From NCBI RefSeq assembly GCF_000312305.1, contig NZ_HE999449.1, forward strand, positions 184,802 through 248,801: a DNA stretch of 64,000 nucleotides, written 5' to 3'. Origin of the DNA: Prevotella conceptionensis 9403948. Its GTDB lineage: Bacteria; Bacteroidota; Bacteroidia; Bacteroidales; Bacteroidaceae. Below the pieces are notes generated by a model. It was not told the origin of the DNA and did not search any database. It was given only the letters and a program-made list of their open reading frames with translations. Below are positions 1 to 64,000 of the stretch, in pieces. Numbering within the stretch: the first letter of the stretch is position 1; the number at the start of each line of letters is the position of its first letter. The position numbers were made by a program, and so were the translations under genes.

Positions 1-11
1 AATGGATGCTT

Positions 12-161
12 ACGTTAACAGGTTAACCAGTTGACGAGTTAACAAGTTAACCAGTTAGCGAGTTGACAAGTTAACCAGTTGACAGGTTGACGAGTTAACA
101 AGTAGGAAAAAAGTTAACTGGTTAGCGAGTTGACAAGTTAACCAGTGACAAGTTGGTAAGC
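12..161. repeat. Octamer array 1 (NRGTTRRC words)
   Basis: Tandem 8-bp words run from the first bases of the window: CAGTTGAC, GAGTTAAC, AAGTTAAC, CAGTTAGC, AGGTTGAC and similar. Eleven words follow each other without a break from 12 to about 99, and the register resumes near 110 after a short A-rich interruption. GTT and the last C are almost fixed, while positions 1, 2, 6 and 7 vary, mostly between purines. No reading frame is maintained. The stretch 162-235 shows nothing recognisable. Confidence 0.85.
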
Positions 162-235
162 TACCCTATCACAACGAAAATACAGGAATGGTGTTTACGC
201 TCAACATTCATTGGGACGGTTATAAGTTGCTGGTT

Positions 236-283
236 TTCTAGGTAGATGTTTTTCTAAGTGGAGGTGTTTCTAAGTTGGTGAGC
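236..283. repeat. Three 16-bp tandem units
   Basis: Three consecutive 16-bp units each start TTCTA (236-251, 252-267, 268-283). The period is twice the 8 bp of the neighbouring arrays. The last unit runs into the left arm of the inverted repeat at 270-394. Confidence 0.6.
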
Positions 284-394
284 TTTTGGTTTATGAGCTG
301 AATTGCGTTTCTTTCAAGCTAAGAACCAACAAACTTATCGTTCGTTAGAGCCCGAAAACCGAAAACTCATAAACCAAAAGCTCACCTAACTTAG
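270..394. repeat. Long inverted repeat downstream of ROK kinase
   Basis: The left arm (270-297) and right arm (366-394) are reverse complements over 28-29 bp with a single one-base gap; the core is TGAGCTTTTGGTTTATGAG. They flank 68 bp. The element lies 3' of the ROK gene on the minus strand, so it could end that transcript, but no T-run follows either arm. It could also be a repeat element of its own. Confidence 0.75.
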
Positions 395-432
395 AGGCCT
401 AAAAGGCAATATAGCTTAACAAAAAGCATTGT

Positions 433-1413
433 TTACAAGTCCCATCCCACGGCACTTGCGCCAAGGACGGCAGCCGAAGAGCCTTCAAGACCGCTAATGA
501 GGAACTTTGCCTTGTCTTTGAAAATCTTCAACACGCTCTCATCGTATGCCTTTTTAAGCGGTTTCATCAGCAAATCGCCGGCCTTGGTCAGTCCGCCGAA
601 GAAGATAAACGCCTCTGGCGAAGAGAAAGCAGCGAAGTCTGCACATGCCTGACCAAGCATCTTGCCCGTAAACTCGTAAACATCTACAGCCAACTTGTCG
701 CCCTTAGCAGCCGCAAGTGATACATCAAGCGATGTGATTTCTTCCGGTTTCAAGTCGCGAAGGACAGAGGGAGTTGTGGTTTTCTCCAAGAACTCGCGTG
801 CCGAACGTGCCACACCCGTTGCCGAGCAATAGGTTTCCAAACAACCAAAGCGGCCACACCCACAGCTGCGTCCACCTTCTCTCTGGGCGATGACGTGCCC
901 TAACTCGCCGGCAAAACCGTCGCTTCCATACACCACTTGCCCATTAATAACGATGCCGGAGCCAACACCCGTACCTAGCGTGATGACGATAAAGTTTTTC
1001 ATTCCACGTGCAACGCCATACGTCATTTCGCCGATGGCGGCCGCATTGGCATCGTTGGTAAGAGCAACGGGGATGCCGCCTAAACCCTCGGAGAACATTT
1101 CGGCCAAAGGAACAACCCCATTGTGTCCCCAAGTCAAGTTGGGAGCAAACTCTATCGTTCCTTTATAGTAGTTGCCGTTGGGCGCACCGATACCCATTGC
1201 CTTAATGGTTCCGATACCGCCAACCTGCTCAATGATGATGTGAAGCGCGTCGAGCGAAGCCTTAACATAGTCTTCTACGCTTGCATAGGCTTGTGTCTTA
1301 ATGGCCGTAGTGGCCTTAATTTCGCCTCGGCTATCAACGATACCAAATACAGAGTTCGTTCCACCCAGGTCTAAACCAATGACGTATGGTTTCAAATCTT
1401 CTATTACACTCAT
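433..1413 (-). CDS. ROK family sugar kinase, probable glucokinase
   Basis: Cytoplasmic sugar kinase of the ROK family, most likely ATP-dependent glucose phosphorylation. The 326-residue protein has the N-terminal phosphate loop DLGGTN (15-20), the catalytic aspartate in TNDAN (Asp121), the ELGH motif (170-173) and the zinc-binding cysteines of the ROK signature CGCGRFGC (184-191). Length is normal for the enzymes. ROK repressors carry an additional N-terminal helix-turn-helix that is absent here, so an enzyme is favoured over a regulator. It is transcribed alone, divergently from the LysE-type gene, from a promoter about 125 bp upstream. Exact sugar preference (glucose, mannose, N-acetyl sugars) cannot be read from the sequence. 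Confidence 0.9.
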   Translation of the reverse strand: MSVIEDLKPYVIGLDLGGTNSVFGIVDSRGEIKATTAIKTQAYASVEDYVKASLDALHIIIEQVGGIGTIKAMGIGAPNGNYYKGTIEFAPNLTWGHNGVVPLAEMFSEGLGGIPVALTNDANAAAIGEMTYGVARGMKNFIVITLGTGVGSGIVINGQVVYGSDGFAGELGHVIAQREGGRSCGCGRFGCLETYCSATGVARSAREFLEKTTTPSVLRDLKPEEITSLDVSLAAAKGDKLAVDVYEFTGKMLGQACADFAAFSSPEAFIFFGGLTKAGDLLMKPLKKAYDESVLKIFKDKAKFLISGLEGSSAAVLGASAVGWDL

Positions 1414-1538
1414 GATGTGTCTTTATTTTTAGTTTAGTAATAATTGTTTGCTTTCGTGGATATAGGCCTTGTACACCGGTCCTAAATGGTGGCAGCATTG
1501 CGCCATCCTTTTGTATTTAGCCTTAAATTAAGCGTTGA

Positions 1539-1569
1539 CAAAGTTATGAAAAATATGGAATAACACAAA
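1539..1569 (-). promoter_or_regulatory. Bacteroidota-type promoter of the ROK gene
   Basis: On the minus strand TTTG (1566-1569) and TAACTTTG (1539-1546) are separated by 19 bp, matching the -33/-7 consensus of the major Bacteroidota sigma factor. This leaves a leader of roughly 120 nt before the ATG at 1413. Confidence 0.7.
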
Positions 1570-1584
1570 CTTATAAGTTGAAAA

Positions 1585-1616
1585 TTTGCTCAATCCGCAT
1601 ATTTTTTGCAATTTTG
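1585..1616 (+). promoter_or_regulatory. Probable promoter of the LysE-type gene
   Basis: TTTG (1585-1588) is followed after 20 bp by CAATTTTG (1609-1616), an imperfect -7 box. Transcription would begin near 1622, only a few bases before the ATG at 1625. This argues against the longer reading frame that opens with TTG at 1586 and suggests a leaderless or nearly leaderless mRNA. Confidence 0.5.
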
Positions 1617-1624
1617 CATCCGTT

Positions 1625-2293
1625 ATGCCCTTACCTTTTCATATAGATATTGTAGACATTGTATTCAAGGGAATACTTATTGGTCTTATTGCCTCTGCTC
1701 CGATGGGGCCTGTGGGAGTGCTTTGTGTTCAGCGAACACTGAACAAAGGCAGATGGTATGGTTTTATCACAGGCATTGGTGCGGCGGTAAGCGATATGAT
1801 TTACGCCTTGGTTACTGGCTATGGAATGAGTTTCATCATGGATCTCATCACCGCCCCACGCACACTTTTCGCCCTTAAAATATCGGGAAGTGTACTGCTG
1901 ATGTTTTTTGGGATTTACTGTTTCAAGTCTAACCCCACCAAAAAAGTGCATTACAGCGGTAAGGGTAAGGGCACATTGATACACAACGGCATAACCGCTT
2001 TTCTTGTAACTTTCTCCAATCCACTCATCATTTTCCTCTTCATGGCCACCTTTGCCCAGTTCGCTTTCGTTGTCCCGAACAGGCCTTGGCTGATGGTTGG
2101 CGGATATACAGGCATTGTGTTGGGCGCTTTAATATGGTGGTTCGGGCTTACTTGGCTTATCGATAAGGTGCGCGGAAAGTTCGATAAAGGTGGAATTATA
2201 CTCATCAACAAGATTATCGGCAGCGTGGTCATCATCTTTTCGGTGATATTTCTCATAGGCACGATATTCAATCTCTACACATTCGAATACTGA
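1625..2293 (+). CDS. LysE/RhtB-type amino acid exporter
   Basis: Inner-membrane exporter of the LysE superfamily, 222 residues. The N-terminus contains the family signature around GLIASAPMGPVGVLCVQ, followed by several hydrophobic helices and a second conserved helix region with FLVTFSNPLIIFLF. Known family members export amino acids or related metabolites using the proton gradient; the substrate here is not predictable. The ATG at 1625 is chosen because the promoter lies directly upstream; an in-frame TTG at 1586 would add 13 residues inside the promoter. The DUF4924-like gene and rfbD follow on the same strand, 83 and 18 bp apart, so the three may be co-transcribed. Confidence 0.85.
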   Translation: MPLPFHIDIVDIVFKGILIGLIASAPMGPVGVLCVQRTLNKGRWYGFITGIGAAVSDMIYALVTGYGMSFIMDLITAPRTLFALKISGSVLLMFFGIYCFKSNPTKKVHYSGKGKGTLIHNGITAFLVTFSNPLIIFLFMATFAQFAFVVPNRPWLMVGGYTGIVLGALIWWFGLTWLIDKVRGKFDKGGIILINKIIGSVVIIFSVIFLIGTIFNLYTFEY

Positions 2294-2376
2294 CGCGCCC
2301 TGCCGCACGTCGCCCTTGTACTCCTATTCTATATAATAAGGAGTGGCTCATTTTCATCCCTAGCAAGCATCAACAA

Positions 2377-2925
2377 ATGTACATCGCCAAACAACTAAGA
2401 GAAAAAAGCATTGCCGAATACATATTATATATGTGGCAAATAGAAGACCTGATACGCGCTTACGGCTGTTCGTTGCAACGTATCAGGCACGAATACATAG
2501 ACAAGTTCGACTATACTGCCGAACAAAAAGAAGAAATGCTCGATTGGTACGGCAATCTTGTGCGCATGATGAACCAAGAAGGGAAACGCGAACGGGGACA
2601 TCTGCAAATAAATGCCATCATCGTAAAGGATTTGATGGACCTGCACAACCTGTTGATGCAAAGCACCAAGTTTCCTTTCTACAATACGGCATACTATAAG
2701 GTGCTGCCCTTCATCGTTGAACTACGCAACAAGGGTGACAAGGAGGTGAACGAGATTGAAACATGCCTTGATGCGCTTTACGGCGTGATGTTGCTGAGAT
2801 TGAGACAAAAGGAGATTACCCCCGACACCATGACAGCCATCAAAGAAATTTCCACCTTTGTGGGGATGCTCGCTGATTATTATCAGAAAGACAAGCGAGA
2901 AGGACTGGTTTTTGAAGACGAATAA
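2377..2925 (+). CDS. DUF4924-like family protein
   Basis: Conserved Bacteroidota protein of 182 residues and unknown function. The sequence is soluble, largely alpha-helical and rich in charged residues, with no signal peptide or membrane segment. From memory, the start (MYIAKQLREKSIAEYILYMW) is typical of the family called DUF4924. It lies between a LysE-type exporter and rfbD, an arrangement I recall from other Bacteroidota, but this does not reveal its job. Only 18 bp separate its stop from the rfbD start, so translation of the two is probably linked. Confidence 0.8.
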   Translation: MYIAKQLREKSIAEYILYMWQIEDLIRAYGCSLQRIRHEYIDKFDYTAEQKEEMLDWYGNLVRMMNQEGKRERGHLQINAIIVKDLMDLHNLLMQSTKFPFYNTAYYKVLPFIVELRNKGDKEVNEIETCLDALYGVMLLRLRQKEITPDTMTAIKEISTFVGMLADYYQKDKREGLVFEDE

Positions 2926-2943
2926 ACATAACCCACTGCATAA

Positions 2944-3792
2944 ATGAACATTTTGATTACTGGCTGCAACGGCCAACTAGGAAACGAAATACAGCTGCTG
3001 CAAGCGCAGTACGCACAACACACGTGGCTTAACACCGACGTTAACGAATTAGACATTACCGACAAAGCCGCCATCGAACGCTTTGTTGAGGCGAACGAGA
3101 TTGACGGCATGGTGAACTGCGCTGCCTATACGGCCGTAGACAAGGCCGAAAGCGACCCGCAGCTGGCGCGAAAACTGAACGCCGACGCCCCTGCTTTCTT
3201 AGCAGAGGCTGTAGCCAAACGCGACGGATGGATGGTACAGGTGTCTACCGACTACGTTTTCAACGGCACTAAACACACACCATACGTGGAAACAGACGAG
3301 CCTTGCCCTAATAGCATTTATGGACAAACGAAGTTGGAAGGCGAACAGGCCGTAAGTAAACTCTGTACAAACGCCATGATTATAAGAACGGCTTGGCTGT
3401 ACAGCGAGTTTGGAAACAACTTTGTGAAAACAATGATTCGCCTAGGAAGAGAACGCGAACAACTAGGCGTTATCTTCGACCAGGTGGGTACGCCAACCTA
3501 CGCTCACGACCTTGCTACGGCGATAATGACGGCCATAGACAAGGGCATCAAGCCTGGCGTTTACCACTTTTCTAACGAGGGCGTAACAAGTTGGTACGAC
3601 TTTACCAAGAGCATACATCGCCTAGCAGGGATAAATACTTGCCAAGTATCTCCCTTGCACACCGCAGAATACCCTACCCCAGCCTGTCGCCCCGCATATA
3701 GCGTGCTCGACAAAACGAAGATTAAGGACGCTTACGGCATCGAAATACCCCATTGGGAGGAGTCGTTGGCCAAGTGTATTGCCAAACTTTAA
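2944..3792 (+). CDS. rfbD: dTDP-4-dehydrorhamnose reductase
   Basis: RmlD/RfbD-type NADPH-dependent reductase that performs the last step of dTDP-L-rhamnose synthesis for surface polysaccharides. The 282-residue protein has the Rossmann glycine motif TGCNGQLG (6-13), the STDYVF segment (101-106) and the catalytic YxxxK pair (Tyr126, Lys130) of extended short-chain dehydrogenases. Length is normal. The matching dehydratase rfbB lies at 25.3 kb on the other strand; rfbA and rfbC are not in the window, so the rhamnose genes are scattered. It is the last gene of the run that starts with the LysE-type gene and is followed by an octamer array instead of an obvious terminator hairpin. Confidence 0.93.
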   Translation: MNILITGCNGQLGNEIQLLQAQYAQHTWLNTDVNELDITDKAAIERFVEANEIDGMVNCAAYTAVDKAESDPQLARKLNADAPAFLAEAVAKRDGWMVQVSTDYVFNGTKHTPYVETDEPCPNSIYGQTKLEGEQAVSKLCTNAMIIRTAWLYSEFGNNFVKTMIRLGREREQLGVIFDQVGTPTYAHDLATAIMTAIDKGIKPGVYHFSNEGVTSWYDFTKSIHRLAGINTCQVSPLHTAEYPTPACRPAYSVLDKTKIKDAYGIEIPHWEESLAKCIAKL

Positions 3793-3828
3793 TCACGAAA
3801 TTAACACGGTTTACAAAATAACGGACCT

Positions 3829-4012
3829 GTCAACTGAATAACGCCTCTGTCAACTTGTTAACCCGTTAATTTATCAACAGAATAACAGACTTGTCAACTC
3901 GTTAATCCGTTAACTTGTCAACTGAACAACTGACTTGTCAACTCGTTAACCCGTTAACTTGTCAACTGAACAACTGACTTGTCAACTCGTTAACCCGTTA
4001 ACTTGTCAACTT
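3829..4012. repeat. Octamer array 2 with 44-bp higher-order unit
   Basis: Words of 8 bp of the type GTYAACYN (GTCAACTC, GTTAACCC, GTTAACTT, GTCAACTG) fill the rfbD-prfC spacer. They are grouped into a 44-bp unit (five octamers plus ACTT) present almost identically about three times from 3880 to 4012, with a more diverged start at 3829. The array ends about 20 bp before the prfC start. Confidence 0.88.
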
Positions 4013-4033
4013 TGAATAAGAACATAGAAAATA

Positions 4034-5599
4034 ATGACTGAAATAGAAAGAAGACGAACCTTTGCCATCATCTCTCACCCCGACGCAGGTAAGACAACAC
4101 TCACTGAAAAATTCTTGTTGTTCGGCGGACAGATACAGGTGGCAGGAGCAGTAAAGAGCAACAAGATAAGAAAAACGGCCACATCCGACTGGATGGACAT
4201 CGAGAAACAGCGTGGTATATCGGTTTCTACCTCGGTGATGGAGTTCGATTACGAAGGCTATAAGGTGAATATCCTGGACACACCCGGACACCAAGACTTC
4301 GCCGAAGACACTTATCGCACACTTACAGCGGTAGATTCGGCCATCATTGTTGTGGATTCGGCCAAAGGTGTTGAAACACAAACACGCAAGCTAATGGAGG
4401 TTTGCCGAATGCGGAACACCCCTGTGATTATCTTTGTCAATAAGATGGACCGCGAAGGACGTGACCCATTCGACCTGCTTGACGAGTTAGAAGAGGAACT
4501 GCAAATAAAGGTTAGGCCCCTTTCGTGGCCCATTAACCAAGGCGAACGTTTCAAAGGGGTGTTCAATATCTACGAAAACCAGCTGCAATTGTTCACTCCC
4601 GACAAACAACGCGTTACCGAAAAGGTGGAGGTAGACGTAAATAGCGACGAACTAAGCGAACATATTGGCGAACAAGACGCACAGAAACTTCGTGACGACT
4701 TGGAGCTGGTAGACGGCGTTTACCCTGAATTCGATGTGGAAACTTATCGTGCTGGGCATGTCGCCCCTGTGTTCTTTGGCAGCGCACTCAACAACTTTGG
4801 TGTTCAAGAGCTGCTCAATTGCTTTGTGCAGATTGCTCCAAGCCCCAAACCCACTATGGCCGAAGAGCGCGAAGTGCAGCCCACAGAGCCGAAATTTACG
4901 GGTTTCATCTTCAAAATAACGGCAAATATCGACCCCAACCACCGCTCGTGCATCGCATTCTGCAAGATATGCAGCGGTAAATTTGTGCGAAACCAGCCCT
5001 ATCGGCACGTTCGGCTCGACAAAACGCTGCGTTTCAGCAGTCCAACACAGTTCATGGCGCAACGCAAAAGCACCATCGACGAGGCCTATCCTGGCGACAT
5101 TATCGGCTTACCCGATAACGGAATATTTAAGATTGGCGACACATTAACCGAAGGAGAGTTGCTACACTTCCGCGGCTTGCCATCGTTCTCGCCGGAGATG
5201 TTCAAGTATATCGAGAACGACGACCCCATGAAGGCCAAGCAATTGAACAAGGGTATCGAACAATTGATGGACGAAGGCGTGGCACAACTCTTCATCAACC
5301 AATTCAATGGGCGCAAAATCATCGGCACAGTTGGTCAACTTCAGTTCGAAGTCATCCAGTATCGACTTCAAAATGAGTACAATGCCAAATGCCGTTGGGA
5401 ACCCGTTCACCTGCACAAAGCCTGTTGGATAGAGTCTGACGACCCCAAAGAACTGGAGAATTTCAAAAAACGCAAGTACCAATATATGGCCAAAGACCGC
5501 GAAGGGCGCGACGTATTCTTGGCCGATTCGGGCTACGTATTGAGCATGGCGCAGCAAGATTTCGAACACATCAAGTTCCATTTCACAAGTGAATTTTAG
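4034..5599 (+). CDS. prfC: Peptide chain release factor 3
   Basis: Translational GTPase RF3, which removes RF1/RF2 from the ribosome after peptide release. The 521-residue protein carries the G1 loop SHPDAGKTT (14-22), G3 DTPGH (82-86) and G4 NKMD (136-139), then the EF-Tu-like domain 2 and the RF3-specific C-terminal domain. Length fits bacterial RF3. It begins directly after the octamer array, with no clear promoter visible in the repeat. A hairpin terminator follows at 5626-5650, so the gene is probably a single transcription unit or the end of the rfbD transcript. Confidence 0.95.
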
Positions 5600-5625
5600 G
5601 TGCTTACACACTATCAGTAACTCCT

Positions 5626-5652
5626 TACCATGCCCAAAGCATGGTATATTTT
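5626..5652 (+). terminator. Rho-independent terminator after prfC
   Basis: TACCATGC (5626-5633), loop CCAAA, GCATGGTA (5639-5646), then TATTTTG. The eight-pair perfect stem with a T-rich tail lies 26 bp after the prfC stop. Confidence 0.75.
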
Positions 5653-5686
5653 GAAAAAATCTGTGCTTGATGTAAAAAGAAAATCG

Positions 5687-5694
5687 TATTTTTG
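5687..5694 (+). promoter_or_regulatory. -7 element of the thrS promoter
   Basis: TATTTTTG matches the TAnnTTTG -7 consensus 30 bp upstream of the thrS ATG. The nearest upstream TTG (5667-5669) is only 17 bp away, closer than usual. Confidence 0.5.
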
Positions 5695-5724
5695 CAATCA
5701 AAACGACAATAAATTAAAAGGTAT

Positions 5725-7689
5725 ATGATAAAGATAACATTTCCGGATGGCTCCATCCGCGAGTACGAAAAAGGCATTACCGGCTTGGAAATAGCAAAGA
5801 GCATCTCGCCAGCCTTAGCGCGCGACGTGCTGTCGATTGGCGTAAACGGCAAGACTACCGAGCTTAACCGTCCCATAAACGAAGACGCAACGATCGCGCT
5901 TTACAAATGGGAAGACGAGGAAGGCAAACACACCTTCTGGCATTCGTCGGCTCACTTGTTGGCCGAAGCTTTGCAAGCGCTCTACCCCGGCATTCAGTTC
6001 GGCTTTGGTCCTGCCGTAGAGAACGGCTTCTTCTATGACGTAATGACCAAAGACGGAACGCCCATCAGCGAGAACGACTTCCCTAAAATAGAAGAGAAGA
6101 TGCGCGAATTTGCCAAGAGAGACGAGCCTATCGTGCGTCGCGAAGTGTCTAAAGCCGATGCCCTGAAAGAGTTTAAGGAAGACGGACAGGAATATAAGTG
6201 CGAACATATTGACCTCGATTTGGAAGACGGAACTATCTCTACTTACTCACAAGGAGCGTTTACCGACCTCTGTCGTGGCCCACACCTCATGTCCACTGGC
6301 CCCATTAAGGCCATCAAGCTCACGAGTGTGGCCGGCGCATTTTGGCGTGGCGACGCTCAGAAGGATCAGCTAACGCGTATCTACGGCATCACGTTCCCCA
6401 AGAAAAAGATGCTTGACGAGTATCTTGTTATGCTTGAAGAGGCCAAGAAACGCGACCACCGCAAGATTGGGAAAGAAATGGAACTATTCATGTTCTCCGA
6501 ACGCGTTGGTAAAGGCTTACCCATCTGGTTGCCGAAAGGAACAGAACTCCGCCTGCGCTTACAGAACATGTTGCGTAAAATACAGAAACGCTTTGGTTAT
6601 CAGGAAGTAATTACCCCACATATCGGCAGTAAGAACCTCTATGTAACTTCGGGGCACTATGCGCACTATGGCAAAGACTCGTTCCAGCCCATACATACGC
6701 CCGAAGAAGACGAAGAGTACATGCTCAAACCCATGAACTGCCCACACCACTGTGAGGTATTTGCATGGAAACCCCGCTCGTATAAAGACCTGCCCCTGCG
6801 TATCGCAGAGTTCGGCACGGTTTACCGTTACGAAAAGAGTGGCGAGTTGCACGGACTTACCCGCGTTCGCTCGTTTACACAAGACGATGCCCACATCTTC
6901 TGCCGCCCCGAACAAGTTAAGAACGAGTTCCTGCGCGTGATGGACATCATCCAAGCCGTATTCAAAATCTTCCATTTCGACGACTTTGAGGCGCAAATAA
7001 GTTTGCGCGACCCGAAGAACACCACGAAGTATATTGGTTCTGACGAAGTTTGGGAAGAAAGCGAACAGGCCATTATCGACGCTTGCAAAGAAAAAGGGCT
7101 CGACGCAAAGATTGCTTATGGCGAAGCGGCTTTCTATGGCCCTAAACTCGACTTCATGATAAAGGACGCTATCGGACGTCGCTGGCAACTGGGTACAATA
7201 CAAGTAGACTACAACCTGCCCGAACGCTTTAAGTTGGAATACACCGCCGAAGACAACACGAAGAAAACGCCCGTGATGGTTCACCGCGCACCTTTCGGTT
7301 CGATGGAACGTTTCACGGCAGTTCTTATTGAACACACCGCAGGGCACTTCCCCTTGTGGCTCATCCCCGACCAAGTGGCCATTCTGCCTATATCAGAGAA
7401 GTACAACGACTATGCACAGCGCGTGGCCAAGTACTTAGACAGCGTTGGCGTTCGTGCAACGCTCGACGTTCGCAACGAGAAAATCGGCCGTAAGATACGC
7501 GATAACGAAATTAAACGTGTTCCTTACATGGTTGTTGTTGGCGAAAAAGAGGCTGCCGAAGGACTTGTTTCGATGAGAAAGCAAGGCGGTGGAGAGCAAG
7601 CCACAATGTCGATGGAAGAGTTTGCTAAGCGCATCAACGACGAAGTGGCCGCCCAATTGGCTGCTACCGACATCCATCCTAACGATTAA
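5725..7689 (+). CDS. thrS: Threonyl-tRNA synthetase
   Basis: Class II aminoacyl-tRNA synthetase charging tRNA-Thr. The 654-residue protein has an N-terminal TGS domain (about 1-62), the editing domain starting with HSSAH (73-77), the class II catalytic core with the zinc-site cysteine in [10 protein letters not shown] and the motif 2 region [18 protein letters not shown], and a C-terminal anticodon-binding domain. Length is typical. It precedes infC-rpmI-rplT, as in many bacteria, but here a large hairpin (7751-7810) and a separate infC promoter lie between them, so the ribosomal genes can be transcribed independently. Confidence 0.97.
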
Positions 7690-7707
7690 AGGCGTGCACA
7701 ACAACTT

Positions 7708-7747
7708 GCTAACTAGTCAACAAGTCAACTTGTAAACGCGTTAATTA
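7708..7747. repeat. Octamer array 3 (five words)
   Basis: Five consecutive 8-bp words GCTAACTA, GTCAACAA, GTCAACTT, GTAAACGC and GTTAATTA lie just after thrS. This is the shortest instance, together with 41209-41248, of the periodic arrays in this window. Confidence 0.65.
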
Positions 7748-7750
7748 AAC

Positions 7751-7814
7751 AGCCGACTTATGGTCTACACTTCGCAACACACCTGCGAATGTTACGTCCA
7801 TAAGTCGGCTTTTA
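7751..7814 (+). terminator. Large hairpin after thrS, probable terminator
   Basis: AGCCGACTTATGG (7751-7763) pairs perfectly with CCATAAGTCGGCT (7798-7810), followed by TTTA. The 34-nt interior contains a second stem TTCGCA/TGCGAA (7771-7776/7784-7789). A T-run directly after a 13-bp stem suggests termination of thrS. The nested structure would also suit a leader element, but the infC promoter lies downstream of it. Confidence 0.7.
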
Positions 7815-7912
7815 TATTCAAACACTTCCCCCTCTCACCACATCCATAGTGTGAAAGTACTTTAACAAGGAAGGAAAAAGGACACGTATCTGTAAAATAA
7901 TCAATGAATTAT

Positions 7913-7943
7913 TTTGCTTGTTGCGCGAAAAATCGTACTTTTG
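7913..7943 (+). promoter_or_regulatory. Promoter of infC-rpmI-rplT
   Basis: TTTG (7913-7916) and TACTTTTG (7936-7943) are separated by 19 bp and lie 25 bp before the infC ATG. The leader would be short, so leader-based control upstream of infC seems unlikely. Confidence 0.75.
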
Positions 7944-7968
7944 CAGCCGCTTATCATAATATTGTTGA

Positions 7969-8640
7969 ATGAAGAATGAAAGAATAAAGAACCAGTATCG
8001 CGTAAACGAGCAGATACGCGCGAAGGAAGTACGCATCGTAAACGAAGGCGGTTCCACTGTTATGCCCACCCGTCAAGCACTCGATATGGCACGCAGCCAA
8101 GGAGTGGACTTGGTGGAAATATCACCCAACGCACAACCTCCCGTTTGTCGCATCATCGACTATTCCAAATTCCTTTATCAGCAAAAGAAGCACGCAAAGG
8201 AAATGAAAGCCAAGCAAGTGAAGGTGGAAGTGAAAGAAATCAGGTTTGGACCGCAAACCGACGAACACGACTACAACTTCAAGCTCAAACACGCCAAGGA
8301 ATTCTTGGATGCCGGCAACAAGGTTAGGGCTTACGTTTTCTTCCGTGGACGCTCCATCCTCTTCAAAGAGCAAGGCGAAGTTTTGCTTCTACGTTTTGCG
8401 AACGACTTGGAAGAATACGGCAAGGTAGAGCAGATGCCCGCACTTGAAGGCAAGAAGATGTTCCTTTACATCGCTCCTAAGAAGACTGGTGCGGTGAAAA
8501 AGAGCCAACAAAAGCTAGACAGAGAAAAGCGCGAGAACGAAACAAAGAACGCCGAAACAGAAGATGGCAACACTGACAATGGCCTATTTGCCAATGCCAA
8601 AAACGGTGAAGACGTGCTTAAAAAGCTCCAAGCAGAATAA
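7969..8640 (+). CDS. infC: Translation initiation factor IF-3
   Basis: IF-3 binds the 30S subunit and checks start codon and initiator tRNA pairing. The 223-residue protein has the usual N domain ([14 protein letters not shown], from residue 8), the lysine-rich linker around residues 65-80 and the C domain. It then carries an additional acidic, low-complexity C-terminal tail of about 45 residues (from [11 protein letters not shown] onward), a Bacteroidota-type extension. It starts with ATG at 7969, whereas infC in many bacteria uses the rare AUU start for autocontrol. First gene of the infC-rpmI-rplT operon. Confidence 0.95.
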
Positions 8641-8743
8641 AAATTCAGTGCCTATAAAGCCCAAACAAAGACAAGAAAAGAGGTGCGTAACGCCGGGTAT
8701 ATGCGTTGCCACCATATATAAATAACAAATAAACAACAAAAAA

Positions 8744-8941
8744 ATGCCAAAAGTAAAGACAAATTCCGGCGCAAAGAAGAGATTTCGTTTCACCGGTACG
8801 GGTAAGGTTAAAAGGAAACATGCTTACCACAGTCACATCTTGACTAAGAAGACAAAGAAGCAAAAGAGAAACTTGGTTCACTCAACTCTCGTTGATCGTG
8901 CAGACATGAAGCAGGTTCGCGACTTGCTTTGCTTGCGTTAA
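8744..8941 (+). CDS. rpmI: 50S ribosomal protein L35
   Basis: Small basic protein of the large ribosomal subunit, 65 residues, with the typical [14 protein letters not shown] start and [16 protein letters not shown] segment. It sits between infC (103 bp upstream) and rplT (35 bp downstream) in the conserved order. The gene is complete. Confidence 0.97.
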
Positions 8942-8976
8942 ACATTAGTCAAACATTTTTAAGTTAAGAAGAAAGT

Positions 8977-9321
8977 ATGCCAAGATCAGTCAATCATGTT
9001 GCTTCTAAAGCAAGAAGAACTAGAATTTTAAAGCTTACAAAGGGTTACTATGGTGCCAGAAAAAATGTTTGGACTGTAGCCAAAAACACTTGGGAAAAGG
9101 GTCTTACCTACGCTTATCGCGACCGTCGCAACAAGAAACGTACGTTCCGTGCTTTGTGGATTCAGCGTATCAACGCTGCCGCTCGCTTGGAGAACATGAC
9201 CTATTCTACCCTTATGGGAGCATTGCATAAGGCCGGTATCGAGATTAACCGTAAGGTGCTTGCCGACCTCGCTGTTAACAATCCCCAAGCTTTCAAGGCT
9301 ATTGTAGACAAGGTGAAATAA
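8977..9321 (+). CDS. rplT: 50S ribosomal protein L20
   Basis: Large-subunit assembly protein L20, 114 residues, with the conserved start [14 protein letters not shown] and the arginine-rich core [21 protein letters not shown]. In other bacteria L20 represses its own operon by binding the leader mRNA; no such leader fold is evident here. Last gene of the operon, followed by a strong terminator. Confidence 0.97.
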
Positions 9322-9342
9322 AACAAATTCACAACCATAAGA

Positions 9343-9374
9343 AAGAGGACGCATTTATATGTGTCCTCTTTTTT
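9343..9374 (+). terminator. Rho-independent terminator after rplT
   Basis: AAGAGGAC (9343-9350) pairs with GTCCTCTT (9361-9368); the stem can extend inward with G-T, C-G and A-T pairs. The T-run ends at 9374. It is placed 22 bp after the rplT stop. Confidence 0.85.
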
Positions 9375-9380
9375 GTTGCA

Positions 9381-9628
9381 AAGGGTGAAAAGATGGTGTA
9401 AAGGTGAAAGGGTGAAAGAGTGAAAAGGTGAAAAGATGGCTTTCAAAGGTGAAAGAGTGAAAGGGTGAAAAGATGGTTTAAAGGTGAAAGGGTGAGGGGG
9501 TGAAAGGATGGTGTAAAGGTGAAAGGGTGAAAGGGTGAAAAGGTGAAAAGATGGCTTTCAAAGGTGAAAGAGTGAAAGGGTGAAAAGATGGTTTAAAGGT
9601 GAAAGGGTGAAGGGGTGAAAGGGTGAAA
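9381..9628. repeat. Octamer array 4 (RGGTGAAA words), 115-bp duplication
   Basis: Words such as GGGTGAAA, GAGTGAAA, AGGTGAAA and AGATGGTG recur with an 8-bp period. The tract is also arranged as two nearly identical units of about 115 bp (9395-9509 and 9510-9624), showing recent duplication on top of the 8-bp pattern. No coding frame survives. Confidence 0.88.
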
Positions 9629-9681
9629 ATAATTGCGCCCATTAACTTGTTGCCCTGTCTCTCTCAAAAACTTGTCTTATT

Positions 9682-10011
9682 GTCAACTCGTTAACCTGTC
9701 AACTCCCAACTCGTCAACTCCCAACTCGTCAACTCCCAACTCGTCAACTCTTCAACCTATCAACCTATCACCCCATCAATTTATCAACTTGTAAACTTGT
9801 CAACTTCCCTACCTGTTAACTCCCCAACCTGTTAACTCCCTACCTGTTAACTCCCCTACCTGTTAACTCCCCAACCTGTTAACTCCCCAACCTGTTAACT
9901 CCAACCTGTTAACTCCAACCTGTTAACTCGGAAACTCATAAACTTGTAAACTCCCTACTTGCCAATTTGTCAACTCGCCCACTTGTAAACTCATTAACCC
10001 AGCAACTCAAA
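9682..10011. repeat. Octamer array 5 (GTYAACYC words)
   Basis: About 330 bp of words GTCAACTC, GTTAACTC, CCCAACCT, CCCTACCT, ATCAACCT, GTAAACTT and similar, mostly 8 bp long with some 6-7 bp variants. The array directly borders repeat element A. Confidence 0.88.
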
Positions 10012-10051
10012 AAATCACCAACACAAAACTTAATTTATTATTTTTTATTTA

Positions 10052-10670
10052 CAATACTGCTCGAATTTTCACTCCATTCTAGCGAGAATAAAGGTTAAAA
10101 AGCAGGTAGACTACTACCTTTTCCTGCTTTTCCTGCCTCCTAACCTGTCTGTTTTTACGAAAAAACCTGCATTTTGCACCATTTAGCCCTTCTAGTTTGG
10201 TTGCCAGCCCGTAATTTTTCAAGCCCAATTACTCGCTTTTGGGCATCAAAACCCCACTTTTTAACAGTTGTTTTGCCCATTTTGGCCATGTTTCTAATGC
10301 CTCGAAAGGTTTTTGTTTATACCATTTCAGTGGATATTTATGCTTTTCGGCTCGCATTTAGCAGCATTTCGCACTGCATTTAGCACCATTTTGCACTGTA
10401 TTTAGCATCAAATCGCACTGTGTTTTGCACCATATTGCACTGCATTTAGCACCAAAACGCACTGCATTTTGCGGCATATTGTACTGCAATTAGCAACAAT
10501 TAGCCCCAAAAATGGGGTAAATGACGGCTATTTTAAATAAAAATTCATTTTAACAACATCTACAACAAACCCCGTTTTGCATGAAAACAAACCTTCACGA
10601 GAATCGAATTTTTGCGACAAGCTGAGCGATTGTGACCCAATAGGGCACTCATAGTGTTAAAATCATTACC
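10052..10670 (-). repeat. Dispersed element, copy A (about 600 bp)
   Basis: First of three diverged copies (others at 29255-29870 and 42855-43475). Copy A is inverted relative to the other two. It keeps the same block order: the AATCGATTCTCGCGAAGG-like block (here diverged, 10591-10620), six 22-bp units (10354-10485), an AT-rich block, and the GCTAGAA block near the octamer side (10079-10090). It contains a 69-codon open frame that is broken in copy C, so I treat the element as non-coding. The conserved end faces the LacI-type gene at 11102. Confidence 0.8.
10354..10485 (-). repeat. Six 22-bp near-palindromic units (copy A)
   Basis: Six units of exactly 22 bp starting GCATTTAGC, GCATTTAGC, GTATTTAGC, GTGTTTTGC, GCATTTAGC and GCATTTTGC, each ending GCACT or GTACT. 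A seventh, decayed unit may follow to 10507. Units contain the inverted arms seen most clearly in copy C. Confidence 0.85.
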
Positions 10671-11049
10671 GAAAACCATACAAAAAACAATCTTGCTATG
10701 TACACGCACATGGGCAACGGTACGGAAAGCACGTACGCTTACGGCCGCCAGCGCGAACGGTTGCAGTACATGCTGCTCACGGCCAACAGAGACCACATCA
10801 TGTAACGCAGAAGTAATCAGCCATTGACAGTCTGTTTTCAACTTGCAGTCTATGCACCACCAAAGAATAAGATAAATCTGCATAAACAGCACCTAAAAAA
10901 TACAGGGGATGCTGTTTTTGGAGCCTGCTCAGAAAGATTGAGAGATGCCATACAAAGAACAATCTGCGTTAAAATCGTTCATATTTTCCAAATAATTATC
11001 CATTACGCGCACTCTTCTAGGCATTGACAGCGAAAAATCGCTTACGCAG
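10671..11049. other. Spacer between element A and the LacI-type promoter
   Basis: No intact gene is visible. A short frame on the plus strand near 10708-10806 reads MGNGTESTYAYGRQRERLQ and then MLLTANRDHIM before a stop. This resembles the YAYG...RLQ pattern of RHS/YD-repeat proteins, so the stretch may be a remnant of an RHS gene; similarity is short and uncertain. A partial direct repeat (CATACAAARAACAATCT) occurs at about 10677 and 10950. Confidence 0.35.
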
Positions 11050-11080
11050 TTGACTATTAGCAGGATATTTTGTATTTTTG
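11050..11080 (+). promoter_or_regulatory. Promoter of the LacI-type regulator
   Basis: TTG (11050-11052) and TATTTTTG (11073-11080) are separated by 20 bp and lie 21 bp upstream of the ATG at 11102. Confidence 0.75.
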
Positions 11081-11101
11081 CCTTGGATTACAGCATAACA
11101 C

Positions 11102-12166
11102 ATGAGCAGCAAAATAAGGATTAAGGATATAGCAAAGATGGCCGGCGTGTCGGTTGGAACAGTAGACAGGGTACTTCACGGCCGTCCAAACATTTCGAAA
11201 ATAGCAAGAGAAAAGGTTGAGAAGGTGTTGGCACAGATTAACTACCAACCCAACATGTATGCCAGCGCCTTAGCCTATAACAAGTCGTACACGTTTTATC
11301 TTCTCGTTCCTCAGCACGAATCGGAGGCCTATTGGGAAGAGATTGAAGAGGGAGCAATGAAGGCTGCCGAGGTAAGACGCGACTTCCACATCAACGTTGA
11401 GGTGATATACTACGACCGTTTCAATGCCGAAACCTTCGTAAACCAAGTAAACCATTGCCTCTCACTCAATCCCGACGGCGTAATTGTTGTGCCTGCGCAG
11501 CTAGAAATTACACGCACATTTACCGACAAGCTGCATGAGCGAAACATCCCCTTTGTGATGCTCGACTCGTACATGCCCGACCTTCAACCGCTCTCTTTCT
11601 ATGGTCAAGATTCCCTGGCAAGCGGATATTTCGCCGCCAAAATGCTCATGATGATTGCTTACCATGAAAGCGAAATAGCCATTGTGAAGCAAACCAAAGA
11701 CGGTAAAGTGGTGAGTAAGCAGCAAGAAAACCGCGAAACTGGGTTCAGAACGTACATGAACGACCATTTCCCAAAAGTTAAAATCACCGACGTGAACTTG
11801 CCGATGGAAACGGGTAAGCACGAATATGCCGACATATTGGAAGATTTCTTCGCCCAAAACCCACAAGTGCACCATTGCATCACCTTCAATTCGAAGGCAC
11901 ACATCGTAGGAAAGTTCCTACTTCAGACCAATAGGCGCAACGTACAGATAATGGGTTACGACATGGTGGGCAAGAATGCGGAGTGCCTTAGGCAAGGCAG
12001 CATCTCGTTTCTCATTGCCCAACACGCCTACATGCAGGGTTATGCCTGCGTTGAAACACTGTTCCAGGCCATCGTACTTAAAATGGAGGTAGACCCCATT
12101 AACTACATGCCCATTGAACTGCTCACAAAAGAGAACGTAGACTTTTATCGCCGAACGCAACTCTAA
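11102..12166 (+). CDS. LacI family transcriptional regulator
   Basis: DNA-binding regulator of 354 residues. The N-terminus (about 7-26, DIAKMAGVSVGTVDRVLHG) is a LacI-type helix-turn-helix followed by the hinge helix (RPNISKIAREKVEKVL), then a periplasmic-binding-protein-like sensor domain that would bind a sugar or other small ligand. Length is standard. It lies 447 bp upstream of an NhaC-type antiporter and downstream of repeat element A. It may control nearby genes, but no sugar-use genes are adjacent, so the target is unknown. Confidence 0.9.
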   Translation: MSSKIRIKDIAKMAGVSVGTVDRVLHGRPNISKIAREKVEKVLAQINYQPNMYASALAYNKSYTFYLLVPQHESEAYWEEIEEGAMKAAEVRRDFHINVEVIYYDRFNAETFVNQVNHCLSLNPDGVIVVPAQLEITRTFTDKLHERNIPFVMLDSYMPDLQPLSFYGQDSLASGYFAAKMLMMIAYHESEIAIVKQTKDGKVVSKQQENRETGFRTYMNDHFPKVKITDVNLPMETGKHEYADILEDFFAQNPQVHHCITFNSKAHIVGKFLLQTNRRNVQIMGYDMVGKNAECLRQGSISFLIAQHAYMQGYACVETLFQAIVLKMEVDPINYMPIELLTKENVDFYRRTQL

Positions 12167-12613
12167 AGCTGTAGACCGACAAACGCATTCGAATTGGGCC
12201 ACAACCATAAAAGCTTGGCCATGCCACAGCACGAAAGCACATCGAAAGGAAGATGCGCTAAAACAGAGAAAGGCGCAACAAGCAACGACATTGCCTGCAA
12301 ACCCAAGCAACACGGCGTTGCAAACGAGCACAACACTGATAACAACACGGGGCAAACAAAGAAGGTGGAGGACAAGAAAAGCCCCTCTTCCCCACCCCAG
12401 CGAAACGCCCCCTATGCACCAAGCCGTTGCAAACCAACGTTTTCGTTAAGCCAAGTGAACAATGTCGAGCTTGCTCGGACATTGTCATGGCGAGAAAACT
12501 CACTTTTCGAGGAACGAAATATAACATTTAATTAACGGCCACAAGCGAGCAACAGGATAACAAGAGTACCAAAATAAGCGTGCCTTTGACTCGCATCAAA
12601 CCAAACAACAGAC
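12167..12613. other. Spacer between the LacI-type gene and the NhaC gene
   Basis: This 447-bp stretch has an open frame of 113 codons (12194-12535) that is low in complexity, matches no family I know and runs through the hairpin at 12459-12485; I do not call it a gene. No -33/-7 promoter pair was found for the antiporter. Confidence 0.5.
12459..12485. other. Strong hairpin upstream of the NhaC gene
   Basis: ACAATGTCGAGC (12459-12470), a TT loop, then GCTCGGACATTGT (12473-12485) form a 12-bp stem with one bulged base. No T-run follows, so it is not a typical terminator. It could be a leader structure, a protein-binding dyad or part of a repeat. Confidence 0.55.
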
Positions 12614-13903
12614 ATGCACCATATTTCAAATAAGAAAGGATTATTGGCTTTAAGTCCGCTATTCGTGTTTATCGTGATGTATCTCGTCACGTCTATTGTA
12701 GCGGGCGACTTCTATAAGATACCCATTACGGTGGCTTTCATGATTTCGAGCATGTATGCCATTGCCACTTCGAGGGGCAAACCTTTGGCCGAACGGATAA
12801 ACGTGTTCAGCAAAGGTGCCAGCACCAACAACATGATGCTGATGTTGTGGATATTTGTTTTGGCTGGTGCCTTTGCCAATTCAGCCAAAGAGATGGGCAG
12901 CATTGATGCTATGGTAAACTTCACGCTCAATGCCCTTCCAAGCAATCTGTTACTTCCTGGCATCTTCCTTGCGGCCTGCCTTATCTCGCTTTCTATCGGA
13001 ACAAGTGTCGGAACCATTGTGGCACTCATCCCTATTGCCGTGGGCATTGCCCAAAGCACGGACGTTAGTCTTCCACTTATGGCCGGAATAGTTGTGGGCG
13101 GTTCGTTTTTCGGCGACAACCTATCATTTATTTCCGACACCACCGTGGCCGCTACCAACACGCAAGGCTGTCGGATGAAAGACAAGTTCCTTGTGAACAT
13201 CTACATCGTTTTGCCTGCTGCCCTTGCCATTGTGGCCATTTACACGTTCTTGGGCTTTGGCGTTGCAAGCACACATGCCCCTTCAAGCATACAATATCTC
13301 AACATCTTGCCCTATGTGTTGGTTATCGTTACGGCCATTTTTGGAATGAACGTGATGGCCGTACTTACGCTTGGCATCGGCATGACGGGCATTATCGGCA
13401 TTTGGAACGGTGCCTACGACCTCTTCGGGTGGTTTCATTCGATGGGCGAAGGCATCGTGGGCATGGGCGAACTCATCATCATCACCATGCTGGCAGGTGG
13501 CCTTTTAGAGATTATCCGCATGAATGGCGGTGTAGATTATGTTATCAACAAGCTTACGGCACGCATCAACGGCAAGCGCGGAGCAGAGGGAACTATCGCC
13601 CTGCTCGTTGCATTGGTAGACGTGTGCACGGCCAACAACACCGTGTCTATCCTCACTGTGGGCGGCATAGCCAAAGATGTTTCGCAGCGTTATGGCGTAG
13701 ACAGTCGCAAAAGTGCCAGCATACTCGACACCATGTCGTGCTGCATTCAGGGCATCATCCCCTATGGCGCGCAGCTACTTATGGCAGCAGGCTTGGCTAA
13801 AATAAACCCTGCGCACATCGTGCCTTACCTCTATTATCCCTTTGCCATTGGCCTAGCCACCATCTTGGCCATTGTTTTCAGATACCCCCAAAAGTATAGC
13901 TAA
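12614..13903 (+). CDS. NhaC-type Na+/H+ antiporter family protein
   Basis: Multispanning inner-membrane transporter of 429 residues in the NhaC superfamily, expected to exchange sodium, or possibly an organic ion, for protons. About ten to eleven hydrophobic helices are visible, with the conserved stretches SIGTSVGTIVALIPIAVGIA, GGSFFGDNLSFISDTT and a second repeat near TANNTVSILTVGG. The NhaC superfamily also contains malate/lactate and arginine-type exchangers, so the substrate is not certain. An unknown gene starts 12 bp downstream and is probably co-transcribed. Confidence 0.85.
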   Translation: MHHISNKKGLLALSPLFVFIVMYLVTSIVAGDFYKIPITVAFMISSMYAIATSRGKPLAERINVFSKGASTNNMMLMLWIFVLAGAFANSAKEMGSIDAMVNFTLNALPSNLLLPGIFLAACLISLSIGTSVGTIVALIPIAVGIAQSTDVSLPLMAGIVVGGSFFGDNLSFISDTTVAATNTQGCRMKDKFLVNIYIVLPAALAIVAIYTFLGFGVASTHAPSSIQYLNILPYVLVIVTAIFGMNVMAVLTLGIGMTGIIGIWNGAYDLFGWFHSMGEGIVGMGELIIITMLAGGLLEIIRMNGGVDYVINKLTARINGKRGAEGTIALLVALVDVCTANNTVSILTVGGIAKDVSQRYGVDSRKSASILDTMSCCIQGIIPYGAQLLMAAGLAKINPAHIVPYLYYPFAIGLATILAIVFRYPQKYS

Positions 13904-13915
13904 CAACAACTAGCG

Positions 13916-14722
13916 ATGGATGTCATAAAGAGAAACTTTTTCGCCTTGCTGCAAACGGGGGCATTCGGCAAGATGCAACATGTTGAACCCATGTCGGCTT
14001 ACAAATGGCGCAAGTTGTTTGCCATGATGGGTGTTCACGATGTGTTGCAGTTTGCTTTGGCTGGTTACACTAAGCAGCAATACCAAAACGTGCGCCATAT
14101 TCCCCAACCCATCCTGCACGACTTGAAATCGCATCCGCAACTCTCTTTGGACGAGACCTACGCTAGTTCCCGACTGTCGAACAAGTTCTTGAATAATCGG
14201 TTGAAAGCCATCAGGGAAGGCGAGCCACATGCGATGGACACTTCTATCGAAACATTGCATGTGCTCAATATCATCGTACATAATGTGGAAGATACGCTTA
14301 ACAAGGGTGTTGTGCTAAGGGGTATCGTTGATTTGGGCATGTATCTTCGAACAATGGGCCATAAGGTAGACTTCGTCAAATTGGAGAGTTGGCTCAACAG
14401 GTTGCACATCGAAAGCTTGGCACAATTTCAAGGCAGCATACTTATACAGCTCTTAGGTTTCGAAGAAGACGAAGTGCCATTCACCAAGCGCATAATGGGC
14501 GATGCCGAGAAGGCCACGCTCAAATCGGTTGAACGTACTGCAAAAGACACAAGCGAAAAGTGGGACTTTAAACAAGACAAATCGCTGTGGCTGCACGCCA
14601 ATTCGGGGGCCATTAAACAAAGCATGAGACGCAGCTTTCACTACCTTTTGTATGCACCGATAGAGACAATCAGCAACCTTACCTATAAATTTGCTAAAAA
14701 TCTTTCGGAATTGGAAGAATAA
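13916..14722 (+). CDS. Conserved hypothetical protein
   Basis: I do not recognise this 268-residue protein with confidence. It is soluble and mostly helical, with no signal peptide or membrane span. The central part (VLRGIVDLGMYLRTMGHKVDFVKLESWLNRLHIESLAQ) faintly resembles the C-terminal part of large Bacteroidota nucleotidyltransferase-like proteins, but no catalytic motif is seen. It follows the NhaC gene after 12 bp and is likely in the same transcript. A separate promoter for the next gene lies just after it. Confidence 0.7.
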   Translation: MDVIKRNFFALLQTGAFGKMQHVEPMSAYKWRKLFAMMGVHDVLQFALAGYTKQQYQNVRHIPQPILHDLKSHPQLSLDETYASSRLSNKFLNNRLKAIREGEPHAMDTSIETLHVLNIIVHNVEDTLNKGVVLRGIVDLGMYLRTMGHKVDFVKLESWLNRLHIESLAQFQGSILIQLLGFEEDEVPFTKRIMGDAEKATLKSVERTAKDTSEKWDFKQDKSLWLHANSGAIKQSMRRSFHYLLYAPIETISNLTYKFAKNLSELEE

Positions 14723-14757
14723 TGCGTTTATGATACCGCCACTCTAACTACTTTTTG

Positions 14758-14765
14758 TAACTTTG
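14758..14765 (+). promoter_or_regulatory. -7 element of the GH25 gene
   Basis: TAACTTTG is a perfect -7 box ending five bases before the ATG at 14771. No good -33 box is seen at 19-21 bp. If used, transcription would start at or near the start codon. Confidence 0.5.
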
Positions 14766-14770
14766 CATCT

Positions 14771-15466
14771 ATGAAGAAATTACTTATCGTTTTGGCATGC
14801 GCATTATGTCCGTTTGGGGCTAATGCCCAAGAAGGATACTACATACAATGCGAAGACACTTGCAACCACATACACGGCATAGACATCAGCCATTATCAGG
14901 GGCAAGTGTTTTGGGAAGTCATCGGCGAAAACTCGAAGATGGCATACGTGTACATCAAAGCCTCCGAAGGTGGCGACCGCATCGACCCTAGGTACGAACG
15001 CAACATACAACTGGCTCATCAATATGGGCTGAAAGTGGGTTCGTACCACTTTTTCAGGCCCAAAACCAACCTCGCTAAGCAGTTGGAGAACTTCATGACA
15101 CAATGCAGGCCAGGCGACCAAGACCTTATACCGATGATTGACGTAGAAACGAAGAGCGGATTGTCCACACCCGAATTCCGCGATTCGCTTACCAAATTCA
15201 TCACGCTTGTGGAAGAGGCGTATAAGCAAAAACCGCTCATCTACACCTTCACCAACTTCTATAACGCCCACATGCAAGGTGCGATAGACGGCTATCCACT
15301 AATGATTGCCCAATACAACGCCATCGAACCCGAACTTAAAGACGGACGCGACATCACCATGTGGCAATATACAGGCAAGGGACGGATTAACGGTATCAAC
15401 GGATTTGTAGACAAAAGCAGGTTTCTTAAGAACCACGGCTTGCGCGAAATACGTTTCCACCACTAA
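14771..15466 (+). CDS. Glycoside hydrolase family 25 lysozyme-like protein
   Basis: Exported muramidase-like enzyme of 231 residues that would cleave the glycan strands of peptidoglycan. A signal peptide (1-20, ending GANAQ) is followed by a GH25 domain: GIDISHYQG with Asp38, YVYIKASEGG (60-68), GSYHFFRP (90-97) and the catalytic DVE motif (Asp124, Glu126), then WQYTGKG near the end. Length is typical for a single-domain GH25. Likely acts in the periplasm, in cell wall turnover or against other bacteria. The zinc-ribbon gene follows after 37 bp. Confidence 0.92.
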   Translation: MKKLLIVLACALCPFGANAQEGYYIQCEDTCNHIHGIDISHYQGQVFWEVIGENSKMAYVYIKASEGGDRIDPRYERNIQLAHQYGLKVGSYHFFRPKTNLAKQLENFMTQCRPGDQDLIPMIDVETKSGLSTPEFRDSLTKFITLVEEAYKQKPLIYTFTNFYNAHMQGAIDGYPLMIAQYNAIEPELKDGRDITMWQYTGKGRINGINGFVDKSRFLKNHGLREIRFHH

Positions 15467-15503
15467 CCAATTATCATCAAACAATACATAAAAGGAAAAC
15501 AAT

Positions 15504-16964
15504 ATGGCAATGATTAAATGTCCGGAGTGCGGTCATGTTATTAGCGACAGAGCACCCTCGTGCCCTTCATGCGGCGCGAAAATCGAAAACGAAGTTGTTA
15601 AATGCCCCGTTTGTGGAGAGGCTTACTTTAAGGAGCAAGCCGAATGCCCCCACTGCCACCACCGCACGGCAAATGCTTCGACCATGGAAAATGAACACCC
15701 CAACAACGTTGTTCACCCTGCGCCACAGTCTCCTTCGACAGGCGTAGCAGATACCAACGTTCCGCAACAGCCGTCTAACAATGCGTATGTACAACCAACG
15801 GTTACCCCTGTTGCTGCTCAACAGCAACAAAACGTATATGGCAACGGCCAAGGCATGCAATCGCAAGCCAGCCAACCTGTAAACAACGCCTATCAAGGTC
15901 AACCTGTACAGTCAACGCAACAACAAGGCGGATACCAGACACAACCGCCCCAGCCCACACAGCAACAAGGCGGTTATCAGGCTCAACCGGCTCAGCCCAT
16001 TAATGGAGCACAGCCGCAGTTTGGCAACCCCCAACAGTCTCAATACGGACAGGTTCCACCACAAACGCCCCCTCCCGGCACTCAACAACCGCAAAATAAG
16101 AACATCTTAACCATTGCTCTCATCTCGGTTGTTGCGTTGCTCTTCATTGGTCTTGGCGCATACTTCTTCTTTGGTTCATCTGGTAACAAGGAGCAACAGG
16201 CCTACGAATACGCCCTTAACAGCAACGACCCAGCGGTGCTTGAATCGTATCTAAACAATTATAGAGATGCAGACCCGATGCACCGCGACAAGATTAGCCA
16301 ACAGCTAGCCCAACTTAAACAAAGCGAGCTAGACTGGACTAACACGATGGTGAGTGGGTCGAAGACGGCTTTGGCTGATTTTCTAAGCAAATACCCTAAC
16401 AGCACACACAAGGCAGAGGCGGAACGCAAGATAGATTCGCTTGACTGGTTGGTGGCTAAAAAAGCCAATACGGCAGAGGCCTACAACCTATATGTTACCG
16501 AACATCCCAACGGCGTATATATCGACGAGGCTAACAACAGCTTGAATGTGGCCAAAACTAAGAACATTACGCCGAAAGAAAAAGAAATGCTGGCTTTGGT
16601 GTTCCGTAGTGTGTTCCGTAGCATTAACGACCGTGACGACGAAGGGCTCACTTCTAACTTCAGCGATTTCCTAAGTTCGTTCCTTGGAAAGAGCAACGCC
16701 TCGAAAAGCGACGTCATTGCTTTCCTCAACAAAATTTATAAAGACGACATCACGGCTATGGAATGGCGCGCCAACAACGACATGAAGATTACAAAACGTG
16801 AGATTGGCATAGATGAATATGAATATAGCGTTGACTTCTCGGCGAAACAAAAGATTGAACGCGAAGACGAAGACCAAGAAACCGAGGCAAACTATCGAAT
16901 TAAGGCGAAAGTGAACCCCGATGGAAAGATTACAGAACTGAACATGGTTAAGGTGATAAAGTAA
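15504..16964 (+). CDS. Double zinc-ribbon membrane protein
   Basis: Protein of 486 residues. The N-terminus holds two zinc ribbons (CPEC...CPSC, Cys6/9/20/23; CPVC...CPHC, Cys34/37/48/51). Next comes a Gln/Pro/Gly-rich low-complexity linker (about 60-195) with a short internal repeat (TQQQGGYQ), one transmembrane helix (about 198-222) and a C-terminal region with tetratricopeptide-like helices and an alpha/beta tail. The ribbons should be cytoplasmic and the C-terminus periplasmic. Function unknown; similar architectures occur in other bacteria as putative sensors or envelope scaffolds. The Gln/Pro tract is composition-biased compared with the neighbouring genes. A terminator follows at 17048. 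Confidence 0.85.
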   Translation: MAMIKCPECGHVISDRAPSCPSCGAKIENEVVKCPVCGEAYFKEQAECPHCHHRTANASTMENEHPNNVVHPAPQSPSTGVADTNVPQQPSNNAYVQPTVTPVAAQQQQNVYGNGQGMQSQASQPVNNAYQGQPVQSTQQQGGYQTQPPQPTQQQGGYQAQPAQPINGAQPQFGNPQQSQYGQVPPQTPPPGTQQPQNKNILTIALISVVALLFIGLGAYFFFGSSGNKEQQAYEYALNSNDPAVLESYLNNYRDADPMHRDKISQQLAQLKQSELDWTNTMVSGSKTALADFLSKYPNSTHKAEAERKIDSLDWLVAKKANTAEAYNLYVTEHPNGVYIDEANNSLNVAKTKNITPKEKEMLALVFRSVFRSINDRDDEGLTSNFSDFLSSFLGKSNASKSDVIAFLNKIYKDDITAMEWRANNDMKITKREIGIDEYEYSVDFSAKQKIEREDEDQETEANYRIKAKVNPDGKITELNMVKVIK

Positions 16965-17047
16965 ATACGCAACCACAACTCGCTTTATCTGCCGTGCCTT
17001 GACCTGTGTTTATCGTTAAACGATATCGGTTAACTGCCTTTCATATA

Positions 17048-17103
17048 ATATCCCCACCTTTGGTTAGGGTTACCATCCCTGCGCCAGAGTGGGGATATTT
17101 TTA
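17048..17103 (+). terminator. Terminator after the zinc-ribbon gene
   Basis: ATATCCCCAC (17048-17057) pairs with GTGGGGATAT (17089-17098), followed by TTTTATG. The 10-bp stem is perfect; the loop of 31 nt is long. Confidence 0.65.
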
Positions 17104-17601
17104 TGCAGAGATTAAACCCGAGTCGGTTTTTAGACCGCTTATCAAATATCTGAAGTTGTTTCCATTGTTTCCATTGTTTCTATTCATCTTTCATTTGCTT
17201 GTTGACCCTATTTCCTGTCTTAGCCTCTAGACGTAACCCGTCATGCCTCCTAGAATAAGGCCCGCAATAAGCCCATGCAACTTAAAACGCACAAAAAAGG
17301 TTCTTCCTGAATTTGGTGTGATATCGTTTAACATCTAATTATCAATACCTTTTTGTGAGCTCTATTCTTTCACATCACTTTATTTACTGAATATTAAAGA
17401 ATATAAAATGCTAAAATAAAGACTACAAAATCTATACTTAGCTTACATGGGATTCCATACTACAAAGAGCTTATGTTTAAGGGTTTACAATACTTATTTA
17501 TCAGCAGGTAGCCTGAAAAAATAACCATTAATCTTCTGTTGACCCCTTTGTGGCAGGTTGTAAGGGGTCAGTGATTTAGACCTTTGCAGCTTAAAACGCA
17601 T
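17104..17601. other. Gene-free spacer
   Basis: No gene, RNA or array was found in this AT-rich stretch. A 24-25 bp sequence (TTAAAACGCA followed by an A-run and GG) occurs at 17277-17300 and again at 17586-17610, the second at the tail of the lipoprotein terminator. Confidence 0.5.
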
Positions 17602-17628
17602 AAAAAAAGGCGCACCAAAGGTGCGCCC
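17602..17628 (-). terminator. Terminator of the small lipoprotein gene
   Basis: GGCGCACC (17609-17616), loop AAA, GGTGCGCC (17620-17627). On the minus strand the stem is followed by seven T residues (17602-17608). Confidence 0.85.
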
Positions 17629-17655
17629 GTTCTCTCATTTCACTTTACGTAGAAA

Positions 17656-17835
17656 TTACATGTGAGCTGTTGAATCGTTAGCAGCGGTGCTGTCGTTAGC
17701 AGCAGTGCTGTCTTGAACGTTAGCGGTGTCATTAACCGTGCTGTCTGCGTTAGCAGCAGGAGCGTTCTTCTTATCATTGCAAGATGCGAAAGATACAGCA
17801 GCGATAGCTACGAAAGCCAAAACTAATTTTTTCAT
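17656..17835 (-). CDS. Small Asn/Asp/Ser/Thr/Ala-rich lipoprotein
   Basis: A 59-residue exported lipoprotein. The ATG at 17835 opens MKKLVLAFVAIAAVSFASC, a signal peptide with lipobox FASC and lipidated Cys19. The mature 40 residues begin NDKKNAPAANADSTVNDT and repeat the units DSTAAN and NDST. Such short, flexible lipoproteins are common in Bacteroidota, and I know no function. A -7 box (TACCTTTG, 17887-17894) lies about 50 bp upstream and a strong terminator follows, so it is a free-standing gene. Confidence comes from the clean signal peptide plus promoter plus terminator. Confidence 0.8.
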   Translation of the reverse strand: MKKLVLAFVAIAAVSFASCNDKKNAPAANADSTVNDTANVQDSTAANDSTAANDSTAHM

Positions 17836-17886
17836 TTTCTTTGCTTTTTAAATCTGTAAAACAATCATTTGTTTATTAAAACATTG

Positions 17887-17894
17887 CAAAGGTA
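17887..17894 (-). promoter_or_regulatory. -7 element of the small lipoprotein gene
   Basis: TACCTTTG on the minus strand, about 52 bp before the ATG. No convincing -33 box at the usual distance. Confidence 0.45.
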
Positions 17895-18070
17895 AACATT
17901 TTTCCAATACGACGTATCGTTTTTTAGCATTATTTTTCAACTAATTCTGTAACTTTTCTATATATTACTGTATATCAACTCATTACAGAATAGTTAAAAA
18001 TCAGCCCAACACGTCCAATTTAAGCAATTTTACTCATAAACTAGGCATTTCACCGTTTTTAAATAAGTGT

Positions 18071-18553
18071 CTAGCCGTGCATGTGTGCGTCCACAAACGA
18101 CAGCGGGAGCAAGTCTTTGATTGACGAAAGCTCAAAAATGCGGTTTTCGCCATAAAGAAGAATGCGGACAGGCTGCTTATAACGGTCTTCCATTTCCAAC
18201 ACTACCTGCCTACACGCGCCACAAGGGGTGATTGGTTCGGAAAGAAAGCCCTTCTCGTTGCGTGCGGCCACTGCCATAGCAACGATGGCCTGCTCTGGAC
18301 ATCGCGATTGGGCTGCAAAGATGGCCGAACGTTCGGCACATAAGCCCGATGGAAAGGCAGCATTCTCTTGATTGGCACCTATAACCACACTTCCATCGGC
18401 TAACAAAAGGGCAGCACCCACATAAAACTTTGAATAATTGGCGTAAGCATTGTTAGTGGCCAGCTTGGCTTGTTCCAGCAAATGGCGGTCGGCCTCGTTC
18501 ATTTCATCGAATGCAAATTCGCGAACGCGAATGTTAAGGTCTATTGTTCTCAT
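18071..18553 (-). CDS. cdd: Cytidine deaminase
   Basis: Zinc enzyme that deaminates cytidine and deoxycytidine to uridine in pyrimidine salvage. The 160-residue protein has the small tetrameric-type layout: NAYANYSKFYVGAALL, the CAERSA motif with zinc-binding Cys and catalytic Glu, and PCGACRQV providing the other two zinc cysteines. It starts with ATG at 18553, 24 bp after the stop of the beta-helix lipoprotein gene, and probably forms one transcript with it and the MFS gene. Confidence 0.93.
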   Translation of the reverse strand: MRTIDLNIRVREFAFDEMNEADRHLLEQAKLATNNAYANYSKFYVGAALLLADGSVVIGANQENAAFPSGLCAERSAIFAAQSRCPEQAIVAMAVAARNEKGFLSEPITPCGACRQVVLEMEDRYKQPVRILLYGENRIFELSSIKDLLPLSFVDAHMHG

Positions 18554-18577
18554 AATGTATAATGTCTTTTTTGCTTT

Positions 18578-20011
18578 TTACTCTTTATATTCGTACGCCC
18601 CCAAGTCGGGTTTAGCGTCGCGTGCCACTCCCCTTCTGTCGATGGGCAATGCCCACAATGCGTTACCCACGTCTATCGCCCCACTACCCTTCTTTAATCT
18701 GAAATCGTAATAAAGGTTTTTCTCATCAAACACTGCAAACGTGTTACGGGGCGATAGGGTTGTGTCCGAAGCGTTCTCGTAAATAACGTTCTCAAACTTC
18801 GCATTAATGTAGGGGTCTTCCAATTTGGGCATTCTAATACGACAGTCTCTAAACGTCATCAACAGCCCCTTATCCTTTTCTTCCTTCCCCAGCATCAATA
18901 TATCGTTGGCATAACCTGTTAACAGGCTGTTCTGTACCACCAAGTTTGTCAGCGGATATTTGTTAAACGTTACCCACAAAGCTGCGCCCCGGTTAGCACC
19001 GAAAGGGTAAAACTGAGCCAAGGTGCAATGCGTTAGCGATACTTTTCCGCCGTTTATGCGCACGCAATCGTTCTGCGTGTTGGATATTTGGCAGTTTTGC
19101 ATCTCTATCTGACTGTTGTCCGCCAGCACTCCAAAGCCTTGGCAGTTGTGTACTGTTACCGCTTTCATGGTTAATTTTGTTTTGGAAACATCCGACGAGT
19201 CTACTCGCAAACCATCGAAAGAGCTATGAAGGTCCATGTTTTCAAACTCGTTGCCATACGAATGCTCGTAGATACGCACGCCAGCCCACTGTCCACTCAC
19301 GCGGTCGTAAGGCAAATAGCTAAACATCTTGTCCAACCTGTCGCCGCGCAACACCACGTTGACCTCGGCTGTTCCCTTAACCAGTAGCCGTCCATACACG
19401 TCAATTCCAGCCTTATCGTGAAAAAACAGCATAGTTCCTGGGGCTAAGGTTAGTGTTGCCGCACTGTCAACCTGTATCTTTCCATAAACAATGATGGGTG
19501 TTTCGCCTGTTAATGTAGTGTCGCGCCGTATGTGAAGGTTCTTCACCGAACGCGCTTTCCAGCTACGCGCACGAAGTAGCACGCGTTGTTCCATGCCGCC
19601 AAGCTGACTAAAAACTAATTTGTCTTCTATCAGTTCCAATCCTTCCGACGTTGCCTTTGGAGATGTCAGCTCAACAAAGACTCGGATGCTATCGTTCTTG
19701 CGCACTTCCAAATTACTCGTTTGAAATCCCGATTCGGCACTTAGATATGTACCATCCACATTCACCCGATAACCTTGCTGATTGCCGCCAGCCAAGCGCA
19801 CGCTAGACAGTCGCACGTTGGCACCCGAACGATTGTACACCCAAAAAGTACGTGTAGACGTGGGCACATTGGCAAACACGGTGTCCATGTCAACCGTATC
19901 TGTTGAGAAATGGAGGGGCGAAACCGAAGAAGATGTGGTGAAATCGTCGTCGGAACACGAGAATAACAAGCAGAATATCGAGATTATAAAACAGGCGTAC
20001 TTTACTTTCAT
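18578..20011 (-). CDS. Beta-helix lipoprotein, choice-of-anchor type C-terminus
   Basis: Exported lipoprotein of 477 residues. The preferred start at 20011 gives a signal peptide MKVKYACFIISIFCLLFSC with the lipidated cysteine; an upstream in-frame ATG at 20032 would add seven residues. The N-terminal half is beta-sandwich-like. The C-terminal half looks like a right-handed parallel beta-helix (repeated short strands around NCQGFGVLADNSQIEMQNCQIS). The end (AIDVGNALWALPIDRRG...PDLGAYEY) matches what I know of the choice-of-anchor Q ending. It would sit on the cell surface or in the periplasm. Function not known; polysaccharide binding is possible. Confidence 0.8.
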   Translation of the reverse strand: MKVKYACFIISIFCLLFSCSDDDFTTSSSVSPLHFSTDTVDMDTVFANVPTSTRTFWVYNRSGANVRLSSVRLAGGNQQGYRVNVDGTYLSAESGFQTSNLEVRKNDSIRVFVELTSPKATSEGLELIEDKLVFSQLGGMEQRVLLRARSWKARSVKNLHIRRDTTLTGETPIIVYGKIQVDSAATLTLAPGTMLFFHDKAGIDVYGRLLVKGTAEVNVVLRGDRLDKMFSYLPYDRVSGQWAGVRIYEHSYGNEFENMDLHSSFDGLRVDSSDVSKTKLTMKAVTVHNCQGFGVLADNSQIEMQNCQISNTQNDCVRINGGKVSLTHCTLAQFYPFGANRGAALWVTFNKYPLTNLVVQNSLLTGYANDILMLGKEEKDKGLLMTFRDCRIRMPKLEDPYINAKFENVIYENASDTTLSPRNTFAVFDEKNLYYDFRLKKGSGAIDVGNALWALPIDRRGVARDAKPDLGAYEYKE

Positions 20012-20106
20012 ACTGATAATAACGTGTTTCAAACAAATATATTGCCGACGAAACGGGAAAAAGAGTGCGTAACCAGCCTATGAGAATAAGCACGCAAACA
20101 AACCTG

Positions 20107-21282
20107 TTACCTATTCTTTTTCCTAATATACCACTGGTGCGTAAAGGCCACATACAAGCCGAAAGCCAAAATAAGGCATACTAACGAGGCCGACAATGCT
20201 AGGTGAAGGTCTTCGGCAAAGAAGAAGTAGCCAACGAAAAGGCCTGCCGCTAGGCCGCTTTCCCACCCCAACATGTAGGTGCTTACAGCCGTTCCACGCT
20301 GACAATGCTTGCTCAACTTAATGAAAAAGAGCAAGAAACGCGAACCAATAAGCCCAATGCCAAGCCCTACAAACACGGGTGATATGTAGTTAACTATCAT
20401 CTGTTTGCGCGTTAGAATCATCACCAAAGCCGCAGCAATAAGTATCGAACCCGCCACTACCTGACTTTTTAGGTCGGCATCTACAAAGGCAAAACGTTCG
20501 GCTAGCAAGGCTATCGCAAAGCCTACCATCACCATAGCGTAGAACATGGCGGTGAATTGCGTGGACATAAGTATGCCAACCGACAAACAAATGAGGAAGA
20601 GATTGAGGAAAAGCCACTTTGCCACGGGTAAGAAAAAACGGTCGCCACTAATCTTTTTAACACCGTCGTCGGGCGTGCGAAAGGGAAATTTCACCGTGGC
20701 AAGCAGTATATAAGCAGCCAAAGCCAAAGCAGCACTAGCCAAAATAGGACTGAAAGTGGTGCGGGCAAAGACAATACCAAGCATCGGACCTAACGACAAG
20801 GCAAAGCGTCCGAACCATGCAGAGGCGTGGTTGGCCTCGGTACGCTGAAAGGATTCGCTCTTATCTATTATCAACGTGCTAGACAATATCATCTGTACTA
20901 AACCGAAACCGGCACCTAGTACAAGGCGAAGGAACAACAACACGCGGTATTGCAACCACGACTGATGCAGTTCGCGCTCAACAAGCCAACAGCCTAGCAA
21001 GGCCAAAAACACCAAGGCAATGGCCCAAAGACAAACCCTGTTGCGGCGATAACGCTGAACAAGCCAGTTGCAAAAGCCGCCCAAAAGAAACAATCCGATG
21101 CCGTAAACGCCCATTACAATTCCAACGGCTTGTTGGGAAAAACCAGCCGACCCCAACATCCAAACAGGCAAAATGGGTATGAGCATATAAACCGACATGG
21201 TTATAAGCAAGTTGGTAATGGCCAAAATCCAAAAGTCGGCGTGCCAAAGACTGATGTGTACTGGGGTGTTTTGGGTGTCCAT
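20107..21282 (-). CDS. MFS transporter
   Basis: Inner-membrane protein of 391 residues with about 12 hydrophobic helices, of the major facilitator superfamily. The helix 2-3 loop region reads GFCNWLVQRYRRNRV, a version of the usual GxxxDxxGRR signature, and FLRLVLGAGFGLVQM resembles the helix 5 segment of drug exporters. Substrate unknown. It lies 91 bp downstream of panB on the same strand, and the beta-helix lipoprotein gene follows. Confidence 0.88.
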   Translation of the reverse strand: MDTQNTPVHISLWHADFWILAITNLLITMSVYMLIPILPVWMLGSAGFSQQAVGIVMGVYGIGLFLLGGFCNWLVQRYRRNRVCLWAIALVFLALLGCWLVERELHQSWLQYRVLLFLRLVLGAGFGLVQMILSSTLIIDKSESFQRTEANHASAWFGRFALSLGPMLGIVFARTTFSPILASAALALAAYILLATVKFPFRTPDDGVKKISGDRFFLPVAKWLFLNLFLICLSVGILMSTQFTAMFYAMVMVGFAIALLAERFAFVDADLKSQVVAGSILIAAALVMILTRKQMIVNYISPVFVGLGIGLIGSRFLLFFIKLSKHCQRGTAVSTYMLGWESGLAAGLFVGYFFFAEDLHLALSASLVCLILAFGLYVAFTHQWYIRKKNR

Positions 21283-21373
21283 TGCTTCGTTGTTAATTGA
21301 TAATCATGAAGTGGAGGTGAAGAACACGAACGTTAATAGTTGGCGCATTGAATGCCCTTTACGAGCAACAAGG

Positions 21374-22195
21374 TCAATACGACTCGTCAACAGAGGGGAA
21401 CGTCGCTGCCTTAACGTCGGTGATGTAGGCCTGCACAGCATCGTTCATCTGCTGTGCAAGATGGGCGTACTGCCTTAAAAACTTAGGTTTGAAACCCTGC
21501 GTAAGGCCAAGCATGTCGGCATATACAAGAATTTGGCCATCGGTTGCATGGCCTGCACCAATCCCAATCGTGGCGCACGATACGCGTTTGGTTACCTCGG
21601 CGGCTAAATCGGCAGGCACTTTCTCCAAGGTTATGGCAAAACAGCCGGCCTTGTCCAGCGCAACGGCATCCGCAATTAGCTTTTCGGCCTCGGCCGTTTC
21701 TTTTGCCCTAACGCCATATCCGCCAAACTTATGCACGCTTTGTGGCGTCAGTCCGAGGTGTCCAATAACGGGTATGCCGATATCTACCAAATGTTTAATC
21801 GTGTCGGCAATTTCCTTTCCGCCTTCCAGTTTCAAGGCATCCACACCCGTTTCTTTCATCATTCGCACGGCATTGGCCACGGCCAAGTCTTTTGAAACTT
21901 GATAAGTACCAAATGGCATGTCGCATACAACGAGGGCGCGACGTACGGCACGGGCAACACTTCGGGCGTGATATATCATTTCGTCGAGCGTAATGGGCAA
22001 GGTGTCAGCGTTTCCAGCCATCACGTTAGAGGCCGAGTCGCCCACCAAGATGCCGTCAATACCTGCTCCGTCAATAATCGTTGCTGTGGTGAAATCGTAT
22101 GCCGTGAGCATAGAAATCTTCTCACCTTGACGTTTCATTGCCACAAACTTGTTTGCTGTTACCTTTTTTATGTCAGTATTTAAATAGCCTGCCAT
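21374..22195 (-). CDS. panB: 3-methyl-2-oxobutanoate hydroxymethyltransferase
   Basis: First enzyme of pantothenate (vitamin B5 and CoA) synthesis, which adds a hydroxymethyl group from methylene-tetrahydrofolate to ketoisovalerate. The 273-residue TIM-barrel protein contains the family blocks MLTAYDFTTA, GILVGDSASNVMAG, VVCDMPFGTYQ and ALKLEGG, and the GIGAGHATDGQILVYADMLG segment near the C-terminus. Length is typical. No panC or panD is adjacent. A good promoter lies 80 bp upstream. Confidence 0.95.
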   Translation of the reverse strand: MAGYLNTDIKKVTANKFVAMKRQGEKISMLTAYDFTTATIIDGAGIDGILVGDSASNVMAGNADTLPITLDEMIYHARSVARAVRRALVVCDMPFGTYQVSKDLAVANAVRMMKETGVDALKLEGGKEIADTIKHLVDIGIPVIGHLGLTPQSVHKFGGYGVRAKETAEAEKLIADAVALDKAGCFAITLEKVPADLAAEVTKRVSCATIGIGAGHATDGQILVYADMLGLTQGFKPKFLRQYAHLAQQMNDAVQAYITDVKAATFPSVDESY

Positions 22196-22274
22196 TACGT
22201 TCTTTCATTTTCAATTAATGGAGTTCGAGCCTTGCCCCAACTCCATTTTGCCATATATTGTTGTAAATTTAGGG

Positions 22275-22306
22275 CAAAGTTAAGCATTATTATCCATATC
22301 TGCAAA
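22275..22306 (-). promoter_or_regulatory. Promoter of panB
   Basis: Minus strand TTTG (22303-22306) and TAACTTTG (22275-22282) with 20 bp between them. Confidence 0.75.
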
Positions 22307-22373
22307 TTGTGTTAGTTAAAGACGCGGTACGCAAACAAGTTGGAATGTGCATGGCGTTGGTCATTTTCTGATG

Positions 22374-23477
22374 TCACAGCCTGATGTCTGACACTTGCGA
22401 GATAACCATTTCCACCTCTTCATTGGTCATGGTGGGGTTTAACGGCAAGCTTAACTCTTCGCGATGTATGCGTTCGGTGATGGGCAAAGCAAGGGCATTC
22501 CACTCGGAGTAGCATTTCTGCTTGTGGGGCGGTATGGGATAATGAATGATGGTTTCGATGCCGCGTTGGTGTAATTCGCGCTGCAATAAGTCGCGTTTGG
22601 CACATAGCACGGGGAATATGTGGAACACATTGTTGGCCAAATAATCTTTAGTTGGTAAGTTTATGGCTGTGTTTTGGATGCCGTCAACATACTTTGTGGC
22701 GATGGCCACGCGTCGTTCGTTGTCCAGATCGAGCCATTTAAGTTTCTCGCAAAGCACTGCAGCCTGCATTTCGTCCATTCTACTGTTCTGCCCCACGTAG
22801 TCGAACACATACTTCTTGCTCGAACCATAGTTGCCTAATGCTCGCACAATGTTCGCCAACTCTTCATCGTTAGTGGTTACACCACCGGCATCTCCCAGTG
22901 CACCGAGGTTCTTTCCTGGGTAGAAACTGTGGGCAGCCGCATGGCCCACACTACCTGTTCGCCGTCCTTTCCATAGGCATCCATGAGCTTGCGCGTTGTC
23001 TTCTATCATCAAAAGTTGATGTTCTTCGCAAATGGAAAGCAACTCTTCGGTAAAGGCACACTTGCCATATAGATGCACAACAAGCAGTGCTTTGGTTCGC
23101 TTGCCGATGTGTTTTGCCATTTGTTGCGCGTCTATCTGGAACGTATCTGCATGTGGTTCGACCAAAACTGGCAGCAAACCGTTAGACGTTATCGAAATGA
23201 TTGAGGCGATATAGGTGTTGGCAGGCACTAGTATCTCGTCGCCAGGGCGTAACAAACCTTTCTCAATGTAGGCCTTGAAGATGAGCGAAAGGGCGTCCAA
23301 TCCGTTTCCGCAGGCCACACAATGCGACGTACCGATGTATTGGGCATAGGCCTTTTCGAAAGCCTTTACCTCGTTACCCAACAGATACCAACCACTATCC
23401 ACCACGCGGCGAACCACTTCTTGCAGTTGCTCGCGGTGCTGGGCGGTGTATCGTTGAAGGTCGAAATACTTTAACAT
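22374..23477 (-). CDS. DegT/DnrJ/EryC1/StrS sugar aminotransferase (FdtB-like)
   Basis: PLP-dependent sugar transaminase of 367 residues, probably converting a dTDP-3-keto-6-deoxyhexose to the 3-amino sugar. The Schiff-base lysine is in HSFYPGKNLGALGDAGG (Lys189), with the cofactor-binding MIEDNAQAHG (Asp160, Gln163) upstream. Length is normal. It is the last gene of the run rfbB, small protein, FdtA-type isomerase, acetyltransferase, aminotransferase; this set is what dTDP-Fuc3NAc or dTDP-Qui3NAc synthesis requires. The 83-bp gap to the acetyltransferase gene is the largest in the group. Confidence 0.9.
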   Translation of the reverse strand: MLKYFDLQRYTAQHREQLQEVVRRVVDSGWYLLGNEVKAFEKAYAQYIGTSHCVACGNGLDALSLIFKAYIEKGLLRPGDEILVPANTYIASIISITSNGLLPVLVEPHADTFQIDAQQMAKHIGKRTKALLVVHLYGKCAFTEELLSICEEHQLLMIEDNAQAHGCLWKGRRTGSVGHAAAHSFYPGKNLGALGDAGGVTTNDEELANIVRALGNYGSSKKYVFDYVGQNSRMDEMQAAVLCEKLKWLDLDNERRVAIATKYVDGIQNTAINLPTKDYLANNVFHIFPVLCAKRDLLQRELHQRGIETIIHYPIPPHKQKCYSEWNALALPITERIHREELSLPLNPTMTNEEVEMVISQVSDIRL

Positions 23478-23560
23478 GACATGAAAGGAAACTTATACAT
23501 TATTATATATAACATCGAACAAAGGCGTGCAGACACTTGAAGATAACGTTAGTGCGAAGC

Positions 23561-24502
23561 CTATGGCACCCATTCGTAGGTGTCGTAACACACGCCACGC
23601 CCCCCAAAGCCTTCCTTTTGGAAGATAAGTGGTTCGTTTAACCGCCGTCCGCGGTCTTCGGTAGACTTGCCAAAGTCGAAAAACGGCTTGTCAATAAACA
23701 CTTCGTCGATGAGATAACGAAACAGAAGGTCGAGCGCACCAACGGCTTTTCCCTTGGCCGATGCAGATATATATTGCACATGCAGTACGCGTGGCATAAC
23801 GTAGACCACAGTTCCTGCAACCATTTCGTTGTCTAAATAGGCTGCATAAAGGCGGATGTGGCGAGAGAAAAGGTTTGCCAACATCGATATTTCGGTAAGC
23901 GAATGCACAGGATTAACGGCGTATCGCTGTTGCAAGTTGGCAGATAGTATGTCCCAAAAAGCGGCAAAATCGTTGCAGGGCATAACTTCTACACCTGCTC
24001 TTTTAGCCTTTCGCAGACAATCTTTTCGCGACTGACTGAAAGCCAACTTCTTCTCTTGCGAGATAGTAGAGGATATTTCGCGAGCCGTTAGACGTGCATT
24101 GCAGACATTGAAAAGCGCATAAAGGTCTTCTTCGGCAGGCAATTCATGGTATATCCACGGCACGGGGCGATACACAACGCGTGTTATTCCCGCATTGCGT
24201 AACCACGTATTAAGGCATTCGAACACCTGCATCACCTTAACCGCCCTACCCTTCTTGTCGGTTATCAGTCCGCCGTAGGTCAACCCACTATGCGAAGTCA
24301 CGCTCCCATCCCTTTCCTTATTGAGCGGCAAAAGAGCCACCAAAGATTGCTTATGGAATATAAGAAGTGAGAAATCGGTGAACCTTTGGCGATGGTAGTC
24401 CATATAATCGCGCAAGAAAAGGAAAGTTCCGTTACGACTTTTGCGAACGAAACTGTCCCATTGGGCTTTCAGTTCAGGCGTATATCTAACTATTTCGTAC
24501 AT
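23561..24502 (-). CDS. FemAB/GNAT-like acyltransferase
   Basis: Protein of 313 residues with two GNAT-like halves, as in FemAB-type enzymes: an N-terminal half with SHSGLTYGGL and a C-terminal half with YLDNEMVAGTVVYV...HVQYISASAKG...GALDLLFRYLI and FDFGKSTEDRGRRLNEPL. Given its place between an FdtA-type isomerase and a sugar aminotransferase, it probably acetylates the new amino group of the dTDP-amino sugar. The usual FdtC enzyme is a hexapeptide-repeat protein, so this would be a different fold doing the same step; this is inference from context. Confidence 0.75.
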   Translation of the reverse strand: MYEIVRYTPELKAQWDSFVRKSRNGTFLFLRDYMDYHRQRFTDFSLLIFHKQSLVALLPLNKERDGSVTSHSGLTYGGLITDKKGRAVKVMQVFECLNTWLRNAGITRVVYRPVPWIYHELPAEEDLYALFNVCNARLTAREISSTISQEKKLAFSQSRKDCLRKAKRAGVEVMPCNDFAAFWDILSANLQQRYAVNPVHSLTEISMLANLFSRHIRLYAAYLDNEMVAGTVVYVMPRVLHVQYISASAKGKAVGALDLLFRYLIDEVFIDKPFFDFGKSTEDRGRRLNEPLIFQKEGFGGRGVCYDTYEWVP

Positions 24503-24557
24503 TCAAAAATTGCGGGATGGGTATTAAAGCCAATATAAAACACGATGCAATGCACCG

Positions 24558-24971
24558 CTATTTTTTATCTGCGAGATACCGAAGAAAGTCGTCGTACTCG
24601 CGAATGTAGTCGTCTTCATCGAACGGTTCGGATGCTAAAACCAAACAAACCGCCCCTGAAGAGAAGTCGTCGAGCGTTCGCCACACGTCTGTATCAATAA
24701 GCAAACCTTGATAAGGATGGTTAAGCAACACTGTTTTTTGCTCTTCGCCGTTGTCTACCGTTACATGGAAACTACCACTAAGGGCGATGAGAACCTCCTT
24801 ACACAACTTGTGCGCATGCCCTCCGCGGCATTCACCGGCAGGCACATCGTAAACCCAATAAGCGCGTTTGATGGAAAAAGGAACATCGGTATGAGCCTGC
24901 GCCACAGTGAGATTACCACGCGGATCGGTTATCTTGGGAAAGTCGATAAGAGCTGTGTTCAAGTGTTTCAT
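24558..24971 (-). CDS. FdtA/QdtA-type sugar 3,4-ketoisomerase (cupin)
   Basis: Cupin protein of 137 residues that would move the keto group of dTDP-4-keto-6-deoxyglucose from C4 to C3. The RGGHAHK motif (His52, His54) corresponds to the catalytic histidine pair of FdtA, and the sequence has the typical start (FPKITDPRGNLTVAQ) and end (EYDDFLRYLADKK). Configuration at C4 (FdtA versus QdtA) cannot be decided. Its ATG overlaps the stop of the upstream small gene (ATGA), a sign of coupled translation. Confidence 0.88.
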   Translation of the reverse strand: MKHLNTALIDFPKITDPRGNLTVAQAHTDVPFSIKRAYWVYDVPAGECRGGHAHKLCKEVLIALSGSFHVTVDNGEEQKTVLLNHPYQGLLIDTDVWRTLDDFSSGAVCLVLASEPFDEDDYIREYDDFLRYLADKK

Positions 24972-25270
24972 TTCTTGTTTATCAAACCTTTAAGCATCTG
25001 CCATTCGGGGGTTACAGCCAACCTACGCAAGTCGGTGGCTATGTTTTCGGCCGTTTTGGTGTCTGTTTCGTTCTTTGCCTGTGCCAATTGGCGTAACGTA
25101 AGCCTTGTTTTACCAAACAGGCCATAGAAAGAAATTAGCCGTTGTTCGTTCAAGGTGGGCAACAGGTGGAGCAAATGTTCAACATAATGCCCCACCTGAT
25201 GACTCACCAACTTGGGATTTTGGCCAAAGCTGATGAGAAAGCTGTGCAACTCTGTACTAATGTTATCCAT
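24968..25270 (-). CDS. Small protein resembling sigma-70 region 4
   Basis: A 100-residue protein read from the ATG at 25270, which overlaps the rfbB stop (TAATG); its own stop overlaps the next start (ATGA). A longer frame to 25357 would lie inside rfbB and is rejected. Residues from about 39 (LNEQRLISFYGLFGKTRLTL) to 95 follow the pattern of sigma-70 region 4: a helix ending in a YGL/FGI-type turn, TLRQLAQ as the first HTH helix, and IATDLRRLAVTPEWQMLKGL like the ALRKL...LRSFL end of primary sigma factors. No region 2 or 3 is present. It could be a small regulator of the sugar genes; the similarity is by eye and needs profile support. Confidence 0.75.
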   Translation of the reverse strand: MDNISTELHSFLISFGQNPKLVSHQVGHYVEHLLHLLPTLNEQRLISFYGLFGKTRLTLRQLAQAKNETDTKTAENIATDLRRLAVTPEWQMLKGLINKK

Positions 25271-26418
25271 TAGCGGTTGCCGTACATCTCTTCGTAATAC
25301 TTCTGATAATCGCCGCTGGTTACTTCGGCAATCCACTCCTGATTGGCCAAGTTCCACTCGATGGTCTTAACGATGCCATCGGCAAACTTTGTTTCGGGAT
25401 ACCAGCCCAGTTCGTTTTTAATCTTCGTTGGGTCGATGCCATAACGTTGGTCATGTCCCAATCGGTCGGCAACATACGTAATCAGATCTTCGTTTATCCA
25501 GTCGGTGCGTATCTCTCCATTAGCATCCAATTCTTGTTTTTTAAGCACGTGGCGAAGGTCTTTATCATTGTCCATCAGCTGGCGAATGGTCTTAATAATC
25601 AGTTTCACAATGTCGATGTTCTTCATTTCGTTGTGTCCGCCAACGTTATACACCTCGCCAACGCGCCCTTCACGTACAACAAGGTCGATGGCCTTACAAT
25701 GGTCTTCAACGTAAAGCCAATCTCTAACGTTCTCGCCTTTGCCGTAAACAGGCAGCTTTTTTCCTTCTAAAATATTGTTGATAATTAGCGGAATAAGTTT
25801 CTCGGGAAAATGATATGGACCGTAATTGTTAGAGCAACGTGTGATGCTTACGGGCATGTGGTAGGTATCGTGGTAAGCCATGACAAACATGTCGGCACTA
25901 GCTTTCGATGCACTATATGGGCTATGGGGGCACAAAGGCGTAGTTTCCATGAAGTAACCCGTGTCTCCTAGCGAGCCATAAACCTCGTCGGTAGATACTT
26001 GATGGTAGCGTTTGCCGGCCTTCCATGTGGGATAACCCGTTTCGTCTTTACCCGTAACCCACGCCTTACGCGCCGCATCCAGCAGGTTTTGGGTGCCAAG
26101 AATGTTTACCGAAAGAAACAGCTGTGGGTCTTCGATGCTGCGGTCAACATGACTTTCTGCGGCAAAGTTAACCACATAGTCGATGTCGTTGTCGGCAAAA
26201 AGACCGTTAACCAAGTCGTGATCGCGTATGTCGCCACGAACAAACACGCAGCGTTTGTTGTCGATGTCGTTTTTTATCGTACCCAAATTGCCAGCATAAG
26301 TAAGCAGGTCCAGTACAATAACTTTGATGTCTTCGTCCTGGTACTTCTTTTCCAAGAGGTACTTAATGTAGTTGGCGCCGATAAAACCAGCCGCTCCTGT
26401 TACGAGATAGGTTTTCAT
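25270..26418 (-). CDS. rfbB: dTDP-glucose 4,6-dehydratase
   Basis: NAD-dependent dehydratase producing dTDP-4-keto-6-deoxyglucose, the branch point to rhamnose and to 3-amino-3,6-dideoxy sugars. The 382-residue protein has the Rossmann motif TGAAGFIG near the N-terminus, the STDEVYG segment and the YSASKASAD active site (YxxxK). It is somewhat longer than the common 350-360 residues owing to inserts near MDNDKDLRHVLKKQ. First gene of the amino-sugar run; its stop overlaps the next start. Its product can also feed rfbD at 2.9 kb. Confidence 0.95.
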   Translation of the reverse strand: MKTYLVTGAAGFIGANYIKYLLEKKYQDEDIKVIVLDLLTYAGNLGTIKNDIDNKRCVFVRGDIRDHDLVNGLFADNDIDYVVNFAAESHVDRSIEDPQLFLSVNILGTQNLLDAARKAWVTGKDETGYPTWKAGKRYHQVSTDEVYGSLGDTGYFMETTPLCPHSPYSASKASADMFVMAYHDTYHMPVSITRCSNNYGPYHFPEKLIPLIINNILEGKKLPVYGKGENVRDWLYVEDHCKAIDLVVREGRVGEVYNVGGHNEMKNIDIVKLIIKTIRQLMDNDKDLRHVLKKQELDANGEIRTDWINEDLITYVADRLGHDQRYGIDPTKIKNELGWYPETKFADGIVKTIEWNLANQEWIAEVTSGDYQKYYEEMYGNR

Positions 26419-26431
26419 ATAAAAAATATAT

Positions 26432-26938
26432 TTATCTGTTTTTATTATTGTCTGCTAATGTTATTACTTCACAATCGGTGAATTTTTCGCCCTCAATAGT
26501 AAGCCTAACGAGTGTTCGTTCCTTGTGGAATCCCGATATGCCTGCTGCTCCGGGGTTGATGTGTAGCATGTTCAACGTCTTATCGTATTGTATTTTCAAG
26601 ATGTGCGAATGCCCCGCAACGAATAGTTTAGGCGGACTAGCATAGAGTGTGGCCTGTATGCGCGGGTCGTAATGCCCTGGATAACCGCCGATATGAGTCA
26701 TCAAAACGTCTACATCCTCTACTTTAAAGCGTAATCGCTCTGGGTATAGGCGGCGCAGGTCGCCACCATCAATGTTGCCATGCACAGCCCTTAGCGGCTT
26801 AAAGGCGGCCAAACGCATGGAAACTTCCAACGAGCCGATGTCGCCTGCATGCCAAATCTCGTCGCATTCGGCAAAATAGGTCAAGTACCTGTCGTCCCAA
26901 TAGCCGTGGGTGTCGCTCAAAATACCTATTCGCCGCAT
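26432..26938 (-). CDS. YfcE/MJ0936-type metallophosphoesterase
   Basis: Small phosphodiesterase of 168 residues. It shows all metal-binding motifs of the family: SDTH near the N-terminus, HAGDIG, VHGNID, and MTHIGG...VAGHSHI. Natural substrates of this family are poorly known. Its first 140 bp overlap the reading frame of the upstream cytidylate kinase-like gene, which is unusual (see findings). The rfbB gene starts 14 bp after its stop, so it could be co-transcribed with the amino-sugar genes. Confidence 0.9.
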   Translation of the reverse strand: MRRIGILSDTHGYWDDRYLTYFAECDEIWHAGDIGSLEVSMRLAAFKPLRAVHGNIDGGDLRRLYPERLRFKVEDVDVLMTHIGGYPGHYDPRIQATLYASPPKLFVAGHSHILKIQYDKTLNMLHINPGAAGISGFHKERTLVRLTIEGEKFTDCEVITLADNNKNR

Positions 26939-27563
26939 TGCTTAGAAAACTTTGTTTCAACAATTGACCAAGGAAATCGGCCGTACCCCTTATGCCCAAG
27001 ATGGAAGAATTGATGCAAAGGTCGTACGAGAACCCATGCCCCCACGTCTTACCCGTATAGAAATCGTAATAGGCAGCTCGGCGTTCGTCGCCTTCGTGAA
27101 TGATGGCGGCAGCCTTTTTCTCGTCGCATTGCTGGCGTTGCATCACGCGTTGAATGCGCTCTTCGAGGTTTGCCGTTACGAAAAAACTAATAATACGTGG
27201 AGCATCACGCAGAATATAGTCGGCGCACCTACCCACGAACACGCAATTGTCAGCCTCGGCAGCCTTGATGATGGCCTCGCTTTGAAACTTGAACAACATA
27301 TCTTGCGACAGCTCGTTCTGGAACAAGCCGTGTTCTCCGCCGATAAGTGGGAGATTGTAGCGGAAGAAACTTTTGCTAAACGCCTTCTGCTCATCGTTGC
27401 GTTCGAAAAGCCGTTCACACAGTCCACTTTCTTTTGCAGCAAGGTTCAACAACTCGCCATCATACATCTTATAACCCAAGTGTTGTGCCAGCAATGAGGC
27501 AATTTCCTTGCCGCCACTGCCAAGCTGTCTGCCCACTGTTATGATAATATTCGAAGTTTCCAT
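26799..27563 (-). CDS. Cytidylate kinase-like protein with read-through C-terminus
   Basis: Nucleoside/nucleotide kinase of the cytidylate kinase-like family with a P-loop-like GRQLGSGGKEI (11-21) and the conserved VFVGRCADYIL region (108-118). Family members are normally about 200-210 residues. Here the frame continues to 254, and residues after about 208 are just the out-of-frame translation of the following phosphodiesterase gene. In another frame stops occur right at the expected end (TGA and TAA at about 26944-26962), so a one-base change may have removed the natural end. The kinase core looks intact, so the enzyme may still work with an odd tail. The MATE gene ends 2 bp upstream. Confidence 0.8.
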   Translation of the reverse strand: METSNIIITVGRQLGSGGKEIASLLAQHLGYKMYDGELLNLAAKESGLCERLFERNDEQKAFSKSFFRYNLPLIGGEHGLFQNELSQDMLFKFQSEAIIKAAEADNCVFVGRCADYILRDAPRIISFFVTANLEERIQRVMQRQQCDEKKAAAIIHEGDERRAAYYDFYTGKTWGHGFSYDLCINSSILGIRGTADFLGQLLKQSFLSNAANRYFERHPRLLGRQVLDLFCRMRRDLACRRHRLVGSFHAFGRL

Positions 27564-27565
27564 TG

Positions 27566-28924
27566 CTATAATGTCTTTTGTCTGTTGATTTTACGCATAA
27601 ACAAGACCATGATAACGGCTGTTACTAAGGCCGATGTGGTATCGGCAACGGGCATAGACCACCAAACACCGTCTACACCATAAAGTGTAGGCAGCACCAA
27701 GAGCAGCGGAATTAAGAACACCAACTGCCTTGAAAGCGAAAGGAAAACGCTTATCTTGGCCTTGCCGATGCTTTGGAAGAAGTTGGCGATAACCATTTGA
27801 TAGCCGATGATGGGGAAAGACACCATCGTTATGCGCATGGCATGCACCGAAAGGGTGATGAGCGTCTGGTCGGATGTGAAGAGCCTAACGCACTGTTCGG
27901 GGAAAAACTCGCCTACCACGAAGCCTGTTGTGGTTACGCATGTGCCGCAAATTACGGCATATTTCAACACACGCATCATGCGGTCGAACTTCATCGCTCC
28001 ATAATTGTAGCCTGCAATGGGCTGCATACCTTGGTTAACACCGATGGTTACCATCACGAAGATAAAGGCAATGCGGTTGATGATGCCGTAGGCACCAACA
28101 GCCATGTCGCCCCCATGCGACACCAAACTGTTGTTGATGATGATAACCACAAAGCAAGCGCACACGTTCATGGAAAAGGGAGACATGCCAATGGCAAGGA
28201 TATTCTTCACCAAACGACTGCGCAAACGATATATTCCGCGCTTGAAGTGTATAAATTCAGACTTTTTGCTGAACATCATCAACTGCCATACCAGGGCAAG
28301 TAGCTGGGAAAGCACCGTAGCGTAGGCTGCTCCGCGTATGCCTAGTCCTAGTGGCCAGATGAAGATTGGGTCGAGTATGGCATTGATTATCACCGTGAAG
28401 ATGGTCATATACATAGACAATTGGGGCTTGCCCGCCGCCCGTTGCAGGGCGTTAAGACCAAAATACAGGTGTGTAACAACGTTACCAAGGAGAATAATCT
28501 CCATGTAGTCTTTGGCGTAGGGCAGTGTTTGGGCACTCGCCCCAAAGAACATCAGGATGGGTTCAAGAAACAAAAGGCTGATGATGGAGAAACAAACGCC
28601 CGTTATGATGTTTAACATCACAGTGTTGCCGAGTATGTTTTGGGCGGCTCCATAATCCTTCTGCCCTAGCTTTACGGAAAGTAAACTAGATGCTCCCACT
28701 CCTACACCCGCGCCAAAAGCCGTAGAAAGGTTCATCAGCGGAAAGGTAATGGCAAGTCCAGAGATAGCCAAAGCGCCAACGCCCTGCCCAATAAAGATAC
28801 TGTCAACCATGTTGTAGAGCGAGGATGCCGTCATGGCAATGATTGCAGGGACGGCATAGCGCACAAGCAGCTGCCCCACTGGCTTTGTACCTAACTCTAA
28901 TGTTGCTTTCTGATTATCCATCAA
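27566..28924 (-). CDS. MATE family efflux transporter
   Basis: Inner-membrane exporter of 452 residues with about 12 hydrophobic helices in two homologous halves, expected to pump cationic drugs or metabolites using a sodium or proton gradient. Family blocks include PAIIAMTASSLYNMVDSIFIGQGVG near the N-terminus and GVNQGMQPIAGYNYGA in the second half. Length is normal. A good promoter lies just upstream and repeat element B beyond it. The kinase-like gene begins 2 bp after its stop, so they form one transcript. Confidence 0.92.
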   Translation of the reverse strand: MMDNQKATLELGTKPVGQLLVRYAVPAIIAMTASSLYNMVDSIFIGQGVGALAISGLAITFPLMNLSTAFGAGVGVGASSLLSVKLGQKDYGAAQNILGNTVMLNIITGVCFSIISLLFLEPILMFFGASAQTLPYAKDYMEIILLGNVVTHLYFGLNALQRAAGKPQLSMYMTIFTVIINAILDPIFIWPLGLGIRGAAYATVLSQLLALVWQLMMFSKKSEFIHFKRGIYRLRSRLVKNILAIGMSPFSMNVCACFVVIIINNSLVSHGGDMAVGAYGIINRIAFIFVMVTIGVNQGMQPIAGYNYGAMKFDRMMRVLKYAVICGTCVTTTGFVVGEFFPEQCVRLFTSDQTLITLSVHAMRITMVSFPIIGYQMVIANFFQSIGKAKISVFLSLSRQLVFLIPLLLVLPTLYGVDGVWWSMPVADTTSALVTAVIMVLFMRKINRQKTL

Positions 28925-28943
28925 TATAATTCGGTTTATCCTG

Positions 28944-28975
28944 CAAAAGTACTAATTATAGCTGGTTTCCACAAA
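28944..28975 (-). promoter_or_regulatory. Promoter of the MATE gene
   Basis: Minus strand TTTG (28972-28975) and TACTTTTG (28944-28951) with exactly 20 bp between; 20 bp from the start codon. Confidence 0.78.
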
Positions 28976-29064
28976 TTACCTGCTCATTATTACCAACTTT
29001 CTAGTTGGCAACGCACTTGTAGTAGCTGTTTAATGGTGAAACAGGCTTTTAAACCCATCTTCTC

Positions 29065-29229
29065 GTTAACTGGTCTATTCGTTGGCTTGTCAACTGGTTA
29101 ACTCGTAAACTGTCCACTAGTTAGCTTGTCCACTCTCGTTGGTTTGTCAACCCGTTAACTGGGCTACTCGTTAACTGGTCAACACGTCAACCTGCCAACT
29201 CGCTAACTTGTCAACGCCCCAACTTGTCT
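29065..29229. repeat. Octamer array 6 (GTYAACYN words)
   Basis: About twenty 8-bp words, for example GTTAACTG, GTCAACTG, GTTAGCTT, GTCAACAC and GCTAACTT, with one or two register slips. It lies between the MATE promoter and repeat element B. Confidence 0.85.
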
Positions 29230-29254
29230 GTTTCTGTCCACTTTTCAGCAAGAA

Positions 29255-29870
29255 TTTTAACATTATGAGTACCCTTTTCGTTCACCAATCGCTCACCTAG
29301 TCGCAAAAAATCGATTCTCGCGAAGGTTGGTTTTGATGCAAAAAGGGGTTAGCATGTGAATGCTGCAAAATGAATTTTTATTTAAAATCATCGTCATTTG
29401 CACCAGATTTTGGACCATTTGCTGCTAAACGTAGTGCATTTTGGTGCAAAACGCATTGCATTTTGCTGCTAAACACAGTGCAATTTGGTGCTAAACGCAG
29501 TGTATTTTGGTGCTAAACGCAGTGCATTTTGGTGCTAAACGCAGTGAAAAATGTTGCTGAATGCAAGTCGAAAAGTATAAATATCCACTGCAATGGTATA
29601 AACAAAACCTTTTAGGACCATTAAAAACAAGGCTAAAAAGGCCAAAATAGCCGTTAAAAAGTGGGGTTTTAGGGTATAAAAGGCTAAAATTGGGCGTGAA
29701 AAATTACGAGTCAACGACCAAACTAGAAAGGCAAAATGGTGCAAAATGCAGGTTCTACTCTTAAAAACAGACTGAACAAAAGACTTGAAAGACTAGAAAT
29801 GGTAGTAATTTACCTACTTTTTAACTTTTATTTTCGCTAGAACGGAGGGAGAATTGGACGGACCTTGTAA
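29255..29870 (+). repeat. Dispersed element, copy B (about 600 bp)
   Basis: Second copy of the element, in the same orientation as copy C. Order on the plus strand: TTTTAACATTATGAG block, CAATCGCTCA, then GTCGCAAAAAATCGATTCTC, a GATGCAAAAAGGGG block, six 22-bp units (29433-29564), a block with GTTAAAAAGTGGG, the CAAACTAGAAAGG block and the TTTTCGCTAGAACG block ending near 29845, then an A-rich tail. The conserved end faces the MATE gene. A 69-codon minus-strand frame (29535-29744) is likely not a gene, since it is broken in copy C. Confidence 0.85.
29433..29564 (+). repeat. Six 22-bp near-palindromic units (copy B)
   Basis: Six units of exactly 22 bp beginning AGTGCA, ATTGCA, AGTGCA, AGTGTA, AGTGCA and AGTGAA, mostly containing TTTTGGTGCTAAACGC or close variants. 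Within units, TGC-N-TTT and AAA-N-GCA arms face each other. Confidence 0.88.
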
Positions 29871-29903
29871 AACAAAAAGCAAGGATTTAAGTTTTCTGGA
29901 TTT

Positions 29904-29999
29904 ATAAGTTTGTAAGTTTAAGAGTTAGTAGGTTTAAGTGTTGATGAGTTCTTGAGTTCGTCAGTTGATGAGTTGATGTATTCGGTAGTCGTTGGGTTT
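29904..29999. repeat. Octamer array 7 (NNNAGTTN words)
   Basis: Twelve 8-bp words in one register, such as GTAAGTTT, GTCAGTTG, ATGAGTTG and TTGAGTTC, directly beyond copy B. The same position in copy C carries array 8. From about 29960 to 30150 the sequence is also alignable with 43586-43770, so the homology of B and C extends past the core. Confidence 0.75.
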
Positions 30000-30274
30000 T
30001 CGTGAGTTCATACACCAGCGAGTTGGTCTTTCGGGCACTTCGTATATGAGATGGGTGTTTATCTTGTGTTGACATCACAAAGACAACAACCCCCTATCCA
30101 CTTATTGCCATAGTAAAAGTACAGACGGGTCCAACATCTAAATTTCTGCTTATAGTACTTTATTATTTCTAGAGAAGAGTGTCGAACAGGTACATTTTAT
30201 AAAAAACTAAAACTTCGCAAATGATGAGTCACAAACATAGATTAACGTAAGTTGGGAATAAAGAGAACTTTGAA

Positions 30275-30306
30275 TTTGTATAGCTCACTGAAAATGAGTA
30301 CCTTTA
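30275..30306 (+). promoter_or_regulatory. Promoter of the 78-residue gene
   Basis: TTTG (30275-30278) and TACCTTTA (30299-30306) with 20 bp between; 36 bp before the ATG. This supports expression of the small gene at 30343. Confidence 0.65.
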
Positions 30307-30342
30307 CATTGATTAAAAAACAAAGGAACAAACCCAAAAGCC

Positions 30343-30579
30343 ATGCAGAAAGATACAACAATGTTTAGGGAAGATGGTTATCTCAACGACTTTCACAGAG
30401 CGTGGAACGAAAAATGTATCAAAGACGACAAAGAACATCGGGCTTTGATGCAATCGAAAGGGATGCGCTATTCAGCAGAATTTCTGAGAGCACAGTCCCA
30501 AAGAATGGACGAATTGGTAAGACAGGAAGAAGAAAGGTCGAAAGAAGAAAGGAAGAAACGCTCAAAGGCTGGGCGATAG
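30343..30579 (+). CDS. Small highly charged hypothetical protein
   Basis: I do not recognise this 78-residue protein. It is very hydrophilic, predicted mainly helical, with a C-terminal run of Glu, Arg and Lys (EEERSKEERKKRSKAGR) that could form a charged single helix or bind nucleic acid. No signal peptide or membrane span. A promoter at the correct distance and a hairpin after the stop (30601-30624) suggest a real, singly transcribed gene. It stands between repeat island B and an oppositely oriented FAD protein gene. A second ATG in frame lies at 30361. Confidence 0.6.
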   Translation: MQKDTTMFREDGYLNDFHRAWNEKCIKDDKEHRALMQSKGMRYSAEFLRAQSQRMDELVRQEEERSKEERKKRSKAGR

Positions 30580-30600
30580 TAACTGGCCATTGGTACATGG

Positions 30601-30624
30601 GCTTGTAGGTCTTTACCGACAAGC
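30601..30624 (+). terminator. Hairpin after the 78-residue gene, possible terminator
   Basis: GCTTGTAGGT, loop CTTT, ACCGACAAGC: ten positions with one mismatch. The T-rich tract begins only about ten bases later, so termination is uncertain. Confidence 0.45.
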
Positions 30625-30662
30625 AGCCGTGCTGTTTCTTTCAAAACGAACACGATACTGTG

Positions 30663-30771
30663 TCTTTTGTTAGGCCTGTAATGGCATCCTTACTACATCT
30701 ATTCGTCGCATGCGCCAAAAACAGCGGAAGTTTTGTTAGACATGTAAAAGGCCATACTTACTACATCAAAG
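30663..30771. repeat. Imperfect direct repeat of about 40 bp
   Basis: Two copies (about 30666-30706 and 30732-30771) share TTTTGTTAG at the start, TGTAA in the middle and TTACTACATC at the end. They lie between convergent genes. No function is evident. Confidence 0.5.
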
Positions 30772-30819
30772 ACCCACTTACGATATCTATATGTGCAAGT
30801 TATGCTAGCTTATTAACAG

Positions 30820-32391
30820 CTAGCCTATCGCATTGACGTAAGCTGCGCACATTTCTGCACAGCGTTCGCCGTCCATTGCAGCCGAAACAATGCCGCCAGC
30901 ATAGCCTGCGCCTTCGCCGCAAGGGAACAAGCCTGCAATACTAACGTGCTGAAAGTTCTCTCTATCGCGCACGATGCGAACGGGCGAAGAGGTTCGGCTC
31001 TCGGTAGCAATGAGCACTGCCTCGTTGGTTAAGAAACCATGACTGTTTCGGCCAAACTTCTGAAAGCCCTCTTGCAAACGCGAAACAATGTGTTTGGGCA
31101 TCCAAAAATGCAGGGGACTGGATATTAATCCAGGCGAATAACTACTTTGGGGCAGGTCGTAACTTAACTTACGATTAACAAAATCGACCATTCGCTGTGC
31201 GGGTGCGGTCTGCTTGCAGTTGCCGTTCACCCAACAATCGTGTTCAATAGACTGCTGATAGTGCATCATTTTCAACACGTCGTCGCCTTCAACATCTTCG
31301 GGTCTTACCTCTACCACCATGCCACTATTGGACCATTTGGAACCTCGATTGGCAGGACTCATGCCATTAACCACGATTTGTTCGGGCTCGGTTGCTGCAG
31401 GAATGACGAAACCACCAGGACACATACAGAACGAATAAACACCCCTTTCGGCCGATTGGGCAACGAAACCATATTCGGCAGCAGGCAAATACTTGCCTCG
31501 TCCGTTCTTGCTGTGATACTGAATTTGATCGATTAAGGCTGACGGATGTTCGAGTCTTACGCCTATGGCCAGCCCTTTGGGTTGGATGGGGATGCCTGCC
31601 GTGGCTAGATATTGGTACACATCGCGTGCGCTATGGCCTGTGGCCAAGATTACAGCGCCTTTGAAATTCCGCTCTTCGCACGTTAAACTATTAAGTGTTT
31701 GCACGCCAATCACCTTATTACTTTCCATTAAGAAGGCAGTCATCTTGGTTTGGAAGTACACTTCTCCGCCACTATTGATGATGGTATTGCGGATTGCCTC
31801 GATTACCTTTGGCAACTTGTCGGTGCCGATATGGGGGTGAGCGTCTGACAAGATGGACGTTGATGCACCATGCTGGCAGAACACGTTTAATATTTTCTCT
31901 ACATTGCCGCGTTTCTTACTCCGCGTATACAGCTTGCCGTCTGAATAAGCACCTGCACCGCCTTCACCAAAACAATAGTTGCTTTCGGGGTTTATCTTTT
32001 GCTCCTTGGTAATTAGCGAAAGGTCGCGGTGGCGTTCGTTAACGCTTTTTCCTCGTTCAACGACAATGGGACGAATGCCTTGTTCAATCAAACGAAGTGC
32101 TGCAAACAATCCGCCAGGACCTGCCCCCACAACAATGGCTTGGGGACAATGCGACACATCAGGGTAATTTACAACCTGGTATTCTAGTTTTTCGGGCATT
32201 TCGTTAACGAAAACCCGCACTGAGAGATTAACGAATATGGTGCGTTGGCGCGCGTCGATGCTGCGTTTTAGCACCTGAACGTGTGTGATGGTTCGCACAT
32301 CAAGTGCTTTATCATGTGCAACATAGTCGCGGATGCTGTCTTCGGTGTATGCCTGCTGGGGCAACAAACGCAATTGATATTCGTATGTCAT
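30820..32391 (-). CDS. FAD-dependent dehydrogenase family protein
   Basis: Flavoprotein of 523 residues in the family of uncharacterised FAD-dependent dehydrogenases (COG2509-like). The FAD-binding motif VVGAGPGGLFAALRL lies at about residue 87, after an N-terminal domain of about 85 residues, and the C-terminal flavin motif GLFPCGEGAGYAGGIVSAAMDG ends the protein. Length is typical for the family. The reaction is unknown. The gene follows the ATP synthase operon on the same strand with a 193-bp gap holding a -7-like TAACTTTG (32514-32521), so it may have its own promoter. Confidence 0.88.
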   Translation of the reverse strand: MTYEYQLRLLPQQAYTEDSIRDYVAHDKALDVRTITHVQVLKRSIDARQRTIFVNLSVRVFVNEMPEKLEYQVVNYPDVSHCPQAIVVGAGPGGLFAALRLIEQGIRPIVVERGKSVNERHRDLSLITKEQKINPESNYCFGEGGAGAYSDGKLYTRSKKRGNVEKILNVFCQHGASTSILSDAHPHIGTDKLPKVIEAIRNTIINSGGEVYFQTKMTAFLMESNKVIGVQTLNSLTCEERNFKGAVILATGHSARDVYQYLATAGIPIQPKGLAIGVRLEHPSALIDQIQYHSKNGRGKYLPAAEYGFVAQSAERGVYSFCMCPGGFVIPAATEPEQIVVNGMSPANRGSKWSNSGMVVEVRPEDVEGDDVLKMMHYQQSIEHDCWVNGNCKQTAPAQRMVDFVNRKLSYDLPQSSYSPGLISSPLHFWMPKHIVSRLQEGFQKFGRNSHGFLTNEAVLIATESRTSSPVRIVRDRENFQHVSIAGLFPCGEGAGYAGGIVSAAMDGERCAEMCAAYVNAIG

Positions 32392-32584
32392 TGGTGTAAA
32401 ATGGGGGAAATGTGTGGGTGAGAAAGGGTGTAAGGGCGCGTAAGAAATGTGTGCCCCATGGGGTTATCCTAAAAACAAAGATTGACAACTTTACGCTTTA
32501 ACGGCCATTACAACAAAGTTACAAGGACGTTAATACGCAAAGTTGCCAAACGCAAACGAAGACAAAAGAAACACAACAGGGCAA

Positions 32585-33553
32585 TTAATTGTTTACGCTG
32601 CCGCCCATAATGTCGAGCAACTCGTTGGTAATTGCCTGCTGTCTACTCTTGTTATACTGTAAGTTCAAGCCTCTGAGCAGTTCGTCGGCATTGTCGGTAG
32701 CTGTTTGCATGGCCACCATACGCGCCGCATGCTCACTAGCATTGCTGTCGAGCAAGGCCGTATACATCATCAAGTTCAACTCTTTGGGGATGAGCGTTGT
32801 TAGGATTGTCTCCATGTCTGGCTCAACAAGGAAGTTGTCGTTAAGGGGTTTTGCCTCGTCCTTGGTCTTTTCTTCCTTCGCTGCTTTTTTCTTAAGATAC
32901 TCTTGTGCCTTGGCCGTAACCACATCAGAACTTAGGTCGCGGTCGCTAAAACGTCCCAATTCTGTGGAGAGGTCGATGGGCAAGAAAGTTCTTCTAGTCA
33001 AAATCTGCGAGCCTGCGCTCTTGAAATGATGGTAAATAAGCTCAACTCTGTCTAGCTCGCCTGCTGCATATTGTTCCGACAACTCTGTGGCGATGTCTGC
33101 ACATTGGTGTGCATTGGGTTTCTCGGCAAGAAGGTTGAAATTGCCACCTATCTGCAATCCCATCTTGGTTGCCTGCTCGGTGATTTTCCTGCCGATAGGG
33201 TAAACCACGATGTCGGTAACGCCTTGCTCTCGATAGTGTGCCACCGCCTGCTGCAACAACTTGGTGACGTTGGCATTGAAACCGCCACACAAGCTGCTGT
33301 TGCTTGAAAAAGGCACAAGCGCAACGCGTTTAAGCTGCTTGCGCTCCACGTTTAATGGCGTGCGAGCCTCTGGCATTGACGCGAGAAAAGCTTTGAGGAT
33401 ATGCTCCAACATACTCTCGTAAGGCAGCATGTTCTCAATCAATTGCTGTGCATGGTGCAGCTTAGACGATGCCACCATCTTCATGGCACTCGTTATCTTA
33501 CGGGTGCTGTTAACGGAAGCAATTCGTGTCTTTATCTCTTTTAATGAAGGCAT
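32585..33553 (-). CDS. atpG: ATP synthase gamma subunit
   Basis: Central rotating shaft of F1. The 322-residue protein has the conserved N-terminal helix (IKTRIASVNSTRKITSAMKMVASSKL) and C-terminal helix (MQTATDNADELLRGLNLQYNKSRQQAITNELLDI). It is about 30 residues longer than usual; much of the surplus is a lysine/glutamate-rich insert (KKKAAKEEKTKDEAK) in the middle, also known from relatives. Last gene of the ATP synthase operon. A strong hairpin lies in the 74-bp gap to atpA. Confidence 0.95.
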   Translation of the reverse strand: MPSLKEIKTRIASVNSTRKITSAMKMVASSKLHHAQQLIENMLPYESMLEHILKAFLASMPEARTPLNVERKQLKRVALVPFSSNSSLCGGFNANVTKLLQQAVAHYREQGVTDIVVYPIGRKITEQATKMGLQIGGNFNLLAEKPNAHQCADIATELSEQYAAGELDRVELIYHHFKSAGSQILTRRTFLPIDLSTELGRFSDRDLSSDVVTAKAQEYLKKKAAKEEKTKDEAKPLNDNFLVEPDMETILTTLIPKELNLMMYTALLDSNASEHAARMVAMQTATDNADELLRGLNLQYNKSRQQAITNELLDIMGGSVNN

Positions 33554-33582
33554 ACGCTATGTGTTGAAGGGTGACGTCGTCC

Positions 33583-33608
33583 GCCTCACACACTGTTGTG
33601 AGGCGGAA
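33583..33608 (-). other. Intercistronic hairpin between atpA and atpG
   Basis: CCGCCTCACA (33583-33592), loop of six, TGTGAGGCGG (33599-33608): a perfect GC-rich 10-bp stem. There is no T-run after it on the minus strand, so it is not a normal terminator; it may protect the upstream mRNA end or lower atpG expression. Confidence 0.7.
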
Positions 33609-33627
33609 CAAGGCCAGCCTTAAATGA

Positions 33628-35217
33628 TCAAACTTTTTGGAATTGACCCGCAATGTCAGCCATTACGGATTCGAGTACGCCGCAAGCCTCGTCGTTCAGT
33701 CCGCCACTTGCCAAGAAATCAATGGTGGATTGGTGGGTTGAACGCAACTTGTCGAGGAACAGCGTCTGACATTCGCGTACCTGTTCTACGGGTACATCGT
33801 GCATCAAACCGCGCGTTCCGCAATACAATATGGCAATTTGCTCGCCCACAGGCATTGGCGTGTATTGGGGTTGAATGAGCAATTGCGTGTTCTTTCGGCC
33901 CCTATCCAAGGTCATTGCGGTAACGGCATCCATGTCGCTTGAGAACTTAGAGAAAGCCTCCAGCTCGCGATACTGTGCCATATCTATTTTAAGTGTACCC
34001 GCAACCTTCTTCATACTCTTGATTTGAGCAGAGCCACCCACACGGCTAACCGATATACCTACGTTGATGGCAGGACGGAAACCTTGGTTGAAAAGGTCGG
34101 TTTCCAAATATATCTGCCCATCCGTAATAGAGATTACGTTGGTTGGAATGTAGGCGGAAACGTCGCCGGCCTGCGTTTCGATGATGGGAAGCGCCGTTAG
34201 CGAACCACCTCCCTTTACGTGACCTTTAAGACATTCGGGCAGGTCGTTCATCTGTTCGGCCACTTCTTGCTGGTCGTTGATGCGTGCGGCACGTTCCAAC
34301 AGACGGCTATGCAGATAGAAAACGTCACCAGGATAAGCCTCGCGACCCGAAGGACGGCGAAGGATGAGCGACACTTCACGATAGGCAACGGCTTGCTTGG
34401 AAAGGTCGTCGTAAACAACTAGCGCGTGTTCGCCACGATCGCGGAAGTATTCGCCGATGGCAGCACCTGCGAATGGCGCGTAATATTGCATGGCAGCGGG
34501 ATCGGCAGCTGTTGCCGAGACGATGATGGTGTAGTCTAACGCACCCCGTTCTTTCAGTGTCTGTACTAAAGTAGCCACCGTAGAGGCCTTCTGGCCAATG
34601 GCAACGTAAATACAATACACAGGCTTGCCGGCATCGTAGAAACTCTTTTGATTGATGATGGTGTCGAGAGCAATGGCCGTTTTACCCGTCTGGCGGTCGC
34701 CAATGATAAGCTCGCGTTGTCCTCTACCAATGGGAATCATCGAGTCTACACCTTTAAGTCCTGTTTGAAGTGGTTCCTTAACGGGCTGACGGAAGATAAC
34801 ACCAGGTGCCTTTCGGTCGAGCGGCATCTCGAAAGCGTTAGACAAATCAATTTCGCCAAGCCCGTCGATAGCCTCGCCCAAGGGGTTGATTACACGCCCA
34901 AGCATGTTGTCGTTCACCCGAATGCTGGCAATGCGGTGCGTGCGCTTTACCACCTGCCCCTCTTTGATTTCAGAGGTAGGTCCTAAAAGCACACAGCCAA
35001 CATTGTCTTCTTCCAGGTTCATGACGATGGCCATGGTTCCATTTTCAAATTCAAGCAACTCGTTGGCTTCGGCATTACGCAATCCGTAGACACGCGCAAC
35101 GCCATCGCTAACGGTAAGGACCGTGCCAATTTCGTCAAAGTCCTGCCCGTCGCTGATTTGTTGAAGTTGTTGGAACAATATCTCTGAGACCTCGTTGGGC
35201 CTTATTTTATCAGACAT
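33628..35217 (-). CDS. atpA: ATP synthase alpha subunit
   Basis: Non-catalytic nucleotide-binding subunit of F1, three per enzyme. The 529-residue protein carries the P-loop GDRQTGKT (173-180) and the conserved [20 protein letters not shown] and [14 protein letters not shown] segments. Length is slightly above the usual 500-515. It starts one base after the atpH stop in the operon. Confidence 0.97.
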
Positions 35218-35218
35218 G

Positions 35219-35758
35219 TTACTTGTTTTTTAATTCTATTAGAATTCGATTAAGTTTGCTCTTCACGCTGGCATCCATGCGGTAGGTGTCGTAGTCCAAC
35301 ACAAATCCGCCAAGAATGGCAGGGTCTACCTCCGTGGTGAACTCGACAGTTCCCTGCGTTCGCTCTTCCACTAAGTGGCGCATACGTTGCTCAACCTCGG
35401 CAGTGAGTTGCACGGCCGTGGTGATTTTGCCGCTTGTAATGTGGAAATGTTGCCTGTACAGGTTAATGAAAGACGAGGCAATGAACTGCAACAAGTCTTC
35501 CCTACCCTCGCGCAACACCAAAGCGATGAAGCGTTTCGTGAGTTCGACAGCGGGCGTCCCGCATGCCGCCATCACCACTGAGCTTTTCTTCGACCGTGAA
35601 TACATGGGGTTGCACACCGCAGGACGGAGCTCTGGAACATGCAGGTAGCATTCCAACAGGTTCGTCATGTTGTTATACACATCCTCGTAACAGCGGTCAT
35701 CAATGGCAGCTTTGAGCAATGCGCGAGCGTATCGAACAGCTATTAACCCTATATCCAT
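35219..35758 (-). CDS. atpH: ATP synthase delta subunit
   Basis: Peripheral stalk subunit connecting the b subunits to F1. The 179-residue protein is poorly conserved, as usual, but has the typical helical N-terminal domain ([13 protein letters not shown]) and the C-terminal [32 protein letters not shown] pattern. Operon position between atpF and atpA confirms the call. Confidence 0.93.
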
Positions 35759-35765
35759 AACTCGT

Positions 35766-36281
35766 TTAGTTGGGGTTTACAGAGAAAGCATCGTCTAAGA
35801 AACGGTTAACCAACGACATCTGTTGAGCGTTGGAGGCCAAGTTTTCACGCACAACCTTCTCGGCAATCTGCACGCTTAGCTCCGCCACCTGTGTACGAAT
35901 GTCGCGGATGGCATTCTGTTTCTCTACCTCTATCTGCCTTTTGGTTTCTTCGAGCAGTCGCACACCCTCCTCGTGAGCCGTCTGTCGAGCTTTCTCAACT
36001 ATGGCGTCGCGTGTTTGGGCAGCCTCCTTTAAGATGAGTGATTGTTTCTCTCGTGCGTCTTGAAGAATTTGTTCGCTTTCTTGCTTGATGTTTTCTAGCC
36101 GTTCTGATGCCTCATGAGCCTTGCGCAGACTTTCGTCTATGTATGTCTTACGGTCTTCAACCATCCTGATGATAACAGGAAAACCGTATTTAACTAGAAC
36201 AACAAAAACCACCAAGAACGCCAAGAGCATCCAAAAGAGCAAGCCCAAGTCGGGCGTTAGTATTGATGGTAAATTCTCCAT
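35766..36281 (-). CDS. atpF: ATP synthase b subunit
   Basis: Peripheral stalk subunit of 171 residues: one N-terminal transmembrane helix (about 10-32, LGLLFWMLLAFLVVFVVLVKYGF) followed by a long charged coiled-coil helix. A single b-type gene is present, implying a b2 homodimer. It follows atpE after 8 bp. Confidence 0.95.
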   Translation of the reverse strand: MENLPSILTPDLGLLFWMLLAFLVVFVVLVKYGFPVIIRMVEDRKTYIDESLRKAHEASERLENIKQESEQILQDAREKQSLILKEAAQTRDAIVEKARQTAHEEGVRLLEETKRQIEVEKQNAIRDIRTQVAELSVQIAEKVVRENLASNAQQMSLVNRFLDDAFSVNPN

Positions 36282-36289
36282 TCGGTTAC

Positions 36290-36532
36290 TTATTTAATCA
36301 AGAATGCACACGCTGCAATGGCGAAGAGGGCACAACCCTCAACGAAAGAAGCGGTAACAATCATGTTTGTCTGTATTTTGTTCGTAGCTTCGGGCTGACG
36401 GGCAATGGCATCCATTGCGCTACCGCCAATGCGACCGATACCTAAACCTGCACCAATTGTAGCAATACCTGCACCAATACCGCAGCCTAGCTGAGCCAGA
36501 CCCTCGGCAGCCAATAATGTTGTAATCATCAT
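36290..36532 (-). CDS. atpE: ATP synthase c subunit
   Basis: Ring subunit of FO with two helices and the polar loop RQPEA (45-49). The ion-binding carboxylate is Glu65 in ASFVEGCALFA. The residue at the place of the sodium-binding Gln32 of Na+-type rings is Ile32, and Gly66 replaces the Ser, so this looks like a proton ring, even though the window also encodes two Na+/H+ antiporter types. The protein is 80 residues. A 191-bp gap separates it from atpB; it may hold a site that raises c-subunit output, but I found no clear promoter. Confidence 0.96.
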   Translation of the reverse strand: MMITTLLAAEGLAQLGCGIGAGIATIGAGLGIGRIGGSAMDAIARQPEATNKIQTNMIVTASFVEGCALFAIAACAFLIK

Positions 36533-36723
36533 AGTTCTTATTCTTTTATTAATTGTTTATATTCTATTTTAGTTGTTTTGTTCGTTAAGACGTTTCTTAC
36601 AGTGGCATCCGAGCCTCTTGTGGCATGCACACCTATGTTAAACTTATCACACAATAGCGCATTCACACGAAGAACTCTGCCCGTTAAAGTGTGTTCTGCA
36701 CAAGGCTGATAAGCTTTTGGAAA

Positions 36724-37779
36724 CTACTCGGCAACGTGGTGCTCACGATGAGCCATGCCGATAAAGACGGCACTAAGCATGGTGAACACATACGCCTGCA
36801 CGAATGCGACAAGCAATTCGAGACAGTTCATGAAAAGCAACATGATTATCCCAAACGTGTTCAATCCCAGGCCATAGCCTACGCCCATGTTCCATCCAAG
36901 GAATATCACGCAAGTGAAACTCAATATAATGGCATGACCAGCCATCATGTTGGCGAAGAGACGTATCATCAACGCAAAAGGCTTTGTGAAGATACTGAAC
37001 ACCTCTATCACCGGCATAAGGGGAACGGGAAACTTCAAGGCAACAGGAACTTCTGGCCAAAATACGTCTTTCCAATACTCCTTATTGCCAAAGATGTTGA
37101 TAACCAACATCGCGGTAATGGCCAAGAACATGGTTATGTTGATGTTACCCGTTACGTTTGCTCCGCCTGGGAACACGGGAACAAGCCCAATCATGTTACA
37201 AGTGAAGATGAAAAAGAACACCGTCAACAAGAAAGGAGCATAGCGTTTGTATTGCCGTTCGCCCACGGCAGGCTTTATCAGGTCGTCGTGGATGTACATC
37301 ACGAACATTTCCATCAAGCCAACGAGACCTTTGGGAGCAGCACTTTTCTCATCCACCTTCTTATACCAGCGTGCGCACGACAGGAAGACCGTGAGCAAAA
37401 TCGCCACAACAATCCATATCTGAGCAACGGCTTTGGTTATGCTTAGGTCCAAAGGACGCGTCGTAGAACCGTCTGCACGCCGTTCATATATCTTTCCATG
37501 ATGCTGGGCATCGAAGAAAAAGTTGTTCGGAAGATGATGAGCCGTACCCACATACCATTCGCCCGTGTCGCTACTTCTAACGATGATGGGTAAGGGTATG
37601 CTCAGATGCTTGCCTTCGTACGTGGCGATGTGCCATTCGTAAGCATCCGACAAGTGTTCGAGCACGATCTCTGGAATATCGAGTTCCTTCTTGTCTTCCC
37701 CTCCGTTGCTAGCCGCGTGGAGCGACAACGAAGTGAAAAGCAACAGCAGCAGAAACGATATATATCTTACTTTTTTCAT
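36724..37779 (-). CDS. atpB: ATP synthase a subunit
   Basis: Membrane subunit forming the proton half-channels. At 351 residues it is about 100 longer than the E. coli protein because of an N-terminal extension that begins with a cleavable-looking signal peptide (SFLLLLLFTSLSLHA), a known Bacteroidota feature. The essential arginine lies in FALMIRLFANMMAGH. The extension would be periplasmic. It follows the small membrane protein gene by 26 bp. Confidence 0.95.
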   Translation of the reverse strand: MKKVRYISFLLLLLFTSLSLHAASNGGEDKKELDIPEIVLEHLSDAYEWHIATYEGKHLSIPLPIIVRSSDTGEWYVGTAHHLPNNFFFDAQHHGKIYERRADGSTTRPLDLSITKAVAQIWIVVAILLTVFLSCARWYKKVDEKSAAPKGLVGLMEMFVMYIHDDLIKPAVGERQYKRYAPFLLTVFFFIFTCNMIGLVPVFPGGANVTGNINITMFLAITAMLVINIFGNKEYWKDVFWPEVPVALKFPVPLMPVIEVFSIFTKPFALMIRLFANMMAGHAIILSFTCVIFLGWNMGVGYGLGLNTFGIIMLLFMNCLELLVAFVQAYVFTMLSAVFIGMAHREHHVAE

Positions 37780-37805
37780 TATAATACATTATTATTATAT
37801 AGCCG

Positions 37806-38225
37806 TTATGTACCCGACTTACGCTTATCGTTTGAGAAGAACGTGGCGTGGTGCACCAACATCGCCACATAGTACAAGGCGAAAACGCATAGAAAGAGCA
37901 ACATCGCTTGTCTTTCTACCACGAAGTAGTACACGAAAAACACCAACACACACAACAGCATGCGAAACCCTGACACACCTAAGAAAAAGGTGGGGAGGCT
38001 ATCTGGCGACTTTATCGCCACGCGCGACCATACCAGGATGTCTGCCGTCTCGATGATTAAAAAGACCACCGAACTAACCAGCAACGGCAACGCAACCGCA
38101 TAACCCAGGAAAAGTTCGGCAACACCATACACGCCTATCGCCAACAAGGCCAGCGTAATGAGGCTTTGGCAGATGAAACGCCACTTTTGTTTGCCTACTC
38201 GCCTTTCGTCCATAGCACTTTCCAT
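37806..38225 (-). CDS. Small membrane protein at the AtpI position
   Basis: A 139-residue protein with about four transmembrane helices and a charged N-terminus (MESAMDERRVGKQKW). I see no certain family signature. Its place between atpC and atpB suggests an AtpI/AtpZ-like helper for c-ring assembly or Mg2+ uptake, as found next to atpB in other bacteria, but the sequence itself does not prove this. Confidence 0.8.
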   Translation of the reverse strand: MESAMDERRVGKQKWRFICQSLITLALLAIGVYGVAELFLGYAVALPLLVSSVVFLIIETADILVWSRVAIKSPDSLPTFFLGVSGFRMLLCVLVFFVYYFVVERQAMLLFLCVFALYYVAMLVHHATFFSNDKRKSGT

Positions 38226-38234
38226 AGAGAGCCG

Positions 38235-38483
38235 TTATACCTCCACACACAAGGAGACAACGTTCTTTTGCACCTCGACAAAACCACCTGTGATGGCACA
38301 CTCATGCGTTTCGCCCTCATCCGTGACGTAAACCACTTGGCCCACATCTAGCGAAGAGATGATGGGTGCATGGTTGTCGAGAATCTCGAACTCACCAAGA
38401 CTGCCTGGAACCTTTACGCTCTGGGCATCGCCTTGATAGAGTTGCTTTTCCGGAGAAACAATAATCAATTTGAGCATAGACAC
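38235..38483 (-). CDS. atpC: ATP synthase epsilon subunit (short form)
   Basis: Only 82 residues, corresponding to the N-terminal beta-sandwich that binds gamma and the c-ring. The C-terminal two-helix domain (about 45-50 residues), which inhibits ATP hydrolysis in many bacteria, is missing. The frame is closed cleanly and the next gene begins 9 bp later, so this is not a truncation artefact. Short epsilon subunits are known in Bacteroidota. Confidence 0.93.
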   Translation of the reverse strand: MSMLKLIIVSPEKQLYQGDAQSVKVPGSLGEFEILDNHAPIISSLDVGQVVYVTDEGETHECAITGGFVEVQKNVVSLCVEV

Positions 38484-38498
38484 GTGCTTTTACACCAA

Positions 38499-40043
<1,545 letters not shown>

Positions 40044-40071
40044 TTATTATATTTCTTTATTAATGATTGCG

Positions 40072-40102
40072 CAAAAGTAACGATAAAAAACGGAATTGCC
40101 AA
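40072..40102 (-). promoter_or_regulatory. Promoter of the ATP synthase operon
   Basis: Minus strand TTG (40100-40102) and TACTTTTG (40072-40079) with 20 bp between. It is the only promoter pair I see for the nine genes. Confidence 0.75.
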
Positions 40103-40158
40103 AATGTTCAGGCAATTTAATGTATGCAAACATTAAACTTTTCCAAATGTTGTTCCTT

Positions 40159-41136
40159 TTATATGCTTAGTTCGTCTAAAACGGTTATCAGCTTTTTATC
40201 AAAGGGTTTATCGCTCCTAATGGCTTCGGAAAGTGGCACATATACAATTTCGTTGTTGCGTACACCAATCATAACGTTGCGTTGTCCTTGCATGATGGCA
40301 TCTATCGCGCCCACTCCTGTGCGGCTAGCCAAGATGCGGTCGTGGGCTGTTGGCCTACCGCCACGCTGCAAATGCCCAAGGATAGACACGCGCACATCAT
40401 AGTCGGGGAACTCTTTCCTCACACGGTCGGCATAATACAGGGCGCCACACTTGGGACTTTCCGATACGATGACGATGCAACTCTTCTTCGATTTGCGTAT
40501 GCCCCGTTCCATAAACCGCGCCAATTGGTCAACGTCCGTCGAGTCTTCGGGTATGATGGCGGCCTCTGCGCCAGCAGCAATGGCACTGTTCTGAGCCAAA
40601 AAACCTGCATCGCGCCCCATTACTTCGACAAAGAAAATACGTTCGTGGCTTTGCGCCGTGTCGCGTATGCGGTCTACACATTCCACGATAGTATTCATCG
40701 TGGTATCGTAACCAATGGTCGAGTCGGTACCGTAAAGGTCGTTATCGATAGTTCCTGGCAGTCCAATACAACACAAGTCGTATTCTCTTGCAAACACCAT
40801 TGCACCCGTGAGCGAACCATTACCCCCAATCACAACCAAAGCATCTATCCCTTCTTTAACGATGTTGTCGTAAGCTTTCTTCCTTCCCTCTTCTGTTGTG
40901 AATTCACTGCTGCGCGCGGTCTTCAATATGGTGCCGCCCTGCATGATGATACCACTAACGTTCTCGGTGGTGAAAGGCTTTATGTCACCATTTATAAGTC
41001 CGTCGAAACCACGGTATATGCCTTTTATGTTAAACCCATTACAAATGCCAGCGCGTGTCACGGCGCGTATGGCAGCATTCATTCCTGGTGCATCCCCACC
41101 CGACGTGAGTATGCCTATCGTCTTTACTTTTGTCAT
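40159..41136 (-). CDS. pfkA: ATP-dependent 6-phosphofructokinase
   Basis: Glycolytic enzyme phosphorylating fructose 6-phosphate. The 325-residue protein has the N-terminal ATP loop [22 protein letters not shown] (glycine rather than aspartate at the nucleotide-selecting position, so ATP rather than pyrophosphate), the catalytic GTIDND segment and the [12 protein letters not shown] block. Length fits the bacterial ATP enzyme. A free-standing gene between the NhaD gene and the atp operon on the same strand. Confidence 0.95.
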
Positions 41137-41208
41137 TGTTTTGATAACTTTATCTAGTTTCTACGCCCCATATATATAATAAGGTGTAGCGTAATCGTCC
41201 TTTATTTT

Positions 41209-41248
41209 GGTTGACAAATTAACAAGTTGACAAGTCAACAAGTTGGTA
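41209..41248. repeat. Octamer array 9 (five words)
   Basis: GGTTGACA, AATTAACA, AGTTGACA, AGTCAACA and AGTTGGTA in one 8-bp register between the NhaD gene and pfkA. Confidence 0.6.
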
Positions 41249-41303
41249 TCCCTATCCATTGTACAAATCTTAGCACGCCATTGCACACCCTCCATCCGTT
41301 TGC

Positions 41304-42692
41304 TTACGTAATGAGCCAAAGCAAAGCCATACCCAATACGCCACCCAAAAGAACTTTCCATCCCACATTGGCGAAATACCACCCAACGCGCATACGCTCC
41401 GTTCTTATCAGCGCCAAACCGCTTATCGAGCCTATGGGCAGAATGTTACCACCCACTGCTGTTGCAAAAGCAATCATCTTCCAATAAGCCCCGTTTTGGG
41501 CGAAGTTGGCCGAATATGAAGTGAGTTCAGCGTTCTCGCCCGACAAAACGGGATGTAGCGACAGGGCAGACATAGCCGTAACGAAACTGTCGAGCACACT
41601 ACTGATGGCCGCACTTGCCACGCCAAAGAACCAAATGTTGGGTGTCTGTTTGTCGATATAGGCCGTTACCTCGCTGAAAAAGCCCGTTTCATTAACTACG
41701 CCCACCGCAAACATGATGCCTAAAACAAACAATATCATCTGCATAGAGCCATATTGCAACACGCGTGGTATGCGGCGATGTATCGTTTCGCCCGTGTTAA
41801 GCAGCTTTCGGTTGAATATTTCGTTAACCACCCATAGCACAGACAGCACGCAAAGTGCGCCGAGGAAAGGGCTTAACTTGGTGATATTATGGAATGTAGG
41901 GATAAACCACAGACCGCCAATGCCCACAACGAACATCACAAGACGCTGCCAAACATTCAAGTTGGTATCGTCGCCGCGATAAGGGAGCCGTAAAAATTCA
42001 ATGTCGATACGGTCGGGCAATGCCCTAGACAACAACCAGGTTGGCACAACACAAGTAACAATGCAAGGTACTGCCATGCTTAACGAATAGTTTGTGGCAG
42101 TTATCGCCCCCATGTTCCATAGCACCAAGCCTTCGGGCGAGCCAATAACGGTTAATGCTCCGCCCATGTTTGCAGCAATTACAGCCACACTACCATAAAT
42201 CATTCGGTAACGCCTGTTGGGTATCACCTGATGAATGAGCGTCAAGGCCATCACCGTTGTGGTAAGGTTGTCTAAGTTTGCAGACACCACAAAGACGATG
42301 AGCATCATCATCCAAAGCAGCTTTTTGCTGTCACGAGTTCGTGCCCATATACCCAAGAAGTCGAAACAGCCGTTATTGTTCAATATCTCTACGATGGTCA
42401 TCGTGGCCAGCAAGAAGAGAACTATCTCGCAAGCCTTACCCACATAACGCAAAAAGATGGTCTGAGCGATAAACTGTTTCACAGCCTGACTGGTGTGCGC
42501 CATGCCGTTAAGATAGTCGGCGTAGGCCTGCTTGTGCATCAGCTGCACGAAATCCGTTCCATAAGAAACATACAACACCCACCCCACTGTACCAAGGAAT
42601 ATTGCTACAGCGGCCCTATTCACATTTGTAACATTCTCTGTGCTAATGAGAATAAAACCAACGACTATGATTAAAAGGATAATCAGAGACAT
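41304..42692 (-). CDS. NhaD-type Na+/H+ antiporter
   Basis: Inner-membrane ion transporter of 462 residues with about 12 helices, NhaD group of the ion transporter superfamily. Typical segments: VSANLDNLTTTVMALTLIHQ and ANMGGALTVIGSPEGLVLW in the first half, and AISSVLDSFVTAMSALSLHP and FATAVGGNILPIGSISGLAL in the second. NhaD exchanges Na+ or Li+ for protons. It has its own promoter with repeat element C directly upstream. Confidence 0.88.
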   Translation of the reverse strand: MSLIILLIIVVGFILISTENVTNVNRAAVAIFLGTVGWVLYVSYGTDFVQLMHKQAYADYLNGMAHTSQAVKQFIAQTIFLRYVGKACEIVLFLLATMTIVEILNNNGCFDFLGIWARTRDSKKLLWMMMLIVFVVSANLDNLTTTVMALTLIHQVIPNRRYRMIYGSVAVIAANMGGALTVIGSPEGLVLWNMGAITATNYSLSMAVPCIVTCVVPTWLLSRALPDRIDIEFLRLPYRGDDTNLNVWQRLVMFVVGIGGLWFIPTFHNITKLSPFLGALCVLSVLWVVNEIFNRKLLNTGETIHRRIPRVLQYGSMQMILFVLGIMFAVGVVNETGFFSEVTAYIDKQTPNIWFFGVASAAISSVLDSFVTAMSALSLHPVLSGENAELTSYSANFAQNGAYWKMIAFATAVGGNILPIGSISGLALIRTERMRVGWYFANVGWKVLLGGVLGMALLWLIT

Positions 42693-42712
42693 TATCTTAG
42701 ACTATTTAAACG

Positions 42713-42743
42713 CAAAGGTAACAATTGTTTATGAAACAAACAA
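42713..42743 (-). promoter_or_regulatory. Promoter of the NhaD gene
   Basis: Minus strand TTG (42741-42743) and TACCTTTG (42713-42720) with 20 bp between; 21 bp from the start codon. Confidence 0.72.
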
Positions 42744-42854
42744 GAACAAAAGAAACTATTCAACTTTTTTTTAGCCTATGTCCGTTCTTTGCGCATTAAC
42801 TCCCACCGCATGTACATGTTAGTAGCGCATGCATTTTGTCTATTTTTCAGTATA

Positions 42855-43475
42855 AAATTTAACATAATAAGTGGCCTTTCCGTCAACCAATCGCCCACCC
42901 CGTCGCAAAAAATCGATTCTCGCGAAGGTCTGTTTTGATGCAAAAAGGGACTAGTTGTAATTGCAGACAAAATGAATATTTATTTGATGAAACCACAGTT
43001 TAAACCTGATTTTGGGCTATCTGCTGCTAAAAAAAGTGCAATATGCCGCTAAATGCAGTGCGTTTTGGTGCTAAACGCAGTGCGTTTTGATGCTAAATGC
43101 AGTGCGTTTTGGTGCTAAACGCAAGGTAAAATGGTGCTAAATGCGGTGCAAAATGCTGCTAAATGCAAGATGAAAAGCATGAAAATACACTGCAATCGTA
43201 TAAATATAACTTTTATAATCCATTAAAAACATGGCTGAAAAGGGCGAAATGGACGTTAAAAAGTGGGATTTTAGCGGCTAAAAGCATGTAATTGGGCATG
43301 AAAAAATACAAGCTTGCAACCAAACTAGAAAGGTAAAATGGTGCAAAATGCAGGTTCTGTACCTAAAAATAGACAAAACAAGAGACGTAAAAAGCTAAAA
43401 ATAGTGCCAATTTACCTACTTTTTAACCTATATTTTCGCTAGAACGAAGTGAAAAATAAAGGGACATTGTAAAAT
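42855..43475 (+). repeat. Dispersed element, copy C (about 600 bp)
   Basis: Third copy, colinear with copy B through all blocks: ATTTAACATAATAAG, CAATCGCCCA, GTCGCAAAAAATCGATTCTC, GATGCAAAAAGGGA, the six 22-bp units, GTTAAAAAGTGGG, CAAACTAGAAAGG and TTTTCGCTAGAACG. The conserved end starts about 110 bp upstream of the NhaD promoter. The frame that is open in copies A and B contains a stop here. Confidence 0.85.
43035..43166 (+). repeat. Six 22-bp near-palindromic units (copy C)
   Basis: Six units of exactly 22 bp. The clearest read AG, TGCGTTT, seven bases, AAACGC, A: arms TGCGTTT and AAACGCA are perfect reverse complements. Neighbouring units also form AAACGCA-G-TGCGTTT across the junction. 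Confidence 0.88.
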
Positions 43476-43497
43476 AAAAACAACAAACTGAATTAAT

Positions 43498-43625
43498 GAG
43501 ATTGTGAGCTTGTGAGCTGATGAGTTGATGAGTTGATAAGTTTATGAGTTCTTGAGTTTGCAAGTTGATAAGTTGTTGTGTTTCTAAGTCGTTGAGTTGA
43601 TGTATTTGGAAGTTGTTGGTTTTTC
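43498..43625. repeat. Octamer array 8 (NAGTTNNT words)
   Basis: Sixteen 8-bp words in one register: GAGCTTGT, GAGTTGAT, AAGTTTAT, GAGTTCTT, AAGTTGTT and others. It occupies the same place beyond copy C as array 7 beyond copy B. From 43626 to 43834 no gene is seen; a 78-codon frame at 43664-43900 runs through the repeat homology and is rejected. Confidence 0.85.
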
Positions 43626-43823
43626 ATGAATGTATAAGCCAGTGAGTTGATTTATCCTACACTTTGTATATGAAGAAATATCTATCTTGTATTGGCACCA
43701 CAAAGATAACAAACACCTATCAATGTATTGAAAGATTAAAAGTCAAGACAGTTTTAATATTAAAATTTGCACTAGAAACATTGCGCAAAGTAAAGACAGG
43801 AGGACAAACAATGCCAGATGGCT

Positions 43824-43892
43824 GCAAAAAGAATCCGTTGCCCGATAGGTGCAAGGCCAACTTGGCCTTAACTGCACCCCACCGAGCAACGG
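43824..43892 (-). terminator. Nested hairpin after the M13 gene, probable terminator
   Basis: Three nested stems: CCGTTGC/GCAACGG (43835-43841/43886-43892), GGTGC/GCACC (43848-43852/43874-43878) and AAGGCCAA/TTGGCCTT (43853-43860/43862-43869). On the minus strand the outer stem is followed by ATTCTTTTTG. It lies 29 bp after the M13 peptidase stop. Confidence 0.6.
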
Positions 43893-43920
43893 TAAATTAA
43901 GTGTTTACGGTCTTATCACT

Positions 43921-45954
43921 TTACCAAAGCGACAAACGTTGGCTCTTAGGGATAAACAACTTGTCGCCTTCTTTCACAGCGAAAGCCTCGTACCAGGCAT
44001 CAATATGGGGCAAAGCGCCATTTACACGCCATTTACCCAGGGCATGCGGGTCGGCTTTTGTGCGGTTACGAATTTCTTGTTCGGTGATGTTTTGTCCCCA
44101 AACAGCAGCATAAGCCAAGAAGAAACGTTGTTCGGGCGTAAAGCCGTCGATGTTTTTAAGGTGTTTTTTTGCCTCAACATTTTTGAAAGCATTGAAACTT
44201 ACTTGCAATCCGCCGTGGTCTGCAAGGTTTTCGCCGAGCGTAAACTGACCATTGGCGTTGAGGTCGGGAAGAACTTTGATGTTCGAGAAGAAGTCGGCAT
44301 AAAGTTTAGCGCGCTCTTCAAATCCTTTCGCATCAGATGCAGTCCACCAATCATTCATATATCCGTTGGCATCGTATTGCCTGCCCTGGTCGTCAAAGCC
44401 GTGTGTCATCTCATGACCAATAACCACGCCGATAGCGCCGTAGTTATAAGCCTCGTCGGCCTTAGGATCGAAGAAGGGACGCTGCAAGATACCAGCGGGG
44501 AAACAAATTTCGTTGGTTGTAGGATTGTAGTAAGCGTTAACCGTTTGCGGGGTCATCAACCATTCATCGCGGTCGACGGGCTTACCCGCTCTTGTTAGAA
44601 TGTGCCTATCGTGCGAGAACTTTCGGCAAGCAAGCACATTCTCATAATACGACTTCGTTGGGTCGATGGTTAGTTTGCTATAATCTATCCATTTGTTGGG
44701 GTAACCAATCTTAACATAGAACTTGTTTAGCTTGTTATGCGCAGCTGCTTTTGTGGTGTCGCTCATCCATGTTTGTGCATCAATACGTTGTCCAAGCGAA
44801 ATTTGCAAGTTGCGCACCAGCTGTTCCATCATCTTCTTCGACGTTTCGGGGAAATAACGGGCAACATACATCTTACCTAATGCCTCACCCATCTGCTCTT
44901 CCACTTGGTTTGTGGCACGTTTCCACAACGGATATTCTTCCTTTCGGCCGCTCATGGTCTTGCCAAAGAAGTCGAAGTTGGCCAAACGAATTTCGTTCGT
45001 GAGGTACGAGGCTGAACTTTGAATGATGTCCCACTCGATAAGTGCGCGCAAGTCATCGGCCGTTGCGGCTGCATAAAGCTTGTCGTAGCCCTCCATAAAC
45101 CCAGGTTGCCCCACAATCATTTCCTGAATATAGGCCGATTTCACGCCCTCGGCATTAGCCATTGCTTCAAGATTTATGTTGGGATAGTTTTCCTTAAATT
45201 CCTTCAAGGTCATCTTATTGTAGTTGGCTTGTGGGTCGCGCAGTTCGGTTACGCTCTTCGACACCAACGCCAATGCCGTTTCCATGCGGAAAATAGCGTC
45301 GCGACGGGCATCGGCTTGTGCCTCGTTAAAGCCATAAAGACGGAACATGCGTGCGATGTGCTTGCGAAAAGCCTCACGAATGGCTACCGTGGCGGGGTCG
45401 TTGTTCACATAATAGTCTTTCTGACCAAGCGTTAAACCACCCTGACCGATAGTCAAGATGTTCATCGTTACGTTTTTTTCGTCGGCAGCGAAATACGAAC
45501 CGAAACCAACGCCGTAACCATAAACGGCATATTTAAGTTGAAATTGTTCAAGGTCGGCCTTGGTTTTAGCCCCTTCCGCCTCTGCAATCAAGGCTGCAAC
45601 AGGTGCAAGTCCTTCCTTTTCGCGGCGAGTAGAGTCCATAGCCAGCTTGTAATAGTCGGACAATTTCTGCTCCGTGCTACCTGGTTTAAACTTTTTTTTC
45701 AGTAGTTCGCCCAAAATGTTGTTAATGCGCTTGTTGTTGTCTTCTTGCAATCGGTCGAAACTTCCATAGCGCGAATAGGCTGCCGGCAACGGATTGTTCT
45801 TTTGCCAACCGCCCGTAGCAAACTGATAGAAATCGTCGGCCGCACGAACCGACTTGTCAAGGTCTGACATCACTAGCCCCGACTGCCCCTGAGCCATGCC
45901 CAACGTGGGCGAGGCCATCATCAAGAGCGCAGGAAAGATTTGTTTCATGTTCAT
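43921..45954 (-). CDS. M13 family metallopeptidase (PepO-like)
   Basis: Exported zinc endopeptidase of the neprilysin/PepO family, 677 residues. A signal peptide (about 1-21, ending GMAQG) is followed by the M13 N-terminal domain (DDFYQFATGGWQKNNPLP), the substrate motif NAYYNPTTNEICFPAGIL and the zinc motif HEMTH at about residue 513, with the ENLADHGG glutamate downstream. Length is normal. It would degrade peptides in the periplasm or outside; related enzymes of oral Bacteroidota act on host peptides. An in-frame ATG two codons downstream is an alternative start. Confidence 0.93.
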   Translation of the reverse strand: MNMKQIFPALLMMASPTLGMAQGQSGLVMSDLDKSVRAADDFYQFATGGWQKNNPLPAAYSRYGSFDRLQEDNNKRINNILGELLKKKFKPGSTEQKLSDYYKLAMDSTRREKEGLAPVAALIAEAEGAKTKADLEQFQLKYAVYGYGVGFGSYFAADEKNVTMNILTIGQGGLTLGQKDYYVNNDPATVAIREAFRKHIARMFRLYGFNEAQADARRDAIFRMETALALVSKSVTELRDPQANYNKMTLKEFKENYPNINLEAMANAEGVKSAYIQEMIVGQPGFMEGYDKLYAAATADDLRALIEWDIIQSSASYLTNEIRLANFDFFGKTMSGRKEEYPLWKRATNQVEEQMGEALGKMYVARYFPETSKKMMEQLVRNLQISLGQRIDAQTWMSDTTKAAAHNKLNKFYVKIGYPNKWIDYSKLTIDPTKSYYENVLACRKFSHDRHILTRAGKPVDRDEWLMTPQTVNAYYNPTTNEICFPAGILQRPFFDPKADEAYNYGAIGVVIGHEMTHGFDDQGRQYDANGYMNDWWTASDAKGFEERAKLYADFFSNIKVLPDLNANGQFTLGENLADHGGLQVSFNAFKNVEAKKHLKNIDGFTPEQRFFLAYAAVWGQNITEQEIRNRTKADPHALGKWRVNGALPHIDAWYEAFAVKEGDKLFIPKSQRLSLW

Positions 45955-46039
45955 GATTCTTTTTTTGTTATTGGATAATGATGATTAAATATTTAGTACT
46001 AGTTATATGTTCACCGAGACAAAGGGCTACTATCTACCT

Positions 46040-48001
46040 CTACGACACCTGCCTCGACAGCTCTTCAAGGGTTTGGCTCAGCTCCATCCACTTTTCGTTT
46101 TCGCTATCCAAAGCACGTTGCACGGAGGTATATTCGCTCACGAGCGTCATGTCCGAGGCGTTGCTCACGTCGCTTAGCAGTTCGTTAAGTTCGGCAATGC
46201 GCTTTTCCATCGATGCAATACGTGCCTCGCATTCCTTAACGGCTTTTTCGGCTTTGTTCACCTTCTTCATCCGATCTTTACGCTGTGCATAACTTTCGTT
46301 ATCGGCTTTTGGCGTTTCGTCCGTTTTGGTTGGAGCGGGCGCAGCCGTATGCAAAAGGCTATCGATGTTGGCAGATGTGGCGTTATCGGGCTGATTTGCG
46401 GCCGCAGTGCGTATAAAATCGTATATGCCACCAAGGTGTTCTTTCACCCTACCCTCGCCAAACTCGTACACTTTCGATACCAATCCGTCGAGGAACTCAC
46501 GGTCGTGAGAAACCACGATGGCCGTTCCGTCGAACGCTTTGATGGCCTCTTTCAGCACATCCTTCGACTGCATGTCGAGATGATTGGTGGGTTCGTCGAG
46601 TATAAGCAAGTTAACAGGCTCTAACAGCAGCTTAATCATAGCCAACCTACTCCGTTCGCCGCCACTCAACACCTTCACTTTCTTGTCCGAAGCCTCGCCC
46701 CCAAACATAAATGCGCCCAGTATGTCGCGTATCTTTAAGCGTATATCGCCTTTCGCCACATTATCAATCGTTTCGAAAACGGTTAGGCTTTCGTCTAACA
46801 ATTGGGCTTGGTTTTGTGCAAAATAGCCTATCTGCACATTGTGACCAATCTTCAATTCGCCCGTGTAAGGTATCTCATTGAGGATGCACTTCACTAGGGT
46901 AGACTTACCTTCGCCGTTCCGACCCACAAAGGCAACCTTCTCACCTCGTTTAATGGTAAACGTAACATGGTCGAAAACAGTGTGCTCACCATAATCCTTA
47001 CGCACATCGTCGCATATAACGGGATAGTCGCCACTGCGCAAACAGGGCGGAAACTTTAATCGCAAAGCCGAAGTGTCCACCTCGTCTACTTCTATCGGCA
47101 CTATCTTAGCCAACTGTTTGATGCGGCTCTGCACCTGAACAGCCTTCGTAGGTTTATAGCGAAACTTCTCGATAAAGTCTTTCATGTCCGCTATTTCCTT
47201 TTGTTGGTTCTCGTAAGCGCGCAGTTGCTGTTCCCTTCGTTCGGCCCTTAGCGTAACATATTCGTCGTACTTCACCCGATAATCAATCACCTTTCCACAC
47301 GATATTTCTAGCGTGCGGTTAGTTACGTTGTTGATAAAGGCACGGTCGTGACTGACAAGTACCACCGAGCCAGAGCTCTGTGCCAAGAATTGTTCGAGCC
47401 ATTGAATGCTGTCGATGTCCAAATGGTTGGTGGGTTCGTCGAGCAACAGCACGTCGGGTTTGCGTAAAAGAATCTTTGCCAGCTCGATACGCATACGCCA
47501 ACCACCGCTAAATTCACTCGTGGGGCGGTCTAAGTCGTTTCTATCAAACCCCAACCCGATGAGCGTTCGCTCCAATTCGGCCTCATAATTGTTGCCACCC
47601 AGCATTAGATAACGTTCGTGTTCGTGGGTAAATTGTTCAACGAGAGCCATGTAATCCTCACTTTCGTAGTCGGTTCTTTCGCTCAGTTCGTTGTTCAACT
47701 GCTCAACGCGTGCCTTCAATTCCGTATTGTCGGCAAAGGCCTTCCTGGCCTCTTCTTTCACCGTTGTATCATCTTCAAGAACCATTACTTGTGGTAAATA
47801 TCCCACAGTTGTTCCCGAAGGAACAGACACATTGCCAGCCGTGGGCTTTTGTTTTCCACATAATATTTTGAGCATGGTAGACTTGCCTGCACCGTTTTTG
47901 CCAACCAAAGCAATGCGGTCGCGATTGTTCACCACAAAACTAACGTCCTTAAACAACGGCTTTACACTAAACTCAACCGTTAAACCTTCAACTGAAATCA
48001 T
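46040..48001 (-). CDS. ABC-F family ATP-binding protein
   Basis: Soluble protein of 653 residues with two ABC cassettes and no membrane domain. Walker A motifs GKNGAGKST (about 35-43) and GRNGEGKST; signature motifs FSGGW and LSGGE; Walker B LLLDEPTNHLD and LILDEPTNHLD. Between them lies the charged linker (RAERREQQLRAYENQQKEI) that reaches into the ribosome in ABC-F factors. The C-terminal region (about 580-653) is a coiled coil as in Uup/YheS types. It probably acts on stalled ribosomes; a specific resistance role is not indicated. A -7-like TAACTTTG (48022-48029) lies upstream. Confidence 0.9.
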   Translation of the reverse strand: MISVEGLTVEFSVKPLFKDVSFVVNNRDRIALVGKNGAGKSTMLKILCGKQKPTAGNVSVPSGTTVGYLPQVMVLEDDTTVKEEARKAFADNTELKARVEQLNNELSERTDYESEDYMALVEQFTHEHERYLMLGGNNYEAELERTLIGLGFDRNDLDRPTSEFSGGWRMRIELAKILLRKPDVLLLDEPTNHLDIDSIQWLEQFLAQSSGSVVLVSHDRAFINNVTNRTLEISCGKVIDYRVKYDEYVTLRAERREQQLRAYENQQKEIADMKDFIEKFRYKPTKAVQVQSRIKQLAKIVPIEVDEVDTSALRLKFPPCLRSGDYPVICDDVRKDYGEHTVFDHVTFTIKRGEKVAFVGRNGEGKSTLVKCILNEIPYTGELKIGHNVQIGYFAQNQAQLLDESLTVFETIDNVAKGDIRLKIRDILGAFMFGGEASDKKVKVLSGGERSRLAMIKLLLEPVNLLILDEPTNHLDMQSKDVLKEAIKAFDGTAIVVSHDREFLDGLVSKVYEFGEGRVKEHLGGIYDFIRTAAANQPDNATSANIDSLLHTAAPAPTKTDETPKADNESYAQRKDRMKKVNKAEKAVKECEARIASMEKRIAELNELLSDVSNASDMTLVSEYTSVQRALDSENEKWMELSQTLEELSRQVS

Positions 48002-48140
48002 TTATTTGCTATTTACTCGCACAAAGTTAATCATTTTGTTTGAAAGTATGGACGTTTGTTTTAGGATTAGCTTAGCTACAACTACATTTTTGTTGTTTGC
48101 CAAATGCAGTTGGTTGTTTTGCTGTTTAAGCGTTGATTTC

Positions 48141-48524
48141 TTATTTACCGCTTAACTCTTTAAGTAATAATTGGATATAATCCCTACTCCAATCGTCTGC
48201 TTTACGTTTCGTGCCGTCGAACTGCAACAAGTCAATGTCTATCTTCACAATGCCTTTCTTCCGCTCTTCGGACACACTTCCCATCTCCGCCTCAATGTTT
48301 TTGAGCGCAACGAGCAACTCTTCTAACTGCATACTGCAATACCCTTCGGCCAAACAGTTTGTAAATGGTGGCGAAACGATGCCTATTGCGGGAGTGATAA
48401 GCGAACGCGAAAATTGCAATTGCGGGAAAACAGTCAACAACCGTGCTTTGGCATGGTCTATATTCTGTTCGGCTGCGATGTTGCTCCCCAAGGCCAATAA
48501 GATGTAATGCGTTTGTTGGTTCAT
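48141..48524 (-). CDS. FolK-like pyrophosphokinase family protein
   Basis: Protein of 127 residues resembling 2-amino-4-hydroxy-6-hydroxymethyldihydropteridine pyrophosphokinase: LALGSN near the start, FTNCLAEG, LLVALKNIEAEMG and VKIDIDLLQFDG. It is shorter than standard FolK (about 155-160) and lacks the usual arginine-rich R-x-x-R loop and the second histidine-rich stretch, so folate synthesis activity is not certain. It lies upstream of the ABC-F gene on the same strand with a 139-bp gap. Confidence 0.78.
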   Translation of the reverse strand: MNQQTHYILLALGSNIAAEQNIDHAKARLLTVFPQLQFSRSLITPAIGIVSPPFTNCLAEGYCSMQLEELLVALKNIEAEMGSVSEERKKGIVKIDIDLLQFDGTKRKADDWSRDYIQLLLKELSGK

Positions 48525-48700
48525 TGGATAAAAATGTTAGGCATACAAATTTACATAATTAACGCGATTTATAAGCCAGTGTAGGCAAAAACTTTTCGTG
48601 CAATAGCTAATTGTTTATAAAAACGGCGCAACAAGGTGAAGAATGGTTGAAATACTTATAATATGCTTGTCCGACTGTGCGAAGTTACAATAATAATCAT

Positions 48701-48708
48701 TACTTTTG
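48701..48708 (+). promoter_or_regulatory. -7 element of the glucosaminidase gene
   Basis: TACTTTTG 19 bp before the ATG at 48728; no clear -33 box at the usual distance. Confidence 0.5.
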
Positions 48709-48727
48709 TGCTTAAAATCAGTTTTAT

Positions 48728-49642
48728 ATGAAGAAAATAGTTGTTCTGCTTACCACAATAGCACTTGTACTCCCCGTTTCGGCACAGCTGCGGTGGAATT
48801 CGGTGTACCAAACCTACATCAGTCAATATAAGGATCTGGCCATCGAAGAGATGCTCAAACATCGCATTCCCGCCAGTATCACGTTGGCGCAAGGGCTATT
48901 GGAGAGCGGCGCAGGACAGGGCGCACTGGTAAAAAAGGGCAACAACCACTTTGGCATTAAGTGTCACGACTGGACAGGACGTAAGACTTACCACGACGAC
49001 GATGCCAAAAACGAATGTTTTAGGTCGTACAAAAGTGCGAAAGAAAGCTACGAAGACCATAGCCAGTTTTTAAAGCGCGACCGTTACAAGTCGCTTTTTG
49101 CACTCGCGCCTAACGACTATCGTGGATGGGCCAAGGGATTAAAGGCATGCGGATATGCCACAGACCCTGGTTATGCCACGAAACTGATTAATGTAATTGA
49201 GCTGTATAAGCTATACTTGTACGACTCGGCAAAAGACTACGACAAGTTTTTTGCCAAACATGCAGGCAACTATCTGCCGGGTAGCAGCAACATGCGCCTG
49301 CACCCGATATACAAGTACAACGACAACTACTATCTCCGAGCAAGACGAGGAGATACCTTTAAATCGTTGGCCGAAGAACTGGAACTTTCGGCTAGGTCGC
49401 TTGCCAAAGCCAACGAACGTTCTAAGAATGACGTGCTGGCCGAAGGCGACATCATCTATCTCAAAAAGAAGCGTAAGCATGCAGAGAAACAATTCAAGGA
49501 CAGGCCACACGTGGTTAAACCTGGCGAGAGCATGTACGACATCGCACAAAAGTACGGCATCCGCGTGAAGAGCCTGTACAAGATGAACGACTTGCCCGAA
49601 GATTACCAGATAAAGGTTGGTGCCGTGTTGAGGGTTTATTAA
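48728..49642 (+). CDS. Exported glucosaminidase with LysM domains
   Basis: Cell-wall hydrolase of 304 residues. Signal peptide (1-19, ending VSAQ), a glucosaminidase domain of the Bax/FlgJ type (about 30-165: IPASITLAQGLLESGAGQG with a catalytic Glu in LLES, then NNHFGIKC), and two LysM peptidoglycan-binding domains (about 200-243 and 258-304). It would cleave peptidoglycan glycans in the periplasm. Length and domain order are typical for Bacteroidota. Confidence 0.92.
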   Translation: MKKIVVLLTTIALVLPVSAQLRWNSVYQTYISQYKDLAIEEMLKHRIPASITLAQGLLESGAGQGALVKKGNNHFGIKCHDWTGRKTYHDDDAKNECFRSYKSAKESYEDHSQFLKRDRYKSLFALAPNDYRGWAKGLKACGYATDPGYATKLINVIELYKLYLYDSAKDYDKFFAKHAGNYLPGSSNMRLHPIYKYNDNYYLRARRGDTFKSLAEELELSARSLAKANERSKNDVLAEGDIIYLKKKRKHAEKQFKDRPHVVKPGESMYDIAQKYGIRVKSLYKMNDLPEDYQIKVGAVLRVY

Positions 49643-49853
49643 AAACCGCCTGCACAATGGACAACCAAACGCCAACAGCTTACGCCCCATAGTGCGGGCG
49701 TGAGCGCATTGTTTGCCACAACTAGCGGTGACGTAGTGCACGGGTGCGCATTTGGCCCGAACCGCAAACGCCAACAAGCAGCCACACCATGCGGCAATCT
49801 GCCTACATCTAACAATTCTAGACAATTATTATCGTTTAACATCATACTATAAA

Positions 49854-51128
49854 ATGAAGACACTACTACTATCAATTCTCGCCTTGGCGAGTACTTTGAC
49901 TGCGTGGTCGCAACGATTCGACGACGAGTTTGACAACCGAACCCTGCGCATTGACTACACATTTGCCGGGAATGTAAACAAACAAGAGATTTCTGTGGCC
50001 AAGCTAAACGTCATGCCTGGATGGTACGGCAAACGGCAAAGACTTGCAGAAATACCTGTTGAAGGCAACGGACAGATTACTGTTAGGCGGAAGAAAGACA
50101 AGCAAGTGATTTACCGCAACTCTTTCTCAACGCTGTTTCAAGAATGGCTTACCTACGACGAGGCCAAGTCGTCGTCCAAGTCTTTCGAAAATGTGTTCCT
50201 CGTTCCAATGCCAAAAGACACGGTGGAGATTACCATCGACCTGCGAAACAACCGCCGACAGGTTGTGGCTAGCCTAACGCACACGGTGGCTCCAAAGGAC
50301 ATCTTGATTAGAAAAATAGGCGAAACATCCGTTACGCCTTACGAAACGATCCAGAAGGCAGCCGATCCGAACCATTGCATCCACATCGCCTACGTTGCAG
50401 AAGGCTACACAGATGCGGAAATGGACGTGTTCTTAAAAGATGCCAAAGCGGCAACCGAGGCCCTGTTCGCCCACGAACCATTTAAGTCTACACGCAACCG
50501 ATTTAACATTGTGGCAGTGAAATCGTCCTCAAAGGAGAGCGGCACAAGCGAACCCTCTAAGGGAATATGGAAAAATACGGCGTTGCACTCGCACTTCGAC
50601 ACGTTTTATAGCGACCGTTACCTTACCACACTGAACCTATTTGAACTGCACGACTGGTTGGCCGGCACGCCATACGAACATATTATCGTACTGGTGAACA
50701 CTGAAAAGTATGGCGGCGGTGGCATACTTAACTCTTATAACCTGTCGATGACCCACCACGAGAAGTTCAAACCAGTGGTCGTACATGAGTTTGGACATAG
50801 CTTTGCAGGGTTAGGTGATGAATATGCCTATGAGGCCGAAAGCATTTCAATGTACCCACGCGACATCGAACCTTGGGAGGAGAACCTCACTACATTAGTG
50901 GACTTCAAGGGGAAATGGGAAAACCTCGTTAAGAAGAATACCCCGATACCAACACCTGCAACCGAGAAGAATAAGAAAACAGTTGGTGCTTACGAAGGTG
51001 CCGGATATAGCCTAAAAGGTGTTTATCGTGGCTATCAAGATTGCAGGATGCGCACAAACGAGTTTCCAGAGTTCTGCCCTGTGTGTAAGCAAGCCCTAAC
51101 AAGGTTTATTGATTTCTATACCAAATAG
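49854..51128 (+). CDS. M64 family (IgA peptidase-like) metallopeptidase
   Basis: Exported zinc peptidase of 424 residues. The ATG at 49854 gives a signal peptide MKTLLLSILALASTLTAWS; the longer frame from TTG at 49752 would place 34 hydrophilic residues ahead of it and is rejected. An N-terminal beta domain is followed by the catalytic domain with the motif HEFGHSFAGLGDEY near residue 311. The family was named after an IgA protease of Clostridium ramosum; whether this enzyme cuts IgA is unknown. A palindromic 22-bp array follows the stop. Confidence 0.92.
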   Translation: MKTLLLSILALASTLTAWSQRFDDEFDNRTLRIDYTFAGNVNKQEISVAKLNVMPGWYGKRQRLAEIPVEGNGQITVRRKKDKQVIYRNSFSTLFQEWLTYDEAKSSSKSFENVFLVPMPKDTVEITIDLRNNRRQVVASLTHTVAPKDILIRKIGETSVTPYETIQKAADPNHCIHIAYVAEGYTDAEMDVFLKDAKAATEALFAHEPFKSTRNRFNIVAVKSSSKESGTSEPSKGIWKNTALHSHFDTFYSDRYLTTLNLFELHDWLAGTPYEHIIVLVNTEKYGGGGILNSYNLSMTHHEKFKPVVVHEFGHSFAGLGDEYAYEAESISMYPRDIEPWEENLTTLVDFKGKWENLVKKNTPIPTPATEKNKKTVGAYEGAGYSLKGVYRGYQDCRMRTNEFPEFCPVCKQALTRFIDFYTK

Positions 51129-51168
51129 GCCAAATACGCCAAGAATAAACTTTGGAACACCAATTTGT

Positions 51169-51271
51169 AAGCCCCTTGTACTGACACTACAAAGGGGCTT
51201 GTATTGACACTACAAGACGCTTGTACTCGCACTACGAGCCGCTTGTAGTGTGAGTACAAGCGTGTTTGTAG
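51169..51271. repeat. Tandem 22-bp palindromic units after the M64 gene
   Basis: CTTGTA starts at 51175, 51198, 51220 and 51242 (spacing 23, 22, 22). Each unit is an imperfect palindrome CTTGTA-N7/8-TACAAG or near it. The first can pair AAGCCCCTTGTA with TACAAAGGGGCTT (51169-51180/51188-51200). No long T-run follows. The frame 51250-51498 that starts here is not considered a gene. Confidence 0.8.
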
Positions 51272-51407
51272 CCGCTATACAGATAGTTTTCACTAACAGA
51301 TTGACAACGAAACGGCGGTGTACAACCAACGTTCCAAAAGAAACTCCTTTCGTCTATAAGCTAAGTTCTATTGGTCCTGCTTATATCAACGTGAGTGGAA
51401 ACAAAGA

Positions 51408-51453
51408 AAAGCCCCACTGCCGACCAAAGGATATGGCCATGCAGTGGAGCTTT
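51408..51453 (-). terminator. Terminator of the C69 peptidase gene
   Basis: On the minus strand AAAGCTCCACTGC pairs with GCAGTGGGGCTTT (one mismatch, loop of 20) and continues TTCTTTGTTT. It is placed about 100 bp after the C69 stop. The rest of 51272-51551 shows no gene. Confidence 0.65.
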
Positions 51454-51551
51454 CGTGTATGGTTAAAGGCAAATCAGTGGTTAAGACTTGACTTGTAGCG
51501 ACACAGCTTTCACAACGCACCTTGTGCCTTTAATACCCAATATTTAGCATC

Positions 51552-53204
51552 TTACTTTTTCTTTTCTTCGGGTACAAGATACCAGTCGCCCGTTTCCTTT
51601 ACCAGCTTGCGAGCAAAAGCCTCAGGATAGCCAGGGCGTTGAACCTTTGCGCCAAGACCTTCCTTGTTGCGTTTGAAACTGCGTCCTTCGGTGGGTTTAA
51701 CAGCCATGTCGTTATACTTTACGATAAGGAAGGTGGCCAATTCTTTCCAGTTCTTCAACATAGATTGTGCCTGCTCGTTGCTATAATCGTTCAGATATTT
51801 AATGGTTTTCGATACGTCTGTGTTGTAAAGTTCGGCTGCACGTTTCTCTACTTGTGGCTGTTGAGCCAAATAACTGTTTTCAAGACTGTCGCGCATTGCT
51901 TTAAGCGGCGGGAAAAGAAGGCTGTAACGTGGGTAAACCATGTTGCTAACCCAGTTGCAAACCCAATACGCATTCTTGTCCGAGAAGTTCAAAGCATCGG
52001 CACCAGGCGTGTTATAGCATTCGGGTTGAACGGTATTTCCGCAATAGATGGGCGTATAGGGAACCATGTTTCCATCGTCGTTGCCAAACCAAAGGATGCC
52101 ACCAATCTGCCTAGGTAACCAAGAACGCAGTTGAGCAATAAAGCTGAAAGCGGTTTGTTGGGTGGATACAGGACGTTCGTTGAAGTATTTTTTACCGTCT
52201 ACCGTATAGTAAAGCGGTGTGGGACGATAAGGCATTTGCCAGATGCCTCCACCAACATTGGTGCTGTCCAGTGCCAAAGGCGTTCCTTCGTAATGGTCGC
52301 GCATGGCAGCAGCAACGTCTTCGAAACTTACTTTCTTGTTGGGAATTATCCACAAAGGCATGTCTTCGGCATTGGGGTCCTTGCCAAGAACCCAAGGCAA
52401 ATAGCGGTCGAAGTTGTCGGCAAAGCGGTTAAAGAAACTGTAAACACGTGCATCGCAGAACCTTCTTCCTCCGAAAGTGGGTTCGCCATAGACATCGCGC
52501 CAAGAGAAATCCTTATCCTTACCCGTGTACCAACCCTTTGAACGTGCAAAGCTGATAACGTCTTTCGAGTACATTACGTCGCTTTTGGGGTATTGCATAA
52601 ACTTTGTTATGCGACTTTGGTTGGCATGAGCGCAAATGGCGTTGTCGGGAATGCGCACCGCAACCCACACTGCACCTTTACTTCCTGCGCCCTTTCCCAT
52701 CATCTCCATAATCCAAGCCTCGTTGGGATCGCAGATGGTGAAAGTTTCGCCACCAGAGTAATAGCCATAGGTGTTTACCAAAGTGGTCATCACGTTGATA
52801 GCCTCGCGTGCCGTTTTGCTACGCTGCAAGGCGATGTATATAAGCGAACCATAGTCTATCAAGCCCGTTGAGTCGGTCATTTCTTCTCGTCCTCCGTATG
52901 TGGTTTCACCAATGCAGACTTGGTGTTCGTTGATGTTTCCGATAACGTTATAGGTAATAGGTGCCTCTGGAATTTCGCCCAGATACTTGTGGCTGTCCCA
53001 ATCGAACACCTTACGCATTTCTCCTTTGGCGTGCTTTCCTGCGGGGAAATGACACAATCCGATGAACATACCGTAGTCGTCAGCATTATATGTGCAGAAG
53101 ACCGACCCGTCTTTGCTTGCCTTTTTACCCACAATAAAGTTGGTGCAAGCATAGCTGCCCAGCCCAACTAGGGAGAAGGCGGCAATTAGCAATAGCTTCT
53201 TCAT
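51552..53204 (-). CDS. C69 family dipeptidase
   Basis: Exported cysteine (N-terminal nucleophile) dipeptidase of 550 residues. The start at 53204 gives the signal peptide MKKLLLIAAFSLVGLGSYA directly followed by Cys20-Thr-Asn-Phe, the nucleophile exposed by processing; an upstream ATG at 53246 would add 14 residues. Family blocks include GETTYGGREEM, ALQRSKTAREAINVM and FTICDPNEAWIMEMMGKG. It would hydrolyse dipeptides in the periplasm. It lies 19 bp downstream of the M23 peptidase gene on the same strand and is probably co-transcribed. Confidence 0.93.
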   Translation of the reverse strand: MKKLLLIAAFSLVGLGSYACTNFIVGKKASKDGSVFCTYNADDYGMFIGLCHFPAGKHAKGEMRKVFDWDSHKYLGEIPEAPITYNVIGNINEHQVCIGETTYGGREEMTDSTGLIDYGSLIYIALQRSKTAREAINVMTTLVNTYGYYSGGETFTICDPNEAWIMEMMGKGAGSKGAVWVAVRIPDNAICAHANQSRITKFMQYPKSDVMYSKDVISFARSKGWYTGKDKDFSWRDVYGEPTFGGRRFCDARVYSFFNRFADNFDRYLPWVLGKDPNAEDMPLWIIPNKKVSFEDVAAAMRDHYEGTPLALDSTNVGGGIWQMPYRPTPLYYTVDGKKYFNERPVSTQQTAFSFIAQLRSWLPRQIGGILWFGNDDGNMVPYTPIYCGNTVQPECYNTPGADALNFSDKNAYWVCNWVSNMVYPRYSLLFPPLKAMRDSLENSYLAQQPQVEKRAAELYNTDVSKTIKYLNDYSNEQAQSMLKNWKELATFLIVKYNDMAVKPTEGRSFKRNKEGLGAKVQRPGYPEAFARKLVKETGDWYLVPEEKKK

Positions 53205-53223
53205 AACTGTATAATTAGTTTGA

Positions 53224-54876
53224 TTAATAAAGAATATCTGTTTCAAAACGTCTTTTGTTGCCTTGATTGTCCGTGGCGAAGAACGTTAAACGGCGTTGTT
53301 TACCTGTGCGCTTGATTGGTGTTTCGGCCAGCTTGCACGCCACCCACGGACTTAAAGGCACGTCTTCGAACAAGACGAACTGCCCATCTATGTAGCCTTG
53401 GTAGGTGTCTACGCCGCTTTTCGCATCGGTAAGTCCTAGCTTGATGGTTTTCGTAGCGTTCCAATTGCCTTGTCCCACAGGCGAAACAATAGGCGGTTCG
53501 TCATCGTATTCGATGGAATATTGCAAATGAAGGTCGCGCATGTTGGCCGTAACCCAGCCTTTTTCGTATGTTCCACCCAGATAGCGCGTAACATAACCGC
53601 GCCCACTGATGTATAGTTTAGAAGTGTCTTTTACCTTCTTCGTCAATTTCAAGCTTATTCGTGCAGGACGGAAAAGCCGTTGGGCACTGTTGGTGAACGT
53701 GCAAGAATTGGAGAGAGCGTCGTCTTTACAACTTATAGTCGGTGTCAAGGTAATGGCATTGGCAACCGAATTGGGCCTTATCAACAACTGCACACCATCT
53801 GTTTGCATGGCGTATGGCCTGTTCCAGTACACACTCCGTAGCGTACTTGCTTGCCGTTGCGGAACGAAAGCGCGTTTTTGTCCCGCCACGGTGAACGTAT
53901 ATCGGCTTGTGTTGCCTTTAAAGTCGGTCAGCACATATTCTATATGGTAATCACGTTCTTGATTAAAGTTCACAATTCCCTTGTTTTTGTCGGCAGATAA
54001 CATTTGCAATCCCATGCCCGGATAGAGAAACGAATGCATGTACCACACATTATATCGCAAGAAATGTTCATGGTCGCCCCATGCGTTTACCTGAACAGTC
54101 TTTTCGTAAGGAATACGATTGACGTTGCTTTTGAAAACGGTTTTGCCATCAACCAACAACTCTGTCTTCTTAACACCATATCTATTATAGGTTATTTCCA
54201 TGTAGTCGTTGGCCCATATTCCAAAGCCCACCTTACCCCAAGCGATGAACTTATTGGGCAAATTGTGTGAGGAGAACGAATGCGAAGACTTGCCGGGATT
54301 GTTGTTAAAGACACCTTCGCCACTAACGGGATAGGCCATAAAGCCGTGCGCCATGGGTGCCAGGGCGTCTTTAACATGGTGTCCGATGAAGTCGAGAGGA
54401 TCGAGCATGTCGCCCGAACGTGTTTCATGCAATTCAAGATGCAGGTGCGGTGCCTCCGATGCGCCCGAATTTCCGCTAATGGCAATGAGTTGTCCCTTTA
54501 CAACAGGTAGGTCGGTGGGTTTAAACCAGATGTCGCCCGTAGACTGTTTATTGACATACTGCCACTTCCTAACCATAGCTTTGATAGCAGGCGTAAATGT
54601 TTTCAGGTGGCAATATACGCTGGTATAGCCTTCGGGATGGTGTACGTAGACGGCATTTCCAAAGCCATCGTAGCCCACAGAGACGTGCGACACGTAGCCA
54701 TCGCCAATGGAAAAGATGGCTTTTCCCTCCACTCCATCGGTCTTTACGTCCACTCCGCCATGAAAATGGTTGGGGCGAGGCTCGCCAAAGTTACCAGCCA
54801 AAGAGATGGGATAGTTTACAGGAGAGCCAAAAAGCACATTGGCCGCCAGCATTATAGATAGTATGATGTTCGTCAT
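53224..54876 (-). CDS. M23 family metallopeptidase
   Basis: Exported zinc endopeptidase of 550 residues that should cut peptidoglycan cross-links. After a signal peptide (about 1-17) the M23 domain begins early: HFHGGVDVK with His39 and Asp43, then SGNSGASEAPHLHLELHE near residue 145-160 giving the HxH zinc site. The large C-terminal part (about 180-550) is beta-rich without an assignable domain and has no catalytic motif; it may bind the envelope. Such C-terminal extensions are common in Bacteroidota. Confidence 0.9.
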   Translation of the reverse strand: MTNIILSIMLAANVLFGSPVNYPISLAGNFGEPRPNHFHGGVDVKTDGVEGKAIFSIGDGYVSHVSVGYDGFGNAVYVHHPEGYTSVYCHLKTFTPAIKAMVRKWQYVNKQSTGDIWFKPTDLPVVKGQLIAISGNSGASEAPHLHLELHETRSGDMLDPLDFIGHHVKDALAPMAHGFMAYPVSGEGVFNNNPGKSSHSFSSHNLPNKFIAWGKVGFGIWANDYMEITYNRYGVKKTELLVDGKTVFKSNVNRIPYEKTVQVNAWGDHEHFLRYNVWYMHSFLYPGMGLQMLSADKNKGIVNFNQERDYHIEYVLTDFKGNTSRYTFTVAGQKRAFVPQRQASTLRSVYWNRPYAMQTDGVQLLIRPNSVANAITLTPTISCKDDALSNSCTFTNSAQRLFRPARISLKLTKKVKDTSKLYISGRGYVTRYLGGTYEKGWVTANMRDLHLQYSIEYDDEPPIVSPVGQGNWNATKTIKLGLTDAKSGVDTYQGYIDGQFVLFEDVPLSPWVACKLAETPIKRTGKQRRLTFFATDNQGNKRRFETDILY

Positions 54877-54983
54877 GCCATGTTTGTTACTTATTAATTA
54901 AAAGGTAGAAAGGCAATGTTTAAGTTATAGGGGCGTGCCTGTGGAGGGCAAATACAACTGAAAGAGCAGCTATTGGCTTGCAC

Positions 54984-55199
54984 TTATTCTAGTAACACGC
55001 CCTTGTGAAATGCCCGAAGTTCCCCTTTCTCATGCTCTTTCAGAACAATTTCGCCACCAAGCCAAATGGTATTGGCCTGTTCGCCGTCGAGAGCTGAATA
55101 GCTTTGCACTGCGCCTTTGGCTATGTTCACCACTCCATTCCTCAGTATCACGTCGCCGTGAACTATCGTGTTGGCAGCGTAGAGCTTTCGTTCATCCAT
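54984..55199 (-). CDS. Small hypothetical protein overlapping the DUF4296-like gene
   Basis: A 71-residue protein (MDERKLYAANTIVHGDVILR... ending KGVLLE). The pattern YAANTIVHGDVILRNGVVNI faintly resembles the N-terminal beta-sandwich of amidohydrolases, but no catalytic part follows. Its start overlaps the last 37 bp of the DUF4296-like gene in another frame, suggesting coupled translation. No signal peptide. I recall similar small frames beside this lipoprotein in other Prevotella genomes, which would support a real gene, but this is from memory. Confidence 0.6.
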   Translation of the reverse strand: MDERKLYAANTIVHGDVILRNGVVNIAKGAVQSYSALDGEQANTIWLGGEIVLKEHEKGELRAFHKGVLLE

Positions 55200-56047
55200 T
55201 GTTTCGGGTCGTCTATGGTCACAGCCGAGTCTATCTTGTTGGGCTCGGGCTGATTACTTGGCTGTTCGGGAGCGTTTGCACGCATCTTGATTAGCCTAAT
55301 ATTGTAGATGGGCAGCAGTCGAAGTGTGGTTTGCATGCCCCCAAAAGCTTTCTCGTTGTTCAGCAAGAAGTATCCGTTTATCCGTTTAATACCCTGTCGC
55401 TCGCTGTCGTTAAGCTGTAAGGTGAAGTGCGAGGGCGATGATATATGTATGGTCTGCGCCACAACGCTGTCGTTGGCAAGGGTCATAGCTAGTACCGCCA
55501 CGGCATCGCGCACGCCTTCTTGGAAGATAAATTGAACATCGAACTCTAACAAGTAGCGGTCGCCCTTATGGAAACTCGTATCGGCTTTTATGGCGAACGA
55601 GTACATATTATAAGGAATCTGACTTGTTAACACCACAGAACGGTCGCCATTCCATACGTTGGCCGTATCGCCCTTAGACGAAAGGCGGTCGTAATTGGCA
55701 GCGGCTCCGCCTAATGCCATTTCTTCTGATTCAAGTCTTTTCGAAAGTCGTTGGTATATATCGTGGAGCATGTTGGTGTTTTGCATGTAGTAAACCATCG
55801 ACGAATCGAACTTCGCTTGGTCTACGCCATGTTTCTTTAATGCGGCCAAACGATAGGCGTATTCGTCCTTTCCGTCGCCCATGCTGTTACGCGCCATTGC
55901 CCCTGCAAGGTGGTAATCGTAGAGAATGTCTTCCATCTCGCCGGGCTGGATGTACTGGCTAGGCACGCCTGGCTTACAACCTTGGGCCGTAAGCAAGAGC
56001 AAAGCGAACATGAATACGCCAACAATCGTTTTCACCACATTCACCAT
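55163..56047 (-). CDS. DUF4296-like lipoprotein
   Basis: Exported lipoprotein of 294 residues, read from the ATG at 56047 one base after the lspA stop; the longer frame to 56191 would lie inside lspA. The signal peptide ends in LLLLTAQGC (lipidated Cys24). The following region (QYIQPGEMEDILYDYHLAGAMA...YRLAALKKHGVDQAKFDSSMVYY) is the DUF4296 pattern; the C-terminal half is beta-rich. Function unknown. Being next to lspA, the enzyme that matures lipoproteins, is a conserved arrangement in the phylum to my knowledge. Confidence 0.88.
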   Translation of the reverse strand: MVNVVKTIVGVFMFALLLLTAQGCKPGVPSQYIQPGEMEDILYDYHLAGAMARNSMGDGKDEYAYRLAALKKHGVDQAKFDSSMVYYMQNTNMLHDIYQRLSKRLESEEMALGGAAANYDRLSSKGDTANVWNGDRSVVLTSQIPYNMYSFAIKADTSFHKGDRYLLEFDVQFIFQEGVRDAVAVLAMTLANDSVVAQTIHISSPSHFTLQLNDSERQGIKRINGYFLLNNEKAFGGMQTTLRLLPIYNIRLIKMRANAPEQPSNQPEPNKIDSAVTIDDPKQWMNESSTLPTR

Positions 56048-56048
56048 G

Positions 56049-56708
56049 TTATTCTTCTTCGTTAACGTTCTTCTTTCTCGAAAAGCTAAACGAAATGGTT
56101 TCCCATTCCTTTCTACAAAACAAGAAAAGACACACAACACCAACGCTGATGCTTGCATCGGCGAAGTTGAACACGGGACTGAAGAACACAAATTGCTCTC
56201 CGCCTTTGAACGGGAACCAATCGGGATAGGTGGTTACGATGAGTGGGAAGTAGAACATGTCTACCACTTTGCCCGTTAAGAAGTCGGCATAGCCACTGCC
56301 AAAGGGAACAAACGAGGCCACCGTAAAGGGTGTGGAGGCGTTGAATATCAGCCCATAGAACATGGAATCGACCATGTTTCCCATTGCGCCGGCTAGTATC
56401 ATGGAAAGGAAAACGACGTATCGCGTACGCATGCCTTGCTTTACCACCTTCCAAATGTAGCGGGCGATAACGACAATAGCCACCAATCGCAGAATGCTAA
56501 GAACCAACTTGTTGATGAAAGTCATGCCATAGGCCATGCCATTGTTCTCCACGAAGTCGATGTAAAACCAATCCGTAACGTGAATGGCCTCACCTAACGA
56601 CATGCTTGTCTTCACCTCAATCTTGATAACCTGGTCGATGATGAGGATTACAACCACCAATAATATGGCCAAACGGCCATCTGTTAATAACTCTTTTCCT
56701 TTTGCCAT
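56049..56708 (-). CDS. lspA: Lipoprotein signal peptidase
   Basis: Signal peptidase II, the membrane aspartyl protease that removes lipoprotein signal peptides. Read from the ATG at 56708 (MAKGKELLTDGR), 219 residues, with four transmembrane helices. The two catalytic aspartates lie in GAMGNMVDSMFYG and VFNFADASISVG. The frame to 56768 would add 20 residues without family support. It is longer than E. coli LspA because of an insert of about 45 residues between the two aspartate motifs, as in other Bacteroidota. Gene order ileS, DksA-like, lspA, lipoprotein. Confidence 0.95.
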   Translation of the reverse strand: MAKGKELLTDGRLAILLVVVILIIDQVIKIEVKTSMSLGEAIHVTDWFYIDFVENNGMAYGMTFINKLVLSILRLVAIVVIARYIWKVVKQGMRTRYVVFLSMILAGAMGNMVDSMFYGLIFNASTPFTVASFVPFGSGYADFLTGKVVDMFYFPLIVTTYPDWFPFKGGEQFVFFSPVFNFADASISVGVVCLFLFCRKEWETISFSFSRKKNVNEEE

Positions 56709-56795
56709 GAATGGTTTTCTGTTGGTCAGCACAATGCCTTGCGCCCCACAAACCTGTTGCAGGGGCAAGACATCTGCTGTGTTAAGGCGCGTACT

Positions 56796-57176
56796 TTAAC
56801 GTTTGCGCGCGTTCTTCGACTCCACGCTTAGTGTGGCATGAGGAACGGCCATAAGTCTTTGCTTGGGTATAAGCTCGCCTGTTATGCGGTCGATGCCATA
56901 GGTTTTGTTGGCAATTCGCACAAGGGCTGCTTCTAGCCCCGTAATGAACTTCTGTTGCCGATTAGCCAATTGTATCAGTTCTTCCTTACTTTGCGTTGCA
57001 CTTCCTTCCTCCAAAACCTTGTAGGTTGGTGAAGTATCGTCTACATCGTTGCCGTCAGCGTTCATCAAGGTACGCATCATGGCCTCGTAATCTCGGCGTG
57101 CAAGCCTTAGTTTCTCGTTGATAATAACGCGGAACTCTTCCAGTTCCTCGTCATTGTAACGTGTTTTGTTAGCCAT
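56796..57176 (-). CDS. TraR/DksA-like protein without zinc cysteines
   Basis: Protein of 126 residues from the TraR/DksA family, which binds RNA polymerase in the secondary channel. It keeps the N-terminal helical hairpin with charged tip region and the end pattern YGIDRITGELIPKQRLMAVPHATLS, but it contains no cysteine at all, so the C4 zinc site of classical DksA is absent. Asp replaces the first Cys (YGID). It lies 16 bp after ileS and before lspA in one operon. Confidence 0.88.
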   Translation of the reverse strand: MANKTRYNDEELEEFRVIINEKLRLARRDYEAMMRTLMNADGNDVDDTSPTYKVLEEGSATQSKEELIQLANRQQKFITGLEAALVRIANKTYGIDRITGELIPKQRLMAVPHATLSVESKNARKR

Positions 57177-57192
57177 AAGTTAGATAGGGTTT

Positions 57193-60100
57193 TTAGTGAA
57201 TTATTTTATCTATTTGAATGTTCAAGTTAAAGTCCTCGAAGGCAATTTCTTTTCCTTCGTTGGGCTGTACAAGGAGGTCGTCGGCCAGAACTTGGCTCTT
57301 GATGTAATCTCCAAAGGCCGCCACAGCTGCATCCGTTTGGGCGTTGGGCGCCAAGGTAACCTTTATTCGGTCGGTAATTTCCAGTCCACTTTCCTTGCGT
57401 AGGTTCTGAACGCGGTTGATAATCTCGCGCGCCATACCTTCTTTTACCAGTTCGTCTGTGAGTTCCACTTCGAGAGCTACGGTCAGATTGCCTTCGTTAG
57501 ACACCAACCAGCCTGGAATATCCTCGCTGATAATCTCTACATCGGCCGCCTCAACCGTCACTTCGTTACCTTCAACCATCAAGTTGATGTTTCCATTGCG
57601 TTCCAAGTCGGCTATGGCCTCTTGCTCCAAGGTTTCCATTTGGGCGGCGATACCTTTCATCAGCTTACCAAACTTCTTACCCATTGTACGGAAATTGCAC
57701 TTCACTTTCTTAACAAGCATGCCCTTTCCGTCTTCAACGAAATTCAGTTCCTTAATGTTCACCTCACTCATAATGAGGTCTTTCACGGCCTCGATGTGCG
57801 CTCTTTGACGTTGGTCTACGGCAGGAATCATGATTTGCAGCAGGGGCTGACGCACCTTGATGTTCACCTTACGGCGCAAAGCCAATACCATCGAGGTTAT
57901 CTTCTGGGCCATTTCCATGCGCTCTTCCAATTCGCGGTCGATGCACTTATCGTCTGCAACGGGGAAGTCGGCCAAATGAACCGATTGCAAATGCCCACGA
58001 TTGGTAGCCCTTGTGAGGTCGAGATACAGCTGGTCGGCATAGAAAGGGGCGAACGGAGCCAACAATTTAGCCACTGTTTCAAGGCAAGTATACAGCGTTT
58101 GGTAGGCACTGAGTTTGTCTTGACTCATCTCCTTACCCCAGAAACGTTTGCGATTGAGGCGAACATACCAGTTACTGAGGTCGTCGTTCACAAAAGTATC
58201 AATCAATCTGCCAGCCCTTGTGGGGTCGTAGTCGTCCATTTCGCGTTCCACACCCTTAACCAATGAGTGCAATTCCGACAGAATCCAACGGTCAATCTCA
58301 GGCCGTTCGTTCAGGGGAACATCGGCTTGACTGTAATCAAAACCATCTACATTGGCGTAGAGAGCAAAGAACGAATAGGTGTTATAGAGCGTTCCGAAGA
58401 GTTTACGGCGTATTTCGTCCACACTTTCGGCATCGAATTTGAGGTTGTCCCAAGGCTCCGAGTTGGTAAGCATGTACATGCGAACGGGGTCGGCACCGTA
58501 TTTCTCCATCATTTCGAAGGGGTTCACCACATTGCCCACGTGCTTGCTCATCTTATTTCCTTTGGCATCGAGCACCAATCCCGTAGAGATAACGTTCTTG
58601 AAAGCCACACTATCGAACACCATTGTTGCAATGGCGTGCAGCGTAAAGAACCATCCACGTGTTTGGTCAACACCTTCGTTGATGAAGTCGGCAGGGAATG
58701 CGATGCGTTTGTCGATGAGTTCGGCATTCTCGAAAGGGTAATGCACCTGTGCATAAGGCATTGCTCCAGAGTCGAACCACACGTCTATGAGGTCTATTTC
58801 GCGTGTCATGGGCTTTCCTGCCTCACTTACTAGCACAATATCGTCAACATAAGGACGGTGCAAGTCTATGCGTTCGTAGTTGTCTTGCGCATAATCGCCA
58901 GGCACAAACCCTTGTTCTTTAAGCGGATTAGAAGGCATATGGCCTGCTGCCACACTCTTTTCAATCTCCGAATATAGTTCTTCGAGCGAGCCAATACATA
59001 TTTCGCGACCGTCTTCATCGCGCCAAATGGGTAGCGGCGTACCCCAGAAACGCGAACGCGAGAGGTTCCAATCGTTGAGGTTTTCTAGCCAATTACCAAA
59101 TCGACCCGTACCAGTTGATTCGGGTTTCCAATTAATAGTCTTGTTCAACTCGAACATCCGCTCTTTCTTTGCGGTTGAACGGATAAACCAACTATCAAGC
59201 GGATAATACAGAACGGGCTTGTCTGTGCGCCAGCAATGGGGGTAGCTGTGCACATGTTTCTCTATCTTGAAGGCCTTATTCTCGGCCTTTAAGTCCATGC
59301 AGATAGATACGTCGAGCGTCTCGTCGGCATCTGTCAGTGTGTCATCGTATGCGTTTTTCACATACCTTCCTGCGTATTTGTTCCATTCGGGCAGGTTAAC
59401 GTACTTGCTAACGAAGTCGGCATCGAGGTCTTCCACCTTAAAATACTTGCCTTCTAGGTCAACAACGGGCCTTTCTGCTCCTTTCTTATCCACCAACACA
59501 ATGGGCGGAACGCCCGCCTTACGAGCCACAAGCGCATCGTCGGCACCGAAGTTCGGTGCGATGTGCACAATGCCCGTACCATCTTCGGTGGTAACATAAT
59601 CGCCCAATATAACGCGGAACGCGCCATCTTCCATTGGCGAAATAAATGGCAGCAGCTGATGATAAGCAATGTCAACAAGTTCAGTTCCCTTGTAGTTGGC
59701 TATCACTTTCCAAGGTATAACCTTATCGCCTTTCTTATAAGTAGAAAGCTCCACGTCTTTACCGGCCTCGTTGAAATAAGCGTTAAGGCGCGCCTCTGCC
59801 AACACAACAGTGATGGGTTCGCCCGTGTAAGGATTAAAGCTTTGCACAGCAGCATAGTCAATCTTCGGGCCAACACACAGTGCAGAGTTGGCAGCTAGGG
59901 TCCAAGGAGTGGTTGTCCACGCCATGAAATAAGCCTTTCCCCATTGTTCCCATTCGGGTTTGGGGTTCTTTATCTCAAACTGAGCGGTAACGGTAGTGTC
60001 TTTAACGTCGCGATAACAGCCTGGAAGGTTCAGCTCGTGCGAACTAAGTCCTGTGCCTGCTGCCGGCGAATAGGGCTGTATGGTATAGCCCTTATAGAGC

Positions 60101-60633
60101 ATATCCTTGGTGTATAACTGTTTCAATAGCCACCAAAGGGTTTCGATATACTTGTTATCGTAGGTGATGTATGGGTTGTCGAGGTCGACAAAGTACCCCA
60201 TTTTCTCGGTAAGTTCGCGCCATTCGGCCGTGTACATCATCACATTCTCACGACATTTCTTGTTGTAGTCGGCAACGGAGATGTACTTAGCAGACTCTTT
60301 GTTGTCGATGTCTGCCTTGGTAATGCCCAATTCTTTCTCCACTCCAAGTTCCACAGGCAAGCCATGCGTGTCCCATCCAGCCTTTCGTTTCACTTGGAAA
60401 CCCTTCATCGTTTTATATCGGTTGAATGTATCTTTAATGCTTCTAGCGAGTACATGGTGAATGCCCGGATGTCCGTTGGCCGACGGAGGCCCTTCGTAAA
60501 AGACAAATTGTGGGCATCCTTCTTTTTCGTCTATCGTCTTATGGAAAATGTCGTTCTTCTCCCACTCAGCCAACACGTCTTTGTTGGTCTGCGTAAGATT
60601 AAGTCCTTTGTACTCGGCAAATTTGTTGGCCAT
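57193..60633 (-). CDS. ileS: Isoleucyl-tRNA synthetase, type 2
   Basis: Charges tRNA-Ile; 1146 residues, in the size range of the eukaryote-like type 2 enzyme rather than the 930-residue type 1. Class I motifs: the HIGH position reads GIHH (57-60, in NGHPGIHHVLARS), and KMSKH at about residue 695 stands for KMSKS. The editing domain lies between, with TTPWTLAANSALCV, and a tRNA-binding/C-terminal region follows. The swapped HIGH motif is discussed in the findings. First gene of the operon with the DksA-like gene, lspA and the lipoprotein gene; a promoter lies 42 bp upstream. Confidence 0.96.
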   Translation of the reverse strand: MANKFAEYKGLNLTQTNKDVLAEWEKNDIFHKTIDEKEGCPQFVFYEGPPSANGHPGIHHVLARSIKDTFNRYKTMKGFQVKRKAGWDTHGLPVELGVEKELGITKADIDNKESAKYISVADYNKKCRENVMMYTAEWRELTEKMGYFVDLDNPYITYDNKYIETLWWLLKQLYTKDMLYKGYTIQPYSPAAGTGLSSHELNLPGCYRDVKDTTVTAQFEIKNPKPEWEQWGKAYFMAWTTTPWTLAANSALCVGPKIDYAAVQSFNPYTGEPITVVLAEARLNAYFNEAGKDVELSTYKKGDKVIPWKVIANYKGTELVDIAYHQLLPFISPMEDGAFRVILGDYVTTEDGTGIVHIAPNFGADDALVARKAGVPPIVLVDKKGAERPVVDLEGKYFKVEDLDADFVSKYVNLPEWNKYAGRYVKNAYDDTLTDADETLDVSICMDLKAENKAFKIEKHVHSYPHCWRTDKPVLYYPLDSWFIRSTAKKERMFELNKTINWKPESTGTGRFGNWLENLNDWNLSRSRFWGTPLPIWRDEDGREICIGSLEELYSEIEKSVAAGHMPSNPLKEQGFVPGDYAQDNYERIDLHRPYVDDIVLVSEAGKPMTREIDLIDVWFDSGAMPYAQVHYPFENAELIDKRIAFPADFINEGVDQTRGWFFTLHAIATMVFDSVAFKNVISTGLVLDAKGNKMSKHVGNVVNPFEMMEKYGADPVRMYMLTNSEPWDNLKFDAESVDEIRRKLFGTLYNTYSFFALYANVDGFDYSQADVPLNERPEIDRWILSELHSLVKGVEREMDDYDPTRAGRLIDTFVNDDLSNWYVRLNRKRFWGKEMSQDKLSAYQTLYTCLETVAKLLAPFAPFYADQLYLDLTRATNRGHLQSVHLADFPVADDKCIDRELEERMEMAQKITSMVLALRRKVNIKVRQPLLQIMIPAVDQRQRAHIEAVKDLIMSEVNIKELNFVEDGKGMLVKKVKCNFRTMGKKFGKLMKGIAAQMETLEQEAIADLERNGNINLMVEGNEVTVEAADVEIISEDIPGWLVSNEGNLTVALEVELTDELVKEGMAREIINRVQNLRKESGLEITDRIKVTLAPNAQTDAAVAAFGDYIKSQVLADDLLVQPNEGKEIAFEDFNLNIQIDKIIH

Positions 60634-60674
60634 ATTCTATACCTTATTTTATACGTCTTTGTTTATACAAAGCG

Positions 60675-60705
60675 CAAAGGTAAGAAAAAAAGTTATTATA
60701 GCCAA
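60675..60705 (-). promoter_or_regulatory. Promoter of the ileS operon
   Basis: Minus strand TTG (60703-60705) and TACCTTTG (60675-60682) with 20 bp between. No T-box-like leader is visible in the short upstream region. Confidence 0.75.
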
Positions 60706-60840
60706 GTATAGGTACGAAAAAGGCTATATAGCCAGCGGTGTGCAATTGTTGAATGCCCAATGTAAGGGCGAATGCGCAGACAAAAGCACAAGTTAATGGG
60801 GGTGTATGCAACACCCTACAATTGTTTTTCGGCGCTACTC

Positions 60841-60871
60841 TTGCCCAATAAGGCATTTTTTAGTAAGTTTG
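60841..60871 (+). promoter_or_regulatory. Promoter of the phosphatase gene
   Basis: TTG (60841-60843) and TAAGTTTG (60864-60871) with 20 bp between, 26 bp before the ATG at 60898. Confidence 0.72.
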
Positions 60872-60897
60872 CACTACACATTATTATATATAAGGAC

Positions 60898-61392
60898 ATG
60901 GAAGATAGAAAGAGAACCAAATTGTTGTTCGTGTGTTTGGGTAACATTTGTAGGTCGCCTGCTGCCGAAGGCGTGATGAAACAGGTGTTGCTAAACAAGG
61001 GAATGAGCGACTTGTTCGAAGTAGATTCGGCCGGGATTGGCGGTTGGCACGTGGGCGAACTGCCCGATAGCAGGATGCGTAAGTGCGGTGCGGCTCGCGG
61101 CTACAACTTTAACAGCAGGGCAAGACAATTCGATACCGACGATTTCAAAAGGTTCGATTACATCTTCGTGATGGATAACGACAACAAAAAGATGCTGTCG
61201 CAAAAGACAAACAACGAGCGCGAACTAGCCAAAGTGAAAATGTTGGTGGACTATGCAGCCAGTCATCCCAAGGCGAAACTGATACCCGACCCATATTATG
61301 GCGATGAAAAAGACTTCGATTATGCGCTCGACCTCATCGAAGATGCCACCAACACGCTAGCAGATAGGTTAGCCAAAGGCGGCGAATTATAA
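60898..61392 (+). CDS. Low-molecular-weight protein-tyrosine phosphatase
   Basis: Cytoplasmic phosphatase of 164 residues. The start at 60898 follows the promoter; the longer frame from 60772 would include it. The active site loop is C13-LGNIC-R19-S20 near the N-terminus and the general acid lies in DPYYG (about residue 133), both typical. In other bacteria such enzymes remove phosphate from tyrosine kinases of capsule export; no such kinase is adjacent here, so the substrate is open. Confidence 0.92.
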   Translation: MEDRKRTKLLFVCLGNICRSPAAEGVMKQVLLNKGMSDLFEVDSAGIGGWHVGELPDSRMRKCGAARGYNFNSRARQFDTDDFKRFDYIFVMDNDNKKMLSQKTNNERELAKVKMLVDYAASHPKAKLIPDPYYGDEKDFDYALDLIEDATNTLADRLAKGGEL

Positions 61393-61572
61393 CCAAATTA
61401 AGCGACATTATACCTGTGACAGCCCTATTGAGAACGTGTGCAAACATGCTATCACTAACACATTAAGGCACACGCAATAAGTATTTGGCAAACAAGCAAT
61501 TGAGAACAAAAATCTTAACCTATGCTGCTGATGCTTTCCAACGCATCTAAACACAACAAAGATTAATAAACA

Positions 61573-63738
61573 ATGAAGAATGACGAGATGAACTTGGCCT
61601 GGCAGTTTGTGAAGAACACCGGCGCGAGCATATTCTTAACAGGCAAGGCAGGAACAGGGAAAACAACCTTCCTGCGTACACTTAAAGACAAACTCCCTAA
61701 GCGAATGGTGGTGGTTGCGCCTACGGGCATCGCCGCCATCAATGCCAATGGCGTAACCATTCACTCGTTTTTCCAACTTCCCTTTGCGCCATACGTTCCC
61801 AATTCCACCTTTAAGGCAGAGGGAATTTTCAGGGTTAGCAAGGAGAAACAACGCATATTGCGAACGCTCGATTTGCTGGTGATTGACGAAATAAGTATGG
61901 TGAGAGCCGATTTGCTAGACTCGGTAGACATGGTTTTGCGCAGGTATCGCGACAGGAGCAAGCCTTTTGGCGGCGTGCAACTCTTGTTAATTGGCGACTT
62001 GCAACAACTTCCGCCCGTGGTTAGAGACGAAGAGTGGACCATGCTGAGCAAATATTACGACTCGCCTTACTTCTTTTCGAGTCTTGCCCTCAAACAAATG
62101 GGCTACATAACCATTGAGTTGAAACATGTCTACCGACAAAACGACCTGGATTTTCTTTCTCTGCTGAATAAGATACGCGACAACAAGGCCGACCAAGACA
62201 CGTTTAACCAACTAAATAGCAGATACATACCCAACTTTGTTCCACCTGCTGGCACTGATTACATTCGCCTTGTAACGCACAATTACCAAGCGCAGAGCAT
62301 CAATGAAAGCAAGTTGGCCGAACTACCAGGCACAAGCAGGCATTATAAGGCTAGCATCACGGGCGAATTTCCTGAACAATCGTTCCCCACCGAGTTTGTG
62401 TTGGAGCTGAAAGAGGATGCCCAAGTGATGTTTGTTAAGAACGACAGCACGGGCAAAGGACGTTATTACAACGGCATGCTGGGTAAAGTGGTGTCGACAA
62501 CAGCCCAAGGCGTAACCGTGAAAGGCAACGAAACAGGGGAGCTGATAGACCTATTGCCCGAAGAATGGACGAACGCCAAGTACGTTTTAAACAAGACAAC
62601 GCACGAGATTGAAGAAGAGATAGAGGGTACTTTCAAGCAGTTTCCCCTGCGATTGGCATGGGCAGTAACCATACATAAAAGCCAAGGACTAACCTTCGAG
62701 CATGCCATCATCGACGCGCAACACTCGTTTGCCCACGGACAAACATACGTTGCCCTGAGCCGTTGCAAGACATTGGAGGGCCTTGTGTTGAGTTCGCCGC
62801 TCTCTACAAGTGCCGTTATCTGCGACGAGAAGGTGCACCAGTTCAACATCGACGCCTCTGCGCGCCAACCCAACAGCGAGATGCTTTCGCAGATGCAGCG
62901 TGCATACGAGGTGAATTTGATTGACGAGCTGTTCGATTTCCGCCCCATTGGCATTGCATTCGAACGCATTACACGCTTTATCGACGAACATTTCGCTCGC
63001 AAATACCCACGTCTGCTGCAAGAATATCGGCAAGCAAGACCCATTTTAGACGAGGTTGTAGCTGTGGCCGCTAGGTTCAGATTGCAATATACACAGATGT
63101 TGGCCACTCAACAAGGCCAAGAATTAAGCGATGAAGTGTTGCAACGCATCCGTTCGGGTGCCGAATACTTTCATAAACGTTTGGCTTTGCTCGTGGAGAT
63201 GCACCGAAAAAACAAGATAGAAACCGACAACAAGGCTTTAAAGAAAACGCTAAAAGAGCGATATGGCGATGTGCAGGAGGCCTTAGACTTTAAGTGGAAC
63301 CTGCTGAAATACGAAAGTAGAGAGGATGTTTCGTTCAGCGTGGGCGATTATCTTTCGGTCAAGGCCAAGCTGTTGTTGGGTGCAATGGATGGCGATAAGC
63401 CTAATGCAAAGAAGATAAAAGAGGTAAAGCCGAAAGTAGACACAAAGTTGGCTACATTTAACCTTTATCGTTTAGGCATGAGCATTGACGACATAGCCAA
63501 ACGACGAGAACTGACAACCAGAACCATTCATTTGCATTTGGTGCATTATGTTAGGGAGGGATTGTTGTCGGCATCCGAGTTTGTGGACGATAAGAAACGG
63601 CAAGAGATTACCCGTTTCTTAATAAAACATCACGAAGAGAAGAAGAGCTTAACCGAGATAAAAGAAGAAGTGAGCCCGAATATAACCTACGAAGACATCC
63701 AATTTGTGATGGCTGAGTATTATAAGGAGAACAAATGA
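61573..63738 (+). CDS. PIF1-like helicase with C-terminal helix-turn-helix
   Basis: Superfamily 1 DNA helicase of 721 residues. Walker A GKAGTGKTT (24-32), Walker B VIDEISMV (about 110-117), the GDLQQLPPV motif (about 139-147), and HKSQGLTFEHAIID and YVALSRCKTLEGL in the C-terminal RecA-like domain place it with PIF1/RecD2-type enzymes. The C-terminal part (about 440-721) adds helical regions and a winged-helix/HTH end (NLYRLGMSIDDIAKRRELTTRTIHLHL), as in RecQ-like C-termini. The role is likely in replication or repair. No promoter pair was found in the 180-bp gap before it. Confidence 0.9.
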   Translation: MKNDEMNLAWQFVKNTGASIFLTGKAGTGKTTFLRTLKDKLPKRMVVVAPTGIAAINANGVTIHSFFQLPFAPYVPNSTFKAEGIFRVSKEKQRILRTLDLLVIDEISMVRADLLDSVDMVLRRYRDRSKPFGGVQLLLIGDLQQLPPVVRDEEWTMLSKYYDSPYFFSSLALKQMGYITIELKHVYRQNDLDFLSLLNKIRDNKADQDTFNQLNSRYIPNFVPPAGTDYIRLVTHNYQAQSINESKLAELPGTSRHYKASITGEFPEQSFPTEFVLELKEDAQVMFVKNDSTGKGRYYNGMLGKVVSTTAQGVTVKGNETGELIDLLPEEWTNAKYVLNKTTHEIEEEIEGTFKQFPLRLAWAVTIHKSQGLTFEHAIIDAQHSFAHGQTYVALSRCKTLEGLVLSSPLSTSAVICDEKVHQFNIDASARQPNSEMLSQMQRAYEVNLIDELFDFRPIGIAFERITRFIDEHFARKYPRLLQEYRQARPILDEVVAVAARFRLQYTQMLATQQGQELSDEVLQRIRSGAEYFHKRLALLVEMHRKNKIETDNKALKKTLKERYGDVQEALDFKWNLLKYESREDVSFSVGDYLSVKAKLLLGAMDGDKPNAKKIKEVKPKVDTKLATFNLYRLGMSIDDIAKRRELTTRTIHLHLVHYVREGLLSASEFVDDKKRQEITRFLIKHHEEKKSLTEIKEEVSPNITYEDIQFVMAEYYKENK

Positions 63739-63808
63739 TTGGTTGGCGAGCTTACGAATGGGCAAGCATTTGGATTAGTAAGTTGGCGGGCAAGCCTTAT
63801 TATATTAT

Positions 63809-63944
63809 CTAGTTCTTGCTAGGTTTCATAGGCATTCTAGCACTTCTAGGATTTCTAGTTCTTCTAGGGTTTCTAGTTCTTCTAGGGTTTCTAGTTTTCC
63901 TAGGTTCACTAGGATTTCTAGGTTCACTAGGGTTTCTAGATACT
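63809..63944. repeat. Nonamer array (CTAG + 5 bp)
   Basis: About fifteen units of 9 bp, each CTAG followed by five bases (TTCTT, GGTTT, GATTT, GTTCA, TTTTC and others) with one extra base after the first unit. CTAG is kept in all but one (ATAG). It lies after the helicase gene. The remaining bases to 64000 show no feature. Confidence 0.85.
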
Positions 63945-64000
63945 AACCCAACTTGTACCACAACTTATCCATCAGTAGGCGCAGCCATTTTTTCACCTTT

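What the first reader, a model, noticed from the sequence alone, without database searches (positions are those of the whole stretch)
10354..10485. Exactly six 22-bp palindromic units in each copy of the element
The arrays at 10354-10485, 29433-29564 and 43035-43166 are each 132 bp, six times 22, though individual units differ within and between copies. The number and the period are conserved while the sequence is not, which does not fit simple slippage. Twenty-two bp is about two helical turns, so dyads (TGCGTTT/AAACGCA) would all lie on one face of the DNA, and dyads also form across unit junctions. This looks like a platform for a dimeric or polymerising DNA-binding protein.
Basis: partly seen in the sequence, partly recalled or inferred. 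Interest (0 to 1): 0.82.

Follow-up and report, generated by a model that had tools for sequence, protein, structure and literature searches.

The report
Evenly spaced 22-bp DNA repeat arrays
This Prevotella-group bacterium carries over two hundred copies of a non-coding mobile element, set roughly every 15 kilobases, each holding about six 22-base near-palindromes, and some related species keep the 22-base step and an even spacing with different sequences, which hints at a shared chromosome-organising role.

Summary
Genome-wide it is a strong tendency. In 31% of the genome, 59 of 74 measurable copies have six units; the other 15 differ by whole units (3-7). At least 215 copies exist.

(1) Elements lie in intergenic gaps far more evenly than chance (mean 14.7 kb, CV 0.39; random 0.89-0.97). 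(2) Hoylesella loescheii, H. shahii and three of four other sampled genus members have 22-bp-period arrays, several with unrelated units. In this genome and the two Hoylesella, a sequence-blind scan at seven periods found arrays almost only at 22. (3) The element is mobile: IS5-type inverted ends and 3-bp duplications in part of the copies, transposase remnants, two intact transposases, positions mostly not shared with a sister species. Element-bearing gaps are enriched for an older 22-bp array in the sister.

Dyad arms show no general covariation, so hairpins or cruciforms are unlikely. Units keep their order between copies, so six is largely inherited. Best reading: a MITE-type element carrying a tandem binding platform for an unidentified dimeric protein, perhaps organising the chromosome. 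Protein and function are inferred, not shown.

The parts
10026..10676 (-). copy 1 of the element core (about 650 bp)
   Evidence: nhmmer with the core profile
10354..10485 (-). copy 1 array, six 22-bp units (class A)
10701..10802 (+). 34-codon fragment beside copy 1 that recurs beside other cores; called Rhs-like from recall, no Pfam match
   Evidence: tblastn in the window (the query was read from this place); near 24 of 87 clusters; Pfam without match
10821..10856 (-). 12-codon remnant resembling an IS5-type (DUF4096) transposase start
   Evidence: tblastn E 0.007
9794..9929 (.). degenerate 16-bp satellite on the right side of copy 1 (in element orientation)
   Evidence: TRF
29241..29894 (+). 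copy 2 of the element core
   Evidence: nhmmer
29303..29326 (+). conserved left motif GCAAAAAATCGATTCTCGCGAAGG of copy 2, exact
   Evidence: C7:214104-214127
29433..29564 (+). copy 2 array, six 22-bp units
29901..30049 (+). GAGTTGAT-type satellite after copy 2, shared with copy 3
   Evidence: the repeat finder family D7
42843..43486 (+). copy 3 of the element core
   Evidence: nhmmer
42905..42928 (+). conserved left motif of copy 3, exact
   Evidence: C7:227706-227729
43035..43166 (+). copy 3 array, six 22-bp units
43728..43755 (-). probable right terminal inverted repeat of copy 3 (22 of 28 letters; the best misplaced match in the regions scanned reaches 20)
51175..51262 (.). class C array, TTGTANNNNNNNTACAA-type units at 22-bp period, outside any core
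   Evidence: TRF, class C scans, units printed

Best explanation
The array is the cargo of a family of non-coding, IS5-type MITE-like elements. SHOWN: a conserved core of about 650 bp (left motif, array of about six 22-bp units, right part); terminal inverted repeats, transposase-start remnants and a 3-bp target duplication in part of the copies; intergenic positions that mostly differ from the sister species H. shahii; spacing far more even than random; arrays of the same 22-bp period with unrelated units in related species; enrichment of element-bearing gaps for a class C array in the sister. INFERRED: each unit is a degenerate binding site for a dimer of a DNA-binding protein that assembles side by side on the array. 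The protein's need for a 22-bp step conserves the period while specificity and unit sequence drift together. The even placement at about 12-15 kb reflects a role in chromosome organisation (for example DNA wrapping or domain anchoring), with copies too close together, or missing over long stretches, disfavoured.
For: Copy number: 215 sites within 3 mismatches of the left motif, reversed control 0. Six units in 59 of 74, deviations in whole units. Period: 62 and 28 arrays at 22; at six other periods only one array, at 33. Spacing: 83 intervals, mean 14.66 kb, CV 0.387; uniform random mean CV 0.966, minimum of 5000 draws 0.69; random intergenic gaps mean 0.887-0.930, minimum 0.635; near-full copies only: 76 intervals, CV 0.417. 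H. loescheii: 24 intervals, 13.9 kb, CV 0.323, 0 of 5000 null draws as low. G061: 2 intervals under 5 kb against 18.2 expected, 0 of 20000 as few; all 138 in-array offsets on one 22-bp grid. Mobility: 54 of 55 TIR-like sites near cores point inward, 15 of 79 cores have both ends; 3-bp duplication in 5 of 14 readable pairs; transposase start near 29 of 87 clusters, two intact 276-aa ORFs, one tested in Pfam: DUF4096 and DDE_Tnp_1 above cut-off. Class replacement: a class C array in the syntenic H. shahii gap for 3 of 6 element-bearing own gaps against 1 of 138 others, p 1.6e-4.
Against: No binding protein was identified and no binding data exist. Dyad arms do not covary in general, and class A's most invariant bases form an asymmetric motif (TGNNGCNAAA), so class A may not be a symmetric dimer site. 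Six units is partly inherited. Even spacing could come from the insertion process. One of four other genus genomes sampled, G045, showed no clear 22-bp array but 21-, 23- and 24-bp tandem repeats. G061's overall CV (0.78, p 0.009) is only mildly low and it has long gaps, up to 111 kb. Adding class C arrays does not make this genome's spacing more even (CV 0.406); the midpoint placement of class C rests on 8 arrays and a 2-kb cut chosen after seeing the positions. In H. loescheii only 3 left motifs were found in 400 kb holding 28 class B arrays. One of the 3 class C coincidences is an array-only site, not a full element.
Confidence: 0.45

Rival explanations
1. Purely selfish MITE: the array is passive cargo or a transposase-binding site, and even spacing arises from insertion biology, such as exclusion of new insertions near existing copies (target immunity) or insertion into already spaced older arrays.
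For: TIRs, 3-bp duplications, transposase remnants and intact transposases; with H. shahii 6 own-only gaps, 2 shahii-only, 0 shared (one on each side is array-only); association with class C gaps; few short intervals, as exclusion would give; long gaps in G061.
Against: Short intervals are also avoided by arrays with other units, including G061, where the two arrays read show no MITE body by eye. In this genome long gaps are scarce too (2 of 83 intervals above 25 kb), which exclusion alone does not give unless saturated. From recall, IS5-family elements are not known for target immunity. The 22-bp step is invariant across unrelated units.
Confidence: 0.33
2. Transcribed structured RNA or cruciform: each palindromic unit folds into a hairpin (7-bp stems can be drawn across unit junctions).
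For: Consensus dyads; hairpins can be drawn across junctions (sequences); class B pair 7-11 has more Watson-Crick pairs than expected (52 against 37).
Against: No general arm covariation in 454 class A or 132 class B units. Over 56 copies only 4 of the 60 strongest distant pairs are compensatory and over 80% paired. No Rfam match in the window. Among tandem gaps the element runs with the genes in 21 and against them in 28.
Confidence: 0.07
3. Regulatory or terminator element: arrays act as promoters, insulators or terminators for adjacent genes, as proposed for BrickBuilt and BOX.
For: 85 of 87 clusters fall in gaps between called genes and none inside one; convergent gaps carry an element more often (21 of 88) than tandem gaps (49 of 546); BrickBuilt segments contain promoter elements active in both directions (PMC4596501, abstract).
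Against: Divergent gaps carry it too (15 of 85), and tandem gaps include operon-internal ones, so the preference is weak. Matching gaps of H. shahii lack the element.
Confidence: 0.12

Closest known systems
BrickBuilt, MITE of Porphyromonas gingivalis (PMC4596501; abstract and sections 5, 7 part 1 and 9 read)
   Same: Non-coding, intergenic MITE of a Bacteroidales species with IS5-type ends, a leader, a head-to-tail short repeat array and a tail; units differ within and between copies.
   Different: 23-nt unit, 19 copies in ATCC 33277, 1 to 22.8 units per copy and TIRs like ISPg1/ISPg9. Here 22 bp, 215 or more copies, 80% of measured copies with six units, another TIR and an even chromosomal distribution; spacing regularity is not described in the sections read.
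BOX elements of Streptococcus pneumoniae (PMC3049150; passages read)
   Same: Left module, variable number of inner modules (boxB), right module; interspersed, many copies.
   Different: Other module sizes as far as I recall; boxB number varies, and the abstract favours a parasitic nature; no even spacing in the passages read. Sequences were not compared.
REP/BIME palindromes of enterobacteria (recalled)
   Same: Interspersed intergenic palindromes in arrays, reported to bind gyrase, IHF and Pol I (recalled).
   Different: Not built on one exact period kept across unrelated sequences, and not evenly spaced, as far as I recall.
Lrp-family binding arrays of archaea (PMC2995911; passages read)
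   Same: Dimers generally recognise imperfect inverted repeats of 13-17 bp, adjacent sites are spaced centre to centre by two or three helical turns, and DNA can wrap around the oligomer.
   Different: The examples in the passages are control regions of genes, not hundreds of spaced copies; no link to a protein was tested here.

Membership tests
MITE (non-autonomous IS-derived element) | terminal inverted repeats bounding the element | tested here: met
   54 of 55 TIR-like sites near cores point inward; only 15 of 79 cores keep a recognisable pair
MITE (non-autonomous IS-derived element) | target-site duplication | tested here: met
   3-bp duplication in 5 of 14 readable pairs, read by eye; 9 of 14 show none; chance 1 in 64 each
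MITE (non-autonomous IS-derived element) | no intact transposase inside; related autonomous element in the genome | tested here: met
   a transposase start lies near 29 of 87 clusters; two intact 276-aa ORFs lie next to truncated cores; one tested with Pfam has DUF4096 and DDE_Tnp_1
BrickBuilt | 23-nt repeat unit | tested here: not met
   22 bp
BrickBuilt | TIRs like GAGACCTTTGCA (paper Table 2) | tested here: not met
   TIR here GAAGTCGTCTTGACTTTTAAT; compared by eye
BOX element | boxA-boxB-boxC sequence homology | not tested
   no sequence comparison made
CRISPR array | repeats separated by unique spacers | tested here: not met
   units are contiguous at 22 bp without spacers
structured RNA family of Rfam | match to a covariance model | tested here: not met
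   no match at gathering score in the window
Lrp/AsnC-type operator array | binding by an Lrp/AsnC protein | not testable with these tools
   needs pull-down or footprinting

The most novel reading that the evidence does not exclude
Members of the GTDB genus around this genome carry a chromosome-wide track of protein-binding arrays, one about every 10-15 kb in the densest species. The 22-bp step and approximate array length are under selection while the recognised sequence turns over from species to species. Older arrays are replaced by mobile elements that bring newer ones, much as centromeric satellites turn over. The track would set nucleoprotein wraps or boundaries of domains of about 12 kb.
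Probability: 0.3. Interest if true: 0.95.

Novelty: new variant of a known kind. Interest (0 to 1): 0.8.

Why it matters
Bacterial chromosomes are thought to be divided into supercoiled domains of roughly 10 kb (recalled), but no evenly spaced sequence element marking such a scale is known to me. A set of arrays at about that spacing, with one invariant geometry and species-specific sequence, would give a sequence handle on the question: delete, move or add arrays and read the domain structure. If the rival is right instead, it would be a striking case of a mobile element that spaces itself along a chromosome.

Tried and rejected
Hairpin or cruciform pairing: disfavoured by arm covariation tests (with the class B exception at pair 7-11) and whole-core covariation. 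Slippage-homogenised minisatellite: disfavoured, since units keep their index identity between copies and units of one copy are no more alike than units of different copies. Orthologous positions: 0 of 8 informative syntenic gaps shared with H. shahii, one of one with H. loescheii (genes called by my own script, not a gene finder). Deletion between neighbouring direct copies as the cause of spacing: intervals under 10 kb are 6 of 9 in the same orientation, not depleted. Phage origin: two exact viral-contig hits of an 18-base motif lie in sequence without further resemblance to the core (4.8 bits, E 0.12). Whole-element search in 100 genus genomes: own plus two short hits of 38 and 27 bp in the array part. 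Core motif in 398 genus genomes: 3 positive. Class A unit pair in 120 genomes: 9 positive, the own with 484 hits and eight others with 1-6 hits each, controls 0. One search, meant for class C, carried a spacing error of mine (period 21 instead of 22) and says nothing about class C; it gave 5 of 120 positive. In the four other genomes a looser scan also gave hits at periods 18-21, 23-25 and 27, most of them one AT-rich spot in G045. Literature: searches with Prevotella or Bacteroidetes plus repeat, palindrome, 22-bp, spacing or MITE terms, or on evenly spaced palindromes in bacterial chromosomes, and for BrickBuilt (41) listed BrickBuilt, two other papers that mention it (not read) and otherwise unrelated papers or nothing; only an open-licence library was searched. 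C2:184.8-225.9 kb, the longest gap, was listed but its genes were not identified.

Full report
WHAT WAS CLAIMED AND WHAT IS THERE. In the window this is right: 10354-10485, 29433-29564 and 43035-43166 are 132 bp each and split into six 22-mers (TRF). Each lies in an element core of about 650 bp: 10026-10676 (minus), 29241-29894 (plus) and 42843-43486 (plus). The window is part of contig C7 of a 4.08-Mb draft genome in a GTDB genus from which 398 genomes were drawn. Named carriers of the core motif are Hoylesella shahii and H. loescheii, formerly Prevotella (recalled).

COPY NUMBER AND UNIT NUMBER. The left motif GCAAAAAATCGATTCTCGCGAAGG occurs 215 times within three mismatches in the genome, control 0. 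In the stretches fetched (C1 and C2 complete plus 144 kb of C7 with the window) a profile finds 87 clusters, 79 near full length. Thirty aligned copies, picked for likeness to copy 2 apart from two of the window, are 63-88% identical pairwise. Of the 79, 74 have both anchors: 59 have six units, 8 five, 2 four, 1 three and 4 seven; every deviation is a whole unit within 1 bp. Units of the same index in different copies are 0.778 identical, other units of the same copy 0.718, unrelated units 0.715 (54 six-unit copies). So arrays descend as ordered blocks with occasional gain or loss of units and are not homogenised by slippage. Six is partly ancestry.

PERIOD. A scan that knows no sequence (dyads repeated three times at a given step) finds 62 arrays at period 22 in 1.26 Mb of this genome and 28 in 784 kb of the two relatives. 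At 20, 21, 23, 24 and 32 it finds none in either set; at 33 one in the relatives; shuffled sequence gives none.

DYADS. Class A consensus is CAAAACGCAGTGCGTTTTG plus 3 bp. In 454 units, 7 of 9 dyad pairs have as many or fewer Watson-Crick pairs than independence predicts (pair 5-13: 158 against 204) and two slightly more; the strongest couplings are mostly between near neighbours. The most invariant bases give an asymmetric motif, TGNNGCNAAA. Class B of H. loescheii (GTTCCANNTNANNTGGAAC, 132 units) shows one pair clearly above expectation (7-11: 52 against 37), one slightly (3-15: 85 against 77) and the rest near or below. Over 56 whole cores only 4 of the 60 strongest distant pairs are compensatory and over 80% paired, and Rfam gives no match in the window. 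Symmetry in the consensus without pairing in single units is what degenerate protein half-sites would give; hairpins would give covariation.

OTHER SPECIES. H. shahii has copies close to ours and a divergent subfamily. H. loescheii carries a different array, class B: 28 arrays in 400 kb, scored at five units in 20, four in 7 and three in 1 (unit counts depend on a score cut-off). The left motif, about 90 bp, was found at only 3 places in the same 400 kb, each with a class B array a few hundred bases away; 30 of 54 class B flanks resemble a flank of another array, so a shared body exists but is mostly beyond our profile. All three species also carry class C arrays (TTGTANNNNNNNTACAA type, 22 bp): 15 in the own stretches, 6 in H. 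shahii, 6 in H. loescheii, including window 51175-51262. Of 398 genus genomes only the own one, G178 and G293 have the core motif; their hit coordinates agree with H. shahii and H. loescheii. Four other genomes were sampled for 100 kb each: G016, G024 and G061 have 22-bp arrays of further sequences; G045 has none that is clear, but tandem repeats of 21, 23 and 24 bp. G024's unit resembles class A by eye. In G061 the unit CAATTTCGCCCAATTTGC has 272 hits within two mismatches, control 0. The listing reaches 1.786 Mb for both strands; 188 of the 200 listed hits lie there and form 86 arrays, with all 75 same-strand offsets at 0 and all 63 opposite-strand offsets at 21 modulo 22.

SPACING. 83 intervals (86 of 87 clusters; one weak partial dropped) have mean 14.66 kb and CV 0.387; uniform placement gives 0.966 on average and never below 0.69 in 5000 draws. 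Placement among intergenic gaps gives 0.887-0.930 on average, never below 0.635. Six intervals are below 8 kb, 33-35 expected. With near-full copies only: 76 intervals, mean 16.0 kb, CV 0.417, three below 8 kb. H. loescheii: 24 intervals, 13.9 kb, CV 0.323, 0 of 5000 draws as low. H. shahii: 13 intervals, 22.3 kb, CV 0.406, p 0.0034 (hits closer than 1.5 kb were merged, and the null forbids them too). Adding class C arrays gives 11.9 kb (CV 0.26) and 16.7 kb (CV 0.385) there. In this genome the eight class C arrays with class A on both sides and more than 2 kb away sit nearer the middle of intervals than intergenic sites do (p 0.0014; small n, and the 2-kb cut was set after seeing the positions); six others lie within 1.4 kb of a class A site; adding class C leaves the CV about the same (0.406). 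G061: 2 intervals below 5 kb against 18.2 expected, most common interval 10-12.5 kb, but overall CV 0.78 (p 0.009) with gaps up to 111 kb; arrays with more diverged units would be missed.

MOBILITY. 85 of 87 clusters fall in gaps between genes called by my script, none inside one. Between genes matching H. shahii, an element or array was present here only in 6 gaps, there only in 2, in both in 0, in neither in 136; one on each side is an array-only site, and one H. shahii gap also holds an extra gene. With H. loescheii one gap has both and 16 neither. Around cores, 24 left and 30 of 31 right TIR-like sites (GAAGTCGTCTTGACTTTTAATATTTCTA) point inward, and 15 of 79 cores have both. Elements are then 1.03-1.45 kb, and 5 of 14 readable pairs show a 3-bp target duplication, read by eye. 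A transposase start lies near 29 of 87 clusters and an Rhs-like fragment near 24. Genome-wide the transposase start gives 82 matches, some of them two pieces of one place; the best two lie in open frames above 300 codons. These are intact 276-aa ORFs next to truncated cores; the one tested has DUF4096 and DDE_Tnp_1 above cut-off. The window's copies are worn: copy 3 has a probable right TIR (22 of 28), copy 2 at best 19 of 28 and copy 1 none at its ends, and a misplaced match reaches 20, so only copy 3 stands out. The syntenic H. shahii gap holds a class C array in 3 of 6 element-bearing own gaps, against 1 of 138 others (p 1.6e-4; one of the three is array-only and still has its own class C array). 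One own insertion has class C-like units on both sides, by eye (C2 330218). Older arrays thus seem to be replaced by newer ones at the same sites.

HOW IT MOST LIKELY WORKS. Shown: a mobile non-coding element, an ordered 22-bp array as its most conspicuous cargo, even spacing, and an association between array classes at the same sites. Inferred: the array binds dimers side by side. Archaeal Lrp-type proteins bind sites two or three turns apart and wrap DNA (PMC2995911, passages read), which makes this family a reasonable first candidate and no more. Even spacing over different unit classes and species argues that placement, not one transposon, is under constraint. The selfish rival with insertion exclusion remains open at about one in three.

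COMPARISON. The anatomy is that of a MITE with a minisatellite, as BrickBuilt (PMC4596501, abstract and sections 5, 7 part 1 and 9 read), but unit length and TIR differ, so it is not a BrickBuilt member. BOX elements (PMC3049150, passages read) share the modular plan only. I found no report of evenly spaced arrays of this kind, which cover only an open-licence library.

Noticed in passing
window 1-154, 3817-4011, 7700-7749, 9380-9929, 29065-29228, 29901-30049, 41202-41251, 43496-43615: Degenerate 8-bp-step satellites (GTTAACAA/GTTGACGA type and GAGTTGAT type) fill many intergenic regions, with or without the element.
   Followed up: partly
window 63835-63939: A separate 9/18-bp satellite, TTCTAGGTT type.
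   Followed up: no
both ends of the core; clearest at C7:166.5-167.2 kb and in H. shahii: Both core ends carry a similar direct repeat, TGTAAAATATT-N-TTTAACA, seen by eye, without any known role.
   Followed up: partly
window 10701-10802; near 24 of 87 clusters in the fetched stretches: A short Rhs-like coding fragment lies beside a transposase-start fragment left of many cores; a captured cargo of unknown meaning.
   Followed up: partly
L127 and L128 (Bacteroidaceae MAGs from roe deer and yak): The motif AAAAAATCGATTCTCGCGAAGG occurs once in each, near a gene that looked like deoC by eye (recalled), with an inverted GAGAATCG nearby; the motif may be older than the element.
   Followed up: no
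L131, H. loescheii contig of 34.8 kb: One class A element with a typical array sits in H. loescheii, whose other arrays read here are class B and C; transfer, or a contaminating contig.
   Followed up: no
G124 contig C35 near 24.6 kb and G208 contig C3 near 83.2 kb: AAAAGCAGTGC units stand in tandem at 22-bp steps in two further genus genomes.
   Followed up: no
G024 position 58.9 kb of the stretch read: An inverted repeat around TTTCTATATAGAAACG lies beside 22-bp units in another species.
   Followed up: no
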